This document shows, one piece after another, positions 1-64,000 of a DNA stretch of 64,000 nucleotides. The notes below the pieces were generated by a model. That model was not told the origin of the DNA. It made no database searches and saw only the letters and a list, made by a program, of their open reading frames with translations. Position numbers and translations under genes: made by a program. Origin of the DNA: Eubacterium plexicaudatum ASF492 (GTDB lineage: Bacteria > Bacillota > Clostridia > Lachnospirales > Lachnospiraceae); NCBI RefSeq assembly GCF_000364225.2, contig NZ_AQFT02000001.1, positions 558,001-622,000 of the forward strand. Direction: 5' to 3'. How positions within the stretch are numbered: position 1 is the first letter of the stretch; the number at the start of each line of letters is the position of its first letter.

Positions 1-956
1 GCTGTTTTGGAAATTGCAAAAATCAGCGCTTACGATGAGAAAGTGCGGCAGTTGGAAGAACAGTTGACGCAGATTGACGATTTGCTGAATGATTTCAACC
101 GGGAACTGGCAGGCTACATGGATGATACGGATTTTGACGAAGAGCGTTTTTATGAAATGGAAAAACGACTGGATCTGATTAACGGATTGAAAGCCAAATA
201 CGGCGGTACAATTGAAAAAATTTTAGCCGAATATGAAAAGAAACTGGAACGAATAGAAAAATTAAGTGATTATGATGCATATTTATCCGACCTTACGCAA
301 AAACTAGAAAAAAAGGAAACGGAACTGGAAACACTCTGCAAAAAAGTATCCGCTGTTCGTCGGAAGGAAGCATCGAAGCTGGCAAAAAAAATCAAATCCG
401 CTTTGATTGACCTGAATTTTTTAGATGTACAATTTGAACTGTCACTGACAAGAAAAAAAGACTATACGGCGTCCGGTTACGACGAAGCAGAGTTTTTAAT
501 TTCTACAAATCCGGGAGAACCGGTTCAGTCACTGACCAAAATCGCATCCGGCGGTGAATTGTCCAGAATTATGCTGGCAATCAAAGCGGTGCTGGCGGAC
601 TGTGATGAAATCGGAACATTAATTTTTGATGAAATTGATACCGGAATCAGCGGAAGAACTGCACAAATGGTATCCGAAAAAATGAATGTGATCTCCAAAG
701 ACCATCAGATTATCTGCATTACACATCTTCCGCAGATTGCGGCAATGGCAGATACACATTTTCTTATAGAAAAACAGGCAAAAAAGAATCAGACACATAC
801 GTCTATCCGCAAACTGGACAGCGAGGAAAGCGTATCGGAACTTGGCCGCATGCTCGGCGGCGTTAAAATTACCGACACTGTTTTAAAAGTGCAAAAGAAA
901 TGAAAGATCTGGCAGTCGCCACAAAAAATTCCCAGAGTGAAAATAACAGATCATGA
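1..956 (+). CDS. recN: DNA repair ATPase RecN, C-terminal part (cut by window start, apparent frameshift)
   Basis: RecN is an SMC-like ATPase that tethers DNA ends in double-strand break repair. The visible part holds the end of the long coiled coil (about residues 1-120). The ABC head follows, with the signature SGGELSR, the Walker B strand LIFDEIDTGISG and the H-loop region CITHLPQIAAMAD. Translation is open from base 1, so the true start lies upstream. The printed frame stops at 901-903 after VLKVQKK. Adding one A to the AAAA run at 885-888 instead gives VLKSAKEMKDLAVATKN and 10 more codons to a TGA at 954-956. That is the C-terminus I expect for clostridial RecN, so the early stop is probably an error. 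spoIVB follows 67 bp later, a common clostridial order. Confidence 0.93.
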
Positions 957-1023
957 CATACTAAAGCCGAGAGATTACAGCAAATCTGTAATCAACGAAA
1001 AGTAATAACAGGAGCTGCAGAAA

Positions 1024-2346
1024 ATGAAGATTCTGACAGCTCCTAAATACGCAGGAAAAGGGATGTCTGACATGTTGCAAAGATTATGGATTCAATTTCA
1101 AAGAAAAAGAAACATCATAGGCTATACGGAAATCGCAGTCGGTATTTTATTTGCATATGTACTTTTAATGTATTCCATACCGGATAAAATGTATGTGGAA
1201 AGCGGAGAACAGCCCAGTTATGAATTTGGCGTTCCGATAACGGGAACGGTTGTAAAAAGTGCCGAAGTATTTGCCGGCAGACAGACGGTTCAAAAAGATG
1301 CGATTCATGTGACGCCGCAGACACAGGCAGTACCGTCATCGCAGACAGGTACCTATCAGGTACTGTGCAGACTGTTCGGTACCATTCCGATTAAACGAAT
1401 CGACGTACAGGAAGTGAATAAAAAACAACTGCTTGCGGCAGGAACCAATATCGGAATCTACGTAAAAAACGCACAGATTATGATTATTGGTACCGGAGAA
1501 GTTACGGACGCATCCGGCGCCAAAAGCGAACCGGCCAAAAACGTCGTTCAAAGCGGAGATTATATTCTTGCGGTAAACGGAAAAAAAGTAAGATCAAAAG
1601 AGCAGCTTGTAAAAGCAATCTCTTTTTGTGAAGGCAAAAAGATTTGTCTGGAATTGCTGCGCGACAGAGAAAAAATAGAAGTTTCGATTCGGCCGGTTCG
1701 TTCAAAGGAAGGCACGTATCAGATCGGCGTCTGGGTGCGTGACGATATTGCAGGTGTCGGTACGCTGACTTATGTGACAGATGAAAAAAAATTCGGTGCA
1801 CTCGGGCACGGTGTCACAGACGCGGATGTCGGCAGCCTGATTCATATGGAAAAAGGCTCGATCTACGAAACAACCATACTTGAAATCCGCAAAGGCCAGC
1901 GCGGTCAGCCTGGAGAAATGTCCGGCATGATTAATTATAACGATGATTATAAACTCGGAACGGTAGAAGAAAATACGAATGTCGGAATTTACGGCACGCT
2001 GATGAACATGCCGAAAGAGTTAAAAGGAGTCGAAGCACTGCCCGTGACTTACAAAGAAGGAATCAAAAAAGGAAAGGCCCGGATTATCAGCTCCGTAGAA
2101 GGCAGCCGTAAGGAATATGAGATCGAGATAGAGCATACGGATTATCACAGTGAAGGAAATAATAAAGGGATTCAGTTTCAGGTGACGGATGAGAGATTGC
2201 TGGAAGATACGGGAGGAATTATTCAGGGAATGTCGGGCAGCCCGATTATTCAGAATGGATGTGTAATTGGAGCGGTGACGCATGTGTTTATTTCGGATTC
2301 TACGCAGGGGTATGGGATTTTTATTGAGAATATGCTGGAGCATTAA
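1024..2346 (+). CDS. spoIVB: SpoIVB serine peptidase (stage IV sporulation)
   Basis: SpoIVB is secreted from the forespore and cleaves SpoIVFA, which releases pro-sigma-K processing. The 440-aa product has an N-terminal membrane anchor (about residues 36-52), a PDZ domain (about 150-235) and the S55 peptidase domain. The catalytic His lies in ALGHGVTDAD and the catalytic Ser in IQGMSGSPII, and the closing motif is GAVTHVF with Asp in the next strand. The length is normal. A GGAG ribosome site lies upstream of the ATG at 1024. In Bacillus and most Clostridia spo0A comes next, but here the gene is followed by a phage-like island, and its last ~103 bp recur in degenerate form at 16548-16650. Confidence 0.96.
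   Translation: MKILTAPKYAGKGMSDMLQRLWIQFQRKRNIIGYTEIAVGILFAYVLLMYSIPDKMYVESGEQPSYEFGVPITGTVVKSAEVFAGRQTVQKDAIHVTPQTQAVPSSQTGTYQVLCRLFGTIPIKRIDVQEVNKKQLLAAGTNIGIYVKNAQIMIIGTGEVTDASGAKSEPAKNVVQSGDYILAVNGKKVRSKEQLVKAISFCEGKKICLELLRDREKIEVSIRPVRSKEGTYQIGVWVRDDIAGVGTLTYVTDEKKFGALGHGVTDADVGSLIHMEKGSIYETTILEIRKGQRGQPGEMSGMINYNDDYKLGTVEENTNVGIYGTLMNMPKELKGVEALPVTYKEGIKKGKARIISSVEGSRKEYEIEIEHTDYHSEGNNKGIQFQVTDERLLEDTGGIIQGMSGSPIIQNGCVIGAVTHVFISDSTQGYGIFIENMLEH
2244..2346 (+). repeat. Island boundary repeat, intact copy (3' end of spoIVB)
   Basis: These 103 bases at the end of spoIVB align without gaps to 16548-16650 at a constant offset of 14,304 bp, with roughly a dozen substitutions. The longest identical block I see is 21 bases at 2253-2273, matching 16557-16577. 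The layout fits insertion of a mobile island at the spoIVB 3' end, with duplication or replacement of the target end. Confidence 0.8.
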
Positions 2347-2478
2347 TTTTGTTTATTGTTATAAATTTTTATAACTCTTTATATTACTTTAATGCCGTAA
2401 AATAAAGACTTTTGAGAAAATTATTTATTCTATAACTTTTTATATTTTATTATATTTTTTCTAAAAATGGTGTATAAA

Positions 2479-2564
2479 TGGTGTAGTCATGTTCAGAAAA
2501 CACCTTGGCACAGAAGATGAAATTTAAATTTATGTTGACTACACCAGAAACCCAATATACAATA
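2479..2564 (+). promoter_or_regulatory. Promoter with overlapping 11-bp inverted repeat
   Basis: TTGACT (2536-2541) and TACAAT (2559-2564) are 17 bp apart, 30 bp upstream of the first island gene. TGGTGTAGTCA at 2479-2489 is inverted as TGACTACACCA at 2537-2547, overlapping the -35 box, which is a plausible repressor site. The rest of the 2347-2593 gap is AT-rich with nothing else evident. Confidence 0.6.
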
Positions 2565-2593
2565 TATGTATAATTGTTTACAGGGGGAGCAAT

Positions 2594-2971
2594 ATGGAAG
2601 AAAAAGAAATTTTGGAAGATGATATCGAAAAAGAATGTTCGGAACCAGAAGGAATTGCAATGGAGCTTCTTCACGACTTAAAGGAGCACAATCAGAGGAT
2701 GGATGAGCACAATGAGCGGCTCGTTTCTGCTCTCAAAATATCTGTGATTTCTTTCGGCGCGACTGTAATACTTGTGGTCGGCATGTTTTTCTTTGGCATA
2801 CTGCTTTTCCTAAACCAGTATGAATTTGAAAACTATTCTCAGGATGGCGGCGGATACAATAACATTAATACAGGAGAACAGGGGGACTTGTACAACGGGA
2901 CAGAAATATCAGAGGATGAAAAAGAAGAACGGCAAAGCAAAGGGAATGATTCACAAGAAGCCGTCCAATAG
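2594..2971 (+). CDS. Small membrane protein of the island, unknown function
   Basis: The product is 125 aa. It has an acidic N-terminal region, a short helical stretch rich in His, Asn and Glu (DEHNERLVSALK), one transmembrane helix (about residues 52-74) and a hydrophilic acidic tail. The start follows GGGGGAGC. The frame ends in TAG at 2969-2971 but continues with similar charged composition (Gln/Glu/Lys-rich) to TAA at 3017-3019. The amber codon may therefore be a single-base change that shortened a 141-aa protein. I do not recognise the family. One-helix proteins of this type occur in prophage regions. Confidence 0.6.
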   Translation: MEEKEILEDDIEKECSEPEGIAMELLHDLKEHNQRMDEHNERLVSALKISVISFGATVILVVGMFFFGILLFLNQYEFENYSQDGGGYNNINTGEQGDLYNGTEISEDEKEERQSKGNDSQEAVQ

Positions 2972-3080
2972 CCAGAACAAGAATCAGAACAAGAGAAAAA
3001 AGAAAAAGATAATAATTAAGGTTAAGAAAAAATAAGGGGTTTGTCAATGAAGGCTTTGTGAAAATAAAACGGGGGTGTGT

Positions 3081-3281
3081 ATGAGAACACTCGAATTCAC
3101 AAGGCGTGAAATGGAATATCTGATAGATAACTGCAACTTCTCGGAGCGCGAAGAGATGGTGTTTCGTTTGCGCTGCAAGAAATACACGCTCGAGAAAATT
3201 GCAGAAAAGATTCATGTATGCTATAAGACGGCATACAGAGACAATAAAAAGGTAAAAGAAAAAATTATGAAGATTTTGTAG
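3081..3281 (+). CDS. Small sigma-70 region 4-like HTH protein
   Basis: This 66-aa protein reads like an isolated sigma-factor region 4 or a phage late-gene activator. The stretch FSEREEMVFRLRC, followed by YTLEKIAEKIHVCYKTAYRD, is a typical helix-turn-helix. The ATG at 3081 is preceded by GGGGGTG. Basic residues fill the C-terminal recognition helix and tail. It sits among other tiny phage-like genes in the same direction, which suggests control of island genes. The target is unknown. Confidence 0.68.
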   Translation: MRTLEFTRREMEYLIDNCNFSEREEMVFRLRCKKYTLEKIAEKIHVCYKTAYRDNKKVKEKIMKIL

Positions 3282-3303
3282 AGAGTATTAGAAAGGGAAT
3301 GAA

Positions 3304-3519
3304 ATGGAAAAACACGATGCGGATTCGGCGATTAGATTTTTAGACATATTAAAAGATGAAGAGCCTCAAAATTTATTAAGAAAAACATACAGTCTTCCTG
3401 GCGTTCCGAAAAACCGGAATGTGAGAGGAACTATTGCGCCAACGTGGATTGACGAATTATATCAAGGAGCCAGAGATTATCATGCTAAAAAGCGGGATGC
3501 AGGCACTGAAACAAGCTAA
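3304..3519 (+). CDS. Hypothetical island protein (71 aa)
   Basis: The ORF has a GAAAGGG ribosome site and lies 22 bp after the HTH gene, probably cotranscribed. The product is soluble and mixed-charge, with no signal peptide, membrane segment or motif that I recognise. The composition (DSAIRFLDILKDEEP, then a basic middle) looks like a real protein, and no shadow gene competes for this stretch. Confidence 0.5.
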   Translation: MEKHDADSAIRFLDILKDEEPQNLLRKTYSLPGVPKNRNVRGTIAPTWIDELYQGARDYHAKKRDAGTETS

Positions 3520-3549
3520 TTTTTCAAATGATAAACCAGGAGGAAACAC

Positions 3550-3852
3550 ATGATATTGGAGAGGTTCATCGGAAACAGGAAAATTATAGAGTCGGATTCT
3601 GTATATTTGTACAATCCGGACGATGATCTGGTTTTGAGTTTTTTGTTTAAAGAACTGGGTTTTGATGTGAAAATATCTTTTTCTCGTGATTTTATGAAAG
3701 GACTGGTTGGCATGAAGGTTTTTGCTAGAGAACTAGAACTGGACGCGGAAACCAGAACAAATGTCAAAAATGGTACGATAGGAACTGTGAATCCTTTAAA
3801 AAATCGCAGAGACGGACGGGAAGATTATTTATATTCACATATGGGTTTTTGA
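3550..3852 (+). CDS. Hypothetical island protein (100 aa)
   Basis: The ATG at 3550 has a perfect AGGAGG nine bases upstream, and the gap to the previous gene is 30 bp. The product is about 100 aa with an alpha/beta look: hydrophobic strands near residues 28-36 and 45-60, and a basic, Asn-rich end. I do not recognise the family. The context is a row of short phage-type genes. Confidence 0.55.
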   Translation: MILERFIGNRKIIESDSVYLYNPDDDLVLSFLFKELGFDVKISFSRDFMKGLVGMKVFARELELDAETRTNVKNGTIGTVNPLKNRRDGREDYLYSHMGF

Positions 3853-3925
3853 CGTATGCGAAAACGTCGCAAGGGTTGAATATACTGTTTTTTCATCTGA
3901 TTCATAATTTGAGCGGGGTTTGAAA

Positions 3926-4243
3926 ATGGATAATTTTAAAGTTATATACAAAATACTCAGGTCCTTAGAAAAGAATATGGGAAACGATGAGTTTGACATC
4001 AAATCTGTTTCGGCAGAAAGAACGAATATTTCTTTTGAACGATGGGAACAGCTCTTGATAATGATGCAGGATGAGGGATATATCAAAGGTCTTGTGCTTT
4101 CAAGCGGACTATCTTCTACATACCGGCACATTACAGAGCCAATCAGACCGCAGATTACAATTAAGGGGTTGGAATATCTTGCAGAAAACTCTCTTATGAG
4201 AAAGGCGAAAGAAGCGTTGAAAATGGCCGGAGAAATTTTGTAG
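3926..4243 (+). CDS. YjcQ-family protein
   Basis: The 105-aa sequence matches my memory of the YjcQ family, found in prophages and integrative elements of Firmicutes. It starts MDNFKVIYKILRSLEK, has the core WEQLLIMMQDEGYIKG and ends ITIKGLEYLAENSLMRKA. The family folds as a small winged-helix protein; its biochemical role is not established. I use the ATG at 3926, since the TTG two codons earlier is less likely. The gene ends just before a terminator hairpin. Confidence 0.8.
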   Translation: MDNFKVIYKILRSLEKNMGNDEFDIKSVSAERTNISFERWEQLLIMMQDEGYIKGLVLSSGLSSTYRHITEPIRPQITIKGLEYLAENSLMRKAKEALKMAGEIL

Positions 4244-4245
4244 GG

Positions 4246-4267
4246 GCGGGGTTTCCCGCTCTTTTTT
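4246..4267 (+). terminator. Rho-independent terminator after the YjcQ gene
   Basis: The stem is GCGGG/CCCGC with a GTTT loop, followed by a run of seven T residues. Confidence 0.75.
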
Positions 4268-4286
4268 TGATTCTGTAAATAATCGA

Positions 4287-4315
4287 ATGACATTTTTCTC
4301 ATTATGTGCTATAAT
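4287..4315 (+). promoter_or_regulatory. Extended -10 promoter of the zinc-ribbon protein gene
   Basis: ATGACA (4287-4292), a 17-bp spacer, and an extended -10 TGCTATAAT (4307-4315). The same arrangement (ATGACA, 17 bp, TGATATAAT) precedes the exported protein gene at 10405. Confidence 0.65.
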
Positions 4316-4349
4316 TTTCAAATAAAAACACACAGGAGGATTTTGTCAA

Positions 4350-5024
4350 ATGTCAAAAGAAAAGCCGCAGACAAAGGTCTGCAAGCATTGCAGAACAGAA
4401 ATACCGTATGATGCGAGGGTTTGTCCGCAATGCAGAAAGAAACAAAAAGGTGGTATTCTGAAATGGATATTGATTATCATTGTGGCCCTGGTTGTTATAG
4501 GGGCGATTGCCGGAGGCGGTGAAGGTTCTGATAAGGCGAGTGACTCCAGCCCGAAGAAAGTCAATGATTCATCTGATAACAATTCGACAGATGTCAAAAA
4601 GGAAAGCGATAATGACAATTCCGATTCAGATGAAGAAATAGAACCGAAAAACGAATTTAATGTTGGCGACATTGTAGAAACATCCGATTTAAAAATTTCG
4701 TTTAATGGTGCTGAAAAATACACGTCCGACAACGAATTTATGCAGCCAAAAAAAGGAAATGTATATTACAAAATGGATTTTGAGTTTGAAAACATTTCAG
4801 ATTCAGACCAGTACGTTTCGTCATGGGACTTCAAGTGCTACGCAGACGGATATGATATGGAGCAGTCATATATGGACGGGGCGGATTTGGATGCAACGCT
4901 TTCTCCTGGAAAGAAAACAAAGGGTTCCGTATTTTTTGAGCTTCCGAAAAAATCAAAAGAAATCACGTTGGAATACGAGACTAATTTCTGGACAGAAGAT
5001 AAAATTATATTTATAGTAAAATAA
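4350..5024 (+). CDS. Membrane-anchored zinc-ribbon protein with DUF4352-like domain
   Basis: The 224-aa product starts with a zinc ribbon (CKHC...CPQC, residues 11-29), then a single transmembrane helix (about 35-55) and an acidic Ser/Asp-rich linker. The extracellular beta domain (about 105-224) resembles DUF4352/Telomeric-repeat-like immunoglobulin folds (KGNVYYKMDFEFEN). This zinc ribbon-helix-linker-Ig plan is common in Firmicute surface proteins of unknown role. A perfect AGGAGG precedes the ATG. Its own promoter and terminators flank it, so it is a one-gene unit. Confidence 0.78.
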   Translation: MSKEKPQTKVCKHCRTEIPYDARVCPQCRKKQKGGILKWILIIIVALVVIGAIAGGGEGSDKASDSSPKKVNDSSDNNSTDVKKESDNDNSDSDEEIEPKNEFNVGDIVETSDLKISFNGAEKYTSDNEFMQPKKGNVYYKMDFEFENISDSDQYVSSWDFKCYADGYDMEQSYMDGADLDATLSPGKKTKGSVFFELPKKSKEITLEYETNFWTEDKIIFIVK

Positions 5025-5043
5025 AAGCTGAATATAAAATAAA

Positions 5044-5077
5044 CAATAAGGTGCGTCTGATTTGACGCGCCCTATTG
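5044..5077. terminator. Stem-loop after the zinc-ribbon gene
   Basis: A 14-bp imperfect stem (CAATAAGGTGCGTC with GACGCGCCCTATTG) and a six-base loop. It has no long T run, so it may act as a transcript end in either direction. Confidence 0.55.
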
Positions 5078-5094
5078 TATTGAGAAATTTTATT

Positions 5095-5454
5095 TTGGGT
5101 ATTGACTTTTAAATAATCCCGCACTATCGTTATGTTAATTTAATATTTCACACAGGATGAATAAACAGAGGGATATAGCACCCACGAGGTCTGATGGTAT
5201 AATCAGGCTTTGTGCGGTGCTTTTTGTTTTATGAAAGTACACAGGGAGATTCTTTCCCTACCTTTAGCACATAATTGATGGTCGGAATTTAGTTTATTAT
5301 AAAGAAAAATACAGAAGTGTTGACATACCTAATTATGAAGAAAAGTTTGGTAATATCGGTTACATCTAGGGATAGGCTGACGAGCCGAAAAGTACAAGCC
5401 TTAGTACCTGCCCTGGTTTAACATAAGGCGAATTTGCGGAAAGGCGGTAGAGAT
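5095..5454 (+). other. 360-bp gap with possible small RNA or leader
   Basis: No gene is evident. At 5178-5221 TAGCACC pairs with GGTGCT, and a nested TCTGAT/ATCAG pair lies inside. TTTTTGTTTT follows, so this reads as a structured transcript with terminator. TTGACT near 5101 could be a -35 box. The remainder (5231-5454) leads to the antirepressor gene and includes short pairs such as AGTAC...GTAC near 5388-5407. I could not match it to a known riboswitch. Confidence 0.3.
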
Positions 5455-6213
5455 ATGAATGAGATTAAAATATTTGAAAAAGAAGAATTTGGAAAGATAA
5501 GAACAGTCGAGATTGACGGAAAGCCATACTTCGTAGCGTCAGATGTTGCAAAGGCTTTAGGGTATGTCAACGACAGAGACGCAATTTCAAGGCATTGCAG
5601 GTGGGTCGCGAAACACGACATACCACATCCACAGAGCAAAACAAAGACGTTGGAGGTCAATGTTATTCCAAAAGGAGATGTTGTCAGACTTGCGGCAAGT
5701 AGTGAACTGCCGACAGCAGAAAAGTTTGAAAGTTGGATATTTGACGATGTTATACCATCTGTATTAGATAATGGCGGCTACATAGCCGGACAAGAACACA
5801 TATCAGATGATGAACTGCTTGAAAAAGCCGTATTGGTTGCGCGGCGAAAGATTGCGGAACGGGACAAGATTATCAAACAGCAGAAAGAACAGATTGAGGA
5901 GCAGAAGCCGCTTGTAGATTTTGCCACTCACGTTTCGCAATCCAAAGACACTATTGACATGGACGAAATGGCGAAAATTGCGCAGGGCGAGCAGATTAAC
6001 ATCGGCAGAAACCGTCTTATAAAATGGCTGAAAGAAAAGAGGATTCTCAAAGACAACAGAACCCCATACCAGACGTTTATAGACAGAGGATACTTTGATG
6101 TAGTGGAAACAAAGAAAGAAACCGTTTACGGAACGCTCGTTTTTCCAAAGACTGTCATAACTGGAAAGGGGCAGTTGTGGGTGATTGAAAAATTGAGAGC
6201 GGAATATTGTTAA
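5455..6213 (+). CDS. Phage antirepressor (BRO-N plus KilA-C/ANT)
   Basis: The 252-aa protein has an N-terminal BRO domain (GKPYFVASDVAKALGY, residues about 20-100, ending in LDNGGYI). A charged coiled linker follows (about 115-150), then a C-terminal KilA-C/ANT domain (INIGRNRLIKWLKEKRILKDN... GTLVFPKTVITGKG). Such proteins counteract or replace phage repressors and bind DNA. The ATG at 5455 follows AAAGGCGG; an upstream TTG is less likely. A terminator follows. It is a clear phage marker for the island. Confidence 0.93.
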   Translation: MNEIKIFEKEEFGKIRTVEIDGKPYFVASDVAKALGYVNDRDAISRHCRWVAKHDIPHPQSKTKTLEVNVIPKGDVVRLAASSELPTAEKFESWIFDDVIPSVLDNGGYIAGQEHISDDELLEKAVLVARRKIAERDKIIKQQKEQIEEQKPLVDFATHVSQSKDTIDMDEMAKIAQGEQINIGRNRLIKWLKEKRILKDNRTPYQTFIDRGYFDVVETKKETVYGTLVFPKTVITGKGQLWVIEKLRAEYC

Positions 6214-6230
6214 TATAGAAAATTACAGGC

Positions 6231-6256
6231 GGTGTCCAATGCGGACATCGTCTTTT
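6231..6256 (+). terminator. Terminator after the antirepressor gene
   Basis: GGTGTCC and GGACATC form a short stem around AATGC, followed by CTTTTAAATTTTT. Confidence 0.6.
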
Positions 6257-6305
6257 AAATTTTTAATTTTATTATTGACTTTTTGTCGAAACTTATCCCG
6301 TTTTA

Positions 6306-6316
6306 TGTTATAATAT
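6306..6316 (+). promoter_or_regulatory. Displaced extended -10 element, split from its gene by an insertion sequence
   Basis: TGTTATAAT (6306-6314) is an extended -10 box. The 9-bp target duplication of the outer IS (TTATAATAT, 6308-6316 and 9247-9255) includes it. The gene it originally served is the lipoprotein at 9285, now 2.9 kb away, although the right-hand copy rebuilds TGTTATAAT at 9245-9253. Confidence 0.65.
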
Positions 6317-7395
6317 CACCACTTTACAACTTTTTGAAAAATAAAAAAACGCACAAGGCACTTTCTCATGTATAATAAGTTTGCATACAAAACTATACGA
6401 AAGAGAGTGATCTTGTACGTCAGACTTATTATACAACGAAAATAATCTAATTGGTAGACTGTACCGTTATTTTTATATTTATTTTAAAACTTTTTCCGCA
6501 CCAACTATTGAAACCCTGTTTCTGCTGGTATTATCTATACTTGCTATGGAGTCAGCGGCCTCCATCCGTTCCTTGTACAGACATTTTTTGGCGGGAATTA
6601 CGAAAAAATCCCTGAATGCATTTTACTATGCATGTTCTTATGCAAAGGCAGATTATTCCAGATTCATGAATACCACTGCGGACATGGCTCTGAATCTCAT
6701 ACCGGAAAAACTACAGTCACAGCCTGTGTTTCTGTGCATTGATGACACAATGGTTTCGAAATTTGGCAAAAAATTCGAGGATGTTTCAAAGCTTTTTGAC
6801 CATGCCGCGCATAATGGTTCAAACTATCTGAACGGACACTGCTTCGTAAGTGTAATGCTCTGTGTCCCGGTATGGAACAAAGGCAGGATCCACTATCTTT
6901 CCGTTCCGCTTGGATACCGCATGTGGCAGAAAAAGGAATCCAAGCTGGAACTGGCTGCATCCATGATACGGCATGTAATGCCTGTATTCCATGAAAAGAA
7001 AATGTCATCATCCTCTGCGACAGCTGGTATGTAAAGAAAAACCTTGTTTCCATCATAGACGAATACGAAAACCTTGACATGATAGGAAATGCCCGGTCTG
7101 ATTCTGTCATTTATGACCTGCCGCCGCAGCGCACCGGAAAAAGAGGGCGGCCTGCGCTGCATGGGAAAAAACTTTCCATTCAGAACGATTTTACGCTGTC
7201 TGATGAAAAAATCGGTGATTATTACATGGCCGTGCGCCGTGTCCTTACTAACGTTTTTGGAAAAAGGACAGTCCTGGCATATGTCACATCCGCTGATAAA
7301 GCAGCGGGCGGCAGGCGTTTGTTTTTCAGCACAGTTTTTCCGGAACAGCTGCAGATATTCTGCGCATGGCAGGAGAAATCCCCGCTAAACCAGAC

Positions 7396-8848
7396 CTTAA
7401 CTTGACCCACAAGTTTATATGGATATCCTCTTGTTTCTATGCTATACTAAAGAAAAAGAGGTGATCCGTATGACGGCAGAATATACGAATTGGGAAACGG
7501 AATTTGTAGATGTAAAATTTGTTGATCAGCGTTTGAAATCACGTTTTTTTAAAATTATGGATGCATTTGCTGCAGCGCCAGATAAATCCACCTGGGCTGC
7601 AGCCGGATCCAGAAGTTCTGCAAAAGCAGCGTATCGCTTCTTTAGTAATAAGGATGTATCCAGGGATGAACTGTTGGATAGTGTATCTAGGGCAACTGTA
7701 GAAAAAATGAAACATGCGGATGCAGATTGGATACTTGCCATTCAGGATACCACATCTGTTGGATTTGGAAACCGGAAAGCAATCAAAGGAATGGGATACC
7801 ATTGCAGTACGGAACAGAGGGGAATGCTTGTACATTCTTGTATAGCGGCCACAGACCAGGGAATTCCCCTGGGCCTTCTTTATCAGGAAATACATACGAG
7901 GGATGTACGCAGGGATGACTCTGGAACAAAAGATGAAAAACGTTCCAGGCCAATAGAAGAAAAAGAGAGCTACCGATGGATTCATACAATGAACGAAATT
8001 CATCAGAGGGTTGCAGAAGATATTCCGGTATTGACAGTATGTGACCGTGAAGGAGATTTTTATGAATTTTTTTCGAACGCTGCAGATTTGGGAGAAAATT
8101 TTCTGATTCGGCTAGTGCAAAACCGCATGGTGGATGACGGAAAAAAGATTTTTCATGAACTCCACCAGTCTCCTGTGGCTGGAAGTATGGTTGTCAGGAT
8201 GGGCAGGAATCCCAAAGAACACATTCCAGCCAGAAATGTAAAAATGGATTATCATTATAAAGAGGTTGTGGTTCACTGTCCAAAAAGGAGAACAGAAAAA
8301 CATATACGAGAAAAACTTGTACTAACAGCAATTTATGTACATGAATCCGGAAAAAAAGGAACCGAATGGTTTCTGCTAACAACGGTAAGAGTAAAAAACG
8401 AAAAAGATATAGAAAAGCTGATACAATGTTATGCACACAGATGGAAAATAGAACGTTTTCATTTCATCTTAAAAAGTGGATGCAAAATAGAGAAAAATCA
8501 GGCGAGGGAATATGAGAGATTAAAATTTTTAACATTACTATATTCGGTTATCGCACTGCAGATACTAAATTTGACTTATTTAGGAAAAATATGTCCGGAA
8601 ATCTCGAGTGAAATTGTGTTTGATAAAGAAGAATGGAAAATATTATACTGCTGTGCAAGAAAAACAAAAGAAATTCCTGAAACATATACACTGAAAGAGG
8701 CGATTTATGATTTAGGGATTCTGAGTGGAATAAAAGGTGCTCCGAGCGATGGTATGCCCGGAGCACGTTCTATTTGTCAGGGCTTAGAGGTTCTTTGCTC
8801 ATTACTTGCTTATCGAAAATATATGTTATAATTGTGGGTCAAGTTAAG
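7396..8848 (+). mobile_element. IS4-family (IS50-like) insertion sequence nested in the outer IS
   Basis: The 1,453-bp element is bounded by perfect 17-bp inverted repeats, CTTAACTTGACCCACAA at 7396-7412 and its complement at 8832-8848. A 10-bp target duplication TAAACCAGAC flanks it at 7386-7395 and 8849-8858. Its transposase is intact, which suggests recent arrival. Confidence 0.96.
7470..8831 (+). CDS. IS4-family transposase (Tn5/IS50-like)
   Basis: This is a complete 453-aa cut-and-paste transposase. The N-terminal DNA-binding part (WAAAGSRSSAKAAYRFFSN) is typical of the Tn5/IS50 branch. The catalytic Asp residues lie in LAIQDTTSVGF and VCDREGDFYEFF. The YREK signature appears as YAHRWKIERFHFILK and supplies the Glu. 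The ATG at 7470 follows AGAGGTGAT, and the in-frame TTG/ATG positions upstream lack such a site. The gene fills the nested element. Confidence 0.95.
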   Translation: MTAEYTNWETEFVDVKFVDQRLKSRFFKIMDAFAAAPDKSTWAAAGSRSSAKAAYRFFSNKDVSRDELLDSVSRATVEKMKHADADWILAIQDTTSVGFGNRKAIKGMGYHCSTEQRGMLVHSCIAATDQGIPLGLLYQEIHTRDVRRDDSGTKDEKRSRPIEEKESYRWIHTMNEIHQRVAEDIPVLTVCDREGDFYEFFSNAADLGENFLIRLVQNRMVDDGKKIFHELHQSPVAGSMVVRMGRNPKEHIPARNVKMDYHYKEVVVHCPKRRTEKHIREKLVLTAIYVHESGKKGTEWFLLTTVRVKNEKDIEKLIQCYAHRWKIERFHFILKSGCKIEKNQAREYERLKFLTLLYSVIALQILNLTYLGKICPEISSEIVFDKEEWKILYCCARKTKEIPETYTLKEAIYDLGILSGIKGAPSDGMPGARSICQGLEVLCSLLAYRKYML

Positions 8849-9284
8849 TAAACCAGACAGGGAGCAGCCGGATGCAGTTTATTCCCCTGATGCTGTATGC
8901 ATTTCGATGGCCGATAGAAGTTAGTTACTACGAACAGAAAACTTTCTGGTCACTGTGCAGTTACATGGTCCGCAGCCGCAGAGGGATTGAAATGCTGGTC
9001 AATCTGATTAACATTTCATACTGTGCGACGAAGCTGCTGCCATACCAGGATGAGGCGTTTTTTAAATATCAGACAGAAAGCGTGCAGGAGTTTCGGTTTG
9101 CTCTAAGCGAACAGATTCGCCAGCAGGTATTTTATGCCATTTTCGTAGAAAAAGTCGAAACCAGCATAAAATCAAATGTCTTAATAAATGCCTTAAAACA
9201 GCTAGTTAAGAAACAGGGGTATCATTTATAAAGTTGTAAAGTAGTGTTATAATATGACATTATACGAAAGGGGAACGAAACACC

Positions 9285-10256
9285 ATGAAGAAAAAACTTA
9301 TAGCACTGATGCTGGCAGCTTGCGTTCTGGCGAGCGGATGTGGGAACGGAGATAGCGGAAAGGAAAATTTTAACGAAGCAAATACCAATACAAAAGACAC
9401 GGAGACACAAACAGATTTTGCGGTCGATGAAAAGAAACTGGAAGAAGATGGTTATACAGACATAGCGTGCATTGCCTACGCAAAGATAAAAGAAGAAAAA
9501 GGAAATCAGACTTTGTATTTGGTTTGCAAGAAAAACGAACCGGAGCAAAACATATATCTTTGGTCGCAAATGGTGTCTAATATTGAAAGCATATCAAGCT
9601 ACTCTATAACCTGGGACGGAAAAGAATACTTAATTGATGCAGAATCAGAAGATATGGAAACGGAAGAAGATATGCTTGCGCTCTTACCGCCTGGATGGAG
9701 AGAAATTTTCAAAGAAATGCAATCCAAAGGAGATGGGGCAGACAGCATTGTTTCAAAAGCGGATGCAGAGAATATAGACAGAGCAGTAGAGAGTTTTGCT
9801 TCTAAATATTTAGAAGACGGAGAACTCGAAGTAATATCAAAAAGGGAATATACAATAGACGAAGACAGTATTTCGCTTTCAATAACAAAAAGAGGAGAAA
9901 AGGTTTCTTTAGAAGTAGATGGAAATGCAAAAACAGAAGATAAGGCGTATTTGATGTACGCAGCCATTTTGGTTGATTTCCAAAACCTAAAAAGCGAATT
10001 TTACGAGTGCTCTGCCAAAATAAGTTATGACAACTTATACGTGCTGCATTTGCAGTATAATACGTCCACGGTCATAAGCGGATTGAACAGCGACGGAGAA
10101 TTTGTTATGGATGTTCCAGACTGGATTGATAAAGACATGGACAATCTTAACACGCCAAAAGAAAAAGCGGAAAGTTATCTGTTGGAAGTGGAAAACGCAT
10201 TACAGGACTTTGGAAAATCTTCTGGTTATGCGATGGGTTATTTGCTGAACAAATAA
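9285..10256 (+). CDS. Putative lipoprotein of the island
   Basis: The 323-aa product has a lipoprotein signal (KKKLIALMLAACVLASGC, Cys about residue 20), then a polar acidic linker. An alpha/beta extracellular part follows (for example VSLEVDGNAKTEDKAYLMYAAILVDFQNL). No family is recognised. The ATG follows AAAGGGGAAC. It lies just beyond the right end of the outer IS, and its promoter -10 box was duplicated by that insertion. A GC-rich terminator follows. Repeated sequence features shared with neighbours suggest a family of exported proteins belonging to the island. Confidence 0.75.
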   Translation: MKKKLIALMLAACVLASGCGNGDSGKENFNEANTNTKDTETQTDFAVDEKKLEEDGYTDIACIAYAKIKEEKGNQTLYLVCKKNEPEQNIYLWSQMVSNIESISSYSITWDGKEYLIDAESEDMETEEDMLALLPPGWREIFKEMQSKGDGADSIVSKADAENIDRAVESFASKYLEDGELEVISKREYTIDEDSISLSITKRGEKVSLEVDGNAKTEDKAYLMYAAILVDFQNLKSEFYECSAKISYDNLYVLHLQYNTSTVISGLNSDGEFVMDVPDWIDKDMDNLNTPKEKAESYLLEVENALQDFGKSSGYAMGYLLNK

Positions 10257-10290
10257 AAGACAAATGTTTTAAATCAAAATAGAAAGTTAT

Positions 10291-10316
10291 GGCGGGGAGA
10301 AATCCCCGCCAGTTTT
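10291..10316 (+). terminator. Terminator with GAAA loop, copy 1
   Basis: GGCGGGGA-GAAA-TCCCCGCC is a perfect 8-bp stem capped by a GNRA loop. The identical 20-mer recurs at 11012-11031, which suggests duplication of gene units. Confidence 0.75.
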
Positions 10317-10346
10317 ATAAAATTTATTTTTTGGTACTGGTATTGA

Positions 10347-10375
10347 ATGACAAATAAAATACGCTGTGATATAAT
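10347..10375 (+). promoter_or_regulatory. Extended -10 promoter for the secreted protein gene
   Basis: ATGACA (10347-10352), a 17-bp spacer, then TGATATAAT (10367-10375). The architecture and -35 sequence match the promoter at 4287-4315. Confidence 0.6.
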
Positions 10376-10404
10376 GAATGAAAATGCAAAGGAGGATTTT
10401 ATCA

Positions 10405-10981
10405 ATGAAATCAAAACAAAGAAATTTCTTTCCGCAATTTTAACCCTGGCCGTTATGTTTTCCGCGCTTATTCCGATTCATGCACAGGCGGCGAAAGAAG
10501 ATGGAAGCAAAAGAATCCGTATTCTGCATACAAGTAATGCAAAACGGAAGTGTATGGCGCTTCGTATGCAGGAAAGTTTAAGATTAGGCTTGTTGATTAT
10601 AAAGACGGAAAAGAAGCGCTGAAATTTCTAAAAGAAAACGGAGTCAAAAAGAATCCAGGGAAGTCAAAGGAATATGTATACCTGAAATTCAAAATCAAAT
10701 GCATATCAGCCGATGAAGAAGTTCCGGCAGACTTGATTTTGAATGAATATTCGAGCTTCTTTGACTCAAAATGCAAGAAACAGTCAAAAGCAGAATTGAT
10801 TCCGGTTGACGATGGAAACAAAGAACTTTCATATAATACGATGATTTCGCCCGGAGAAACGGTTGTTTGCTCAATTGCACTTTCGGTTAAATCTGGAAGC
10901 GCACCGATTACATACAGAATTTCAGCCGGATATGATGAAGATTATAACGAGATAGAAAAGTGGTTTGCGACGAAGAAGTAA
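10405..10981 (+). CDS. Secreted protein of unknown function (two apparent frameshifts)
   Basis: An AAAGGAGG precedes the ATG at 10405. As printed, that frame stops after 12 codons. Adding one A to the run at 10413-10416 opens a signal peptide (TKKFLSAILTLAVMFSALI, cleaved after AQA). Adding one A to the run at 10541-10544 joins this to the second half, which runs to TAA at 10979-10981. The restored protein is 192 aa and ends in a beta-rich domain (SPGETVVCSIALSVKSG... ITYRISAGYDED) that looks DUF4352-like, as in the zinc-ribbon protein at 4350. It has its own promoter and a terminator. Confidence 0.65.
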
Positions 10982-11011
10982 TAAGCGATTGAATTATTTG
11001 TAAATTAATTT

Positions 11012-11037
11012 GGCGGGGAGAAATCCCCGCCGTCTTT
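11012..11037 (+). terminator. Terminator with GAAA loop, copy 2
   Basis: The same 20-base hairpin as at 10291-10310 (GGCGGGGA, GAAA, TCCCCGCC), followed here by GTCTTTATAAATTTTATTTT. Confidence 0.75.
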
Positions 11038-11119
11038 ATAAATTTTATTTTGCAACATTAAATTAATATCTTTTTCTTTGTTGTACAACAGAAATAAACT
11101 GTAAAGGAGAAACTCTAAA

Positions 11120-11434
11120 ATGAACAAAAAATTTTATGAAAGAACATGGTTTGTCGTGATGTGCTGCATAATCTTTCCGCCTGCCGGAATATTTCTGATA
11201 TGGAAAAACAAAAAGCCAGACAGGAAAAGCGCCAGAATCTTTATCAGCGCGATTCTTTGCTTGTGGACGTTGGCTATTGCTATGGTCGGTTCGGATGAAG
11301 AAAATTTGTCTAGCGAAAGCAGAGAACAGCAAGAAGAAACTACAAAGACCAAAGCAGAAAACGAGAAAAGTGACAGGCGGGAAGTAAAAGAAAAAGGCAA
11401 GGGAAAACAGGAGCAGAACAGCTCTGACGATTAA
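11120..11434 (+). pseudogene. 5' part of an IS-interrupted membrane protein gene
   Basis: The printed ORF is 104 aa; its last codons (NSSDD) come from the IS end. It begins with two hydrophobic segments (about residues 9-28 and 38-58: FVVMCCIIFPPAGIFLIW and ARIFISAILCLWTLAIAMV), then a Glu/Lys-rich stretch. Removing the IS and one target copy joins 11418 to 13104 in frame (KQEQ to KDKKEK). The intact gene would then encode 389 aa. The FFPPxGIFLIWK start is common among Firmicute membrane proteins of unknown role. An AAAGGAGAA site precedes the ATG. Confidence 0.8.
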
Positions 11435-13093
11435 ATTATGGATTTATCAGTGCCAATTACATATATCTTTCAATATATTGCAACTTTTGATGATAGTATT
11501 TTAAAACAAAAAACTCCCCCTGCTGTAATTTTGAAAACGCTTTTAGGTTATTGTGCCATATCCGGGCATCCCCCCTTTCCAGTGCATTCCATTACCGGAA
11601 CCTTATCTGAAAGCGCTTTCCTGTTTCATGCCTGTGTTCTGATAACTTTATATTCTGGAATGATTCAAATATCCGGCTGTGCTTTTCCGACAGGGACAGC
11701 GCTGTGCTTTTCCAGAGTTTTTCCCACGCCTCCATTATCTGGGATATCATATGCCCGATCTGTATCAGGTAATAATGGTTTTTCAATGCCTGATAGTTCC
11801 TGCTGAATAAATGTTCCAGATAATATCCGTGTTTTTTCTGCGCGTTAAAGCCTTCGTTTTCTATTTTCCACCGCCTCCTTCCGGCTTCCACCAGTGCAGC
11901 CACATTTTTCTGATTAACGGGAAGGTCCGTCAGAAACAGGAACCCTGCCTTTATGTTTTCTGTCTCCCCTTTCCTGCTTCCCTTTTTTATCAGCACATCC
12001 CGCTCCTCCCTGTATTCTGCAATGTTTACCTTATGACCGTTATAATCAATGTCCGTAACGAAATCATGCCAGCATGTTCCGTTAATGAGTTCCTGTTTCC
12101 GGCAGTTTTTCTCTGTTTTTTTCAGCCTGCCGTATTCATCTGAAACCGTCGGAATGCTGCCTTCCTTATACCGCAGAATATAGCGCCATCCGCTGTCGCG
12201 GCATTTTATGAAAAAATTCTCACATGCATAAAGGCTGTCTGCGCAAAGGCAGACAGGAAGCTTTGGAAATTCTTTCTTAAGCCGTTCCATCAGTCTGTAG
12301 CATGCTTTCAGCTCACAGTCCTGTTTTTCTGCTTCTTCCCCGCCGGTATTTTCTACAAATTCTGTCATAATGCTTACAATAATGTCCGGATGGAGAACAA
12401 TTTTTGCTTCCAGTATATAATAGTAATATTCCGTATACTCCCTGCCAGTCCCCTTATTATGAACCCTGTACAGGCTTTTTGCATCCAGTTTTCTGCGGCT
12501 GCTGTGAATCTGCGTCCCGTCTGCAATCACCTGCCAGTATCTGTTCCGGATTCGTGCACCTGCAAATGCGCGGCTGCGCACCAGCCTGTATACAAGCCGG
12601 CAGACAGTATCCTGCAGTTCTTCCGGATCCAGCCTTTCAAGGTATTTATTTATCGTTTCCCAGTAAGGAATTTCATCTGCGGATGCGCTTTCCCCGCACA
12701 TTTCCCAGATATTCTGTATAACTGTATCAGAATTAAATTTCTGGCTTGTTTTTCTCATGCTGCTGATATAGAATATAGAAGAAAGGATACGGGTCATGAG
12801 AAGTATGACATTGGGATAGGTAATGTAACTCTGATTTCTGGGATCTTCTGTCTGTTTTAACAGGCGGGCCAGGTCAGGGAAAAAATGTTTTATAACCTTA
12901 ACAAGTTCTACTGCAAGATGAAACTGTTCCAGATGTTTACGTGCCTCTTTCCGTGTCACTTTTGTTTTCATAAAAAAGCCTCCCTTCTTTACGTGGATAA
13001 TGCGAAAAAATAATTTTGGGTTAATTATATTATCGCTTATTTTCCCGCAAAATGGGAGGTTTTTTTGCGAAAAATTTTTAATCGTCAGAGCTG
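11419..13093 (-). mobile_element. Insertion sequence with minus-strand DDE transposase
   Basis: The 1,675-bp element has perfect 17-bp inverted repeats, CAGCTCTGACGATTAAA at 11419-11435 and its complement at 13077-13093. A 10-bp target duplication AGGAGCAGAA lies at 11409-11418 and 13094-13103. It splits a membrane-protein gene. The transposase is intact. Confidence 0.95.
11592..12971 (-). CDS. DDE transposase of the third insertion sequence
   Basis: The 459-aa protein starts at the ATG at 12971 after AAGGGAGGC; the longer upstream reading reaches into the IS end and is not needed. It has an IS4-type DDE_Tnp_1 fold: first Asp in WQVIADGTQIH, second in PVCLCADSLYACENFF, and the Glu in RRRWKIENEGFNAQK. 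A His/Tyr-rich helix (ALKNHYYLIQIGHMISQIME) follows. The family within the IS4 superfamily is not certain. The gene fills the element. Confidence 0.93.
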   Translation of the reverse strand: MKTKVTRKEARKHLEQFHLAVELVKVIKHFFPDLARLLKQTEDPRNQSYITYPNVILLMTRILSSIFYISSMRKTSQKFNSDTVIQNIWEMCGESASADEIPYWETINKYLERLDPEELQDTVCRLVYRLVRSRAFAGARIRNRYWQVIADGTQIHSSRRKLDAKSLYRVHNKGTGREYTEYYYYILEAKIVLHPDIIVSIMTEFVENTGGEEAEKQDCELKACYRLMERLKKEFPKLPVCLCADSLYACENFFIKCRDSGWRYILRYKEGSIPTVSDEYGRLKKTEKNCRKQELINGTCWHDFVTDIDYNGHKVNIAEYREERDVLIKKGSRKGETENIKAGFLFLTDLPVNQKNVAALVEAGRRRWKIENEGFNAQKKHGYYLEHLFSRNYQALKNHYYLIQIGHMISQIMEAWEKLWKSTALSLSEKHSRIFESFQNIKLSEHRHETGKRFQIRFR

Positions 13094-13103
13094 AGGAGCA
13101 GAA

Positions 13104-13974
13104 AGACAAAAAAGAAAAGCCGAACAAAAAATTAAAGCGCGCAATAGAATCTATCGGAATGGACTATTCGCGTGTAAAGAACATTAAGAACCTAAGCGAC
13201 TGGTCGTCTGGCAAACGATATAGTTTCGTATATGACGGATTCAGATACATAGTATATGAACTTGGGAACGGCGAAATAGAATCCGTAAATACAGACGTTA
13301 AAAGGGCAAAAATTTACGAGAGAGGATATAAGCCGCTAAACTATAAAGATTTTGAGCCAGATGCAAACGTTGTAGAACCCTTGCAGACAGATGCTATTGA
13401 AAGGCTTTCTAAATACATCAAGGGAGAAACTTCCATAAAAAGCAAAATAGGCTCAATGATGTATTCCAGAATATATGATTACTATTCGATTTCTGGGGAC
13501 GTTAAGGCGAAAAATGCTGTCAATAAAAAGGATTTTACTTTTTCGGTTGACTATATCGTAAAAGATGGCGGTTATGAGTGCGTGTATTTGGCGATTGACG
13601 GAGCGGTTGCTTTTGGTTCAGACCAGACACCAGAACTTCCTAAAGAGGAATTGGGGCAGGAGAACAGTTCGAAAAACGCAGAATCAATCATACTATCCGA
13701 TGGGAAAGAGGGGAAATACGGTCAATACGATTCGTTTGACGGAGAACCATATTTGAGGTATCATGTTCCGGTTGGAAATTATAAGGTCAAGTGCAATATT
13801 CGAGGCGGATTTTACATTGAAACCATTGAACTTCACAAAGAAGATGGATGGGACACAGCAACCACTATACAGCAGATAAATATGTCAGAGGGAGAAGAAA
13901 CGGAGATTGTAATAGAGGACGGTCAGTGCATTAGTCTTATTATAAACACAGAGATAGAACTGATTAAACAATAA
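13104..13974 (+). pseudogene. 3' part of the IS-interrupted membrane protein gene
   Basis: This is the continuation of the gene at 11120. The ORF appears to begin further upstream (13000), but everything before 13104 is IS end or target copy. It encodes a Lys-rich linker and a globular extracellular part with Tyr-rich beta strands (GKRYSFVYDGFRYIVYELGNG). The C-terminal beta-sandwich-like domain (YLRYHVPVGNYKVKCN... EETEIVIEDGQCISLII) resembles carbohydrate-binding or Ig-like folds in outline only. A strong terminator follows. No family is recognised. Confidence 0.72.
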
Positions 13975-13984
13975 GATGCATTAA

Positions 13985-14012
13985 GGGATAGCGATTTTGC
14001 TATCCCCTTTTA
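13985..14012 (+). terminator. Terminator after the interrupted gene
   Basis: GGGATAGC/GCTATCCC is a perfect 8-bp stem with loop GATTTT, followed by CTTTTAAAATTTTT. Confidence 0.75.
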
Positions 14013-14034
14013 AAATTTTTAATTTTCCTCTTAA

Positions 14035-14074
14035 CTTTTGTTTAAACAGATGTTATATTTTGTTTATACAAAAG
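14035..14074 (+). promoter_or_regulatory. Probable operator of the RHH regulator
   Basis: A 14-bp inverted repeat with one mismatch (CTTTTGTTTAAACA at 14035-14048, TGTTTATACAAAAG at 14061-14074) brackets TATATT (about 14054-14059), a likely -10 box. The position directly upstream of a ribbon-helix-helix gene suggests autorepression. Confidence 0.5.
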
Positions 14075-14089
14075 AAAGGAGATGATAAG

Positions 14090-14266
14090 TTGTCGCCTAG
14101 AACTGGCAGGCCAACAAACAATCCCAAAGAAAATTATACAGGGATTAGGTTATCTGATGATGAACTTAAAAAGTTGAAGTTTTGCATGGAAAAAACTGGA
14201 ATGACAAAAACAGGCGTGATACGTGCGGGGATTGAACTTGTTTATGAACAGATAACAAAGAAATAA
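14090..14266 (+). CDS. Small ribbon-helix-helix (CopG-like) regulator
   Basis: The 58-aa product is started by TTG at 14090 with AAAGGAGAT seven bases upstream. Upstream in-frame ATGs have no ribosome site and lie in a terminator region. The strand YTGIRLSDDELKKLKFCMEK followed by TGMTKTGVIRAGIELVYEQI has the beta-alpha-alpha pattern of RHH repressors, with basic residues ahead of the strand. Proteins of this type repress their own promoter. A terminator-like hairpin directly follows. Confidence 0.75.
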   Translation: MSPRTGRPTNNPKENYTGIRLSDDELKKLKFCMEKTGMTKTGVIRAGIELVYEQITKK

Positions 14267-14356
14267 AGCGGTAACGCTCCGACCAAAGAACATACCGCTT
14301 TAAACCACAACTCCCATAAGAAGCTGACGCATACAGTATAACAGCCTCTTATGGGA
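14265..14356. terminator. Two consecutive hairpins after the RHH gene
   Basis: AAAGCGGTA (14265-14273) pairs with TACCGCTTT (14293-14301). A second, longer stem joins TCCCATAAGAAGCTG (14312-14326) and CAGCCTCTTATGGGA (14342-14356) with one mismatch and a 15-base loop. The first looks like a transcript end. The second, originally about 30 bp before the ribosome site of the gene at 16023, might attenuate it. Confidence 0.5.
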
Positions 14357-14380
14357 ATGTCAAACATTTTCATAGGAGAT

Positions 14381-16007
14381 CAGAGATTTCGCTTTTAGTA
14401 TTTATATTTATTCAATTATAGATTTTAAAGAATAGGGATAAAAAGAAGAATGCCTTTTGAGTCAATCGTACAAAAAATATATTTTCTGTATCATAGAATC
14501 AAAAAAACAGCAGATTCTCCCTCTGCTTGATGTTATTCTTTCGTATGTAGTTTTTTCTGGTTATCCTCCTTTTTCAGATTCATATAAAACGTTCTTCATA
14601 TTTTTCATATGTAGTTCATCCTGAAACATCCGGCTTACACTTATAAGAGTTATCTTTCTGCCCTTAAAATCCTTTGTCCTCCGGTAAAGATAGAGTTCTT
14701 TCATATTAAATGCTATGATGATCAGATAAAATACGGTCTCTACAGCTTTATGGCAATAACAGTGTTTCAGGTGGTAATACGTTTTGAGCTGATGGAAGCC
14801 GTTTTCTTCTATATCCCATCTTTTATGCATGATCTTCCATAAGGTTTGATTATCCGCCGTTTCATCCGTTGTCACCAGCCACATCCAGTTTTCTTCTGTA
14901 CGGCCGTTCTTTTTCGTGGTTTTTTCATGATAGCGGATGACCCGGACCTTTTTTGCCACCCCATCCATTTCAAATCCGGCCAGGTCCCATGTTTCAATCT
15001 CCGTGCGGCCCCTTTTAAATGCCTCTTTTTTTCCCGCGCCTTTTTCAAACAGCCCCTGTGCATCTTTAAATATCAGCCGTTTCTCATCTTTGAGCCTTAT
15101 CACTGTTTCCATCCCGCATGAGAGAACCGTATTTATAAAAGGCGCATTCAGATATAACGCGTCTGCCACAATCAGGTCCGCAAAATGCCCGTGCCGCTTC
15201 CTCAGCCTTTGAATCAGGCGCTTCCCGCCGGTCAGTTCACCCTCGTCTTTCTCATTCCCGTCCCTTGGTTTTAGCATCTCCTGCCCCAGAATCACATGCG
15301 GCGGTCCGCCTACGCTCATGCACACAACACTGCGGTGGAAGTATTCCGTCCCCTGTTTGCCGTGTCTGCGGGCCAGACAGTCCGGGCAAGATTTTTTTGT
15401 GCTTCCAAAAAGTTCCACCCCGTCAACAGCCGCAACCCTGCAGCCTCCAATGGTTCCGTGTTTCCAAATCCGGTTCCGTTTCATCCGGTCAATCGTCTCT
15501 TCGTGAATGTTACGCAGTTCATCTGGATCAATCTGCGAAAGCAGGTCCCGTACAGCGTCCACTTTTGGCATTTTTCCCCGGATGCAGTTACGCAAACGCC
15601 TGTTCATGCTTTCCGGTGACGAAAACACGGTATGAAAGCTCCTGTACTGCAGCATCAGAAAAATCAGAGTTGGCATGACAATATTGAAAAGCGGTATGGA
15701 ACGTCTTTTTCTTTTATCAGTCAGTGTCCTGATTTTTTGCGGGATATGGTATACACTCTTCATATAAGATAACAATTTAAATAATGTTAATTTTTCATTA
15801 AGGACACCTTCTTTCATAATGTATTTGCTTACTATCATTATACCACGAAAGGTGTTCTTTTTGTAGGAAAAATCAAGAAAATTTATGCAAAAAGTCTGAA
15901 TATTTATACATAAAAAAAGGAATCTTCCCGAAATCTGCCCCTATTTCTATATCTATTAAAAATCCGGTAATCTTTACTCTTTTTCACATCTAAAAGCGAA
16001 ATCTCTG
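14381..16007 (-). mobile_element. Fourth insertion sequence with minus-strand transposase
   Basis: The 1,627-bp element has perfect 18-bp inverted repeats, CAGAGATTTCGCTTTTAG at 14381-14398 and its complement at 15990-16007. A 9-bp target duplication ATAGGAGAT lies at 14372-14380 and 16008-16016. The duplicated target contains the AGGAG of the next gene. Confidence 0.95.
14561..15838 (-). CDS. DDE transposase of the fourth insertion sequence
   Basis: The 425-aa DDE_Tnp_1-type transposase carries the first Asp in CRVAAVDGVELFGS, then a Cys pair (KSCPDCLARR) that may bind metal. The second Asp lies in ADLIVADALYLNAPF and the Glu in KRWDIEENGFHQLKTYYHLKHCY. The start is uncertain between 15838 and 15817, because neither has a clear ribosome site. 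It is intact and fills the element. The subfamily is not assigned. Confidence 0.92.
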   Translation of the reverse strand: MIVSKYIMKEGVLNEKLTLFKLLSYMKSVYHIPQKIRTLTDKRKRRSIPLFNIVMPTLIFLMLQYRSFHTVFSSPESMNRRLRNCIRGKMPKVDAVRDLLSQIDPDELRNIHEETIDRMKRNRIWKHGTIGGCRVAAVDGVELFGSTKKSCPDCLARRHGKQGTEYFHRSVVCMSVGGPPHVILGQEMLKPRDGNEKDEGELTGGKRLIQRLRKRHGHFADLIVADALYLNAPFINTVLSCGMETVIRLKDEKRLIFKDAQGLFEKGAGKKEAFKRGRTEIETWDLAGFEMDGVAKKVRVIRYHEKTTKKNGRTEENWMWLVTTDETADNQTLWKIMHKRWDIEENGFHQLKTYYHLKHCYCHKAVETVFYLIIIAFNMKELYLYRRTKDFKGRKITLISVSRMFQDELHMKNMKNVLYESEKGG

Positions 16008-16022
16008 ATAGGAGATTTTTAT

Positions 16023-16391
16023 ATGGATGATTTAATGATTAAAAATGTGGATATATTTGGCGATAGCATAATGGCTGCAAAAGACAAAGACGGGAACATA
16101 TGGGCCGGTGTTAGCTACTTTTGTCGTGCGCTTGGAATGGATAAAAAGCAGAAAGACAATCAGGTAGAGAGAGTGCAGCAAGACGACGTATTAAAGAGGG
16201 GTGCCGGTAATGTAGCCAGGATCCGGATAGAAGTGGACAGTGAGAAGCTGCGGCCAGCGGATGTACCGGTTATGGAGGCGGATATCAGCAAGGTACAAAG
16301 GCTTACCGGGTGGAAGCCAAAGATCAGTCCGGAGCAGACGATTGGAGATATGCTGGGATATTGGAGGCAAATGGTAAAAGATAGCAGATGA
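16023..16391 (+). CDS. Chimeric ORF: phage antirepressor N-terminus fused to a sugar-nucleotide reductase C-terminus
   Basis: Residues 1-60 match the N-terminal domain of P22-type phage antirepressors (MAAKDKDGNIWAGVSYFCRALGM... VQQDDVLKRG). Residues about 63-122 instead match the C-terminus of GDP-6-deoxy-mannose reductase/dehydratase-type SDR proteins (IRIEVDSEKLRPADVPV, TGWKPKISPEQTIGDMLGYW). The two families are unrelated, so the ORF marks a recombination or deletion joint near 16200. It probably has no function as a sugar enzyme, since the Rossmann fold and active site are absent. Its AGGAG ribosome site was preserved by the target duplication of the preceding IS. A terminator follows. 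Confidence 0.8.
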   Translation: MDDLMIKNVDIFGDSIMAAKDKDGNIWAGVSYFCRALGMDKKQKDNQVERVQQDDVLKRGAGNVARIRIEVDSEKLRPADVPVMEADISKVQRLTGWKPKISPEQTIGDMLGYWRQMVKDSR

Positions 16392-16429
16392 TTCTTACGA
16401 ATGTAAAATATAATAAAAACAAGATTGTA

Positions 16430-16464
16430 GAAGCTGTCAATATATTTAAGGCAGCTTCTTTTTG
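16430..16464 (+). terminator. Terminator after the chimeric ORF
   Basis: GAAGCTG (16430-16436) and CAGCTTC (16452-16458) form a stem around an AT-rich loop, followed by TTTTTGG. Confidence 0.65.
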
Positions 16465-16547
16465 GTGTGTGTCGAGTATGGCTCTATGAAGAAAAGCGAG
16501 CTAACTATGTTTTATGAAAGGGTAAAATGCGATGATGGGAGCAGCTT

Positions 16548-16650
16548 GATTATTCGGAATGGATGTGTAATTGGAGCAGTGACGTATTTGTTTATTTCGA
16601 ATTCTATGCAGGGGCATGAGATTTTTATTTAGAATATGCCGGAGCATTGA
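16548..16650 (+). pseudogene. Degenerate copy of the spoIVB 3' end (right boundary of the island)
   Basis: It aligns gap-free to 2244-2346. Changes are mostly C/T and G/A transitions, and one creates an in-frame TAG where spoIVB has GAG. The final stop is TGA instead of TAA. Sequence upstream of about 16535 is unrelated to spoIVB, so only the gene end is present. I read it as the target remnant left on the far side of an element inserted into spoIVB. Confidence 0.82.
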
Positions 16651-16759
16651 TTGAATGAAAATAGGTGTAGAAAAGCGTTTTTGTCCGGAATGGATAGATA
16701 CGCTTTTTGTAATTTATCGGTTTTAGAGTGTGTAATATTCGGGACAAACTATTTCGATA

Positions 16760-16811
16760 TTCTACTCATTCTAATCGTACGATTGACAAGAATGAGTAGA
16801 ATGAGTAGAAT
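16760..16811 (+). promoter_or_regulatory. Promoter and nested operator of the first AlbA_2 gene
   Basis: TTGACA (16783-16788), 17 bp, then TAGAAT (16806-16811). TTCTACTCATTCT (16760-16772) is a perfect inverted repeat of AGAATGAGTAGAA (16789-16801), and between them lies the palindrome AATCGTACGATT. The unit GAATGAGTA repeats in tandem across the spacer. This looks like a tightly regulated, probably autoregulated, promoter. Confidence 0.7.
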
Positions 16812-16841
16812 GTGAGTAGAATAAAATTAGGAGGCGGTCAG

Positions 16842-18155
16842 ATGGTTTTTCAGGAAAGTGAAACGGTTGAACTAAAAGCGATTGTGGTGGAGGATATAAA
16901 AAAAGAAATCATTGCTTTTGCAAACTGTGAGGGAGGAAAACTCTACATCGGCGTTCAAGATGACGGAACAGTGTCAGGGCTGGATAACCCGGACGAAACT
17001 TCTTTGCAAATCAGTAATATGGTTCGAGATGCTGTTAAACCGGATCTGACGATGTTTCTTCACTATGAAACAGTAACGGTAGATGGAAAGAAAATCGTTG
17101 CAATTGATATTCAGCAGGGAACAGAGCGACCATATTATATAGCCAAAAAGGGATTGCGTCCTGAAGGCGTTTATGTCCGTCAAGGCTACTCATCTGTTCC
17201 GGCTACAAATACGGTAATCCGTCGCATGATTAAGGAAACTGACGGGGATCATTTTGAAGAAATGCGGTCTTTAGAACAAAATTTAACCTTTGAAAGTGCA
17301 AAAAAAATATTTGCCGAACGAAATGTAAAGTTTGGTCTTGCACAAATGAAAACATTGGGAATGGTGACACAGGATGGTGTCTATACAAACTTGGGGTTGC
17401 TGCTGTCGGATCAGTGCGTGCATACAATGAAAGCAGCTGTTTTTCAAGGGACAACGCAGAGTGAATTTAAGGATCGGAAAGAATTCTCCGGCTCTCTGTT
17501 TCGGCAGATGGATGAAGCGTATGATTTTATTGATTTCCGTAATCAGACACATGCAACCTTTGATAAGTTATATCGTATTGACAGACGGGATTATCCGGAA
17601 ACAGCAGTCAGAGAAGCTCTTTTGAATGTTCTTGTGCATCGTGAATATTCATTTCGTGCCAGCACCTTCATCAGTCTTTATGCAGACAGACTTGAATTTA
17701 TCTCTATCGGCGGTCTGGTAAGTGGTGTGACCTTAAAAGATGTAACAATGGGTATTTCAGTTTGTCGAAATACTAAATTGGCAAATGTATTTTACCGTTT
17801 GGAGCTGATAGAAGCCTATGGAACCGGAATCATAAAAATCATGGAGGCGTATGAGGGAACAGGGATGACGCCGCAGATTGAAACATCTGATAATGCATTT
17901 AAGATGATTCTTCCTAACCTGAATGCAATGCCGGATTCCGCAAGGCAAATGCATGTAAATCCGGAGAAAGGCACACCGGAAGAAAAGGTGATTTCTTTGA
18001 CAATGCAACGGGGGTTTATTACAAGAAAAGAAATAGAAATACTGCTTGATATCGGTCAGTCATCATGTGGACGGCTGCTAAAGAAAATGATTGAAAATGG
18101 TCTGCTGATCCAAGAAGGAAAGGGTAAAAACACCCATTATTGTCTTCCTCAATAA
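16842..18155 (+). CDS. AlbA_2/RecG-like putative transcriptional regulator
   Basis: The 437-aa protein has an AlbA_2 (Schlafen-type) domain (residues about 1-125: ELKAIVVEDIKKEIIAFANCEGGKLYIGVQDDG... RPYYIAKKGL... VYVRQGYSSVPA). A middle region follows, then an ATPase-like C-terminal domain (AVREALLNVLVHREYSF... EFISIGGLVSG... IEAYGTGIIKIMEAY) as in RecG-like regulators. It ends in a winged helix (residues about 385-437). These proteins are usually annotated as transcriptional regulators or ATP-binding proteins. The ATG at 16842 follows AGGAGGCGG; the ORF opens 10 codons earlier without a ribosome site. Confidence 0.88.
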   Translation: MVFQESETVELKAIVVEDIKKEIIAFANCEGGKLYIGVQDDGTVSGLDNPDETSLQISNMVRDAVKPDLTMFLHYETVTVDGKKIVAIDIQQGTERPYYIAKKGLRPEGVYVRQGYSSVPATNTVIRRMIKETDGDHFEEMRSLEQNLTFESAKKIFAERNVKFGLAQMKTLGMVTQDGVYTNLGLLLSDQCVHTMKAAVFQGTTQSEFKDRKEFSGSLFRQMDEAYDFIDFRNQTHATFDKLYRIDRRDYPETAVREALLNVLVHREYSFRASTFISLYADRLEFISIGGLVSGVTLKDVTMGISVCRNTKLANVFYRLELIEAYGTGIIKIMEAYEGTGMTPQIETSDNAFKMILPNLNAMPDSARQMHVNPEKGTPEEKVISLTMQRGFITRKEIEILLDIGQSSCGRLLKKMIENGLLIQEGKGKNTHYCLPQ

Positions 18156-18198
18156 AGTATAAAAATACACATACGGATATTGGAAAGGAGAACATGCT

Positions 18199-18341
18199 AT
18201 GGATAAAATTTATGCGCCGAATGAAATACAACTGGTTAGAGTGATATTGATCTGAGGATTAATGACGGAAAAATCAAAAGTATGTTTGGCTTGGGGTGTT
18301 ATATTAACATTGTACATTGTTCTGAAAAAAATGATTGGTAA
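18199..18341 (+). CDS. Small protein (47 aa restored) between two AlbA_2 genes
   Basis: ATG at 18199 follows GAAAGGAG. As printed the frame ends after 18 codons in TGA. Adding one G at 18243 (GTGATATT to GTGGATATT) gives an open frame to TAA at 18339-18341, with a coherent sequence (VDIDLRINDGKIKSMFGLG, ending in CSEKNDW). No family is recognised. It lies 24 bp ahead of the second AlbA_2 gene and is probably cotranscribed. Confidence 0.45.
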
Positions 18342-18364
18342 TATATGAAAGAAGGTGACGTACT

Positions 18365-19167
18365 ATGACTGTGAAAGATATTATATCCGGAGAATCAGAG
18401 TATCTTGAATTTAAACAAGAAGTACCGAAAAAAGTGAAATTTATATGAAAACAGTAGTTGCATTTGCAAACGGTAGTGGGGGAAAGATTGTGTTTGGTGT
18501 GGAGGATAATACCTGTCAGGTAGTGGGTATTCATCAGGAAGAGGCTTTTTCCATAATGGATGGAATTACTTCGGCAATTTGTGATAGTTGCACGCCTATG
18601 ATAGTGCCAATTGTAACACTTGCTTCTGTTGAGGAAAAAGTTGTCATTGTTGTGAATATCATGCCAGGCAGTCAGCGTCCATACTATCTTACAACAAAGG
18701 GTAAAGAAAATGGAACTTATATCCGTGTGTCAGGAACTACCCGGCCGGCAGATTCATTCGTGTTGAAAGAATTAGAATTTGAGGGTGCAAATCGATGTTT
18801 TGATCAAAAGTATGCGGCGCCGGAAGCAAGTGTCACAGAGGATGAGATCAGCCATTTTTGCAATAAGATGTATCAATATGCGGCAGAGCATTACAGAACG
18901 GAAGAGGCGGTAGAAAGAATACGTCCATTGACAAAACAAAAACGGAAAAGTACGGATAAAGTACGGAAAAGTACGGATAACATAACGGATAATCATAAAA
19001 AGATAATTCAATATGTTGAGGAGAGGGGAGCAATAACAAATAAAGAAGTACGAAATTTGCTGAATGTGAAAGATTCACGTGCGTTAAAAATATTAAAGGA
19101 ATTGGTAGCGGCAGGCGTATTGCACAAAGAGGGAAAACTGAAGGGAAGTTACTACAAATTAAAATGA
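18365..19167 (+). CDS. Second AlbA_2-domain regulator (apparent frameshift)
   Basis: From the ATG at 18365 the frame reads MTVKDIISGESEYLEFKQEVPKK and then breaks. One extra A in the run 18428-18433 continues as SEIYMKTVVAFANGSGGKIVFGVED, the canonical AlbA_2 core. The restored protein is 267 aa: AlbA_2 (about 1-135), a helical middle, a repeated KRKSTDKVRKSTDN segment, and a winged helix (about 210-267). It lacks the ATPase-like domain of the neighbour at 16842, so it is a short-form paralogue. Near-identical 17-bp repeats encode the Lys/Ser/Thr segment. Confidence 0.82.
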
Positions 19168-19390
19168 TTTAAAAATGCAGCCCGAAAAAATAAAAAAAGC
19201 GGTTCCACTGTCCGGTTGGCATGAAGCGTATGCTATTTGTCACGAATAGTCTGCTGCAATGCTTGTTTTTGGTTTGCAATTTTAAAGTGAATGTGCTAAG
19301 CTAATAGATAACTAAAAGTTTTACGCTGACAGCCATATGTCAGATGTCAGGATATGGAAGTCCATATTTTTATTCAAAGGAGTGATGACA

Positions 19391-20550
19391 ATGAATGTAA
19401 ATCAAAATTTTTTCGGTGGAATGGGAGGAAATACAGGTTTTTTCTCAGACTATGCCAGCATTAGAAATGGCAGTTATCGAAGGCTTTTAAAAGCTTATTA
19501 TGGAGGAAATAATAATTCGGGTACGACAGCCGGCACGCGAAGCAACAGAAGTAATGTGCTTGAGCAGCTTCTTGAAGAGAGAAGAAATCCGAAGGTTTCC
19601 GAGCAGACCAAAGAGGCAAATTCCAAGTTGCTGGATGGAATACCGACTTTGACAAATGCCGTGAAGGCGTTACAAAAGGACGCAACGTATACCGATTCGG
19701 AGGATGGCAAGAAGAGTGCGCAGGATAATATGGTTTCCGCACTGAAAAATTTCGTTTCGGAGTATAATGATGTTGTAAGTGCGGCAAAGAAATCCACATT
19801 ATCCAATAAGACGTCGCATGTTGCAAGCATGATGAAAAGCACGACTGAGAATGCCGATAAGCTTAAGGAAATCGGGATTTCAGTCAATGCAAACGGTACG
19901 CTTCAATTTATTGAAGGCCAGGCAAAGAACGCAGATATCTCTAAAGTGCAGGATTTGTTTTCAAACAAAAACAGCATGAGCTATGGTTCTACGGTTCTGT
20001 CCCGTCTGCAGTTTGCCGGTATTACATCCGGTACGGTAGACAGTACGAAAAAAGAAGATAATGTAAGTTCGGTTTCCAGTGCCGCTTCTTTTAATGCGGA
20101 TATCAAGTCGCTTGCATCGGATGCATTGTATGAAAAGGTAAAGGATAAAAACGGTAAGTATTCTTATGATTTAGACAAAATCTTTTCTACGGCAAAGAGT
20201 TTTGTAAAAAATTACAACGATATGTTTGATGCGGAAAAATCCGGCACAAAAACAGGTGTAACATCGAACTTGTCTTATATTAAGGAAAAACAGAGAAAAA
20301 TAAAGATATGCTGGCACAATTTGGCATTTCTCTGGATGCGAATAATAAAATGACGATTGATGAGAACACCTTTAAAAAATCTGATATGACCAAAGTACAG
20401 AATTTCTTCAAAGACTACAGCCTTTCTGTTTCTACAAACGTTTCGCTGGTAGATCATTATTTAACTTCCATGGCAAAAAATGCCAATGGTTATACGTCTG
20501 CCGGAATGTATAATGTACAGGGCGTTTCTCAATTTAACGATTTTATTTAG
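19391..20550 (+). CDS. FliD-like (flagellar cap-related) protein of unknown function (apparent frameshift)
   Basis: ATG at 19391 follows AAAGGAGTG. One missing A in the run 20286-20290 breaks the frame; restoring it joins SYIKEK to TEKNKDMLAQFGISLDANNK. The restored protein is 386 aa, Ser/Lys/Asn-rich and soluble. It contains two FliD_C-like blocks of the type LKNFVSEYNDVV...LKEIGISVNANGTLQF...VQDLFS and FVKNYNDMF...LAQFGISLDANNKMTI. It has no signal peptide and lacks the FliD N-terminus, so it is not a normal cap protein. Upstream, TAAA and GCCATATG about 15 bp apart faintly resemble a sigma-D promoter. It may be a motility-coregulated export substrate. Confidence 0.6.
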
Positions 20551-20595
20551 TTTGTGCGCCGAAGACAATCCTGCAAGCGTACGGTAATTGAATGG

Positions 20596-20645
20596 AAAGC
20601 CAATCTATATTTGTCGTAATCCGACCAATATGGATTGGCTTTTTG
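20596..20645. terminator. Bidirectional terminator between convergent genes
   Basis: AAAGCCAATC (20596-20605) and GATTGGCTTT (20633-20642) form a strong stem with T runs on both strands. It serves the FliD-like gene and possibly the minus-strand gene at 20650. Confidence 0.75.
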
Positions 20646-20649
20646 TGTG

Positions 20650-21368
20650 TCAGGCTACATCCCAATCGGAAAAGCCGGACGCCATCTGTCCCATCGTATA
20701 TTCTCCTAATTGCGGGTCAAGAACATTACCGGAGCAGCGTACGGTATAATATCCATATTGTATTGCGCCCGAATGGTTATATACATTGCATTGAATGTGA
20801 ACAATATTATTTTTCTTATGAAATAGGAGTATTCCAGCTTTGTTGTATCGGATTGCGTTAATTCGTCCGCAATCATAGTTTTTATTTTCCGAGAGTTTGT
20901 AAAACGGAAATAGTCAGACTCCGTTAGTTCTTCCGCAACATATTCCCGGTACGTGGTTCCGTCAAAATACAGATAGGTGTCTTTCCAGGTATGAACCATC
21001 ATTACGACATGTGTTTCCGTTTTCAGGTCGAGTAATTGCAGGATGCATGCATCCATGATTTCCGTATTTTCATGGACCGGAAGACAGGTTTTGCCGTCAC
21101 TGCTGCAATACCAGGTCTGATACAAACCCTTATCATCGGAAAAAACGCCTATAAGTTCTTTGAAACCATCGTGATCCATATCGACATATACATAATGTTC
21201 CGGCTGATGTCCGCAAGCCGATTGTGTAATTGCAAGCAGTTGTTCTTCGCTTAAAGGTTCTTTTTCAGAAAATCGTATTCGTATGCCAACTGCAGATGCA
21301 ATGATTGCTATCCATGCTATGATCATAATAATAAATACTTTTTTTTCATTTTTTCTCCCTGTTTCCAT
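20650..21368 (-). CDS. Membrane-anchored protein with EF-hand-like motif (apparent frameshift)
   Basis: The start is at 21368. An N-terminal transmembrane anchor (about residues 11-30) is followed by an extracellular region with DMDHDGFKELIGVF, an EF-hand/VCBS-like calcium loop typical of FG-GAP-like exported proteins. As printed it ends with an implausible tail. One extra T in the run 20810-20814 (an A on the coding strand) yields FIRKNNIVHIQCNVYNHSG and continues to TGA at 20650-20652, giving 239 aa. No enzyme motif was seen. It is monocistronic and convergent with the FliD-like gene. Confidence 0.65.
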
Positions 21369-21551
21369 ACCCGGTTTTTGAATTCACTTTCATGTGCCTG
21401 TTATGATCGTTTATTATAACTTATTTTTAAGCAGGTGTCATCAGATAAAAAGTTCCACATCTGTTTCGTTGGATTACGGACTATATTTTTCCACAGTTTA
21501 TGTCGATAAAGATAAGAGAGCTTTTTATTTTTTATCAACGGAGGAAACAAA

Positions 21552-22178
21552 ATGAGAGCGGAACCGAATGAATGGAGACCATATGGTAAAATTATTTATC
21601 AGAAGCAAAGTTTTATAGTGAAGCAGGTAGCGATGCTGCCTGAGAAAGCAGCGGAGTATGATGATGCGCCTGCTTATACCTGTTGTCCGATTCAATCCTG
21701 GCAGCATACGGATTTTCATAAGTTATTTGATGACTGGCGCAAACAGTTTGCCAAGGCATCTGGGAATGGCATCTGTAAGCGCATACCGTGTATCTGTTAT
21801 CCGGATGAGATGACTTTTCGGTCTGCGTATTTGGCCGGATTAAAACATGGCACGTTTATGAAAGCGATGAAAGACAACATGGATAACGGATGGGAAAAAG
21901 CAAGAATCGTTGCACATGAGGTTGTAGAGAAGGCGGTACAATCAAAAGATCTGAAAGAAATATGCAGGGCGGTCGGTTATCCACCGTTTATCATAGCGGC
22001 ACTTGGTAAAGCATTACTTAAATTTGAAGATGGAAATGCGATTCCGCTTATAGCGAAATTTTATGAGGAAATGATTAAAGGAATCCTTTATGTACCGTTA
22101 GAAAAGCCCGATGAACTCGCATTTAAGATTTCCGATAAAACATGGGAAGTTATTGATGCGACGGAGTTTAATTATTAA
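21552..22178 (+). CDS. Hypothetical protein (208 aa)
   Basis: The ATG at 21552 is preceded by GGAGGAAAC. The product is soluble and mostly helical, with a Cys-containing central segment (NGICKRIPCICYPDEMTFRSAYLAG). I recognise no domain, signal peptide or membrane segment. It stands alone, with a strong terminator (22272) after it. Confidence 0.6.
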   Translation: MRAEPNEWRPYGKIIYQKQSFIVKQVAMLPEKAAEYDDAPAYTCCPIQSWQHTDFHKLFDDWRKQFAKASGNGICKRIPCICYPDEMTFRSAYLAGLKHGTFMKAMKDNMDNGWEKARIVAHEVVEKAVQSKDLKEICRAVGYPPFIIAALGKALLKFEDGNAIPLIAKFYEEMIKGILYVPLEKPDELAFKISDKTWEVIDATEFNY

Positions 22179-22271
22179 TGCAGCCATATAATCTGTTGAT
22201 AAGACAATATGGTGGCAGAAATGTAAAATCGGTATGAGGATCGGAATTAGGATACGAAAAGGATAGAGGAA

Positions 22272-22301
22272 AAGGCAGGAGAACGCATCCTGCCTTTTTT
22301 A
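22272..22301 (+). terminator. Terminator before the chemoreceptor gene
   Basis: AAGGCAGGA/TCCTGCCTT is a perfect 9-bp stem with a seven-base loop and a T6 run. Confidence 0.85.
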
Positions 22302-22435
22302 TGAAACGAAGAAAATGTAAATCTTACACAGAAACATCCGGAAACATCCTTGCAAATTTGGCCTTGTTTACTTATAATATAATAAAGAAATCCGATAAGT
22401 TTCAAAGGAAATGAAGATGACACAGGGGGACAAAG

Positions 22436-24475
22436 ATGAAAAAAGTGAAAATGAGAAAAAAAGAAATTTCGAAAACGTCGGGGCCGCAAAACAAACAGAA
22501 AACGGATCGGACACTGCAAAAACAGCTGGTTTCACAAGTTAAGCGTCTGTTTCTTGTTTTGGTTATCACTCTGATTGTTGTATCTGGCATTTTTATGTAT
22601 TTTAGTAATTTAAACACATTGCATGATATGGCAGATGTTGCTTTAAATTCAACATCATCGGCAGTGGAACGAACGTTACATACATTGGAAGTAAATGCCA
22701 TGAATGTTGCTTCTCTGGAAACAATCAGAGCCACAACGTCAACCAAAGAGGAAAAGCTGGAAGCAATGGAAGGCGTGCGTCTGCAAAATCACTACGATGA
22801 AGTAGGATATGTGGAATTGGACGGAAAGGGTTATTCCAATTACGGCGATTTTGATTTTAACGATCAGCTGCATTTTCAGTCAACCTCCAAAGGAGATGTT
22901 TTTGTCGGGGAACCGATCATTAACCGACTTAACGGAGATATTATTATTATATCGGGTGCACCCGTATACAATGATGATAATAAGATTACAGGTACGGTAT
23001 TTATTGTTGATCTGGTTGCTTCGGTAAATGATAAAATCGGAGAAATTACATTTGGAAAAACAGGACGTGCCTATGTGATCAATAAGGAAGGAACGATTAT
23101 ATTTCATAAAGATGAACAGAGAATTGCAGATGAGCATAATTCCATTTTGCTTGGTGAAACGGACAGGGCATATGCTTCTCTGGCAAAGGCAACGAAAAAA
23201 ATTCTTTCAACTACCGAAGCAGGTACACTTACTTACCGCCTGAACGGAAAAAGCATGTTTGCAGCTTACTGTCCGGTAAAAGGACATGAAGAATGGCGTC
23301 TGATTATGACTGCGCCAAACAGTGAATTTACATTATCCGTTGTCATTTCCGTACTTGTCAACAGTGTGATCGGCGTATCTCTTCTGGCAATCTGCATCGT
23401 ATTGATGAAACGCCGGATTCAGGTTATTATTCAGCCGGTTGATCTGGTTACAAAACGACTTGTAAAACTGGCTGAAGGTGATTTGCAGACACCGGTAGAG
23501 TTTATTGATACCGGAGATGAATTTTCCGTTCTTTCCGGAAACTTGGGCGAAACCATTCAAAGTTTGAATTCGTATATTTCGGATATTACAAGAGTCCTTT
23601 CACAGTTGTCTGCCGGAAATCTTGACATCCGGACGGAAGCCGCTTTTGCCGGAGACTTTGTCAGTCTGAAAGAGTCGATTGATACGATTATCAGCTCGTT
23701 CAATGAAACGATGACACAGATGAACAGTGCGGCCGATCTTGTTGCCGATCATTCAAGTGGTACTTCGCAGGGAGCGAAAAATCTGGCAGACAGTACGACC
23801 GATCAGGCAAGTGTACTGGAAGAACTGACAGCAAGTATTATGAGTGTATCCGATCAGGTAAAACTTACGGCAGATAATGCTTCCAGAGTGAACCAGCGTT
23901 CAAAGGAAGCACAGAAAAATGTGGAAGCGTGCAACATACAGATGCAGTCCATGATTCAGGCAATGGCTGATATTAAAACCGGTTCGGCAAAGATCAGTGA
24001 TATAATTAAAAACATCGAAAATATTGCGGAACAGACAAACTTATTGTCGTTAAATGCAGCGATTGAGGCAGCACGTGCAGGAGATGCAGGAAGAGGATTT
24101 TCCGTTGTTGCCGAAGAGGTGCGCAGCCTTGCGGAAGAGAGTGCAAAGGCGGCTCAGAATACCGCCAGACTGATTACAACGTCAATTGAAACGGTAGAAA
24201 ACGGTACAAGCATTGTCAATGAGACAGCCGAATCACTTTCACAGGTTGTAAGCAGCACGAGTGAAATTACAAGAATTATTGCTGAGATTGCGGATGCGGC
24301 AAGAGAGCAGGCAACGGCAATTGAGCAGATCAACACAGGATTTGAGCAGATGTCAGATGCGGTTACGACAAATTCAATGACGGCGCAGGATAGTGCGGCT
24401 TCCAGCGAAGAATTAGCTGCGCAGGCTCAGAATCTGAAAGAACTGATCGGAAGATTCTCATTAAAAGATCTTTAA
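22436..24475 (+). CDS. Methyl-accepting chemotaxis protein
   Basis: The 679-aa protein has a basic cytoplasmic start, TM1 (about residues 38-58), an extracellular dCache-like sensor (about 60-295), TM2 (about 300-322), HAMP (about 325-385) and the long signalling domain. The hairpin tip is [38 protein letters not shown]. It signals through CheA/CheW to flagella. The ligand cannot be read from the sequence; Cache domains often bind amino acids or organic acids. The serpin gene follows 21 bp later, but shared function is doubtful. Confidence 0.95.
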
Positions 24476-24496
24476 TAAGGAAGGAGACTGTTATAT

Positions 24497-25729
24497 ATGA
24501 AAAAACAACTGCTTAGTTCGGCACTGGCTTTTATTCTGGCTTCGGCTTCTCTTATAGGCGCAGGAGCATATGTGACCGCGGACGAAAGCCTTAAGACGGT
24601 GCAGGCAAAGGAAAAAACGACAGATGCAAAATCAGCTGTAAAGTCCGTGCGGAAGTTTGGCTATGATCTGATGGAGCAGTATCTGTCGGAAAAGAATCCG
24701 GTTATGTCGCCGGTATCCGCATATGTTGTGCTCGGTATGGTCGGAAACGGTGCAAAAGGAACGACGAAAAAAGAGTTTGAAAAAGTATTGGGCAGCAATA
24801 TGCTGACAGCATCCGAACAGTTATTACATACACTGCCGCAGGAACAGGACGGCATGAAACTTACGGTTGCCAATTCCGCATGGTTAGACGAAGCGTTCAC
24901 GCCAAAGAAAGCATGGCTGAATACGGCGAAAACCCAATTTCAGTCAGATGTATTTACGGAAAAGCTCAGCACAAACGCCACTAAAAATAAGATTAACAGC
25001 TGGGTAAGCGATCGTACCAACCAACTGATTCCAAAGCTTTTGGACAAAAAGATGGAGAAAGAAACGAGACTTGCGCTGATTAATACCTTATATTTTAAGG
25101 CGGACTGGCAGCAGCCGTTTATCCCGGAGAAAACTTCTTTGGCAGATTTTCATTCGGATTATGGAAAAACAATACAAACGGACATGATGCATGACGGTAA
25201 TTATGTATGCGGATATTTTAAAGATGATGCATCGGAAGGCGTAATCCTGCCTTATAAAGACAGCAATTTCGCATTTGTGGCGGTAAAGCCGTCCAAAGAT
25301 GAAAAGATACGGGACTGGTATGCATCATATACGCCGGAAAAACTGGAAGCTCTGCTTGACAGCAGCCAGACAAAAAACGTAGATCTTTCGCTTCCGAAAT
25401 TTGATATACGCTGCAGAATGAAATTGAATGACAGTCTGAATAAGATGGGCATTAAAAAAGCATTTGATGAGAAAAAGGCAGATTTGACATTGCTTGGAAA
25501 ATCGAAAGATGAAGAGAATTTATATCTGAGCTTTGTCCTGCAGGAGGCAGTCATCCGCGTGGCAGAGGAAGGTACGGAAGCCGCGGCAGCGACTATTGGC
25601 GGAATCGCCGCGGGAACAGCGATGATTATTGATAAGCCGATTGTGAAATTTGACCGTTCCTTTATGTATATGATTGTGGATACGGAATCCGGTGCGCCGT
25701 TATTTATGGGGATAGTGGATGAGCCGTAG
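24497..25729 (+). CDS. Secreted serpin (serine protease inhibitor)
   Basis: The 410-aa protein has a signal peptide (KKQLLSSALAFILASASLIGAGAY). The serpin core follows from about residue 50 (NPVMSPVSAYVVLGMVGNGAKGTTKKEFEKVL, LALINTLYFKADWQQPF). The hinge EEGTEAAAAT has the small residues needed for loop insertion, so it should be inhibitory. Counting 17 residues from the hinge Glu puts P1-P1' near Gly-Thr in GIAAGTA, which suggests elastase- or subtilisin-like targets (inference). The C-terminal signature FDRSFMYMIVDTESGAPLFMGIV is present. Bacterial serpins of gut species are thought to protect against host or neighbouring proteases. Confidence 0.95.
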   Translation: MKKQLLSSALAFILASASLIGAGAYVTADESLKTVQAKEKTTDAKSAVKSVRKFGYDLMEQYLSEKNPVMSPVSAYVVLGMVGNGAKGTTKKEFEKVLGSNMLTASEQLLHTLPQEQDGMKLTVANSAWLDEAFTPKKAWLNTAKTQFQSDVFTEKLSTNATKNKINSWVSDRTNQLIPKLLDKKMEKETRLALINTLYFKADWQQPFIPEKTSLADFHSDYGKTIQTDMMHDGNYVCGYFKDDASEGVILPYKDSNFAFVAVKPSKDEKIRDWYASYTPEKLEALLDSSQTKNVDLSLPKFDIRCRMKLNDSLNKMGIKKAFDEKKADLTLLGKSKDEENLYLSFVLQEAVIRVAEEGTEAAAATIGGIAAGTAMIIDKPIVKFDRSFMYMIVDTESGAPLFMGIVDEP

Positions 25730-25773
25730 AATGGAATAACAGCAGGATGTGTAATCAGACAGTCCTTTGTTGG

Positions 25774-25822
25774 AATATCCGAAACAGTGATTTGTGAATC
25801 ATTGTTTCGGATATTTTTTTGC
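25774..25822. terminator. Terminator after the serpin gene
   Basis: A long stem, AATATCCGAAACAGTGATT (25774-25792) with AATCATTGTTTCGGATATT (25797-25815), is nearly perfect, with loop TGTG followed by T residues. Confidence 0.85.
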
Positions 25823-25945
25823 TCCATGTGGCTGTTCGGCCAATTTTATCAAAACTTTATTGGTTGATATGACCGAAACTTAACAATTGATGGTTTTTAT
25901 TCCGGAGCAGGCATGGTATACTGAACTGAAAAGAAGATTCGGAGC

Positions 25946-25963
25946 ATTTTTCAAACACGCTCT
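25946..25963 (+). repeat. 18-bp direct repeat, copy 1
   Basis: ATTTTTCAAACACGCTCT recurs exactly at 27574-27591, flanking the ASKHA gene. A related palindromic version forms the terminator at 51086-51119. This suggests a dispersed repeat that carries a half-hairpin. Confidence 0.75.
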
Positions 25964-25979
25964 GAGAAAGGAGATGTGA

Positions 25980-27593
25980 ATTATTCAATATTATATAAAA
26001 TATTTTACGGAATCGAAGCCGTTTTTGGTTCGAACGGCAGCTGCCGAAGCCGGAGCGAATTTACTGGAGGTATTGAGAGCGAATCGGACCGCACCGCAGG
26101 CAGCTTGTAACGGAAAGGGAATTTGCGGAAAATGCCGGATACGTGTGGTAGAAGGAGAGGCGGCCGTATCGGAGGAAGATCGAAGTTTTTTTACGGAGCA
26201 GGAGCTGGTACAGGGGTATCGTCTGGCATGCAGATGCGGTATTTCAGGTCATCTGACCGTCTGTGTGCCGGATAGACAATCCGGGATGCAGGTGATTGGG
26301 ATGGAGCAGAGCGATCATTCGGACAGCACGCGCAATGGAAAGAAGGAGTCGGATGCACTTTATATCGCTGTTGACCTTGGCAGCACAACGCTGGCCGCGG
26401 CCCTGATTGATACGGCAGGAACAATTCTGGCGCAGGCGACCGCTGTGAATTCACAGCACGTATATGGCGCAGATGTGCTATCACGGATACAGGCATCGAA
26501 TGAAGGAAAAGGACTGCGTCTGCAGGCCTGCATTTGCAGAGATCTGGAGCAGCTGTTTCGGACACTTGTCGCAGAATCTGGGACATCGGTTCGGATTTCG
26601 AAGATTGCGATAGCGGCAAATACAACGATGCTGCATCTGCTGCGTGGATATTCGTGTGAAACTCTTGGACGGGCCCCGTTTGAACCGGTGAATCTGGAAA
26701 CGGAATGTTTGGGGTATACGGAATTATTTACGGAGATGCCAGGCTTTGAAAGCTGTAACGTGTATTTATTGCCGGGAATGTCTGCCTTTATCGGTGCGGA
26801 TATTACGGTGGGACTTTACAGCAGCGGGTTTTGGCAGACGGCAGCGGAGGAACCCGCCTTTTTTATTGATCTTGGCACAAACGGCGAGCTTGCGTATGGG
26901 AGTAAGGAGGGATTTGTTACGGCTTCCACCGCAGCCGGTCCGGCTTTTGAAGGCGGACGTTTAAGCTGTGGGGTGCCGGGGATACCGGGAGCGATTTCAC
27001 AGGTGTCTTATTTGTATCACAGAGTTCGCATTCGGACGATCGGACAGAAAAAACCATGCGGTGTCTGCGGAACCGGTGCGATGGAAGCTGTGGCGGCGCT
27101 GCTGAAAGAAGGACTGCTGGATGCGGACGGATTGCTTGCTCCGCAGCTGTTTGATGCCGGTATGGAGCTTGCAAGACGGGAAGATGGCAGCCGTATTTGT
27201 CTGACACAGGCAGATATTCGGGAAATACAGATGGCAAAAGCTGCGATACGGGCGGGACTTTTTGTACTGCAAAAAAAGTATGGAGATACAAAAGTAAGCC
27301 GGATTTATCTGGCCGGAGGATTTGGGTATTATCTGTCGGCAGATACCGCGGTTTCCATCGGGTTGTTTGAACCGGAATGGAAAGAGCGCATCGTGCTTTG
27401 CGGCAATACGAGTCTGAAAGGTGCGGCCGCATTTTTAACGGAACCGTCCTGTGCGCGGCAGCTGGAACAGATCCGCAACAGAAACGGAAACATTTCGTTA
27501 GAAAGTGATGCGGATTTTCAGGAGATGTATGTGCGTCAAATGCGGTTTCCAAACTCCCCACTTTGCGGGAATGATTTTTCAAACACGCTCTAA
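25980..27593 (+). CDS. ASKHA/DUF4445 protein with N-terminal 2Fe-2S domain (corrinoid-activation type)
   Basis: The N-terminal ferredoxin-like domain has CNGKGICGKCRIRV and a later LACRC, giving four Cys for a plant-type 2Fe-2S cluster. The DUF4445 ASKHA ATPase fold follows (VDLGSTTLAAAL... FIDLGTNGELAYG... GVCGTGAMEAV... YLAGGFGYYLS). Relatives (RamA-like) reductively reactivate corrinoid proteins using ATP; the partner is not in this window. No ATG fits: the ATG at 25974 is followed at once by TGA. AAGGAG at 25968-25973 is correctly spaced for an ATT start at 25980, which keeps the first beta hairpin. A TTG at 26025 would remove it. The last codons lie in a dispersed repeat. Confidence 0.85.
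   Translation: MIQYYIKYFTESKPFLVRTAAAEAGANLLEVLRANRTAPQAACNGKGICGKCRIRVVEGEAAVSEEDRSFFTEQELVQGYRLACRCGISGHLTVCVPDRQSGMQVIGMEQSDHSDSTRNGKKESDALYIAVDLGSTTLAAALIDTAGTILAQATAVNSQHVYGADVLSRIQASNEGKGLRLQACICRDLEQLFRTLVAESGTSVRISKIAIAANTTMLHLLRGYSCETLGRAPFEPVNLETECLGYTELFTEMPGFESCNVYLLPGMSAFIGADITVGLYSSGFWQTAAEEPAFFIDLGTNGELAYGSKEGFVTASTAAGPAFEGGRLSCGVPGIPGAISQVSYLYHRVRIRTIGQKKPCGVCGTGAMEAVAALLKEGLLDADGLLAPQLFDAGMELARREDGSRICLTQADIREIQMAKAAIRAGLFVLQKKYGDTKVSRIYLAGGFGYYLSADTAVSIGLFEPEWKERIVLCGNTSLKGAAAFLTEPSCARQLEQIRNRNGNISLESDADFQEMYVRQMRFPNSPLCGNDFSNTL
27574..27591 (+). repeat. 18-bp direct repeat, copy 2
   Basis: This is identical to 25946-25963. Here it encodes the C-terminal end of the ASKHA protein (FSNTL), so that end may be an acquired tail. 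Confidence 0.75.
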
Positions 27594-28316
27594 CAGCCTT
27601 TTTAACTTTTGCATGTCTCCGTCTTTGATCAGATACGTGCAGTCGGGCGCACCGGTCCATTTCGGAGAAAGGTTGGAATGCAGATACACGGAGTCCATAC
27701 CGCATGCGTTTGCTCCGGCGATGTCCGTATATGGGTCGTTTCCGATCATAAGCGCGTTTTCACGTTTGATGTGGTATCGTTCACAGGCAGCCAGAAAAAT
27801 GTGCGGATCAGGCTTTGCACATTCTTGCGTGGAAGAGATGACGATACCGTCAAACAGATCTGCGATACGGAGCAGTTTTAATTCCGGAATTGTAAATACT
27901 GCCTGTGCATTTGTCAGAAGGAAACAGCGTTTGCCGTCTGCCCGCAGCCGATGCAGAATGTCATGTACGCATGCATACGTACGGATATAATCTCTTGATA
28001 GCATACGGTAAAAAAGCGCTGTTTCGGCGATCGACTCCGCAGAGACAGATATATTTCGGATGTTGTAGAGCCGTTCAAAAACAGATTCCATTCGGATATC
28101 AACGGCTGTATAATCCGGGTGACGAAGAGCGGTCCGATGCAGTTCTTCCCGCAGCAGTGTCCGGAATTGTTTTTTCAGATTCCATGGCGAATATACCGCG
28201 CCATGCGATTGGTACCAGGAAGCCAGAAGCTTCCACAGTTCTTTTTTTGATTCGTCCGTATGGATGTCAGCCAGTGTTCCATACAGGTCAAACAGATAAT
28301 CCTGATATTTCATCAT
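27579..28316 (-). CDS. HAD-superfamily hydrolase
   Basis: The 245-aa phosphatase-like protein has motif I DLYGTLAD (nucleophile Asp, followed by Tyr in place of the usual acid/base Asp). Motif II is LLTNAQ, motif III the Lys in CAKPDPHIF, and motif IV MIGNDPYTDI. The cap helices lie at about residues 15-95. Tyr at the DxD second position is typical of one HAD subgroup and may alter the reaction. It overlaps the end of the ASKHA gene by 15 bp (convergent) and lies 4 bp inside the AraC gene end, so it is translated with the regulator. Confidence 0.88.
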   Translation of the reverse strand: MMKYQDYLFDLYGTLADIHTDESKKELWKLLASWYQSHGAVYSPWNLKKQFRTLLREELHRTALRHPDYTAVDIRMESVFERLYNIRNISVSAESIAETALFYRMLSRDYIRTYACVHDILHRLRADGKRCFLLTNAQAVFTIPELKLLRIADLFDGIVISSTQECAKPDPHIFLAACERYHIKRENALMIGNDPYTDIAGANACGMDSVYLHSNLSPKWTGAPDCTYLIKDGDMQKLKRLLERV

Positions 28317-29216
28317 GTAGTATCCTTTCCGAATGTTGTTTTTGGATGGCCCTTGCGGTAAGCGCTGGGCGTTACGTTAAATTTTTTTTTGAAGCTGCGG
28401 TTAAAATACGACAGGTTTTCAAATCCGACTTCCTGTGAAATGGACAGAATGTTGGAATCGGAAGCAAGCAGAAGCCTTGCAGCCATCATCAGACGGTAAT
28501 CATTTAAATATTCAATAAATGAGATACCCATCGCATTTTTAAAGTATTTCATAAAGTGGGACTGGCTGTAATCGCAAAAAGAAGCGATTTGTTCAATGGT
28601 AATACGGTCCTGGTAATGATTTTCCACATATTTGATAATCATTTTGAGCTTTTCCAGAGAAGGCAGCGTTTTTTTCGGGGCAGCTGCAATTTCACGGTTC
28701 GCAAACAGCTCGTAAAAAAGTCCGAACAGACAGCTCTTGATATACAGCTGGTATGCCTGTGGAAATGTTTTGCAGATTTCATCGGCCTGGTCCAGCCAGT
28801 AGGCTATTCTTTCATGCTTTTTATCGGCCGATGTGTATATATTTTTAGCCGGAACATGGGAATGCCGCAGCGGTGCAAAAAAGTCCGAGGTGCAGCTGTC
28901 GTTTCCTTTTGCTTCCAGCATGCTTAGATCAAACAGTATGTTTTCGTATTCCAGACGGGTATTTTCGTACTGGGAAATGCCGTGCAGCTGCCCAGGTGCG
29001 ATCAGAATAATATCACCTTCGTTTACCGAAGCGGGAGACAGATCAATGGATACGATGCCGCATCCTTTTTTATATATATAATCTCCATTTCCAGGTGCCA
29101 GTGTAATGGTACGGATAAAAAATCCTGCGGGATGCAGCAAAGGTAAGTATTGTATGGAAAAGAGGCGTCAAAGTGCGTCTTTTTTCCTGATAATTTTCAT
29201 ATTCCAGTATGTTCAT
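28313..29216 (-). CDS. AraC-family regulator with cupin domain (two apparent frameshifts)
   Basis: The printed ORF begins at 29140. Adding one T to each of the runs 29066-29071 and 29180-29185 (A on the coding strand) restores the missing N-terminus, including the cupin motif HWHLEMEIIYIKKG. The gene then starts at ATG 29216 after GGAG and encodes 301 aa. The C-terminal double HTH is intact (ITIEQIASFCDYSQSHFMKYFKNAMG and ILSISQEVGFENLSYFNRSFKKKF). It probably senses a sugar and regulates itself plus the HAD gene or the divergent phosphorylase. Confidence 0.87.
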
Positions 29217-29442
29217 GGCCGGTGGACTCCATCCTGATCAGATTTTGCATTACCGTTAATGTGGTATTTGCAACGGTGCCGATAAATTGATAGAATTGTA
29301 CCATATCATCATAGGATATTGCAAGAATAATATCCACTATCTGACATATAATACATGCATCGACAGAATAAAAACGAACATTTATATTTTCAAATAATAA
29401 AAATAATAATTGTGAAAGAAAATTTTTGGGAGGAATCTTAAA

Positions 29443-31701
29443 ATGACAGCGAATGAATATGTAAAGTCCCGTTTTGGCCGTTATATGGATGAATGTACAA
29501 ACGAGGAAATCTACACGGCGCTTCTGGAATATGTAAAGGAACAGGCAAAGGGAAAAGAAAGCAATCAGGGAAAGAAAAAGCTGTATTATATTTCGGCGGA
29601 ATTTCTGATTGGCAAGCTGCTGTCCAATAATCTGATCAACCTTGGATTATATGACGAGGTAAAACAGGAGCTGGAAAAATGCGGCAAATCAATAACGGAT
29701 ATTGAAGAAATCGAATTGGAGCCTTCTTTGGGCAACGGGGGTCTGGGAAGACTGGCAGCCTGCTTTTTAGATTCCATTGCAACACTTGGATTAAATGGCG
29801 ATGGCGTAGGTTTAAATTATCATCTGGGCCTGTTCCGTCAGGTATTTGAAAACAATCTGCAGAAAGAAATGCCGAATCCATGGATTACACCGGAATCCTG
29901 GCTGACAAAAACGGATAAAACTTACAAAATTCATTTTGGCGGATTTTCAGTTCAATCCAGAATGTATGATATTGATGTTGTGGGATATGAAAACCGTACA
30001 ACAAAACTGCATTTATTCGATGTGGAGTCCGTAGACGAATCTTTGGTGCAGGACGGAATCAATTTTGACAAATCCCAGTATGCAAAAAATCTGACGCTGT
30101 TTTTGTATCCGGATGACAGTGATGAAAACGGACGGCTTCTGCGTGTATACCAGCAGTATTTTATGGTATCCAATGCGGCAAGGCTGATTCTGGAAGAGTG
30201 TGCGGCAAAAGGTTCCAATATGTACGATCTTGCGGATTATGCGGTTATTCAGATTAATGATACACATCCTACGATGGTAATTCCGGAACTTATCCGCCTG
30301 TTAATGGAACGCGGACTGACAATGGATGAAGCGATTGCAGTCGTATCAAAGACCTGTGCATACACGAATCATACGATTCTTGCAGAAGCGCTGGAAAAAT
30401 GGCCGATGCACTTTATGCAGCAGGCAGTGCCGCAGCTTGTGCCGATTATTTATGAACTGAACAATCAGGTAAATAAAAAATACAACGATCCTTCGGTAGC
30501 AATTATCAACGGCGATAATTGTGTCTGCATGGCACATATTGATATTCACTACGGCATCAGTGTCAATGGTGTGGCAGCGCTGCATACCGATATTTTAAAA
30601 GAGACGGAGCTGAACAATTTTTATCGGCTGTATCCGGAGAAATTCAACAACAAGACAAACGGCATTACGTTCCGCCGTTGGCTGCTGTACTGCAATCCGC
30701 AGCTGACTTCCTATATCGAAGAGCTGATCGGACCTGGCTTTAAAAAAGATGCGATGGAACTGGAAAAACTGGCCGATTTCGTAAATGACGATGCGGTATT
30801 GGACAAACTGCTTGCGATTAAAGACGCAAGAAAAGCTGTTCTGCGTGATTTCTTAAAACATACGCAAAATATTGACATTAACGCAGAGTCCGTATTTGAT
30901 ATTCAGGTAAAACGTCTGCATGAATATAAACGTCAGCAGATGAATACATTGTATGTGATTCATAAATATTTTGAAATAAAAGCAGGCAAAAAGCCGATTC
31001 GTCCGATCACCGTATTTTTCGGTGCAAAGGCAGCCCCGGCTTATACGATCGCAAAAGATATTATCCATCTGATTCTTTGCCTGTCACAGCTGATTAACAA
31101 TGATCCGGAAGTAAGTCCGTATCTGAAAGTTGTTATGGTAGAAAACTATAACGTAACACTGGCAGAAAAATTAATCCCTGCTTGTGATATTTCCGAGCAG
31201 ATTTCATTGGCTTCCAAAGAAGCTTCCGGTACGGGTAATATGAAGTTTATGTTAAACGGTGCGCTTACACTCGGCACAAAAGATGGTGCAAATGTGGAGA
31301 TTGCCGAGCTTGTAGGAGAGGATAACATTTTTACGTTCGGAGAGTCCAGCCAGACTGTCATTGATCGTTATGCAAGAGCCGATTATGTGTCCAGACAATA
31401 CTATGAAAATGACGAGGATATTAAGAAAGCGGTTGATTTTATTGTCAGTGACGAAATGAAGGCGGTCGGATGCGCAGAGAATCTGGAGCGTCTTTACAAC
31501 GAACTGCTGAACAAAGACTGGTTTATGACCTTCCCTGATTTTAAAGACTATGTGGAAACAAAGGACCGGGCATTTGCTGCATACGAAGACCGCAAAGCAT
31601 GGGCAAAGATGATGCTTGTGAATATCAGTAAGGCCGGATTTTTCTCCGCAGATCGTACGATTGAGCAGTATAATGATGAAATCTGGAAATTAGAAAAATA
31701 A
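29443..31701 (+). CDS. glgP: Glycogen/maltodextrin phosphorylase
   Basis: The 752-aa GT35 enzyme releases glucose-1-phosphate from alpha-1,4-glucans. Visible blocks are [19 protein letters not shown], the active-site region [12 protein letters not shown], and the PLP-binding Lys in [27 protein letters not shown]. The length is in the short bacterial/maltodextrin range. The ATG follows GGGAGG. It lies upstream of the maltodextrin transport operon and MalQ, giving a complete uptake-to-glucose-1-phosphate route. The 226-bp upstream gap, divergent from the AraC gene, has an AT-rich promoter area (TATAAT near 29346). Confidence 0.95.
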
Positions 31702-31717
31702 AAATATGTATTTTTAT

Positions 31718-31750
31718 CCGGTCAGGTATGTCAATATACCTGGCCGGTTT
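31718..31750 (+). terminator. Hairpin after glgP
   Basis: CCGGTCAGGTAT (31718-31729) pairs with ATACCTGGCCGG (31736-31747), followed by TTT. Confidence 0.6.
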
Positions 31751-31793
31751 GCGTTAGGCAGAACAGGCGGAAGGATTCGCTTTTTCGGATGTA

Positions 31794-31939
31794 CGTTACT
31801 GTTCACACCTGCGGTGCTCACAGTAACAGAATCCGGCATATTGGAAGTTTGCCTGCGGCAAAATGCCGGATTCCTGGCAGCGATTCTGTATTGGCCCCAG
31901 CAAAACAGCAAGTGTTCAGCTGGGGAGTGAACAGTAACG
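31794..31939. repeat. Palindromic intergenic element
   Basis: The outer arms CGTTACTGTTCAC (31794-31806) and GTGAACAGTAACG (31927-31939) are perfect inverted repeats. The inner arms GAATCCGGCAT (31829-31839) and ATGCCGGATTC (31863-31873) are also perfect. It fills the gap between glgP and the GGDEF gene and resembles a small non-coding repeat or MITE, or a structured leader. Confidence 0.55.
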
Positions 31940-31940
31940 G

Positions 31941-32545
31941 ATGTATGATTTGCTGCTTTTGCAGATTCAGTTCCTGATTGCGATGCTGGCTTTGGATGTA
32001 CTTACGGTTATTTTGCTTTTTTGTTTATATAAATATATGTCCTATAAAGAATATAAAGGAGAAATTGATGATCTGACGGGCGTTATGAGAAGGAGGATGT
32101 TCCTTTATCATTGCGATAAGGCGCAAAAGAAAACGGCTCCGGTTTGGACAGAACCGGCTGGTTTTTATTTGTCGATGCGGACTATTTTAAGGAAATTAAT
32201 GATACGTTCGGCCATTCCGTAGGTGATACCGTTTTAAAAGAAATTGCGCAGAAGTTGCAGTGTGTATTTGGTGAGCATGGAAAAGTGGGAAGAATAGGCG
32301 GAGATGAATTTGCCGTACTGATTGACGCGCCGATGCCAAAACAGGAACTGGGACAGCGGCTGGAACGGTTTTTAAAGGATGTTTCCGAGGCGATTCCCGA
32401 TCAAAAGATCAGCTGCAGTATCGGTGCATGTGAATTTACGTTTCCGCAGAATGTTAAATATTTATTAAAAGAAACGGACCGAATGTTATATAAGGCAAAA
32501 GAACGAGGAAGAGCCTGTTTTGTGATAAAAACAAAGCAGGAGTGA
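31941..32545 (+). CDS. Membrane-anchored GGDEF protein, diguanylate cyclase (apparent frameshift)
   Basis: The start is at ATG 31941, with one long hydrophobic segment (residues about 3-35) and a short linker (EIDDLTGVMRRR). The frame then breaks: AA at 32152-32153 should be AAA, which gives WTETGWFLFVDADYFKEINDTFGH. The restored protein is 201 aa. The GGDEF active site is intact (RIGGDEFAVLI), so synthesis of cyclic di-GMP is expected. No sensor domain is present. The ribosome site is weak (GGGGAG 14 bases away). It sits between glgP and the maltodextrin operon, and a link is unproven. Confidence 0.85.
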
Positions 32546-32740
32546 AGACTGTGTCAGACTGTTGCATGTTATAGCCATGTGACCTTTGTTTCAGAGGAAC
32601 TGGCTGTAACACGGACAGCTGACCGCTGCAGGAATTTATTTCTGAAAATTCATTTATTTAACATCCATTGTGAATAATTCATAAAAATCTATATTTGAAT
32701 TTGTCTAATTATCCAAAAATGAAAATTAAAAAAATAATTG

Positions 32741-32816
32741 TTGAAATTTTATGTCGGTAGTGTTATAGTTTGTTTAACGGAAACGTTACCGATATCGTTA
32801 CCGATATCGTTCCCGG
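32741..32816 (+). promoter_or_regulatory. Maltodextrin operon promoter with LacI-type operators
   Basis: TTGAAA (32741-32746), 17 bp, TATAGT (32764-32769). Immediately downstream the 12-bp unit CGTTACCGATAT occurs twice and a third, diverged copy (CGTTCCCGGAAT) follows, between 32784 and 32819. CGATATCG palindromes arise at the joints. This is a likely site for the LacI-family protein encoded at 38027. The rest of the 32546-32878 gap has no gene. Confidence 0.75.
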
Positions 32817-32878
32817 AATCAGTGTTGCATTTACATGTAACGGTTAACAACACAATTTATGTTAAAAGGAGAAAAAGT

Positions 32879-34303
32879 ATGAAAAAGAAATTAGTTTGTG
32901 CACTTTTGTGTACGGCAATGGCAGCAGCGTCCTTAACCGGATGCGGTTCTACCGGCGATGACAATCAGGCAAAAGACGATAACACAGCAAATGATGCATC
33001 GGATGATGCGTCGGATGATAATTCTGCCGATGCGCCGGATGACAGTGCAAAAGGGGATTCGCAGACAGGCTCCGGCAAGGTTTATTATCTGAACTTTAAA
33101 CCGGAACAGGGTCAGGACTGGGTAGATCTTGCCGCAAAGTATACGGAAGAAACAGGAGTGCCGGTTGATGTACAGACAGCTGCTGCAGGTACTTATGAAG
33201 AGCAGTTAAAGTCCGAAATGGCAAAAACGGAAGCGCCGACACTGTTCCAGGTAAATGGTCCGATCGGATATCAGAACTGGAAAGATTATTGCTACGATCT
33301 GAAAGATTCCGAGCTTTATAAACATGTAAAGAGTGATGATTTTGTATTAAAAGATGGGGAAGCGGTACCTGGTATCGCATATGTAATTGAGACTTATGGT
33401 ATTATTTACAATAAGAAGCTGTTAAATGATTATATCGCAATGGATGGCGCAAAGATTCAATCTGCGGATGAAATCAACAGTTTTGCAAAATTAAAAGAAG
33501 TAGCCGATGATATTCAGGCGAAGAAAGATGACCTTGGCGTGGCAGGTGCATTTACTTCCGCTGGCATGGATTCCAGCTCTGACTGGAGATTTAAGACACA
33601 CCTTGCAAATCTTCCGATTTATTATGAATATAAGGCAGATAATATCGGTTCCACAGAAGCGATCAAAGGTACTTATCTGGATCAGTACAAACAGATCTGG
33701 GATCTGTATCTGACAGATTCTACCTGTGCACCGAGTATGATTTCCGGTATGACAGGGGATGATGCGACAGCAGAATTCGCAGTTGGCGATGCGGTGTTTT
33801 ATCAGAACGGTACATGGGCTTATAACGATATTATGAATGACGGTCTGACAGATGATGATATCGGTATGCTTCCAATTTATATCGGTGTGGACGGAGAAGA
33901 AAATCAGGGTCTTTGCACCGGTTCCGAAAACTATTGGTGTGTAAATAAAAATGCGCCGGAAGAAGATATCAAAGCGACATTGGACTTCTTAAACTGGGTT
34001 ATTACAAGTGATACGGGACGTGACAGTCTGGCAAATACAATGGGATTTGTAACACCGTTTGATACGTTTGATGATGGTTATCAGGCAAGCAATCCGCTGC
34101 TGCAGATTGCCAATGACTATATCAGCAACGGCAAGACGCCAGTTTCATGGAACTTCTCTACGATTCCTTCCGAGAAATGGAAAGATGATGTCGGAAGCGC
34201 ACTGATGGAATACGCACAGGGTACGGGTGAATGGTCTGCGGTAGAAAAAGCATTTGTAGAAGGCTGGGTTACCGAATATAAGGCAGCAAACGGCGGCAAC
34301 TAA
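32879..34303 (+). CDS. malE: Maltodextrin ABC transporter substrate-binding lipoprotein
   Basis: The 474-aa protein has a lipoprotein signal (VCALLCTAMAAASLTGC) and an Asp/Ser-rich linker (residues about 24-65). A family 1 solute-binding domain follows (VYYLNFKPEQGQDWVDLAAKYTEETG; TLFQVNGPIGYQNWKDYC; AVGDAVFYQNGTWAYNDI). ATG at 32879 follows AAAAGGAG. It captures maltodextrins outside the membrane; the substrate is inferred from the neighbouring MalQ and phosphorylase. A partial terminator separates it from the permease genes, which would give excess binding protein. Confidence 0.9.
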   Translation: MKKKLVCALLCTAMAAASLTGCGSTGDDNQAKDDNTANDASDDASDDNSADAPDDSAKGDSQTGSGKVYYLNFKPEQGQDWVDLAAKYTEETGVPVDVQTAAAGTYEEQLKSEMAKTEAPTLFQVNGPIGYQNWKDYCYDLKDSELYKHVKSDDFVLKDGEAVPGIAYVIETYGIIYNKKLLNDYIAMDGAKIQSADEINSFAKLKEVADDIQAKKDDLGVAGAFTSAGMDSSSDWRFKTHLANLPIYYEYKADNIGSTEAIKGTYLDQYKQIWDLYLTDSTCAPSMISGMTGDDATAEFAVGDAVFYQNGTWAYNDIMNDGLTDDDIGMLPIYIGVDGEENQGLCTGSENYWCVNKNAPEEDIKATLDFLNWVITSDTGRDSLANTMGFVTPFDTFDDGYQASNPLLQIANDYISNGKTPVSWNFSTIPSEKWKDDVGSALMEYAQGTGEWSAVEKAFVEGWVTEYKAANGGN

Positions 34304-34352
34304 ATAAATAAAAAAAGTTCCTTTTCAATATTTCCTGAGATATATCCCTTGG

Positions 34353-34386
34353 AAACGGGCGGTTTTACCAACCGCCCGTTTTTCAT
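34353..34386 (+). terminator. Attenuating terminator between binding protein and permease genes
   Basis: AAACGGGCGGTT (34353-34364) and AACCGCCCGTTT (34370-34381) with a five-base loop and T run. The position suggests partial read-through to malF. Confidence 0.8.
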
Positions 34387-34452
34387 AAACACAAGATGCT
34401 TTTTAGTATATATACGCAGAGCATCTTTATGCGTAAAAAGGAGGAGACAGTT

Positions 34453-35295
34453 ATGGATAAAGCGATTAAGAAATATTTTCCGATTTTTATGCTTCCGACG
34501 ATGGCAGCATTTGCAATTGGATTTGTATTTCCATTTATACTTGGCATTTACTTATCGCTGTGTGAATTTACGACGGTTACGGATGCCAGATTTGTGGGAT
34601 TTAAAAATTTTGTCAAAGTATTCACGGACGATACGTTTATGCATGCTTTATGGTTTACGGTATTGTTTACGGTCGTATCCGTTATTACGATTAATCTGTT
34701 TGCGTTTATCATTGCAATGATTTTAACAAAAGGCATCAAAGGAACGAATATTTTCCGTACGGTGTTTTTTATGCCAAACCTGATCGGTGGTATTATTCTT
34801 GGTTATATCTGGCAGCTGATCTTTAACGGTATTTTGCAGAATTTTGAACGTACGCTGACCTATTCGGCTTCTTACGGTTTCTGGGGACTGATCATACTGA
34901 TGAACTGGCAGCAGATCGGGTACATGATGATTATTTATATTGCAGGTATTAACAATATTCCGGGTGATTTAATGGAAGCGGCTCAGATTGACGGTGCAAG
35001 CAAGTGGCAGGTATTAAAAAACGTAACGATTCCTATGCTGATGCCATCCATTACGATCTGCTCATTCCTTACACTGACGAATGGCTTTAAACTGTTTGAC
35101 CAGAACCTGGCATTGACAGCAGGGGCTCCGTCCAATAAGACACAGATGCTGGCGCTTAATATTTATGATACGTTTTATGGCAGAGTTGGCTGGGAAGGCG
35201 TCGGCCAGGCGAAAGCAGTCATATTCTTTATTATTGTAGCGGCAGTTGCTATGATTCAGCTGCGTATGACAAAGAGTAAGGAGGTACAAGCGTAA
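34453..35295 (+). CDS. malF: Sugar ABC transporter permease (MalF type)
   Basis: The 280-aa membrane protein has about six helices. The cytoplasmic loop EAAQIDGASKWQVLKNVTIPMLMPSI is the EAA motif that contacts the ATPase. ATG 34453 follows AAAAGGAGGAG; longer readings upstream lack this. It overlaps the next permease by one base (TAATG), so translation is coupled. No ATP-binding subunit is encoded here, and a shared MsmK-type ATPase elsewhere is likely. Confidence 0.92.
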   Translation: MDKAIKKYFPIFMLPTMAAFAIGFVFPFILGIYLSLCEFTTVTDARFVGFKNFVKVFTDDTFMHALWFTVLFTVVSVITINLFAFIIAMILTKGIKGTNIFRTVFFMPNLIGGIILGYIWQLIFNGILQNFERTLTYSASYGFWGLIILMNWQQIGYMMIIYIAGINNIPGDLMEAAQIDGASKWQVLKNVTIPMLMPSITICSFLTLTNGFKLFDQNLALTAGAPSNKTQMLALNIYDTFYGRVGWEGVGQAKAVIFFIIVAAVAMIQLRMTKSKEVQA

Positions 35296-36137
35296 TGGAA
35301 AATAAAAAACCGGTAAAAAACGGATGGATCTATACGACAATTTTTTCTCTGTTGTCCGTGCTTTATATTATGCCGATTGTTGTGGTTCTGATGAATTCCT
35401 TCAAGAGAAAGACTTACATTAACCGTGAGCCGTTTGGCCTTCCGAATGAAAAAACGTTTGAAGGGCTGAAAAACTATATCAGTGGCATTGAAAAAATTGA
35501 CTTTTTTTCCGCATTTAAAAATTCATTATTTATTACAATATGTTCCGTTGCAGTGATTATTTTATGCACATCCATGTGTGCATGGTACATTTCCCGTGTG
35601 AAAAGCAAAGTCTCTTCCGGCATGTATTATTTATGTGCATTTTCCATGATCGTACCTTTTCAAATGGTAATGTTTACATTATCCAAAATATCTGATATGC
35701 TTAAGTTAGGAAATCCGGCCGGGATTATTATTGTATATCTTGGATTCGGCGCCGGCCTTGCGGTATTTATGTTCTGCGGATTTGTAAAAGCGATTCCGCT
35801 GGAAATTGAAGAAGCGGCCATGATGGATGGATGTACGCCGATTCAGACTTATTTTAAGGTCGTATTGCCGATATTAAAACCGACCTGTATTTCCGTAGCA
35901 ATTTTACAGGCAATGTGGATATGGAATGACTATCTGCTTCCGTCCCTTGTCCTGGATACAAAAAGATGGAAAACAATACCGATCGCGGTACAGTATTTGA
36001 AGGGCGGTTATGGCGCCGTAGATATGGGTGCCATGATGGCGATGCTTGTACTGGCAATTATTCCGATCATTATTTTCTACATTGCATGTCAGAAATATAT
36101 TGTTGACGGTGTCGTTGCAGGAGCGGTAAAAGGTTAG
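35295..36137 (+). CDS. malG: Sugar ABC transporter permease (MalG type)
   Basis: The 280-aa partner of MalF has six predicted helices and the EAA loop EIEEAAMMDGCTPIQTYFKVVLPILKPT. It begins in the stop codon of malF and ends 13 bp before malQ. Together with MalE and an unlinked ATPase it imports maltodextrins. Confidence 0.92.
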   Translation: MENKKPVKNGWIYTTIFSLLSVLYIMPIVVVLMNSFKRKTYINREPFGLPNEKTFEGLKNYISGIEKIDFFSAFKNSLFITICSVAVIILCTSMCAWYISRVKSKVSSGMYYLCAFSMIVPFQMVMFTLSKISDMLKLGNPAGIIIVYLGFGAGLAVFMFCGFVKAIPLEIEEAAMMDGCTPIQTYFKVVLPILKPTCISVAILQAMWIWNDYLLPSLVLDTKRWKTIPIAVQYLKGGYGAVDMGAMMAMLVLAIIPIIIFYIACQKYIVDGVVAGAVKG

Positions 36138-36150
36138 GAGGACTTTTTTC

Positions 36151-38024
36151 ATGCGTGCAAGTGGAGTATTGCTCCCAGTGAGCAGTTTATCATCCAGATA
36201 TGGAATTGGATGTTTTTCTAAGGAAGCGTATCAGTTTGTAGATTTCCTTAAAAAGAACGGGCAGAGTTATTGGCAGATTCTGCCCCTTGGACAGACGAGT
36301 TATGGGGATTCCCCGTATCAGTCATTTTCAACGTTTGCCGGCAATCCTTATTTTATCAGTCCGGAAAAACTGATTGCAAAAGGACTTTTAAAAAAGAAAG
36401 ACTGTGATGTATATGATTTTGGTACCGATCCTGCCGATATCGATTACGGCAAGATGTACCGGGCGCGTTACAGATTGTTAAAAAAGGCATTTGAATTGTT
36501 TTATAACATCAAAGATGCGGAGTTTGTGAAGTTTTTGGAATTTCAGGAACGGGAAGCATCCTGGCTTGCCGACTATGCCATGTTTATGGCTCTGAAAGAC
36601 AATTTTAAAGGAAAAAGCTGGGTGGAGTGGCCGGATGATATTCGTCTGCGCCAGCCGGAAGCATTAAAAACGTACGAAGAAAAATTAAAAAACCAGATTT
36701 TGTTTTACGAATATTTGCAGTACGAGTTTTTCAGCGAATGGGAAGAGCTAAAAAGCTATGCCAACGGGCATGGAATACGTATTATCGGAGACATTCCGAT
36801 CTATGTGGCGCTTGACAGTGCGGATGCATGGGCGCAGCCGGAACTGTTTCAGTTTGATGAGGACCGTAAGCCATATGCCGTAGCAGGCTGTCCGCCGGAT
36901 GCATTTTCCGCAACCGGACAGTTGTGGGGCAATCCGCTTTATGATTGGGAATACCACAGGAAGACCCGGTATGCATGGTGGATTCGCCGGGTCGGTGCAT
37001 GCTATAAGATGTATGACGTGATTCGCATTGATCATTTTCGCGGGTTTGACGAATATTATTCGGTTCCTGCGAAAGATAAGACGGCACAATTCGGAAAATG
37101 GGAAAAAGGGCCGGGACTGCAGCTGTTTCAGGCGCTGCGAAATTCGCTTGGCGATCTGAATATTATCGTAGAAGATCTGGGCTATATTACGGACTCCGTT
37201 CGTGAACTTGTTCGTGCGGTAGGATTTCCGAATATGAAAGTGCTGGAATTTGCCTTTGATGCAAAAGACACCGGTCCAAGAGATTATTTGCCTTATAATT
37301 ACGATAAAAACTGTGTTGTATACACGGGCACGCATGATAATGAAACGCTGCGCGGCTGGCTGGATTCGATTCCAAAGGCGGATTATGGAATGATAGAAAG
37401 ATATCTTGGCCGTAAAGTGGAAGATAAGAACGAGATGGTTACGGAAATGATCCGCCTGGCGCAGGCAAGCGCTGCAAATCTGTGTATCGTACCGATGCAG
37501 GACTATCTGGTATTGGATAATAAAGCGCGGATGAATGAGCCGTCTACACTTGGAAAGAACTGGAGATGGCGCCTGCTCGCGAATCAGCTGACGCCGCAGG
37601 CCGGCCTGCTGATGAAAAACATGACAAAGACTTACGGCAGAATGCAGGTGCAGTCCGGACGTGCGGAAACAAAAGACCCGGAAAAAAAGTCGGGAATCTG
37701 CAGAAGCAGAAAGCGGAAAAAGAAACGGCAACAGTAAAAGAAACAGATCGTTTGCAGGAGCAGACCACAGTAAAAGAAACGGATTGTTTGCAGGAACAGA
37801 AACAAACAGCAGCAAAAGAAACGGATCGTTTACAGGAACAGAAAGTGGAAAAAGGTACCGAAAAGGCGGCAAAAACAGCTGACAGAGAAACAGGCGGTGC
37901 GGCAGCAGTCATTGGCAAAGTGGCAGGCGCTGCATTTGAAATGGTTTCCGAAAAAGTGACGGATGTGGCTTTGGAATTTTTGTCCGGAAAAAAAGATACT
38001 GAAAAGAAAGCAGAGCGGAAATAA
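36151..38024 (+). CDS. malQ: 4-alpha-glucanotransferase (GH77) with repeat-rich C-terminal tail (apparent frameshift)
   Basis: Residues 1 to about 500 are a GH77 amylomaltase. The nucleophile lies in VIRIDHFRGFDEYYSVPA, acid/base and stabiliser residues in IIVEDLGYITDSV and YTGTHDNETLRGW, and the family end is MNEPSTLGKNWRWRL. It disproportionates maltodextrins for the phosphorylase. As printed it stops at 37737. Adding one A to the run 37682-37688 extends it to TAA at 38022-38024 (624 aa), with about three copies of KETDRLQEQ-type repeats and an amphipathic end (AAAVIGKVAGAAFEMVSEKV). The long frame stops 2 bp before the LacI gene start, which favours the extension. The tail's role is unknown. 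Confidence 0.9.
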
Positions 38025-38026
38025 TC

Positions 38027-39079
38027 ATGAGTGATATTACAATCAGGGATATTGCAAAACTCTGCGGGGTCGGAGTGAGTACGGTGTCGCGTGCGATGAA
38101 CGACCATCCGGACATCAACCCTGAGACAAAAGCAAAAATCATGCAGGCGATTGAACAGCATAATTATATACCCAATAACAGCGCCAGAAACTTAAAACGT
38201 TCGGAATCCAACACAATTGCACTCTTGATGAAGGGCATTGACAATCCTTTTTTTCAGGGGATGTTCCATATGTTTGAAGAGATGCTCAGCCGGAAAAATT
38301 ATACGTTAATTCTGCAGAAAGTCGGATTCGACGAAGATGAGGTAAATGTTGCACTGGAGCTGGAAAAAGAAAAGAAATTAAAAGGGATTATTTTTCTTGG
38401 AGGACGTATCAGGGAAAATACACAGGATTTTGCGTTGTTAAGTGTGCCTTATATTTTATGTACGGTCCGCCAGCCGCAACTGCCAGGAGAAAGGGCGGCG
38501 CATTTTGTGGCGATTGACGATGTGAAAGAAAGTTTTAAAATCGTAGATTACCTGTGCAGTCTGGGACACCGAAGAATTGCAATTATCACATCGCTGCAGG
38601 AAGAACGGGGCGTCGGCAGCCTTCGTTATGAAGGCTATTGCAAAGCTCTGGAAAAAAACGGAATAAAACCGGATCCCGGTCTGGTCTGTTATATGAAGCA
38701 CAATCTGGCAAGCTTTTCCGCGGAAAACGGCTATGCGGTTACACAGGAACTGTTAGCTTCGGGAAAAAAGTTTACGGCGGTTTTTGCGGCATCGGATATG
38801 ACGGCAATCGGTGTGTGCAAAGCAATTTTAGAGTCCGGAAACAGAATTCCGCAGGACTATTCGGTGGCCGGCTTTGACGGCCTGAATCTGACACATTTTT
38901 ACCATCCTTCCATTACGACGATTCATCAGCCGATTGATGAGATGGTAAAAGCAGCGGTACGGATGCTGTCCGCACTGATCGAAGGAGAGCCATGCGAAGG
39001 CGGACAGATTTTTGAAGCACGGCTGGAGATACAGGAGTCTACGGGACCGGCGAACAGCGCAGTCCGTACGGATGGATAA
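38027..39079 (+). CDS. LacI-family regulator of the maltodextrin operon
   Basis: The 350-aa protein has an N-terminal HTH and hinge (ITIRDIAKLCGVGVSTVSRAMND... YIPNNSARNLKR). A periplasmic-binding-like effector domain follows (IALLMKGIDNPFFQGMFHMFEE; TAVFAASDMTAIGVCKAILESG; SVAGFDGLNLTHFYHPSITT). It lies 2 bp after malQ and is the last gene of the operon. The triple 12-bp repeat at 32784 is its likely operator. The effector is probably maltose or a maltodextrin. Confidence 0.9.
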   Translation: MSDITIRDIAKLCGVGVSTVSRAMNDHPDINPETKAKIMQAIEQHNYIPNNSARNLKRSESNTIALLMKGIDNPFFQGMFHMFEEMLSRKNYTLILQKVGFDEDEVNVALELEKEKKLKGIIFLGGRIRENTQDFALLSVPYILCTVRQPQLPGERAAHFVAIDDVKESFKIVDYLCSLGHRRIAIITSLQEERGVGSLRYEGYCKALEKNGIKPDPGLVCYMKHNLASFSAENGYAVTQELLASGKKFTAVFAASDMTAIGVCKAILESGNRIPQDYSVAGFDGLNLTHFYHPSITTIHQPIDEMVKAAVRMLSALIEGEPCEGGQIFEARLEIQESTGPANSAVRTDG

Positions 39080-39104
39080 ATAGCGGTTATCATTGCCGCA
39101 TACG

Positions 39105-39146
39105 AAAAAACGTTGCAGTGACCTGAGCAGTCACTGCAACGTTTTT
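39105..39146. terminator. Bidirectional terminator between the maltodextrin and sialic acid operons
   Basis: CGTTGCAGTGAC (39111-39122) and GTCACTGCAACG (39130-39141) form a perfect 12-bp stem, with A6 on the left and T5 on the right. Confidence 0.92.
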
Positions 39147-39168
39147 ATAAACAGCGAAATTGCGTTGT

Positions 39169-40314
39169 TTAGCGGATTCTGTTCCCATTTTTTAGAACCA
39201 TTTGAACCGCGAGCGATTCATCCAGCAGAACAAGGTCCGCAATCTTACCAGGTTCGATCGAACCTCTTTCTTCATAAACACCCAGACATTTTGCAGGATT
39301 GACACTGGCACATGCAACGGCAGTTTCCAGCGGAATACCCATCTGTGTGACAGCCGTACGCATACATTCCATCAGATTGGAAGCAGAACCGGCAAGTGCG
39401 CCGTCGGAAACAAGAGTAACTTTTCGGTCCGTAACGTTCACGTCCAGACCGCCCAGCGTATAGCGTCCGTTTGGCATACCTGCTGCGCGCATACTGTCGC
39501 TGATTAAAATCATCCGGTCGGTTCCGAGCATCCGGAAGGTAGCACGTACAACAGATGGATGAATGTGAATTCCGTCGCAGATGATTTCCGCATATACATG
39601 AGGGCTGTCAGAGACTGCGCCGATTACGCCTGGCGCCCGGTGTGTCATAGGCGGCATGGCGTTGTATAAATGAACGGCGTGGTTCGCGCCTGCTTGAAAA
39701 GCAGCCATAGCAGTATCATAATCAGCATTTGTGTGTGCCAGAGAGATGCTGACCTGTTCTTTGAGCTGAGCAATAAAAGAAACAAAATCCGGGTTATCCT
39801 CAGGTGCGATGCCGATAAATTTTACCAGACCTTCCGAAGCGCGGATAAAATTTTCTGCAATTTTTACATCACATGGAAGGATATGTTTTGGATCCTGTGC
39901 GCCTTTTTTTGCGGTACTGATAAATGGACCTTCCATATTGATTCCGATCAGATCCGCGCCTTTTTTGGACTCTTTTTGCTCCGAACATTCCTTTCGATAT
40001 GCGGCAGCCGTACGCAGGATCTGCAGCAGCTCTTCATATGGCAGCGTCATCGTTGCCGGACAGATACCGGTGATGCCGGCACAGGCTTCCTGTTCTGCGA
40101 TTTTGGCAATAGCTTCTATGGAGTTATCGCATAAATCGTAACCGCCGCAGCCATGAAAATGCAGGTCGATAAGGCCTGGTATGGCATAGCAGCCTTTTCC
40201 GTCGATGGTGTCCGGACTGTCGGATGTATCGGAAAAGACGCCGTTTTGGATAGATATGGTACCTTCCTGAAACGTGTTGTCTTTTGTGTAAACTTTTACA
40301 TGTTCAATAATCAT
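39169..40314 (-). CDS. nagA: N-acetylglucosamine-6-phosphate deacetylase
   Basis: The 381-aa amidohydrolase makes glucosamine-6-phosphate and acetate. Visible residues are the metal site in GLIDLHFHGCGGYD, Glu in GINMEGPFIS, His in SLAHTNADYDTAM and AVHLYNAMPPM, and the catalytic Asp in LISDSMRAAG. It is the last gene of the minus-strand sialic acid operon, and its start overlaps the regulator gene end by 11 bp. Confidence 0.95.
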   Translation of the reverse strand: MIIEHVKVYTKDNTFQEGTISIQNGVFSDTSDSPDTIDGKGCYAIPGLIDLHFHGCGGYDLCDNSIEAIAKIAEQEACAGITGICPATMTLPYEELLQILRTAAAYRKECSEQKESKKGADLIGINMEGPFISTAKKGAQDPKHILPCDVKIAENFIRASEGLVKFIGIAPEDNPDFVSFIAQLKEQVSISLAHTNADYDTAMAAFQAGANHAVHLYNAMPPMTHRAPGVIGAVSDSPHVYAEIICDGIHIHPSVVRATFRMLGTDRMILISDSMRAAGMPNGRYTLGGLDVNVTDRKVTLVSDGALAGSASNLMECMRTAVTQMGIPLETAVACASVNPAKCLGVYEERGSIEPGKIADLVLLDESLAVQMVLKNGNRIR

Positions 40315-41157
40315 GATTTTTCTCCTTTTTTCCTGTTTTGGTCCAGCCGTCTGCCAGTGCCTGTAACGTATTGTGATGCAGACTGTCTTTTGTCTGCCTG
40401 TCCAATTCGTTGTAACCGGAATAAATAATATCCAGTATTAGCAGAATCGGAAATTGGGGAGATATGACATGCCCCTGGTTCAGATGCTGGAGTGATGGAA
40501 TTTGTACAACCTCCGTACAGAACTCATATAGTGTATCGTCATATTTTGCGGTAATCAACACTGTTTTTGCGCCGCGCTTGTGCGATTCCCGCAGCAAATA
40601 CAAGACATCTTCGGTTTCTCCGCTGATACTGATGCCGAAAACGAGACTTTCTTTGTTCTGAAAGACCGCCCGCATGCGAATCAGATCGTTATCAATCAGG
40701 GAATCAATGTCGACGCCGATGCGCATAAACCGCATTTCCATTTCCGCAGCCGCATGACCGGAGCTTCCGCGGCCGCATACAAGAACCCGTGTGGATGTTC
40801 CAAGATAATGCGCAATGCGTGATATCTGATCTTCGTCTATAAGCTGATAAGTTTTGTTCAGCAGTTCCTGATAGGTATTCAGTATCATGCGTGTGTTTCC
40901 GGTAATGGAATCTTTCTCTGCCATAAGAGTCATTTCATACTGATACACAAATTCTCTGTAACCCCGGTAGCCGCATTTTTGGGCAAACCGGGACAGAGAA
41001 GCTTCGGAAACATAGAGTCTGTCAGCAATCGCTTTGGAAGAAAAATCCACTTTTGCCTGATTATTGATAAAAAAATCAGCGATATTTTTTTCTAAGGCCG
41101 TAAATTTTTCATAGTTGCTTTCGATAACCGGCACGACTGATTTAATGTAATATTTCA
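40304..41157 (-). CDS. RpiR-family (HTH_6-SIS) regulator
   Basis: The 284-aa protein has an N-terminal HTH_6 (TALEKNIADFFINNQAKVDFSSKAIADRLYVSEASLSRFAQKCGYRGYREF) and a SIS domain (TRVLVCGRGSSGHAAAEMEMRF; VFGISISGETEDVLYLL) that binds phosphosugars. I start at 41157 (MKYYIKSVV); a longer reading to 41275 runs into the kinase gene. Located inside the sialic acid operon, it probably senses an amino-sugar phosphate such as ManNAc-6-P or GlcN-6-P. Confidence 0.9.
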
Positions 41158-41204
41158 TAAGATCAACCTCAGTTTCATTTTCTGTTTTTTCAGGAAGATT
41201 TTGT

Positions 41205-42092
41205 TCAGGACAGGTGACAGCCTTTAAAATGATAGAATGCACCGAGCATGCCCGCGTCATTTCTGTGTTTTGCAAACCTGATTGTCACATGGGTGGCAAT
41301 GCTGTCGATTAAATAGGTATCCAGGGCCGTTCGAATGCGATCCGCCAAATAATCTTCCTGTGCCATAATACCTCCACCAAGCACGACTGTCTCCGGATTC
41401 AGTACATAGCACAGATTGGCAATGCCAAGCCCCAGTACGTCTGTAAGTTCGTCTATTGTTTCGATGCAGACGGAATTGCCAAGTTTGGCTTCGCTGAATA
41501 TGCGGAAACCGTTCCAGTCTTCCACAGGTTCCTGCTTTCGTTCGGCAGTTTTTTTCACAAGGCTGCCGGCCGAGCCAAGTGTCTGAAAATCACTGCCCCG
41601 CATATGCATATATCCGACTTCACAGGCACTGTAGGAAACGCCGTGGAATACATGACCACCGGTGACCATACAGCCACCGATGCCCGTTCCAATCGTCAGC
41701 ATCAGCATAGGATCACTGTCTTTGCCGGCGCCGGTGAGATATTCGGCCAGTCCTGCACAGTTTACATCATTTTCCACTTCACAGGGTACCGAAAACCGTT
41801 GTTCCATCGTTTCTTTTATACGAGTACCCGTATACTGTGGAATTAATGGGGCCGCATGCCGAATCATCCCTTTTTTTGTATCTACGATACCGGCTGTTGA
41901 GACACAGATTCCGGCTATTTCATGTTCCTGTGTAAAACGGTCTGTGATCGTTACCGCTTTTTCCAAAATGGAGGGGCCGCCTTTTTCCGCTTCGGTTGGT
42001 GTTTCTCCACGGCTGATGATCATGCCATCCGCACCAATCAGTCCATACTTGACAGCGGTTCCTCCGATATCAATGCAAACGTATTTTTTCAT
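41205..42092 (-). CDS. nanK: ROK-family kinase, probable N-acetylmannosamine kinase
   Basis: The 295-aa ROK kinase has the phosphate loop DIGGTAVKYGL, the central VENDVNCAGLAEYLTGAG (catalytic Asp) and TIGTGIGGCMV. The ROK zinc cluster (CGxxGCxE type) is replaced by CEVGYMHMRGSDFQTLGSAGSL, so zinc is probably not bound. Operon context indicates ManNAc to ManNAc-6-P. I prefer the ATG at 42092; an alternative at 42131 overlaps the YhcH gene end, and neither has an ideal ribosome site. Confidence 0.87.
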   Translation of the reverse strand: MKKYVCIDIGGTAVKYGLIGADGMIISRGETPTEAEKGGPSILEKAVTITDRFTQEHEIAGICVSTAGIVDTKKGMIRHAAPLIPQYTGTRIKETMEQRFSVPCEVENDVNCAGLAEYLTGAGKDSDPMLMLTIGTGIGGCMVTGGHVFHGVSYSACEVGYMHMRGSDFQTLGSAGSLVKKTAERKQEPVEDWNGFRIFSEAKLGNSVCIETIDELTDVLGLGIANLCYVLNPETVVLGGGIMAQEDYLADRIRTALDTYLIDSIATHVTIRFAKHRNDAGMLGAFYHFKGCHLS

Positions 42093-42118
42093 GTTATATT
42101 TAAGCAAACCTTCTTTCG

Positions 42119-42601
42119 TCATTTTTGACATGTATGGAAACGAATCAATCTACGATATCCGTATTTTAAAAATTGCTTTTTGATTGTTTCAGGGTCTTTC
42201 ACCTGTATGGCGGTACGATGGCCGTCGTTTGGAAAGCAGATCAGAAAGTCTCCGTCCCGCAGTATAACAGAACTGTTTTTTTCACCTTCCAGCGGAAGAA
42301 AATCTTCACTTTCCTTATATTCTTTTTGCTCCAGATTTGCAATGAAGTTCAGATCAATCTGTTCCGTGCCGTGCAGCATCAGATGCAGATCCAGATACTG
42401 TCTGTGTGCTTCCCAGAAACGCTGCTGCGCAGTAGTAGTAGTATACCCAACAATATTGACAAACAATCGTTGTCCATCTATTTCATGGCATCCGTTTTCA
42501 TATTCCGACAGAGCATGTGTGTTTGCATAGTCAAAACATTCCCGTACTGCTTGTTCCAAAAACGGATATTCATCCAAATGTTTGATATTCCCAAAAATCA
42601 T
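42119..42601 (-). CDS. YhcH/NanQ-type sugar anomerase
   Basis: The 160-aa DUF386 (YhcH/YjgK/YiaL) cupin-like protein has conserved HRQYLDLHLMLHGTEQIDL and FLICFPNDGHRTAIQV with metal-binding His and Glu residues. Family members such as NanQ speed the opening of sialic acid anomers for the lyase. Start 42601 follows AGGAGG. The gene is in the expected operon position between transporter and kinase. Confidence 0.88.
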   Translation of the reverse strand: MIFGNIKHLDEYPFLEQAVRECFDYANTHALSEYENGCHEIDGQRLFVNIVGYTTTTAQQRFWEAHRQYLDLHLMLHGTEQIDLNFIANLEQKEYKESEDFLPLEGEKNSSVILRDGDFLICFPNDGHRTAIQVKDPETIKKQFLKYGYRRLIRFHTCQK

Positions 42602-42634
42602 AAAAATGGCCTCCTTTTTTATCGTCAATTACCT

Positions 42635-44137
42635 TTAATTGTAAACTGTCGTATTTTTTGCCGGAGTGGAATGATCTCCGGTCATTTTTCTTGAGATTAT
42701 GCTGGCCGGAACGCCTACGAGCAGCGATACAACGATTGAAATAATCGAATAAGACCAGATGGATACCGAACCGGCCGGAGCAAAATACTTAATGCCGACC
42801 ATTACAGCGGAAGCTGCTGCAAATGCCAGAGCTGCGCCAAATGCGTTAGCAATTTTTGTAAATGCGCCTAAAATAAAAGTACCGATCAGAATACCTAATA
42901 CAAGTCCCATAAATCCGTTGAACCATTCATAAGCGGATTTGATATTGCCGTTTGCCAGTACGATCGAGACAGCGATTGCAAAAATACCGACGATAAGGGA
43001 TACATACTGTCCGATTTTTGTCTGCTTTTCCAGACTCAGTTCTTTTTTGCTCACTCTGGCCTGAATGTCCAATGTCCAGCTGGCAGCAACGGAGTTTAAT
43101 CCTGTCGATAAAGTAGACTGGGAAGCCGCATAAATGGCAGCCAATAACAAACCGGTTACACCGACAGGGAGTTCAAATGCAATATAAGAAGCAAAGATCT
43201 GATCCTGTGATGCGGCAGGCGGAAGTTCATTCTGCTGATAGAATACATACAGTCCGGTACCGATCAGATAAAATACGGTGGCGATAAAAATGGATAATGC
43301 ACCGTTTGTCAGCATCATTTTGTTCAGTTTTTTTGTATCGGTTGTAGTCGTAAAACGCTGTACAATATCCTGGCTGGATACATAAGAACCCATTGTGTTA
43401 AAACCGGCGCCTACAATCAGAAGAAATACACTGTCTTTTAAAATATTTGCATCGAAAAGCGGCTGATCCGCTGCAAGGAATTTGCCATCATTGCGGAATG
43501 CGTCAAAAATAGCCCCAAAACCGCCGTCCGTATGTGCAACTAAAAACAGCAGAGCGATGGTAACACCGATTAAAAGAACGGAACCCTGGATAAAATCGGT
43601 CCATAATACGGATTTTAATCCTCCGGTATAAGAGTAAATAATGGCGATCACACCCATAATGACGATCAGAAGATTTACATTTATTCCGGTTAGATTTGAA
43701 AGGACCATACATGGCAGATACATAATAATAGACATACGTCCGATCTGATAAATAATAAACATAACTGCGCCAAGTACACGCAGGCCGCGGCTTTCAAATC
43801 TGAGCTCCAGATAATGGTAGGCCGTATCAATGTCAAGTTTGCTGTAAATCGGAAGGAAAAACCGGATGGTAAACGGGATGGCAAGGATCATTCCAAGCTG
43901 TGCAAACCACATAATCCACGTTCCGGCATAAGAGTTTCCTGCCAGTGATAAAAATGAAATCGGACTTAATAAAGTAGCAAAAATGGATACGGAGGTTACC
44001 CACCATGGAATTGTGCCGTCTCCTTTAAAATATTCTTTGCCCTTCATTTCTTTTTTTGCAAAAAACAACCCTGCAAACAACACAGCGGCCAGATAAACAA
44101 TTAAAATAATAAGATCTATAGTTGTAAAACCCTGCAT
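42635..44137 (-). CDS. Sodium/solute symporter (SSS family), probable sialic acid transporter
   Basis: The 500-aa protein has about 13 helices. The SSS signature region includes GVTGLLLAAIYAASQSTLSTGLNSVAASWTLD, with the Na+ site Ser/Thr residues; the early helix has TSVSIFATLLSPISFLSLAGNSY. It resembles SiaT/NanT-like SSS carriers found beside nanA in many bacteria. Start 44137 follows AGGAGG. The substrate is inferred from context. Confidence 0.88.
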   Translation of the reverse strand: MQGFTTIDLIILIVYLAAVLFAGLFFAKKEMKGKEYFKGDGTIPWWVTSVSIFATLLSPISFLSLAGNSYAGTWIMWFAQLGMILAIPFTIRFFLPIYSKLDIDTAYHYLELRFESRGLRVLGAVMFIIYQIGRMSIIMYLPCMVLSNLTGINVNLLIVIMGVIAIIYSYTGGLKSVLWTDFIQGSVLLIGVTIALLFLVAHTDGGFGAIFDAFRNDGKFLAADQPLFDANILKDSVFLLIVGAGFNTMGSYVSSQDIVQRFTTTTDTKKLNKMMLTNGALSIFIATVFYLIGTGLYVFYQQNELPPAASQDQIFASYIAFELPVGVTGLLLAAIYAASQSTLSTGLNSVAASWTLDIQARVSKKELSLEKQTKIGQYVSLIVGIFAIAVSIVLANGNIKSAYEWFNGFMGLVLGILIGTFILGAFTKIANAFGAALAFAAASAVMVGIKYFAPAGSVSIWSYSIISIVVSLLVGVPASIISRKMTGDHSTPAKNTTVYN

Positions 44138-44163
44138 ACGTTATCCTCCTGTCTGATGAAGGA

Positions 44164-44196
44164 AGCGGAAGTGGTGCAGGACGCACCACCCGCTTT
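44164..44196 (-). terminator. Hairpin between nanA and the symporter gene
   Basis: GTGGTGC (44171-44177) and GCACCAC (44183-44189), extended by AGCGG/CCGCT, with no T run. It may stabilise or attenuate the transcript inside the operon. Confidence 0.45.
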
Positions 44197-44240
44197 CTCC
44201 GATATGATGTCTGAAATTTGATCTTCGGAAATACTGCCTG

Positions 44241-45158
44241 TTACAGATAATTTTCCTTTGCGGTCCGTATCATGGATGCAGCCTGTTCTACGATAGCGGC
44301 ATCTTCACTTATAAGCGACGGCAGAGGTTTTCTTACACCACCTAATTCCAGGCCTTCGTTAATCTTGAGAATGGCTTTGATAACACCATACATATTTCCG
44401 TGTGCAGAGCACATTTTGTATATAATTTCATTTACGGCATATTGAATTTCACGAGCTTTATCAAGCTGACCGGCTTTTACGTATTCATCCATTTTCAAAA
44501 ACAGCTCCGGCATGGCTCCATAAGTACCGCCGATGGCGCCCTGTGCACCGATGACACGTCCGCTGATAAACTGTTCGTCCGGTCCGTTGAATACAATATA
44601 GGAATCTCCGGCAGCCTGTAAAAACATCTGAATATCCTGAACCGGCATAGATGAATTTTTTACGCCGATGACACGAGGATTTTCACGCATTTTTGCGAAA
44701 AGGCTCATTGTCAGGGCAACACCGGCAAGCTGCGGAATATTGTAAATAACAAAATCCGTATCCGGTGCGGCCGAGCTGATATCATTCCAGTAGTCTGCAA
44801 TCGCATGTTCCGGCAGGTGGAAATAAATAGGAGGGATTGCTGCAATGGCATCTACATGCAGGCTTTGTGCATGTTTTGCCAGTTCCATGCTGTCGGCCGT
44901 ATTGTTGCAGGCCACATGAGCGATGACGGTCAGTTTTCCTTCTGCTGCTTCCATTACGTTTTCCAGTATAAGTTTTTTATCTTCGACACTTTGATAAATA
45001 CATTCCCCGGAGGAACCATTGACGTATACCCCTTTTACCCCTTTGTCAACAAAATATTTGGTCAGTGCCCGTACCCCTTCCGGACTGATTTGGTTTTCCT
45101 TATCGTAGCATGCATAAAATGCAGGAATAATGCCTTTGTACTTTTCCAGATCTCTCAT
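44241..45158 (-). CDS. nanA: N-acetylneuraminate lyase
   Basis: The 305-aa class I aldolase (DHDPS/NAL family) splits sialic acid into ManNAc and pyruvate. Visible are GVYVNGSSGECIYQS (substrate carboxylate loop), Tyr in FVIYNIPQLAGV and the Schiff-base Lys in VIGVKNSS. The start has GGAGAAAA upstream. It sits between nanE and the symporter, transcribed with them. Confidence 0.95.
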   Translation of the reverse strand: MRDLEKYKGIIPAFYACYDKENQISPEGVRALTKYFVDKGVKGVYVNGSSGECIYQSVEDKKLILENVMEAAEGKLTVIAHVACNNTADSMELAKHAQSLHVDAIAAIPPIYFHLPEHAIADYWNDISSAAPDTDFVIYNIPQLAGVALTMSLFAKMRENPRVIGVKNSSMPVQDIQMFLQAAGDSYIVFNGPDEQFISGRVIGAQGAIGGTYGAMPELFLKMDEYVKAGQLDKAREIQYAVNEIIYKMCSAHGNMYGVIKAILKINEGLELGGVRKPLPSLISEDAAIVEQAASMIRTAKENYL

Positions 45159-45194
45159 TTTTCTTCTCCTTTTTCTTTTCCGTTGGTTCGTCTT

Positions 45195-45884
45195 TTATGG
45201 TTCCAATACTTTTGAAAAACTACGTGTGATGAGCTGCGGTCTTGTAATAATAGAACCGACAACCACACAAAATGCCCCCAGTTCAATGACCCGCTTTGCC
45301 TTTGCAGGAGTGTCGATATTTCCTTCGGCTATTACCGGATGTTTCGATTCGCTTATAATCTGGCGTAAGATTGAAAAATCGTCTTCTTCAATGTGCAGCC
45401 CTTCGCTTTGCGGCGTATAGCCGACCATCGTCGTTCCGATAAAATCGAATCCGAGGCTGTCTGCGTATAACGCTTCTTCCACGGTAGAGCAGTCAGCCAT
45501 CCATAACTGTTCCGGATATTTTTCTTTCAGATCACTGAAAAAATCCTTTAACTCCACACCGTTCGGACGCAGCCGGCCGGTGGCGTCCAAAGCTATGATT
45601 TCCGGCCCGACTTCCATCAGCTCTTCGACTTCTTTCATCGTTGGCGTGATATAAACGCTGCAGTCTTCATAATCCCGCTTTACGATGCCGATAATGGGAA
45701 GATCGACCTGTGACCGGATTTCACGGATATCTTCCTTTGTGTTGGCACGGATTCCGCTGGCGCCTCCTTCTTTTGCAGCTAACGCCATGCGGCCCATAAT
45801 GAAAGAAGAATGAAGCGGTTCCGCAGGCAGTGCCTGACAGGACACAATCAGTTTTCCTTTCATCTGCATTACTTTTTGGTTCAT
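45195..45884 (-). CDS. nanE: N-acetylmannosamine-6-phosphate 2-epimerase
   Basis: The 229-aa TIM barrel converts ManNAc-6-P to GlcNAc-6-P. Motifs are [18 protein letters not shown], the catalytic Lys in [18 protein letters not shown] and [29 protein letters not shown]-like end (here VVGSIITRP). Start 45884 follows AAGGAGGTGATTGCA. It is the first gene of the minus-strand operon. Confidence 0.95.
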
Positions 45885-45912
45885 TGCAATCACCTCCTTG
45901 GTTTATGCTTCC

Positions 45913-46093
45913 AGTATAGCGGTTGCGTGAGGAAATTCAAGCGGTTTGAAAGGTTCTGAAAGTACTTGTGACCGTTTTTTCATCTGTCGGATTCTATGCC
46001 AAAATTTACGGTTTGCTTTTGGCACAATTGCACAAAACTTTTGAAGGTTCTTTCGAAGAATTTTATTGAAATTATTTTGAAAACAGGTATACT
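45913..46093. promoter_or_regulatory. Divergent promoters of the nan operon and nagB
   Basis: Minus strand: TTGAAT (45940-45935), 16 bp, TATACT (45918-45913). Plus strand: TTGAAA (46066-46071), 16 bp, TATACT (46088-46093). Two similar blocks, TTTGAAAGGTTCT (45945-45957) and TTTTGAAGGTTCT (46039-46051), lie between them and may bind the RpiR protein. Confidence 0.6.
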
Positions 46094-46137
46094 AATAGTA
46101 GGGGACCGTATAAATTTATAAATTCTTATATAAATGA

Positions 46138-46977
<840 letters not shown>

Positions 46978-47076
46978 GCTGACCGGATATACAGCGGCTG
47001 CGTTGCTGTGGTTTCTTTCTGAAAGAAACTGTGGTAATGTGGCTGCTGTTATTTTTTTGCAGTTTTATTTTGGTGA

Positions 47077-47358
47077 ATGTTTGCGGCTCAAACAGGATAC
47101 ATACCACTGACGCGGTCTATGGAAAAGATCAGTAATTTTACGATGGAAAAAGGTATTATGATCGGGTTGTTAATGATTCTGGCTGGTCTTGCAGCATCTG
47201 TTGCAAGTATTGTGATATGGGGAAGAACGGCGTTTGGAAATTTAAATCCGGATGAGATGATGTGAATTACAATACCTGCTATAACGTCATGCGTTATTGG
47301 CATAGAGTTGGTGTTTGGTGGATTTTTCCTTGAAATATTAAAAATAAAACATAAGTAA
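47077..47358 (+). pseudogene. Remnant of a family 2 glycosyltransferase (C-terminal membrane part)
   Basis: The frame encodes MEKGIMIGLLMILAGLAASVASIVIW and then FGNLNPDEMM, TGA at 47263-47265. In the same frame it continues ITIPAITSCVIGIELVFGGFF to TAA at 47356. This matches my memory of the two-helix C-terminus of membrane GT2 proteins, where Arg normally stands at the TGA (CGA to TGA). The catalytic domain is absent. The rest of 46978-47489 shows only a weak hairpin (TTTCTTTCTGAAAGAAA). Confidence 0.6.
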
Positions 47359-47489
47359 AGAAGGCTTTTGGGGAGATACAAAATCGAAGAGTTCGAGGGG
47401 TCGTTAAGTAAATGACATTGGATAAGAACCGTAACTTGCAAATTTTGTTGTATCTGATACAATATATAAAAGACAGGGAGGACTATTAT

Positions 47490-47590
47490 ATGGCAGAAAA
47501 AGAAATGATTCAAAAGAACATAGAAGATTTAAAGCAATTCTTCGGATTTTGGGTGTTAATCTGACAGATATTGACAGAATAAAAGAATAG
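47490..47590 (+). CDS. Small protein (33 aa restored) upstream of the RecQ-like gene
   Basis: ATG 47490 follows GGGAGG. The printed frame ends in TGA after 24 codons. AA at 47536-47537 read as AAA gives a smooth charged helical protein ending LTDIDRIKE and a TAG at 47588-47590. No family is recognised. It lies 86 bp before the helicase gene and might belong to that transcript. Confidence 0.4.
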
Positions 47591-47676
47591 GACAGGTATT
47601 TTGACTTTACGGAATGAATGTTTGCAAGGTGGAGATTTTATGAGCAAAGTCTCATCATAATATGAGGGAAATATTG

Positions 47677-49746
47677 ATGAAAGAATTATTGCAGGAGTTG
47701 AAAAATACTTATGGAGAAGAAGCGGAATTCAGAGACGGGCAGGAGGAAGCAATTCAGGAGGTTCTGAACGGAAAGAGACTGCTGGTAGTTCAGAAAACGG
47801 GATGGGGCAAGAGTCTGGTTTACTTTCTTGCAACCAGAATGATTAGAAAGAGAACGCAGGCGGTTACATTGATCATCAGTCCGCTTTTGGCGCTTATGAA
47901 TAATCAGATTGTTTCAGCAGATAAGCTGGGACTTCAGGTGGAAACAATAAATTCGGAAAATATGGATAACTGGGAAAGTGTTATTGAGAGACTGGAAAAG
48001 AATCGGATTGATGCCCTGATTGTCTCACCGGAACGTTTGGCGAATGAAGAATTTCAGGAACTGTTTCGTACAGGTATCCTGCGGATTGGCCTGTTTGTGG
48101 TCGATGAGGCCCATTGTATTTCTGACTGGGGACATGACTTTCGGCCGGATTACAGGCGTATCGTGGATGTGATCAGGAGACTTCCTTCCAATATCCCGGT
48201 TCTGGCTACTACGGCAACAGCCAATGACAGAGTAATCAAAGATATAAAAGAACAGCTTGGGGAGGATATCATCGTCAGTCGTGGAAGCCTGATGCGTGAG
48301 TCATTGCAGCTGCAGGTCATCAGGCTGACGACAAAAGAGGAGCGTCTGGCCTGGATATTAGATCATATTATGGAATTGCCGGGGACAGGGATTATTTACT
48401 GTTTGACTGTCAGTGACTGTCAGCTGGTATATAAATGGCTCTGTACCAATGGTATTCCCAGCAGATGCTATTATGCAGATCTCAAAAATGATGGAACAGA
48501 GGATAAACAAACGATTGTTGATTTGTTTATGACAAACCAGATTAAGGTGTTGGCAGCCACAGTGGCGTTCGGCATGGGATTTGATAAGCCGGATATTGGT
48601 TTTGTGATTCATTTTCAGAAGCCGGGAAATCTGGTGGCTTATTATCAGCAGATCGGGCGGGCCGGCAGAGGAATCAGCAGGGCATTGGCGATTCTGCTGA
48701 GCGGAGGAGAGGATAACCGGATTAACAATTACTTCATAGAATCCGCGTTTCCTACCGAAGATCTTATGGAAGAAGTCATGTCGGCGGTCAGGGAAAATCC
48801 GGATCCTGGTTTGAAGCAGTCAGATTTTGAAAAACTTATCAATATGAAGCCATCAAAGATCAAAGCATGTTTAAAATATCTGGTGGTAGAAGGGGCCATT
48901 TATAAAGATGGAGCGTATTATCGTCCTGCGGCACGTTTCTGGAAGCCGGATATGGAAAAGAGCAGAGAAATTACGGCAATCAGAAGGAATGAATTGGAGC
49001 AGATGACTGATTTTGCCGGTACCGGAAGCTGTTACATGAAATATATTGCAGGTGTACTGGATGATTCTCGTGCAAAAGCCTGTGGAACATGTTCGAACTG
49101 CCTGAACAGGCCGATAGTATCGGAAGAGCTTCGGCAGAATACGCTTTTAAAGGCACAGAGTTTTATAAAGGAAGATTTTCATGAGATCGATCCGCGCAAA
49201 CAGTGGCCTTCGGGCGTTTTGGTAGATGGAAAGAACAGAATTCCAAAGGAATTTTTGTGTGAGACCGGAAGAGTGTTAAGCTATTATGGAGATGCAGGAT
49301 GGGGCAGACTTGTAGCTGAGGGCAAATACAGAGATCATCATTTTGACGATCAGCTGGTAGAAGCGGCGGCAGGGCTTCTTACCGATTTTGTAGAGGAACA
49401 TGAAATTCGGTGGGTAACAGGCATTCCGTCCTTGAGGAGGCCTGCGTTAGTGCCGGAATTTGCCCGCAGGCTGGCGGCACAGCTGCATTTGAATTATGCG
49501 CAGGTGATTGAGAAAGTAAAAGATACCAGATGCCAGAAAGAATTGAATACCAGTTTTCTCCAATATGAAAACGTAAAAGATTCCTTTGAAGTGAAACAGG
49601 CTTTTAGTGAAAATGTGTTATTGGTCGATGATATGGTAGATTCCAGATGGACATTTACCGTATGTGGTTATAAGCTTCGTGAAAGCGGAAGCGGTAAGGT
49701 GTTTCCGTTTGCACTGGCTAGCAGTGCAGGCAGGGATGGGAGATGA
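47677..49746 (+). CDS. RecQ-like helicase fused to a phosphoribosyltransferase domain
   Basis: The 689-aa protein starts with a RecQ-type SF2 helicase: Walker A QKTGWGKSLVYF, DEAH box VVDEAHCISDWGHDF, ATTATAN, and motif VI QQIGRAGRG. A four-Cys zinc module follows (GSCYMK... CGTCSNC, about residues 445-478). Instead of the RQC and HRDC domains, the C-terminal 200 residues form a PRTase domain (WVTGIPSLRRPALVPEFA; VLLVDDMVDSRWT, the PRPP-binding loop). ATG 47677 follows GAGGG at good spacing; the ATG five codons earlier has none. It ends 4 bp before a DprA-like gene. It is distinct from housekeeping RecQ. Confidence 0.92.
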   Translation: MKELLQELKNTYGEEAEFRDGQEEAIQEVLNGKRLLVVQKTGWGKSLVYFLATRMIRKRTQAVTLIISPLLALMNNQIVSADKLGLQVETINSENMDNWESVIERLEKNRIDALIVSPERLANEEFQELFRTGILRIGLFVVDEAHCISDWGHDFRPDYRRIVDVIRRLPSNIPVLATTATANDRVIKDIKEQLGEDIIVSRGSLMRESLQLQVIRLTTKEERLAWILDHIMELPGTGIIYCLTVSDCQLVYKWLCTNGIPSRCYYADLKNDGTEDKQTIVDLFMTNQIKVLAATVAFGMGFDKPDIGFVIHFQKPGNLVAYYQQIGRAGRGISRALAILLSGGEDNRINNYFIESAFPTEDLMEEVMSAVRENPDPGLKQSDFEKLINMKPSKIKACLKYLVVEGAIYKDGAYYRPAARFWKPDMEKSREITAIRRNELEQMTDFAGTGSCYMKYIAGVLDDSRAKACGTCSNCLNRPIVSEELRQNTLLKAQSFIKEDFHEIDPRKQWPSGVLVDGKNRIPKEFLCETGRVLSYYGDAGWGRLVAEGKYRDHHFDDQLVEAAAGLLTDFVEEHEIRWVTGIPSLRRPALVPEFARRLAAQLHLNYAQVIEKVKDTRCQKELNTSFLQYENVKDSFEVKQAFSENVLLVDDMVDSRWTFTVCGYKLRESGSGKVFPFALASSAGRDGR

Positions 49747-49750
49747 ATCA

Positions 49751-50982
49751 ATGAAATTTTCAGAAAATGCAATGTGTGCAATTTTGCTGTGTTCTTATGT
49801 GGGAATCGGCAAAGAGGATGCCTTTAAACCGCTGACATTGAAAGAATGGAATGCATTTTTGGATCAGGCTGCTCAGAGTGGACAGCAACCCGGCGCGATC
49901 ATGGATCCGCATTTTTTGAAAGAGACAGGCTGCAGCAGAGAGTATATGGAGCGGATTGAAAGGCTGGTGTCCCGGGGCGGCGCAGCTGCTTTTGCGCTGG
50001 AAGAGCTGGAGAAAAAGGGGATCGATATTGTGACGCAGTTTGACTCGGATTATCCGATACTGATCAAACGAAAGCTGAGAAGGAAAGCTCCGCCGGTTTT
50101 CTTTTATTCCGGGGATATCAGCCTGGCAAAAAAATAGGGATCGGTGTTGCAGGATCCAGGAATATAGATGAGGAGGGAGTACGATTTACGCAGAAGCTGG
50201 TGGAAAAAGCAGCGGCAGAACGTCTGGTCATCTATTCCGGGGGCGCAAGAGGAATTGATACGGTTTCAGAGCGGGCAGCTGTGGAATTAGGTTCGGCAGC
50301 GATTTCATTTGTGGCAGATTCTCTTTTAACGAAAATCAGAAAAAAAGATATTCTGGATGCAATTATCAATAAGAAGCAGCTTCTTTTATCAGATGTGAAG
50401 CCGGATGTCGGATTTTCAGCAGCCAGAGCAATGAATCGGAACAAATATATCTATACTTCTTCTTATGGAACTTTTGTAGTGGCTTCTGATTATAATTCAG
50501 GCGGTACCTGGGCCGGTGCTACAGAGGCATTGAAGAATGAATGGACCAAAGTTCTGGTCTGGCAGAATAACAAATATGCCGGAAATGAGAAATTGATCGA
50601 AAAAGGAGCAGTGCCTTACAGCTTTTCAGAAGCATCTCTTTTTGAGCTGCTTACAGAGAAGAAGGAGACTTTTCAGCAAATAGATCTGTTTTCTATTTCT
50701 GGTGAAGCGGTGGAAAATCAGGGCAAATGTGCGGATATAGCAAAAGAGCATAAGAGTGAGGAGCAAAAGAGCCGGCAGATGCCGGAAAGAGGGACAGCGG
50801 AGATTCCGGATCTGTACCATGTGATTGCTCCGTATGTGGTGGAACACATTGGGGAAGGGATGACGAAGGAAGAGGCTGCAGAGGTATTTCAAGTGGCAAA
50901 AGGACAGATGAATACTTGGCTGAAGCAGTTGTGCAGGGATTCCTTTTTGAAATATGTAAAAGGGCGCTATGTAAAGCGGTAA
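49751..50982 (+). CDS. DprA/Smf-like protein paired with the RecQ-PRTase (apparent frameshift)
   Basis: ATG 49751 follows GGGAGATGA. The first half (about 130 aa) is helical with FDSDYPILIKRKLRRKAPPVFFYSGDISLAKK and then breaks. One more A in the run 50128-50134 gives IGIGVAGSRNIDEEGVRF, the DprA Rossmann start, continuing to YSGGARGIDTVSERAAVE and YGTFVVASDYNSGGTWAGATEAL. A C-terminal winged-helix-like part spans about residues 355-410. The restored length is 410 aa. DprA folds bind single-stranded DNA or nucleotides. Tight coupling to the helicase indicates a joint function. Confidence 0.88.
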
Positions 50983-51087
50983 AATGGCATTCTTCCAAAG
51001 CTGCAACGATAACTCTGGGATTAAAGTTACACTGTGCGCATGCAGTGTTTAAGCTTTTATACCAAGCGAGAGTCCTTTTGCTGTTAG

Positions 51088-51124
51088 AGCGTGTCTGAAA
51101 AGTATTTTTCAGGCACGCTTTATT
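51088..51124. terminator. Terminator between the DprA-like gene and the Rpn gene
   Basis: AGCGTGTCTGAAAA (51088-51101) pairs with TTTTCAGGCACGCT (51106-51119), with a 4-base loop and T runs both ways. The sequence resembles the 18-bp repeat at 25946 and 27574. Confidence 0.75.
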
Positions 51125-51155
51125 TTATGAGTTGCGTATTTGTTAGAAATTACTG

Positions 51156-52086
51156 TTAAAGATAATACATTTCCACATACTTTCTGGCATCCTGTAATGT
51201 AAGATCGCATTCTTTTTGAAGTTTTTCGACTGCGGTTACCTGCGGTACACCGAAGTCTTTGCAGATTTTTACGATACCCTCAATTTTGCCCTCGATTTTG
51301 CCCTCGATTTTGCCCTCAATTTTGCCTTCGATTTTACCCTCAATTCTGCCTTTTTCTCTGCTTGCATTTTCTAATTCCTGTAAAGCCGTACACATATTCA
51401 TAACACCTCCTCTGCTTTTCAGTGCTTCGTTCATAAGTACGGTGGATTCGGATGCCGCACCAATGGCGAGTCCAAGCTCCGTGCTGATTTCACGGGTTTT
51501 ATATACTTCTTCAATTTTACGATAATCTCTGCGGTAGATGTTTCGCATAATCTCAAAAAAATCCTGGACATCTGAATTTTGGAACGGTATTCTTCGCTGC
51601 CATGAATTTGAATGAGATTGATCTTATAATCGTTGACAAAGCTTCTTAACTGTTTAGGAATATGTTGCATATCCAGCATATCTAATAAAGAATAAGGTCC
51701 ATCCCAGGCCGTTTCTCCATAATAAACGCATATGGTGACAACCGCATGCAGGCGGTCTTCCCTGCGCAGGCCGGAGAGAAATTCAGCGTCATTTTGCAGC
51801 GGTTCGGATTGTTTGTTGCGTTTGACTGTTTCGGAATATTCCTTCATATAAATAAGCGCGTCTGCTGTCATATTTCTAAGAGGCATGGCATAATGTACTT
51901 TCATTTGGTTTTCCAGCCCAAGAATTACAAAATCAATGCCATAAGAGCTTTTCTTTACAACATATCGGGTTGTAGAATTTTTTCGCCGTGAAACAAAGAA
52001 CCATTAAATAAATCAGCAAAACGGTCATTGTCACGCCAGAAATTTTTCAGCACAATGTCCGGTTTCAGTTTGTTTTTTACAGCCAT
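51156..52086 (-). pseudogene. Rpn-family (PD-(D/E)XK transposase_31) protein, internally deleted and frameshifted
   Basis: The start at 52086 gives the family N-terminus (VKNKLKPDIVLKNFWRDNDRFADLFNGSLF) and soon stops. The next segment (VVKKSSYGIDFVILGLENQMKVHYAMPLRNM) is in another frame and about 30 residues appear missing between them, which removes nuclease-core residues. AA at 51583-51584 should be AAA to join FQNSDVQDFFEIMRNIYRRDYRKIEEVYK. The C-terminus carries six IEGK units and a helical tail. Rpn proteins promote recombination and are often mobile. This copy is probably inactive. Confidence 0.75.
51277..51350 (-). repeat. 12-bp tandem repeat encoding IEGK units
   Basis: About six near-identical 12-bp units (ATTTTGCCCTCG on the plus strand) lie inside the Rpn gene. 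Units of 12 bp keep the frame, so copy number could vary without breaking the protein. Confidence 0.85.
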
Positions 52087-52885
52087 GGCTTTGCCTTCTT
52101 TCTCTGTGGTTTCTTTATATAGAATAGTATAGTTGACGGGTGAAAAGAAGTCAATTGCTTCTTGATAACTGGTTATGGAAGGTTATTTTCATAACCTACA
52201 GTCGTTAAATTCGCTGGTTTCAAATGAACTCAAATATAATATTTGCATGATTTTTTAGAAAAGCAAAATGGAAAATACGATTGGGTATCGTCAGTGTTTT
52301 TTTAAGTGATATACGATCTGCTGCCTGACAGTTCAATCAGATTACAGAGCGGTTTGTACAGACAGTTTTCCGTATTGAAAAATTCTTGGGAGATTATGTG
52401 ACAATTATGAATGCAGATCATGCCATTTCTGACATGTGATAAGTGGAAATTTAGAGATTCATAACAATTTCTATAGAATTGTTATGCTTTACATACATCA
52501 TACAAAATGCAAAAGCCGCTAACATCAAGACTTGGAAGCATTTTGGGGATATCCTACAAATAAATTTATGTCTTAAAACGGCAATTCTGCGATCTGTTAT
52601 TCTAAAATCATCTGTTCTTTATATTATTTGTCTTATTTCCATCGGTTTTTTCTGATTTTTTTATGCACAATACATAAAATTTCGATAAGTATTGCAAAAT
52701 ATAAGAAAAACGAATAGAATACTTGTAAGCTATATATGATATATTTTTAGTAACCATAAGAACTTTTAGGGGATTACAATTCTATAGAAAATGTTATGTT
52801 TTGCATATGTAGTTTTTTGCTTACAGGAATTATTCGGAAGCTTTGACAGACAGGGACCATGATCTGTCAGACAGGAGATGCAAAA
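52087..52885. other. 800-bp AT-rich gap before the polysaccharide cluster
   Basis: I see no gene. Two related blocks occur, at 52470-52499 and 52780-52810, each starting TTCTATAGAA (a perfect palindrome) and continuing WWTGTTATGYTTTRCATA. They look like duplicated regulatory sites, the second 75 bp before the XRE gene. Confidence 0.4.
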
Positions 52886-53220
52886 ATGTATGAATTAGAT
52901 TATTCAAAAATGGGAGTCAGAATCTGCCAGGTTCGCAAACTGAAAGGCTTATCGCAGATTGAGCTTGCAAAAAAATGCGGCATCAGTCTGAGCTTCATGG
53001 GTCATATTGAGCGCGGAACAAAAAAATGAGCATGGATACGTTTGCCACTTTGTGCAGAGAGTTAGAGACCGATGCGGACGGGCTGCTCTGGGGAGTGACG
53101 CAGCCGTCGGAAGCATCCATTCAGAGTATGTGGAAACGGCTGGATCAGAAGAAGGAGGACAGCTATTCGATGTATATCAGAATTATGAAGTCAGTGGCGG
53201 AGATTATGAATGAAGCGTGA
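52886..53220 (+). CDS. XRE-family HTH regulator (apparent frameshift)
   Basis: ATG 52886 follows AGGAGATG. The HTH is complete (MGVRICQVRKLKGLSQIELAKKCGISLSFMGHIERGTKK) but the printed frame stops at TGA 53027. One more A in the run 53020-53026 continues as MSMDTFATLCRELETDADGLLWG to TGA 53220 (111 aa), the normal length of such regulators. It overlaps the first glycosyltransferase gene by 11 bp and probably regulates the polysaccharide cluster. Confidence 0.85.
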
Positions 53221-54462
53221 GGATGGGGCGGCTAAGAAAGTGCTGATGGCAGTATCGGTTGCGTCCATGATTGATCAGTTTAATATGCCGAATATCCGAT
53301 TGCTGTCAGAGCTGGGGTATGAAGTGCATGTAATGTGTAATTTCATGGAAGGCAATACATGCAGCGATCAGCGGATTCGTGAATTTCGAAAGACGCTGAA
53401 CGGTATGGGGGTCGTATGCCATCAGTGGGACTGTCCAAGAAGCATAGTTCCGGCAGGAAAGTGCTTAAGAGCGTATAGGCAGCTATGGAAGCTGACAGGT
53501 CAGGAGCGGTATGAATGGATACATTGCCAGTCACCGGTTGGCGGAGTATTGGCAAGACTGGTTATGCGCAGGAGGGGGATTCGGGTGATCTATACGGCGC
53601 ACGGTTTTCATTTTTACCGTGGTGCTCCGCTGAAAAACTGGCTGCTGTATTATCCGATAGAGAGACTACTGGCTTATTGGACAGATGTGTTGATTACTGT
53701 GAACAAGGAAGATTATTGCTTTGCAAAGCGGAAGCTGCGGGCATCAAAAATATACTATATTCCGGGTGTTGGAATTGATACGGCCATGTTTGCCGGTTTG
53801 CAGCCGCAATGCGCCGGAAAGAGCGCGAGAAAACAATTTTGCAGGAAATATCAGATTCCGCAGGACGTAATCGTGCTGCTGTCTGTGGGCGAATTGAACA
53901 GAGGAAAAATCATCGTATGGTGATTGACGCGCTGGCAGCTTTGGACAGGCAGGATGTGCATTATTTGATCTGCGGCAAGGGAAAGCTGCGCAGGGAGCTG
54001 CAGCAGTATGCATACAGGCTTGGAGTAGGTGACTATATCCATCTGCCGGGTTATCAGGAGCATGTGGAGTGGATTTATCAGAATGCGGATATTTTTGTGT
54101 TTCCGTCTGTCCGGGAAGGAATGCCTGTCGCATTAATGGAAGCCATGGCTGCGGGAATGCCTTGTGTGGTTTCAGACATCAGAGGAAACCGTGAACTGAT
54201 TCAGGATATCGCAGCGCCTGCGGACCATATGCGGATCAGCGCCGCTGCAGCAATGATAAATACGAAATCAGGCGGCATTCGATTTTCATTAAAGCAGCCA
54301 TGGCAGCTTCGGCAGGGGCTGGCGCGGATGATAGTAGATGACAGGCTGCGGCAGGCATGCGGAAGGCATAATCAGGAGAAGATCGGAAAATACGACCAGG
54401 CAGTTGTGCAAAGAAAGATGTGGAAGATATATCAAAAGATGGGTGACAGGAATGCGTTCTGA
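53210..54462 (+). CDS. Glycosyltransferase family 4 (apparent frameshift)
   Basis: The restored protein is 417 aa. The N-terminal half (VLMAVSVASMIDQFNMPNIRLLSELGYEVHVMCNF; VIYTAHGFHFYRGAP) is the acceptor domain of GT4 enzymes. The C-terminal half has HRMVIDALAAL, LPGYQEHVEWIYQNADIFVFPSVREGMPVALMEAMAAGMPCVV, with the donor-site EGMPVALMEA. The break is at the A run 53905-53909 (one A missing), joining LNRGK to NHRMVIDAL. It probably adds an early sugar of the repeat unit in the cytoplasm. Confidence 0.9.
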
Positions 54463-54491
54463 CGATATTCCGGATGAGAAAGGTTAAAAGA

Positions 54492-55397
54492 ATGCCAGAG
54501 ATTTCGGTTATTATGGGAACCTGCAACGAAGTTAGAGAACAGGCCGCACAGGCGATCGATTCCGTATTAAAACAAACGTTTCAGGATTTTGAATTTATTA
54601 TCTGTGACGATGGTTCCAAAGCAATGTTTTATCAGTGGCTTAGAAAATACTGTAAAAAGGATTCGCGGATTATTTTATTGCGGAATCTGAGAAATCAGGG
54701 ACTGGCAGCTGTGTTAAACAGATGTCTCAGCCATGCTTCGGGAAAATATGTTGCCCGTATGGATGCAGACGATTGGTCGAAACCGGATCGATTTGAGAAA
54801 CAGATCACATTTTTACGTCAGCATAAGCAATATGTGCTTGCAGGCAGCAACGCCTGGCTGATGGATGCACATGGAGTCTGGGGAGAACGGAGAATGGAAG
54901 AAGTACCGCAAAAAGAATCTTTCCTGCATACTTCCCCATTTATCCATCCGACTGTCATGATCCGGCGGAAAGAGATGGAGAAGCTGCGCGGATATTGCGA
55001 ATTGCCGGGAATTCGCAGGGCTGAGGATTACGAATTTTTTATGCGGCTGTATGCAAAAGGCTATGAGGGGTATAACCTGCAGGAGGCGCTACTTGTATAT
55101 CGGGAGGACATGCAGTCTTATGCGAAGAGGAAATATCGGTTTCGAATCCATGAATGCAGAGTGCGGTATTATGGATTCCGCCAGCTTGGCGTGTTGAAAG
55201 GCAGCATACATTATGTGTTAAGACCGCTGGTGGCCGGAATGATACCGGCAAAGCTGATGTGCATGGTGCGTAAAAGAAGATTTGGCAACTGCCCGTGGAT
55301 TTTCGGGACAGATGCAAAGATTTTGCAGCGGAAGGCGGAGGTCAGGACGGCAGGAATGTTATATAAGGATTGCGCAGCAGAAGGCAGAGAGAAATGA
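54492..55397 (+). CDS. Glycosyltransferase family 2
   Basis: The 301-aa GT-A enzyme has EISVIMGTCNE at the start, FIICDDGSK, and the metal-binding VARMDADDWSKPDRFEKQ, then a conserved HPTVMIRR and RRAEDYEFFMRLYAKG. I start at ATG 54492 with AAAGG upstream; the ORF opens six codons earlier. It overlaps the next gene by four bases (ATGA). It transfers an unknown sugar in polysaccharide assembly. Confidence 0.92.
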   Translation: MPEISVIMGTCNEVREQAAQAIDSVLKQTFQDFEFIICDDGSKAMFYQWLRKYCKKDSRIILLRNLRNQGLAAVLNRCLSHASGKYVARMDADDWSKPDRFEKQITFLRQHKQYVLAGSNAWLMDAHGVWGERRMEEVPQKESFLHTSPFIHPTVMIRRKEMEKLRGYCELPGIRRAEDYEFFMRLYAKGYEGYNLQEALLVYREDMQSYAKRKYRFRIHECRVRYYGFRQLGVLKGSIHYVLRPLVAGMIPAKLMCMVRKRRFGNCPWIFGTDAKILQRKAEVRTAGMLYKDCAAEGREK

Positions 55398-56389
55398 TCG
55401 GGATTGTTATATTGAATTATAGAAACTGGGAAGATACAAAACGATGCGTGGAAAGCATTTTTCGAAATCCACCAAAAGACGTTTACAAGATCATTCTGGT
55501 GGATAATGCTTCGAATCGGGAACCGGACTTTGAACTGTCGTCTTTTTTGGAAGCATATCAGATCGTATTTGTCCGGAATGCACGGAATCTGGGGTATAAC
55601 GCGGGAAATAATGTCGGAATCCGGTTGGCGCTGGAACTGGGATGCAGCCATATACTGCTGTCTAATAATGATGTGTGCTATCTGCCACGGAGCATTCAGA
55701 CCATGAGCGATTATCTGTCCGGACATTCCAAAGCGGGTATTGTGGGACCGAAGATTCTGGACCGAAACGGGCAGGTGCAGAAAAGCAATCTGTGTCGGAA
55801 GACCGGAATGAAAGAAAAATATATGGTACGCACACGTGCGAATATTCTTTTTCGCAGGCAATGCCGGACTTATTTTGGCTGCGACAGGGATTACGAACAG
55901 ATTTATCGCGTATATGCGGTGCTGGGATGCTGTTTTATGATGTCCGGACGATGTGCACAGGCCATCATGCCATTGGACGAGCATCCGTTTTTGTATGAAG
56001 AGGAGCTGATACTTGGCATTCGTATGGAAGAACAGGGATTTGCTACGGTCTATCACCCGGGAGCAGTGGTCAGGCATTTGCATGGAGGGAGCACAAGGCA
56101 GCAGAAAGCATTTGCATTTGCTCATAATGTACGCAGCGAGATTTACTATTGTCGAAAATATCTGCATGCGACAAAATGGCAAATCTACCCTTTGTATCTG
56201 TACCGTGTATTGCTGTATTTGGCAAGGTGTTTTCGGTATAAAGACTTTCGCCGGAGGTGGCGGTGGTTTTTGAAAATGACAGGAGAGGAATTTCATGTTA
56301 CGTTACAGGAAGATCATTCGATGGATATGCAGCCTGGCCGAAGCAGAAAAAGTCCGGAGCATATGGAAAAGACACAGACAAAAGCATAG
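55394..56389 (+). CDS. Glycosyltransferase family 2 (rhamnosyltransferase-like)
   Basis: The product is 331 aa. Motifs are IGIVILNYRNWEDTKRCVESI, ILVDNASNREP, NLGYNAGNNVGIRLALELG, HILLSNNDVCYLP and FLYEEELILGIRMEEQG, typical of WbbL-type rhamnosyltransferases. The ATG at 55394 overlaps the previous stop. The last 95 bp overlap the start of the WbsX gene in another frame. The C-terminal basic tail read there looks unlike an enzyme end, so this overlap may hide another indel. Confidence 0.9.
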   Translation: MIGIVILNYRNWEDTKRCVESIFRNPPKDVYKIILVDNASNREPDFELSSFLEAYQIVFVRNARNLGYNAGNNVGIRLALELGCSHILLSNNDVCYLPRSIQTMSDYLSGHSKAGIVGPKILDRNGQVQKSNLCRKTGMKEKYMVRTRANILFRRQCRTYFGCDRDYEQIYRVYAVLGCCFMMSGRCAQAIMPLDEHPFLYEEELILGIRMEEQGFATVYHPGAVVRHLHGGSTRQQKAFAFAHNVRSEIYYCRKYLHATKWQIYPLYLYRVLLYLARCFRYKDFRRRWRWFLKMTGEEFHVTLQEDHSMDMQPGRSRKSPEHMEKTQTKA

Positions 56390-57545
56390 GGAATATATGC
56401 GTTATCCTGTCTATGAGAGTACGTATCAGCCAGATAAGGATTACAGCGAAAAGCAGGCTCAGATCCGGGCAGTTGCATTTTATCTGCCGCAGTTCCACAC
56501 GTTTCCGGAAAATGACGCCTGGTGGGGTAAAGGCTTCACCGAATGGTCAAACACAGAAAAATGTGCGGCCAGATTTCCGGGACATTACCAGCCGCGCAGG
56601 CCGCATCCGGACATCGGGTTTTATGACCTGCGTTCACCGAAGACGATGCAGAGACAGATCGAACTTGCGCGGAAGCATCAATTATACGGGTTTTGTTTTT
56701 ACTATTATTGGTTTTCCGGAAAGACACTGATGCAGAGACCGTTAGAGATCTTTTTAGAGCATCCGGAATGGAAGCTGCATTTTTGTCTGTGCTGGGCGAA
56801 TGAAAATTTTACAAGGGCATGGGACGGCGCCGAGCGGGAAATACTGATGAAGCAGGAATACCGGGAATCAGACCCGCGGGTGTTTATATCCGGTCTCAAA
56901 AAATACATGCAGGATCCACGCTACATCAGGGTTGGCGGGAAGCCGGTATTGCTTATTTATGATATGGGAAGCATACCGAATCTGAAAAAGACAATCCGCA
57001 AATGGCGGGAGGAAGCTAAAAGACAGGGGATCGGAGAGATCCGGATCTGGATGTGCAGGACTTATCAGAACACGGCCGGACGGCTGGGCATAGAAGCGCA
57101 GATTGATGCGGAAGTGGAATTCCCGCCTCATAATATGTGGTGGCCGGTTATCAGAGACACGCGGCATAGCTGTGATGAGGCAAAGGTGTTCAGCTATCCG
57201 AAGCTGGTAGAGCTTGTGACAGCCAGGATCGGGAATGAGGGAAAGTCAGATCATGGGAAGCGTCCGCTTTACCGGACCTGCATGATGGGCTGGGACAATG
57301 CCTGCCGCAGGCAGAAGGGATGGACGGTGTATGATGGATATTCTTTAAAACTGTTTGACCGATGGCTGCGTGCGATTGTGCAGGAGGCGGGGAGAAAGAG
57401 GGCGGAGCAGAGATTGTTCTTTGTGAACGCGTGGAATGAATGGGGAGAAGGGACTTATTTGGAGCCGGATGAGAAGTATGGGTATGCGAATATCAATACG
57501 TTGTCTGAGAATATATGCAGGGGTAAGAAAGAGGAAATAAGATGA
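56295..57545 (+). CDS. WbsX-family glycan protein (GH99-like)
   Basis: The 416-aa protein belongs to the WbsX/GH99-like family of polysaccharide clusters. Motifs are AVAFYLPQFHTFPENDAWWGKGFTEW, YGFCFYYYWFSGKTLMQRPLE, WANENFTRAWDG, DAEVEFPPHNMWW and FFVNAWNEWGEGTYLEPDEKYGYA. It has no signal peptide. The start has AGGAGAGG and overlaps the previous gene; ATG 56397 is an alternative. A second WbsX domain occurs in the gene at 59868. The reaction is not established. Confidence 0.9.
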   Translation: MLRYRKIIRWICSLAEAEKVRSIWKRHRQKHREYMRYPVYESTYQPDKDYSEKQAQIRAVAFYLPQFHTFPENDAWWGKGFTEWSNTEKCAARFPGHYQPRRPHPDIGFYDLRSPKTMQRQIELARKHQLYGFCFYYYWFSGKTLMQRPLEIFLEHPEWKLHFCLCWANENFTRAWDGAEREILMKQEYRESDPRVFISGLKKYMQDPRYIRVGGKPVLLIYDMGSIPNLKKTIRKWREEAKRQGIGEIRIWMCRTYQNTAGRLGIEAQIDAEVEFPPHNMWWPVIRDTRHSCDEAKVFSYPKLVELVTARIGNEGKSDHGKRPLYRTCMMGWDNACRRQKGWTVYDGYSLKLFDRWLRAIVQEAGRKRAEQRLFFVNAWNEWGEGTYLEPDEKYGYANINTLSENICRGKKEEIR

Positions 57546-58345
57546 AAACAGATCAATATACGAATCCTTTGATTGAATTCAGCTATATATTCGGAAAATA
57601 CCGTTTCCTGCTTGGGCAACTGGTGGGAAAAGAATTTAAAAATAAATACCGCAGAAGTTATTTGGGAATTATGTGGAGCTTATTAAACCCGTTATTGATG
57701 ATGGTCATTGTATCCTCAGTGTTTTCTTTTATTTTTCGCTTTGATATAGAGAATTTTCAAGTGTACCTGATTTTGGGGCAGATTACCTTTAACTTTTTTT
57801 CAGAAGCAACCCAGGTATCGGTATCAACCATCGTGGGTTCCGGGCAGTTGATAAAAAAAGTATATTTGCCGAAATATATCTTTCCGCTCAGTAAAGTGAT
57901 TTTTTCGTTCATCAATCTGGGTTTTTCTTTTATAGCGGTCATAATTGTGATGATTTACTACCGAATACAGCCGGGCATCTATATACTCTTTTTACCGGCG
58001 TGGCTTTTTTATTATTTTATTTTTACATTGGGAGTCAGCTTGTTTTTATCAGCTCTGATGGTTTTTCTGCGGGATACACAGCATTTGTATTCTCTTGTAA
58101 TTGTAGCTTTTGGGTACCTGACTCCGATATTTTATCCGGTGTCGTCCTTGACGCCCTGGATGCAGAATGCCATGAAGCTGAACCCGCTGTATCATTATAT
58201 CACTTTTATAAGAAATATTATGCTGTATGGTCAGTGCCCTTCTTTGATGGATCATTTGATATGTCTGGCATGGGCATTGGCAGCTGTTGCAGCAGGTATG
58301 CATTATTTTTTCAAAAAACAGAGTAAATTTATCTTATATATATAA
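57542..58345 (+). CDS. wzm: Polysaccharide ABC transporter permease (Wzm type)
   Basis: The 267-aa ABC-2 membrane protein has six helices, with a cytoplasmic start GQLVGKEFKNKYRRSYLGIMWSLLNPLLMM typical of Wzm/TagG. It exports a completed lipid-linked glycan. It starts 4 bp inside the WbsX gene end (ATGA) and is followed 13 bp later by its ATPase. Confidence 0.93.
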   Translation: MKTDQYTNPLIEFSYIFGKYRFLLGQLVGKEFKNKYRRSYLGIMWSLLNPLLMMVIVSSVFSFIFRFDIENFQVYLILGQITFNFFSEATQVSVSTIVGSGQLIKKVYLPKYIFPLSKVIFSFINLGFSFIAVIIVMIYYRIQPGIYILFLPAWLFYYFIFTLGVSLFLSALMVFLRDTQHLYSLVIVAFGYLTPIFYPVSSLTPWMQNAMKLNPLYHYITFIRNIMLYGQCPSLMDHLICLAWALAAVAAGMHYFFKKQSKFILYI

Positions 58346-58358
58346 TGAGAGGATTGGT

Positions 58359-59857
58359 ATGGATAACAGTGTTGCTGTGAAAGTGAATCATGTATTCATG
58401 CATTTTAATATGGCATCGGAAAAAATAGACAGCATGAAAGACTATTTTATAAAAATGATCAAAAGAGAATTATTTTTAAGGATTTCATTGCGGTCAATGA
58501 TGCCGATTTTGTAATAAAAAAAGGGGAAGTATTCGGGATCATCGGAACAAACGGCAGCGGAAAATCAACTTTGTTAAAGATTATTTCGGGTATTCTGACG
58601 CCAACGCAGGGAAACGTGAGCGTGACAGGAACGATCGCGCCTTTGATTGAGTTAGGGGCAGGTTTTGATGGAGATCTGACTGCGCGGGAAAATATATTTT
58701 TAAACGGAGCAATACTTGGATATAAAAAAGATTTTCTGGAAGAAAAATTTGCAAGTATTGTGGATTTTGCAGAGCTTTGGGAATTCCTGGACATGCCGAT
58801 CAAGAATTATTCTTCGGGTATGGTGGCACGTATGGCATTTGCGATTGCTACCGTTGTAAAGCCAGATGTATTGATTGTAGATGAAATATTGGCTGTGGGA
58901 GATTTTATGTTTCAGCAGAAATGTGAGCAAAGAATTCGGGAGCTGATGTCAGAGGGCACAACTGTTGTGATTGTATCGCACAGTATAGAGCAGATTGAAA
59001 GCTTATGCGACAGGGTCTTATGGATTGAAAAAAGCAAGGTGCAGATGATCGGCAGGACGTATGAGGTATGTAATGCATACCGGGGCATGCAGGATACTGC
59101 AGACAGCAAAAGTGTAAAAAGCAGGAAAACAGTTGTGAAGGAAAAATGCTTTGCCTGCGGAAACAGGGCCGAGTTCAGAATTGATGAAGAGGCAACATTA
59201 GTGCGTGAAGCCTGCTGCACGAAGTGCGGATGCAGTATACGGGTCAGTGATGCGGCGAGGATATATCTTACAAAAGGGCTGGGGCTGCCTGAGACCAAGG
59301 CATCTTTGCAGTCAGCGGAAAGCAGTATTGATGGTAAGACGATTTTAAACTGTAGCAATTACGGAGTTTTTAAGGAGCATTTCTGCAGGCTGCCCGGATA
59401 TCGGGAGTTGAGTGGAAATGAAAAGGAAAGATGCAGGCTGCTGTATGATCTGCCTTACACAGACAATACCTTTGATCTGCTCCTTAATGAGGAACTGATG
59501 GCATATTTTCAAAATCCGAAGAAGGTTTATGAGGAATGCTGCCGGGTATTGAAAAAAAACGGGATTTTGCTGCTGACCGTGCCTGTGCATGAGGGCAGGA
59601 GGACAAAATTTCGGGAAAATCTGAAAAAGACCGTATACAGAGGAGAAGGCATGAAGGTATATGTCGACTGGGGAGATGATATTTGCCAGTATTTGGAGGA
59701 GACAGGTTTTCAGGCCAAGATGTATCCATGTCATAGTTTTCATAAAAATGATGAAATTACGGATGTAGACCGGGATTATGAAAAGTCCTTGAAGACGCAC
59801 CCGTTAAATTTTTACAAATATAATTCGATTGTGATTATAGCGAAGAAGAGCAAATGA
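58359..59857 (+). CDS. wzt: Polysaccharide ABC transporter ATPase (Wzt type) fused to a methyltransferase-like domain (apparent frameshift)
   Basis: As printed the start (MDNSVAVKVNHVFMHFNM) ends at 58514. One more T in the run 58473-58477 gives IKRELFFKDFIAVNDADF and joins it to the ATPase, 499 aa in total. The ATPase has Walker A GTNGSGKST, signature NYSSGMVARM, Walker B VLIVDEILAVGD and H-loop IVSHSIEQ. After residue 245 comes a four-Cys cluster (CFACGN...CCTKCGC). A class I methyltransferase-like domain follows (LPYTDNTFDLLLNEELMAYF... CRVLKKNGILLLTVP) with a degenerate SAM loop, in place of the usual Wzt glycan-binding domain. Confidence 0.9.
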
Positions 59858-59867
59858 GGAGAAAAGT

Positions 59868-62800
59868 ATGGAAAAGCATGCACTGCAGTGGACGGGGGAA
59901 AGATTTTTACCCTGGCTTAGTAATATACAGCCAGATATCGCATTGGAACATCTGAGCAGGTATTTTGCAGCCAGAATATTCTGTGTGGGCAAGGATGTGT
60001 TGGATGTTGCTTCGGGGGAAGGATATGGAAGCCAGATTTTGTCAGACGCTGCTGCAAGTGTACTGGGGGTGGACATATCAGAAGAGGCCGTACGCAATGC
60101 AAAGGAAAGATACCGGTCCGATCATTTGGATTTTGCTGTACAGGATGCAGCATATTTAGAACGGTTGGGGCAAAAGTTTGATGTAGTTACAGCTTTTGAG
60201 ATGATCGAGCATATACAGCGCCAGGAGCAGTTTATTATCCAGGTAAAGAAGGTGCTAAAAGAATATGGCATTTTTATGGTATCCACACCGAATAAATATG
60301 TACATGAAAACGAATGGCATACACACAATGAATTTCATGTAAAGGAATTGTATTTTGAAGAGTTTCAAAAACTTCTCGAAAAGAATTTCCGCTACTGCTA
60401 TTTTTATGCACAGAGAGTATACCGCGCTTCGGAATCCTGGCGTCTGGAAAGCAGCGGCTTTGGCGCAGTACATCAGGATTTGGTTCGGATAGACGAAAGC
60501 GGAACGGTACAAATAAAAGATGCAGATAAAAGTCCGGGTTATTTTTTGTGTTTTTGCTCGGATCAACCAATTGAAGATTTGAAGGAGAAGTATTATCTGA
60601 CAGATGTTTCAGACCGTTTAAAAAGTAATTTGGAGAAGGAAAATCAAATACTGCGGAATCCTGATTTTCATTATATGAATCAATATACGGTTTATTATGA
60701 TTATGGAAACGGGTTTTCAGAGGAGCAAAAGGATTCCTTTGCGTTTCGTTATACGGAGGATTTTGATAAGGTGCAGCTGCGAATCACCCTGCCGGAGCAT
60801 GTGAAGCAAATCAGGCTGGATCCGGTAGAACAGCGGTTTTGTATGCTCCGGAACCTGTACATAACAGGATGCCCGAAAGAAAGGGTTATGTCGAATCATT
60901 CGCAAGAATTTGATGGTTATCTGGTTTTTACAAATCATAAGGATCCGCAGATTGTCATGCATACCGACGGGATAAAAGAACAGGAGATTTTTATTTCTTA
61001 TGAAATTCTGGTATATGAAAGCGCCGGACTGTGGGCGCTTCTGAATGAAAAACGCTTAGATAGTGAAAAATTAGCAGAGGAACGTACAAAATCTGCACTC
61101 TTGTGTGAAGAATTAAATATGCAGAAGCAGGAAAAGAAACAATGTGAGCGGGAAAAACAGAGTTTGTTAGAACAGAACAAAAAATCAGGTCTGGAAAAAC
61201 AGAAGCTGTTGGAACAGGTGAAAGAAGCAGAGAGGGAAAAGCAGGAGCTACTAGAGTGTTGTGCAAGGATGGAACTGGAAAAGCAGGAGCTGGCAGCCAG
61301 TGAAATGGATTTGCGTAAAGATATATCAAAATTGCTGCAGGATATTTCTGATATTTATGCATCGGCCAGTTGGAAACTTAGTAAACCGGTAAGGGTGGCT
61401 GGAACATCTGTTCGCTGGATGACAGAGCATTTTGGGGTAGTGCATAAATGTCATACGGCGTTTCGTATATTGAAAAATGGAGGAATTAAGCTGCTGCTCC
61501 ATGAAATAAGGCATTATAAGGAATATAAGTCCTGCCTGTCGCCAACAGAAAATCCTGATTTGTCTGTTGATGCAAAATATCAGGAAAATAAGGACTTCTC
61601 AGTTCGGACTGCCGATGTAAAGCTGCTGGCTTTTTATTTGCCTCAGTTTCATGTATTTCCTGAAAATGAGGAATGGTGGGGCAGCGGATTTACGGAGTGG
61701 ACAAATGTTAAAAACGGAGAGCCGGGATTTGACGGACATGAACAGCCGAGAGTTCCGCATCCGGATTTCGGGTATTATGATCTGACAGATATCCATGTAC
61801 TTGAAAAGCAGGCTGAGCTTGCCAGGCAGCATAAAATCTATGGATTTTGTTTCTATTATTACTGGTTTTCCGGAAAACGGCTGATGGAAAAGCCGCTGGA
61901 TTTGCTGCTGGAACATCCTGAAATTGAGCTGAATTATTGCATTTGCTGGGCAAATGAGAACTGGACGAGGGCCTGGGACGGACAAAACAGGGATATCCTG
62001 ATTGCTCAGAATTATTCTGGTGCAGATGATCACAGATTCATAGCGGATCTGAAAAAATATATAGAGGATAAACGTTATATCCGTATTTATGGAAAACCCT
62101 TGATCCTTGTATATAATCCGGGGCAGATTCCCGACTGCCATAGGAGCTTTGGGGAGTGGCGCCAAACGGCAAAGGAGCTTGGAATCGGTGAAATACTGAT
62201 CTGGACTTGCAGGACTGCAAATCATACGGCAAGGGAATTGCATATTGAGGACTGCATTGATGCAGAGGTTGAATTTCCGCCGCATAATATGTGGTGGGAG
62301 TCTGCAGCAGTCAGAGGTGTTGATCTGGGTGGGAAGAGTGCGTTTTTATACAGTTATTCTAAAGTGGCGCAGGAGGCTGTCAGCAGGATGAAAACAGCAA
62401 GGCAGAGAGTGCCGCTTCATCATGGCTGTATGCTGGCGTGGGATAATGCGGCCAGAAGAAAAGATGCCTGGTTTACCTACTGTGGATTTTCATTAAAAAG
62501 CTTATATCGATGGGTGCTTGAGATTGCTGAGGATGCAAGGAAGACTTTTGAACCGGAAGAAAGATTTGTATTTATAAATGCATGGAATGAGTGGGGAGAA
62601 GGAACCTATCTGGAGCCAGATGAGAAATATGGCTATTCCAGTATTAATACCGTATCGAAAGCTTTGCTGGGAATGCCGTTTTGTGAAGATTTAAAAATAC
62701 TTCAGCTTGGCAATGATGCACTGGAGGAGTCTGCATTCCGGACAGGGGCGGCATCCGCAATAGCGGTACAGATTCATATGTTTTATCCGGATACGCTGGA

Positions 62801-64000
62801 AGAGATCATTTATAGCCTGAATCAGATTCCATATGCCTTTGATTGCTATGTATCTACAGATACAAAAGAAAAGCAGGCAGACATTGAAAAAAGATGCGGA
62901 AGGACTGTAGATGCAAAAGTCTTTGTGTGGAGGTCTATGACAACCGGGGCAGGGATGTAGCGCCGTTTTTCATGCAGATGAAGGAACGGATTGACAAATA
63001 TGACTATATCTGCCATATACATTCCAAGAAAACAAAAACAAATGACCATGGCGATGACTGGAGAAAATATAATTTTGAACATTTATTTGGCAGCAGCGAA
63101 TACCTGAAGCGTGTGTTCTATTTATTTGAATCGGATCCTGGAATAGGGCTTTTAATGCCGGAGACATATCCGATATTGGAATTACAGGCGGAATGGGGCG
63201 GCAATCAGGAGGGTACGGCAGCACTATTGCAAAAACTGGGTGTTCAGGCGGAACTTCCAAAGGAACCGGTATTTCCTGTCGGAAATATGTTCTGGGCCAG
63301 GACAGCCGCTGTCAGAAAAATGTTTACCTATGGCTTTACACAGAAAGATTTTCCGCCGGAAGCAGGGCAGGTTAATGCAACGCTTGCCCATCAGGTCGAA
63401 AGGGCATGGATCTATCTGATAGCCAGTGAGGGGTATTCATACCGCAAAATATTTAATCATTGTCAAAGCAGGAACACAAAGCTGCAAAAGAAAAGACGGC
63501 TGATGGCGTATGTCCATTATGATAAAGAAAACAGGATTTCGAAGGATGATTTAAAAACACTTGCGATTTTTTCCGGAATCTGTGAAAAAGTGCTGTTTGT
63601 TACGAACTCTGCCATATGCCAGGAAGATTTGGATCATGTGGACAGATATGCGGATCGTATTTTGGTAAGGGAAAATACCGGATATGATTTTGGCGCATGG
63701 AAGGATGCATTGTTTGATTTTGGGAGGGAACAAGCAGAGCAGTTCGATGAGTTGATTTTGCTGAATAACAGCTGCTTTCCGCCAGTATTTGACATACGTG
63801 AAATGTTTGCTGAAATGGAAGGACAGGACTTGGACTTCTGGGGCAATACCGTATCACCATTCAGTCCGGATGGATCTTATATTAAAGAAGCATGTATTTA
63901 TGAGCATTTGCAAAGCTATTTTATGGTGTTTCATGCGAAGGTTATCGAAAGTAATGTCTTCTGGGAATTTTGGGAAGAACTGCCGGAATGCACGGAACTG
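59868..64000 (+). CDS. Giant multidomain glycan protein: methyltransferase, coiled coil, WbsX and RgpF domains (cut by window end, apparent frameshift)
   Basis: Domains in order: SAM methyltransferase (about residues 1-200, with VLDVASGEGYGS and FDVVTAFEMIEHI) and a beta-rich segment (about 255-385). A long Glu/Lys/Gln coiled coil follows (about 390-490), then a WbsX domain (about 580-935, LAFYLPQFHVFPENEEWWGSGFTEW). A rhamnan-synthesis F domain follows (HMFYPDTLEEIIYSLNQIPYAFDCYVSTD... NRGRDVAPFF... HIHSKKTKT... NTGYDFGAWKDAL). The printed frame stops at 62960. One base missing near 62926-62928 (VFV to VEVYDNRGRD) reconnects the RgpF part, which stays open to the window end. It is probably a large synthase for the exported glycan. 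Confidence 0.88.

What the first reader, a model, noticed from the sequence alone, without database searches (positions are those of the whole stretch)
47677..50982. RecQ-phosphoribosyltransferase fusion coupled to a DprA-like protein: candidate defence or nucleotide-signalling system
A RecQ-type helicase has lost the RQC/HRDC region and gained a PRTase with an intact PRPP loop (VLLVDDMVDSRW). It is followed 4 bp later by a protein with DprA Rossmann motifs and a C-terminal winged helix. A helicase that finds DNA ends, a PRPP-using domain and a ssDNA-binding DprA fold together suggest sensing of foreign DNA with modification of nucleotides or termini. I recall computational reports of DprA-PRTase conflict systems, but not a biochemical mechanism. 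The adjoining Rpn gene and 33-aa ORF make this a small accessory island.
Basis: partly seen in the sequence, partly recalled or inferred. Interest (0 to 1): 0.75.

Follow-up and report, generated by a model that had tools for sequence, protein, structure and literature searches.

The report
PsyrTA (RqlHI) toxin-antitoxin gene pair
This is a new copy of a known two-gene bacterial toxin-antitoxin and candidate phage-defence system: a helicase fused to a damaging enzyme domain, and a DprA-like partner whose gene reads as broken here, most likely through a sequencing error.

Summary
[quoted passage not shown] It matches PsyrT/RqlH full length (PADLOC E 1.2e-269). The next gene is PsyrA/RqlI, its DprA-like antitoxin. 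The family is known: in E. coli, RqlH damages cells through its PRTase domain unless RqlI restrains it (PMC4670107).

In 10 of 10 other psyrT loci from the phylum, psyrA is intact and adjacent. The break is probably an assembly error: both essential genes tested in this assembly, rpoB and polC, are also split, and frameshift-like breaks are about six times commoner than in control genomes. Real decay is not excluded: the neighbouring Rpn-like gene lacks 79 bp.

The pair is patchy (1 of 13 genomes of the genus, 5 of 397 sampled from the family). Elsewhere it sits inside type I restriction and BREX operons, beside CBASS, and on mobile elements. A paralogous locus in this genome lacks both genes.

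Verdict: member of a known kind; the defence idea is reasonable but already in print.

The parts
47677..49746 (+). psyrT/rqlH: RecQ-like DEAH helicase fused to a C-terminal phosphoribosyltransferase (open frame from 47662; 47677 is the likelier start)
   Evidence: PADLOC PsyrT E 1.2e-269 over profile 6-687 of 689; Pfam DEAD, Helicase_C, RecQ_Zn_bind; 44-74% identical to nine full-length relatives
47734..48669 (+). helicase core: Walker A TGWGKS (K50) and DEAH (148-151), numbered from 47662
   Evidence: Pfam; invariant in 10 of 10 aligned proteins
48955..49104 (+). RecQ zinc-binding domain (C457, C474, C477, C480)
   Evidence: Pfam RecQ_Zn_bind 8.1e-7; the four cysteines are invariant in 5 of 5 rows of the first alignment; the CxxC is missing in L087 and L088
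49159..49731 (+). type I phosphoribosyltransferase domain; PRPP loop VLLVDDMVDSRWT at 49615-49653
   Evidence: AlphaFold2 model (mean pLDDT 61.4; residues 1-67 of 200 under 50); PurF best Foldseek E 6.0e-5; VIA Z 11.2, 3.9 A, 133 aligned to 1ecf_A
49751..50137 (+). psyrA/rqlI, first part (128 codons and TAG)
   Evidence: PADLOC PsyrA 6.7e-30, profile 1-130
50128..50137 (+). frame break: seven A followed by TAG
   Evidence: the aligned place lies in one open frame in four distinct relatives
50134..50982 (+). psyrA/rqlI, remainder in the other frame; DprA Rossmann part, winged helix near the C-terminus
   Evidence: PADLOC PsyrA 6.4e-54, Pfam DNA_processg_A 2.1e-18 (both on the frame from 50200); winged-helix part modelled with pLDDT 70-86 over residues 361-410 of the L009 homologue
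51156..52086 (-). Rpn-like (Transposase_31, PF04754) gene, broken; not part of the pair
   Evidence: Pfam 1.3e-4, 22.1 bits against cut-off 21; compared with the intact paralogue L036:5286-6284 it lacks 79 bp and one base of an A run
47621..47698 (+). left flank plus first bases of psyrT that also occur in the psyrTA-less paralogous locus
   Evidence: 84.8% identical over 79 columns to L036:5128-5206

Best explanation
The pair is PsyrTA, also called RqlHI, in what is taken to be a clostridial genome (the nearest named relative is titled 'uncultured Clostridium sp.'). PsyrT is a RecQ-type helicase carrying a PRTase domain; PsyrA is a DprA-fold protein that binds and restrains it. In the resting cell the complex is harmless. 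If PsyrA is titrated or lost, for instance because invading or damaged DNA engages its DprA fold, the PRTase acts on DNA or on nucleobases at DNA, causes damage, and stops growth: an abortive-infection or addiction outcome. Shown here: architecture, conserved motifs, adjacency, patchiness, mobile and defence neighbourhoods elsewhere. Shown by others in E. coli: toxicity, its dependence on the PRTase, neutralisation and physical binding by RqlI. Inferred: the trigger, the chemistry, and any protection in this host. The frame break in psyrA is most likely an assembly error (about 0.78).
For: Full-length profile match to PsyrT and, in two frames, to PsyrA. The pair is adjacent and in the same order, with psyrA in one open frame, in 10 of 10 other loci of the phylum. 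It is patchy: 1 of 13 genus genomes with a full-length match; at E up to 1e-140, 5 of 397 family, 3 of 391 class and 5 of 398 phylum genomes, own genome counted each time. Defence neighbours: inside a type I RM operon on an E. coli conjugative plasmid, inside BREX on an Acinetobacter plasmid, and on a viral-collection contig beside a CBASS cyclase and phospholipase, a WYL regulator and a type I methyltransferase. In G356 the pair lies downstream of an integrase and MobC. PRTase fold. Published genetics in PMC4670107. For the assembly-error reading: rpoB and polC split, 2 of 2 tested; 23 unexplained frame switches in 383 kb against 3 in 279 kb and 1 in 140 kb of controls; both parts of psyrA keep the same third-position excess of changes.
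Against: No phage protection by PsyrTA was detected in the one native-host study whose passages I read (PMC12409345), so a defence role is not established. The chemistry of the PRTase is unknown. Its PRPP loop has R where canonical loops have G, Pfam gives no PRTase match, and the model is of low confidence, with query TM-scores of 0.34-0.46 in the 50 rows shown. In the window I recognised no other defence gene beside the pair; apart from psyrT, psyrA and one Rpn piece, this was by reading translations. One of the three plasmid loci opened (Nostoc) and the L034 locus show no defence neighbour. The adjacent Rpn copy has a 79-bp deletion, so real decay is at work next to psyrA.
Confidence: 0.82

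Rival explanations
1. The psyrA break is real: this strain keeps an intact PsyrT with a dead or truncated PsyrA, tolerated because PsyrT is weakly expressed or not toxic in this host.
For: A neighbouring Rpn-like gene carries a 79-bp deletion relative to its paralogue, which is not a homopolymer error. A 2015 survey reported that 99.6% of Gram-positive bacteria in its set have RqlH only (PMC4670107 section 15).
Against: 0 of 10 other psyrT loci of the phylum have a broken or missing psyrA. Essential genes rpoB and polC are split in the same assembly. No long-standing decay is visible in either part of psyrA.
Confidence: 0.17
2. The A run is a switch: replication slippage, transcriptional slippage or -1 ribosomal frameshifting on A AAA AAA sets how much full-length antitoxin is made.
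For: The seven A stand in the register A_AAA_AAA just before the stop; relatives also have A-rich codons there.
Against: Four distinct relatives read through in one frame without any shift, and the run is not conserved in length. No stimulatory structure was sought. Assembly errors explain it more simply.
Confidence: 0.05
3. It is a housekeeping repair pair (RecQ plus DprA functions) rather than a conflict system.
For: RecQ and DprA folds are repair/recombination folds; Russell and Mulvey propose an undefined beneficial function on DNA.
Against: It is patchy within the genus and family. The genome has another RecQ-like frame (C1:3670563-3671585) and another DprA-like frame (C1:1907189-1907905). 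Relatives lie inside RM and BREX operons.
Confidence: 0.06

Closest known systems
RqlHI of uropathogenic E. coli F11 (PMC4670107; abstract, sections 11, 12, 15 and part 1 of 16 read)
   Same: RecQ-like helicase fused to a PRTase, followed directly by a DprA-like gene; the helicase and PRPP-loop residues mutated there (K49, D148, DIVD663) have counterparts here (K50, D148, DMVD)
   Different: Different phylum; psyrA frame broken in this assembly. F11 RqlH itself was not fetched; an E. coli plasmid relative is 46% identical
PsyrTA of Pseudomonas syringae (Sberro et al. 2013, recalled and as cited in passages of PMC8790059 and PMC9122126; the paper itself not seen)
   Same: The PADLOC PsyrT model matches nearly full length and the PsyrA model matches in two frames
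   Different: Different phylum; original paper not read
DprA-PRTase two-gene system of P2-like phages (PMC9122126, passages seen): protects against T7 and lambda
   Same: DprA-like protein paired with a PRTase
   Different: The passage describes the PRTase as a partner and names no helicase; here it is fused to one
ShosTA
   Same: DprA-like antitoxin; the ShosA model matches the psyrA C part at 1.5e-11
   Different: PsyrA matches far better (6.4e-54)

Membership tests
PsyrTA / RqlHI | RecQ-like helicase with intact Walker A and DEAH | tested here: met
PsyrTA / RqlHI | C-terminal PRTase with PRPP-loop acidic residues | tested here: met
   DD..D and T invariant in 10 of 10 rows; fold matches of a low-confidence model; glycine position is R here
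PsyrTA / RqlHI | full-length match to the PsyrT model | tested here: met
   1.2e-269, 6-687 of 689
PsyrTA / RqlHI | DprA-like partner directly downstream, same strand | tested here: met
   starts 4 bp after psyrT; PsyrA model matched in two frames
PsyrTA / RqlHI | intact antitoxin reading frame | tested here: inconclusive
   broken in this assembly, which has frame errors in rpoB and polC
PsyrTA / RqlHI | toxin activity neutralised by the partner | not testable with these tools
   published for E. coli (PMC4670107)
PsyrTA / RqlHI | protection against phage | not testable with these tools
   no protection detected in the E. coli native-host study PMC12409345 (passages)
canonical RecQ | match above the curated RecQ equivalog cut-off, HRDC present | tested here: not met
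   TIGR01389 318 bits against cut-off 640; no HRDC match at E up to 1. The wider RecQ family model TIGR00614 is passed: 267 against 220 bits
canonical DprA | match above the curated DprA equivalog cut-off | tested here: not met
   TIGR00732 48.5 bits against 191 on the C part only
DprA-PRTase system of P2-like phages | PRTase as a separate protein beside DprA | tested here: not met
   here it is fused to a helicase
ShosTA | toxin gene of the ShosT type | tested here: inconclusive
   ShosT is not among the 25 rows shown of 40 for PsyrT

The most novel reading that the evidence does not exclude
The seven-A run in psyrA is a genuine slippage site that lets a population switch the antitoxin between full-length and truncated forms, so that a subpopulation carries an armed PsyrT: phase-variable abortive infection.
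Probability: 0.04. Interest if true: 0.6.

Novelty: new member of a known kind. Interest (0 to 1): 0.22.

Why it matters
It resolves a candidate 'unknown' as PsyrTA/RqlHI. It adds loci of this phylum in which psyrT and psyrA are linked (10 of 10 examined besides this one), whereas the 2015 survey, with different criteria, found RqlI almost absent from Gram-positive bacteria. It adds examples of the pair nested inside RM and BREX operons. It also shows that an apparently armed toxin with a dead antitoxin can be produced by assembly errors, a trap for surveys of toxin-antitoxin systems. What the PRTase does to DNA remains open.

Tried and rejected
Sequence search of the PRTase domain alone against solved structures gave only three PRPP synthetases at E 0.85-0.9, so a model and fold search were used. 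Pfam gave no PRTase match on PsyrT at E up to 1. The model of the L009 PsyrA was too poor for a fold search (mean pLDDT 43.2) and was used only for its winged-helix end. A conserved programmed frameshift was considered and rejected, because the aligned place in relatives is in frame and the run varies in length. The phage collection held no full-length relative (0 of 25 matching records with at least 80% of the query). In one search one query piece of psyrA was translated in the wrong frame; its hits were discarded and the work repeated. In one search the rpoB and polC loci were read on the wrong strand; repeated. For nucleotide signalling I found nothing, but ran no dedicated search. An attempt to find the empty site in the genus by the nagB flank gave nagB-region matches and short repeats; their neighbours were not read further. 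A paralogous locus in the same genome was more informative. Literature searches; of the papers listed I opened four (PMC4670107, PMC9122126, PMC12409345, PMC8790059).

Mended on checking: the Rpn deletion is 79 bp, not the 76 unmatched bases first written; the intact Rpn copy lies 5-6 kb past the window's end, not 11 kb.

Full report
WHAT IS THERE. Pfam finds DEAD (4.5e-27), Helicase_C (7.8e-14) and RecQ_Zn_bind (8.1e-7) but no RQC, HRDC or PRTase at E up to 1. PADLOC's PsyrT model matches from 6 to 687 of 689 positions with E 1.2e-269. The next gene starts 4 bp after the stop, at 49751. Its frame ends after 128 codons at TAG 50135-50137, and the protein goes on in another frame to 50982. PsyrA matches the first part at profile 1-130 (6.7e-30), and the frame from 50200 at profile 155-386 (6.4e-54). 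A six-frame search of the genome matches profile 1-133 and 132-386 in the two frames.

PRTase. The C-terminal 200 residues were modelled from four sequences (mean pLDDT 61.4, pTM 0.61; residues 1-67 are under 50). Foldseek's best PDB matches are PurF (6.0e-5), then adenine PRTases, with ComF at 1.0e-3. VIA-align gives PurF 1ecf_A Z 11.2, 3.9 A over 133 residues. The loop VLLVDDMVDSRWT keeps both aspartates, the third aspartate and the threonine in 10 of 10 aligned proteins. The position that is glycine in canonical PRPP loops (recalled) is R in seven rows, K in one, and G in two, the E. coli plasmid and Acinetobacter rows. Catalysis is plausible but untested.

WHAT IT IS. RqlH and RqlI of E. 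coli F11 were studied by Russell and Mulvey (PMC4670107; I read the abstract, sections 11, 12 and 15, and part 1 of section 16). RqlH alone induces SOS, filamentation and loss of growth. Deleting the PRTase or changing its PRPP-loop aspartate removes most of the effect; the PRTase alone is not sufficient, and helicase mutants are still harmful. RqlI binds RqlH and relieves it. The authors propose that the PRTase modifies a nucleotide in DNA. PsyrTA is called a validated toxin-antitoxin family in PMC8790059 (passages). PMC9122126 (passages) reports that a DprA-PRTase pair of P2-like phages protects against T7 and lambda, suggests that DprA senses phage DNA and activates the PRTase, and names rqlHI in support. 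In PMC12409345 (passages) PsyrTA of an E. coli isolate showed no detectable protection, and the strain expressing it had a growth defect.

DISTRIBUTION. With the PsyrT model, only the own genome has a full-length match among 13 genomes of the genus; the other 12 match only over the shared helicase part, up to about profile position 376. At E up to 1e-140 there are 5 of 397 genomes of the family, 3 of 391 of the class and 5 of 398 of the phylum, the own genome counted each time and the samples overlapping. That is 10 distinct other genomes. In all 10, a single open psyrA of 333-452 aa starts within four bases of the psyrT stop. Two of them (L031, L095) are short, 337 and 333 aa. The locus from the named collection (L009, 'uncultured Clostridium sp.') is the same stretch as L029/L033 and is not counted twice. 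Of the 14 control genomes one, Corynebacterium glutamicum, rings at this threshold; its neighbourhood was not read.

NEIGHBOURHOODS. Of the 12 plasmid records in which one place covers at least 80% of the query (of 191 with a match) I opened the top three by rank. On the E. coli conjugative plasmid the pair lies between hsdS and hsdR. On the Acinetobacter plasmid it lies between pglX and a DUF262 gene followed by pglZ. On the Nostoc plasmid it follows parAB with no defence gene named, though a reverse-transcriptase N-terminal domain lies nearby. All three have the DprA gene directly downstream. Of four viral-collection loci, L088 carries a CBASS-type cyclase and patatin phospholipase, a WYL regulator, psyrT, psyrA and a type I methyltransferase, followed by a specificity-subunit-like frame judged by eye. 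L087 ends at psyrT. L089 matches only over the helicase half. L090 is a weak match. Among the relatives, G356 has an integrase, MobC, a relaxase-like pair of frames judged by eye (its 542-aa part has no Pfam match), psyrTA, and a protein with a Schlafen/AlbA domain. L035 has a WYL regulator before and an HNH gene after the pair; L009 has an HNH gene after it. In L034 I recognised nothing by eye and scanned nothing. The six other loci were fetched with short flanks and their neighbours were not read. In the window itself the pair lies between an amino-sugar cluster and a glycosyltransferase cluster, judged by eye.

THE BREAK IN psyrA. At the aligned place four distinct relatives read GCC CAA AAA ATA, GCA AAG AAA ATA, TCG AAA AAA ATA and GCG AGC AAA GTA in one frame. 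Here the run of A is one base out of register. Four observations bear on whether it is real. (a) A home-made frame model found 84 same-strand frame switches in 383 kb of this genome, 28 in 279 kb of G356 and 13 in 140 kb of other genus members. After removing those explained by a stop, start and ribosome-binding site, 23, 3 and 1 remain; 10 of the 23 have a homopolymer in the overlap, and psyrA is one of the 23. Thresholds were set by hand. (b) Of two essential genes tested, both are split: rpoB into frames of 356 and 1046 aa, polC into 381, 1025 and 118 aa. That a living cell cannot lack these is general knowledge, so the assembly very probably has indel errors. (c) Against the L009 homologue both parts of psyrA show the same pattern as psyrT, with 0.52-0.54 changes at third positions and 0.12-0.14 at second positions, so no long-standing decay is visible. 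(d) On the other side, the Rpn-like gene just downstream lacks 79 bp compared with an intact paralogue 5-6 kb beyond the window's end (L036:5286-6284), so real loss seems also at work nearby. I put the assembly-error reading at about 0.78.

A LOCUS WITHOUT THE PAIR. The paralogous stretch L036 has the same order of Rpn-like gene, HTH region (73% identical over 149 columns) and GT4-type glycosyltransferase (66%), but no psyrTA between its left flank and the Rpn-like gene. Window 47621-47698, which includes the first bases of psyrT, matches L036:5128-5206 at 84.8%, with a one-base gap. The next match, window 51070 onward, begins at L036:5203. The bases GAGT stand at window 47695-47698, window 51070-51073 and L036:5203-5206. 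The simplest reading is that a duplicated copy lost both genes together by deletion between short repeats, leaving the start of psyrT; insertion here at such a site is the alternative. Either way toxin and antitoxin moved as a unit, as expected of such a pair. This rests on one 79-column match and is inference.

VERDICT. Known kind, new member; the defence idea is sensible and already in print; trigger and chemistry appear open for the family in the papers I saw.

Noticed in passing
window 51156-52086 (-) and L036:5286-6284 (-): Two near-identical copies (94-96% DNA) of an Rpn-like (PF04754) gene in one genome, about 18 kb apart: the one 5-6 kb past the window's end is intact with 332 codons; the window copy lacks 79 bp and one base of an A run.
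   Followed up: partly
window 53210-54462: A GT4-type glycosyltransferase (by eye) is split into two frames near 53915, while a related copy in L036 (7265-8464) is intact with 399 codons.
   Followed up: partly
window 47548-47592: A stretch of about 40 bases recurs at many places across the genus (75-97% identical); it may be the end of a small, often repeated gene.
   Followed up: no
G000:C1:4518324-4521907 and C1:2149567-2153206: rpoB and polC are split into two and three frames in this assembly, so single-base frame breaks in this genome should not be taken at face value.
   Followed up: yes
L088:2899-13417: A compact defence island: CBASS-type cyclase and phospholipase, WYL regulator, PsyrTA, type I methyltransferase and a specificity-subunit-like frame on a contig of the viral collection.
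   Followed up: partly
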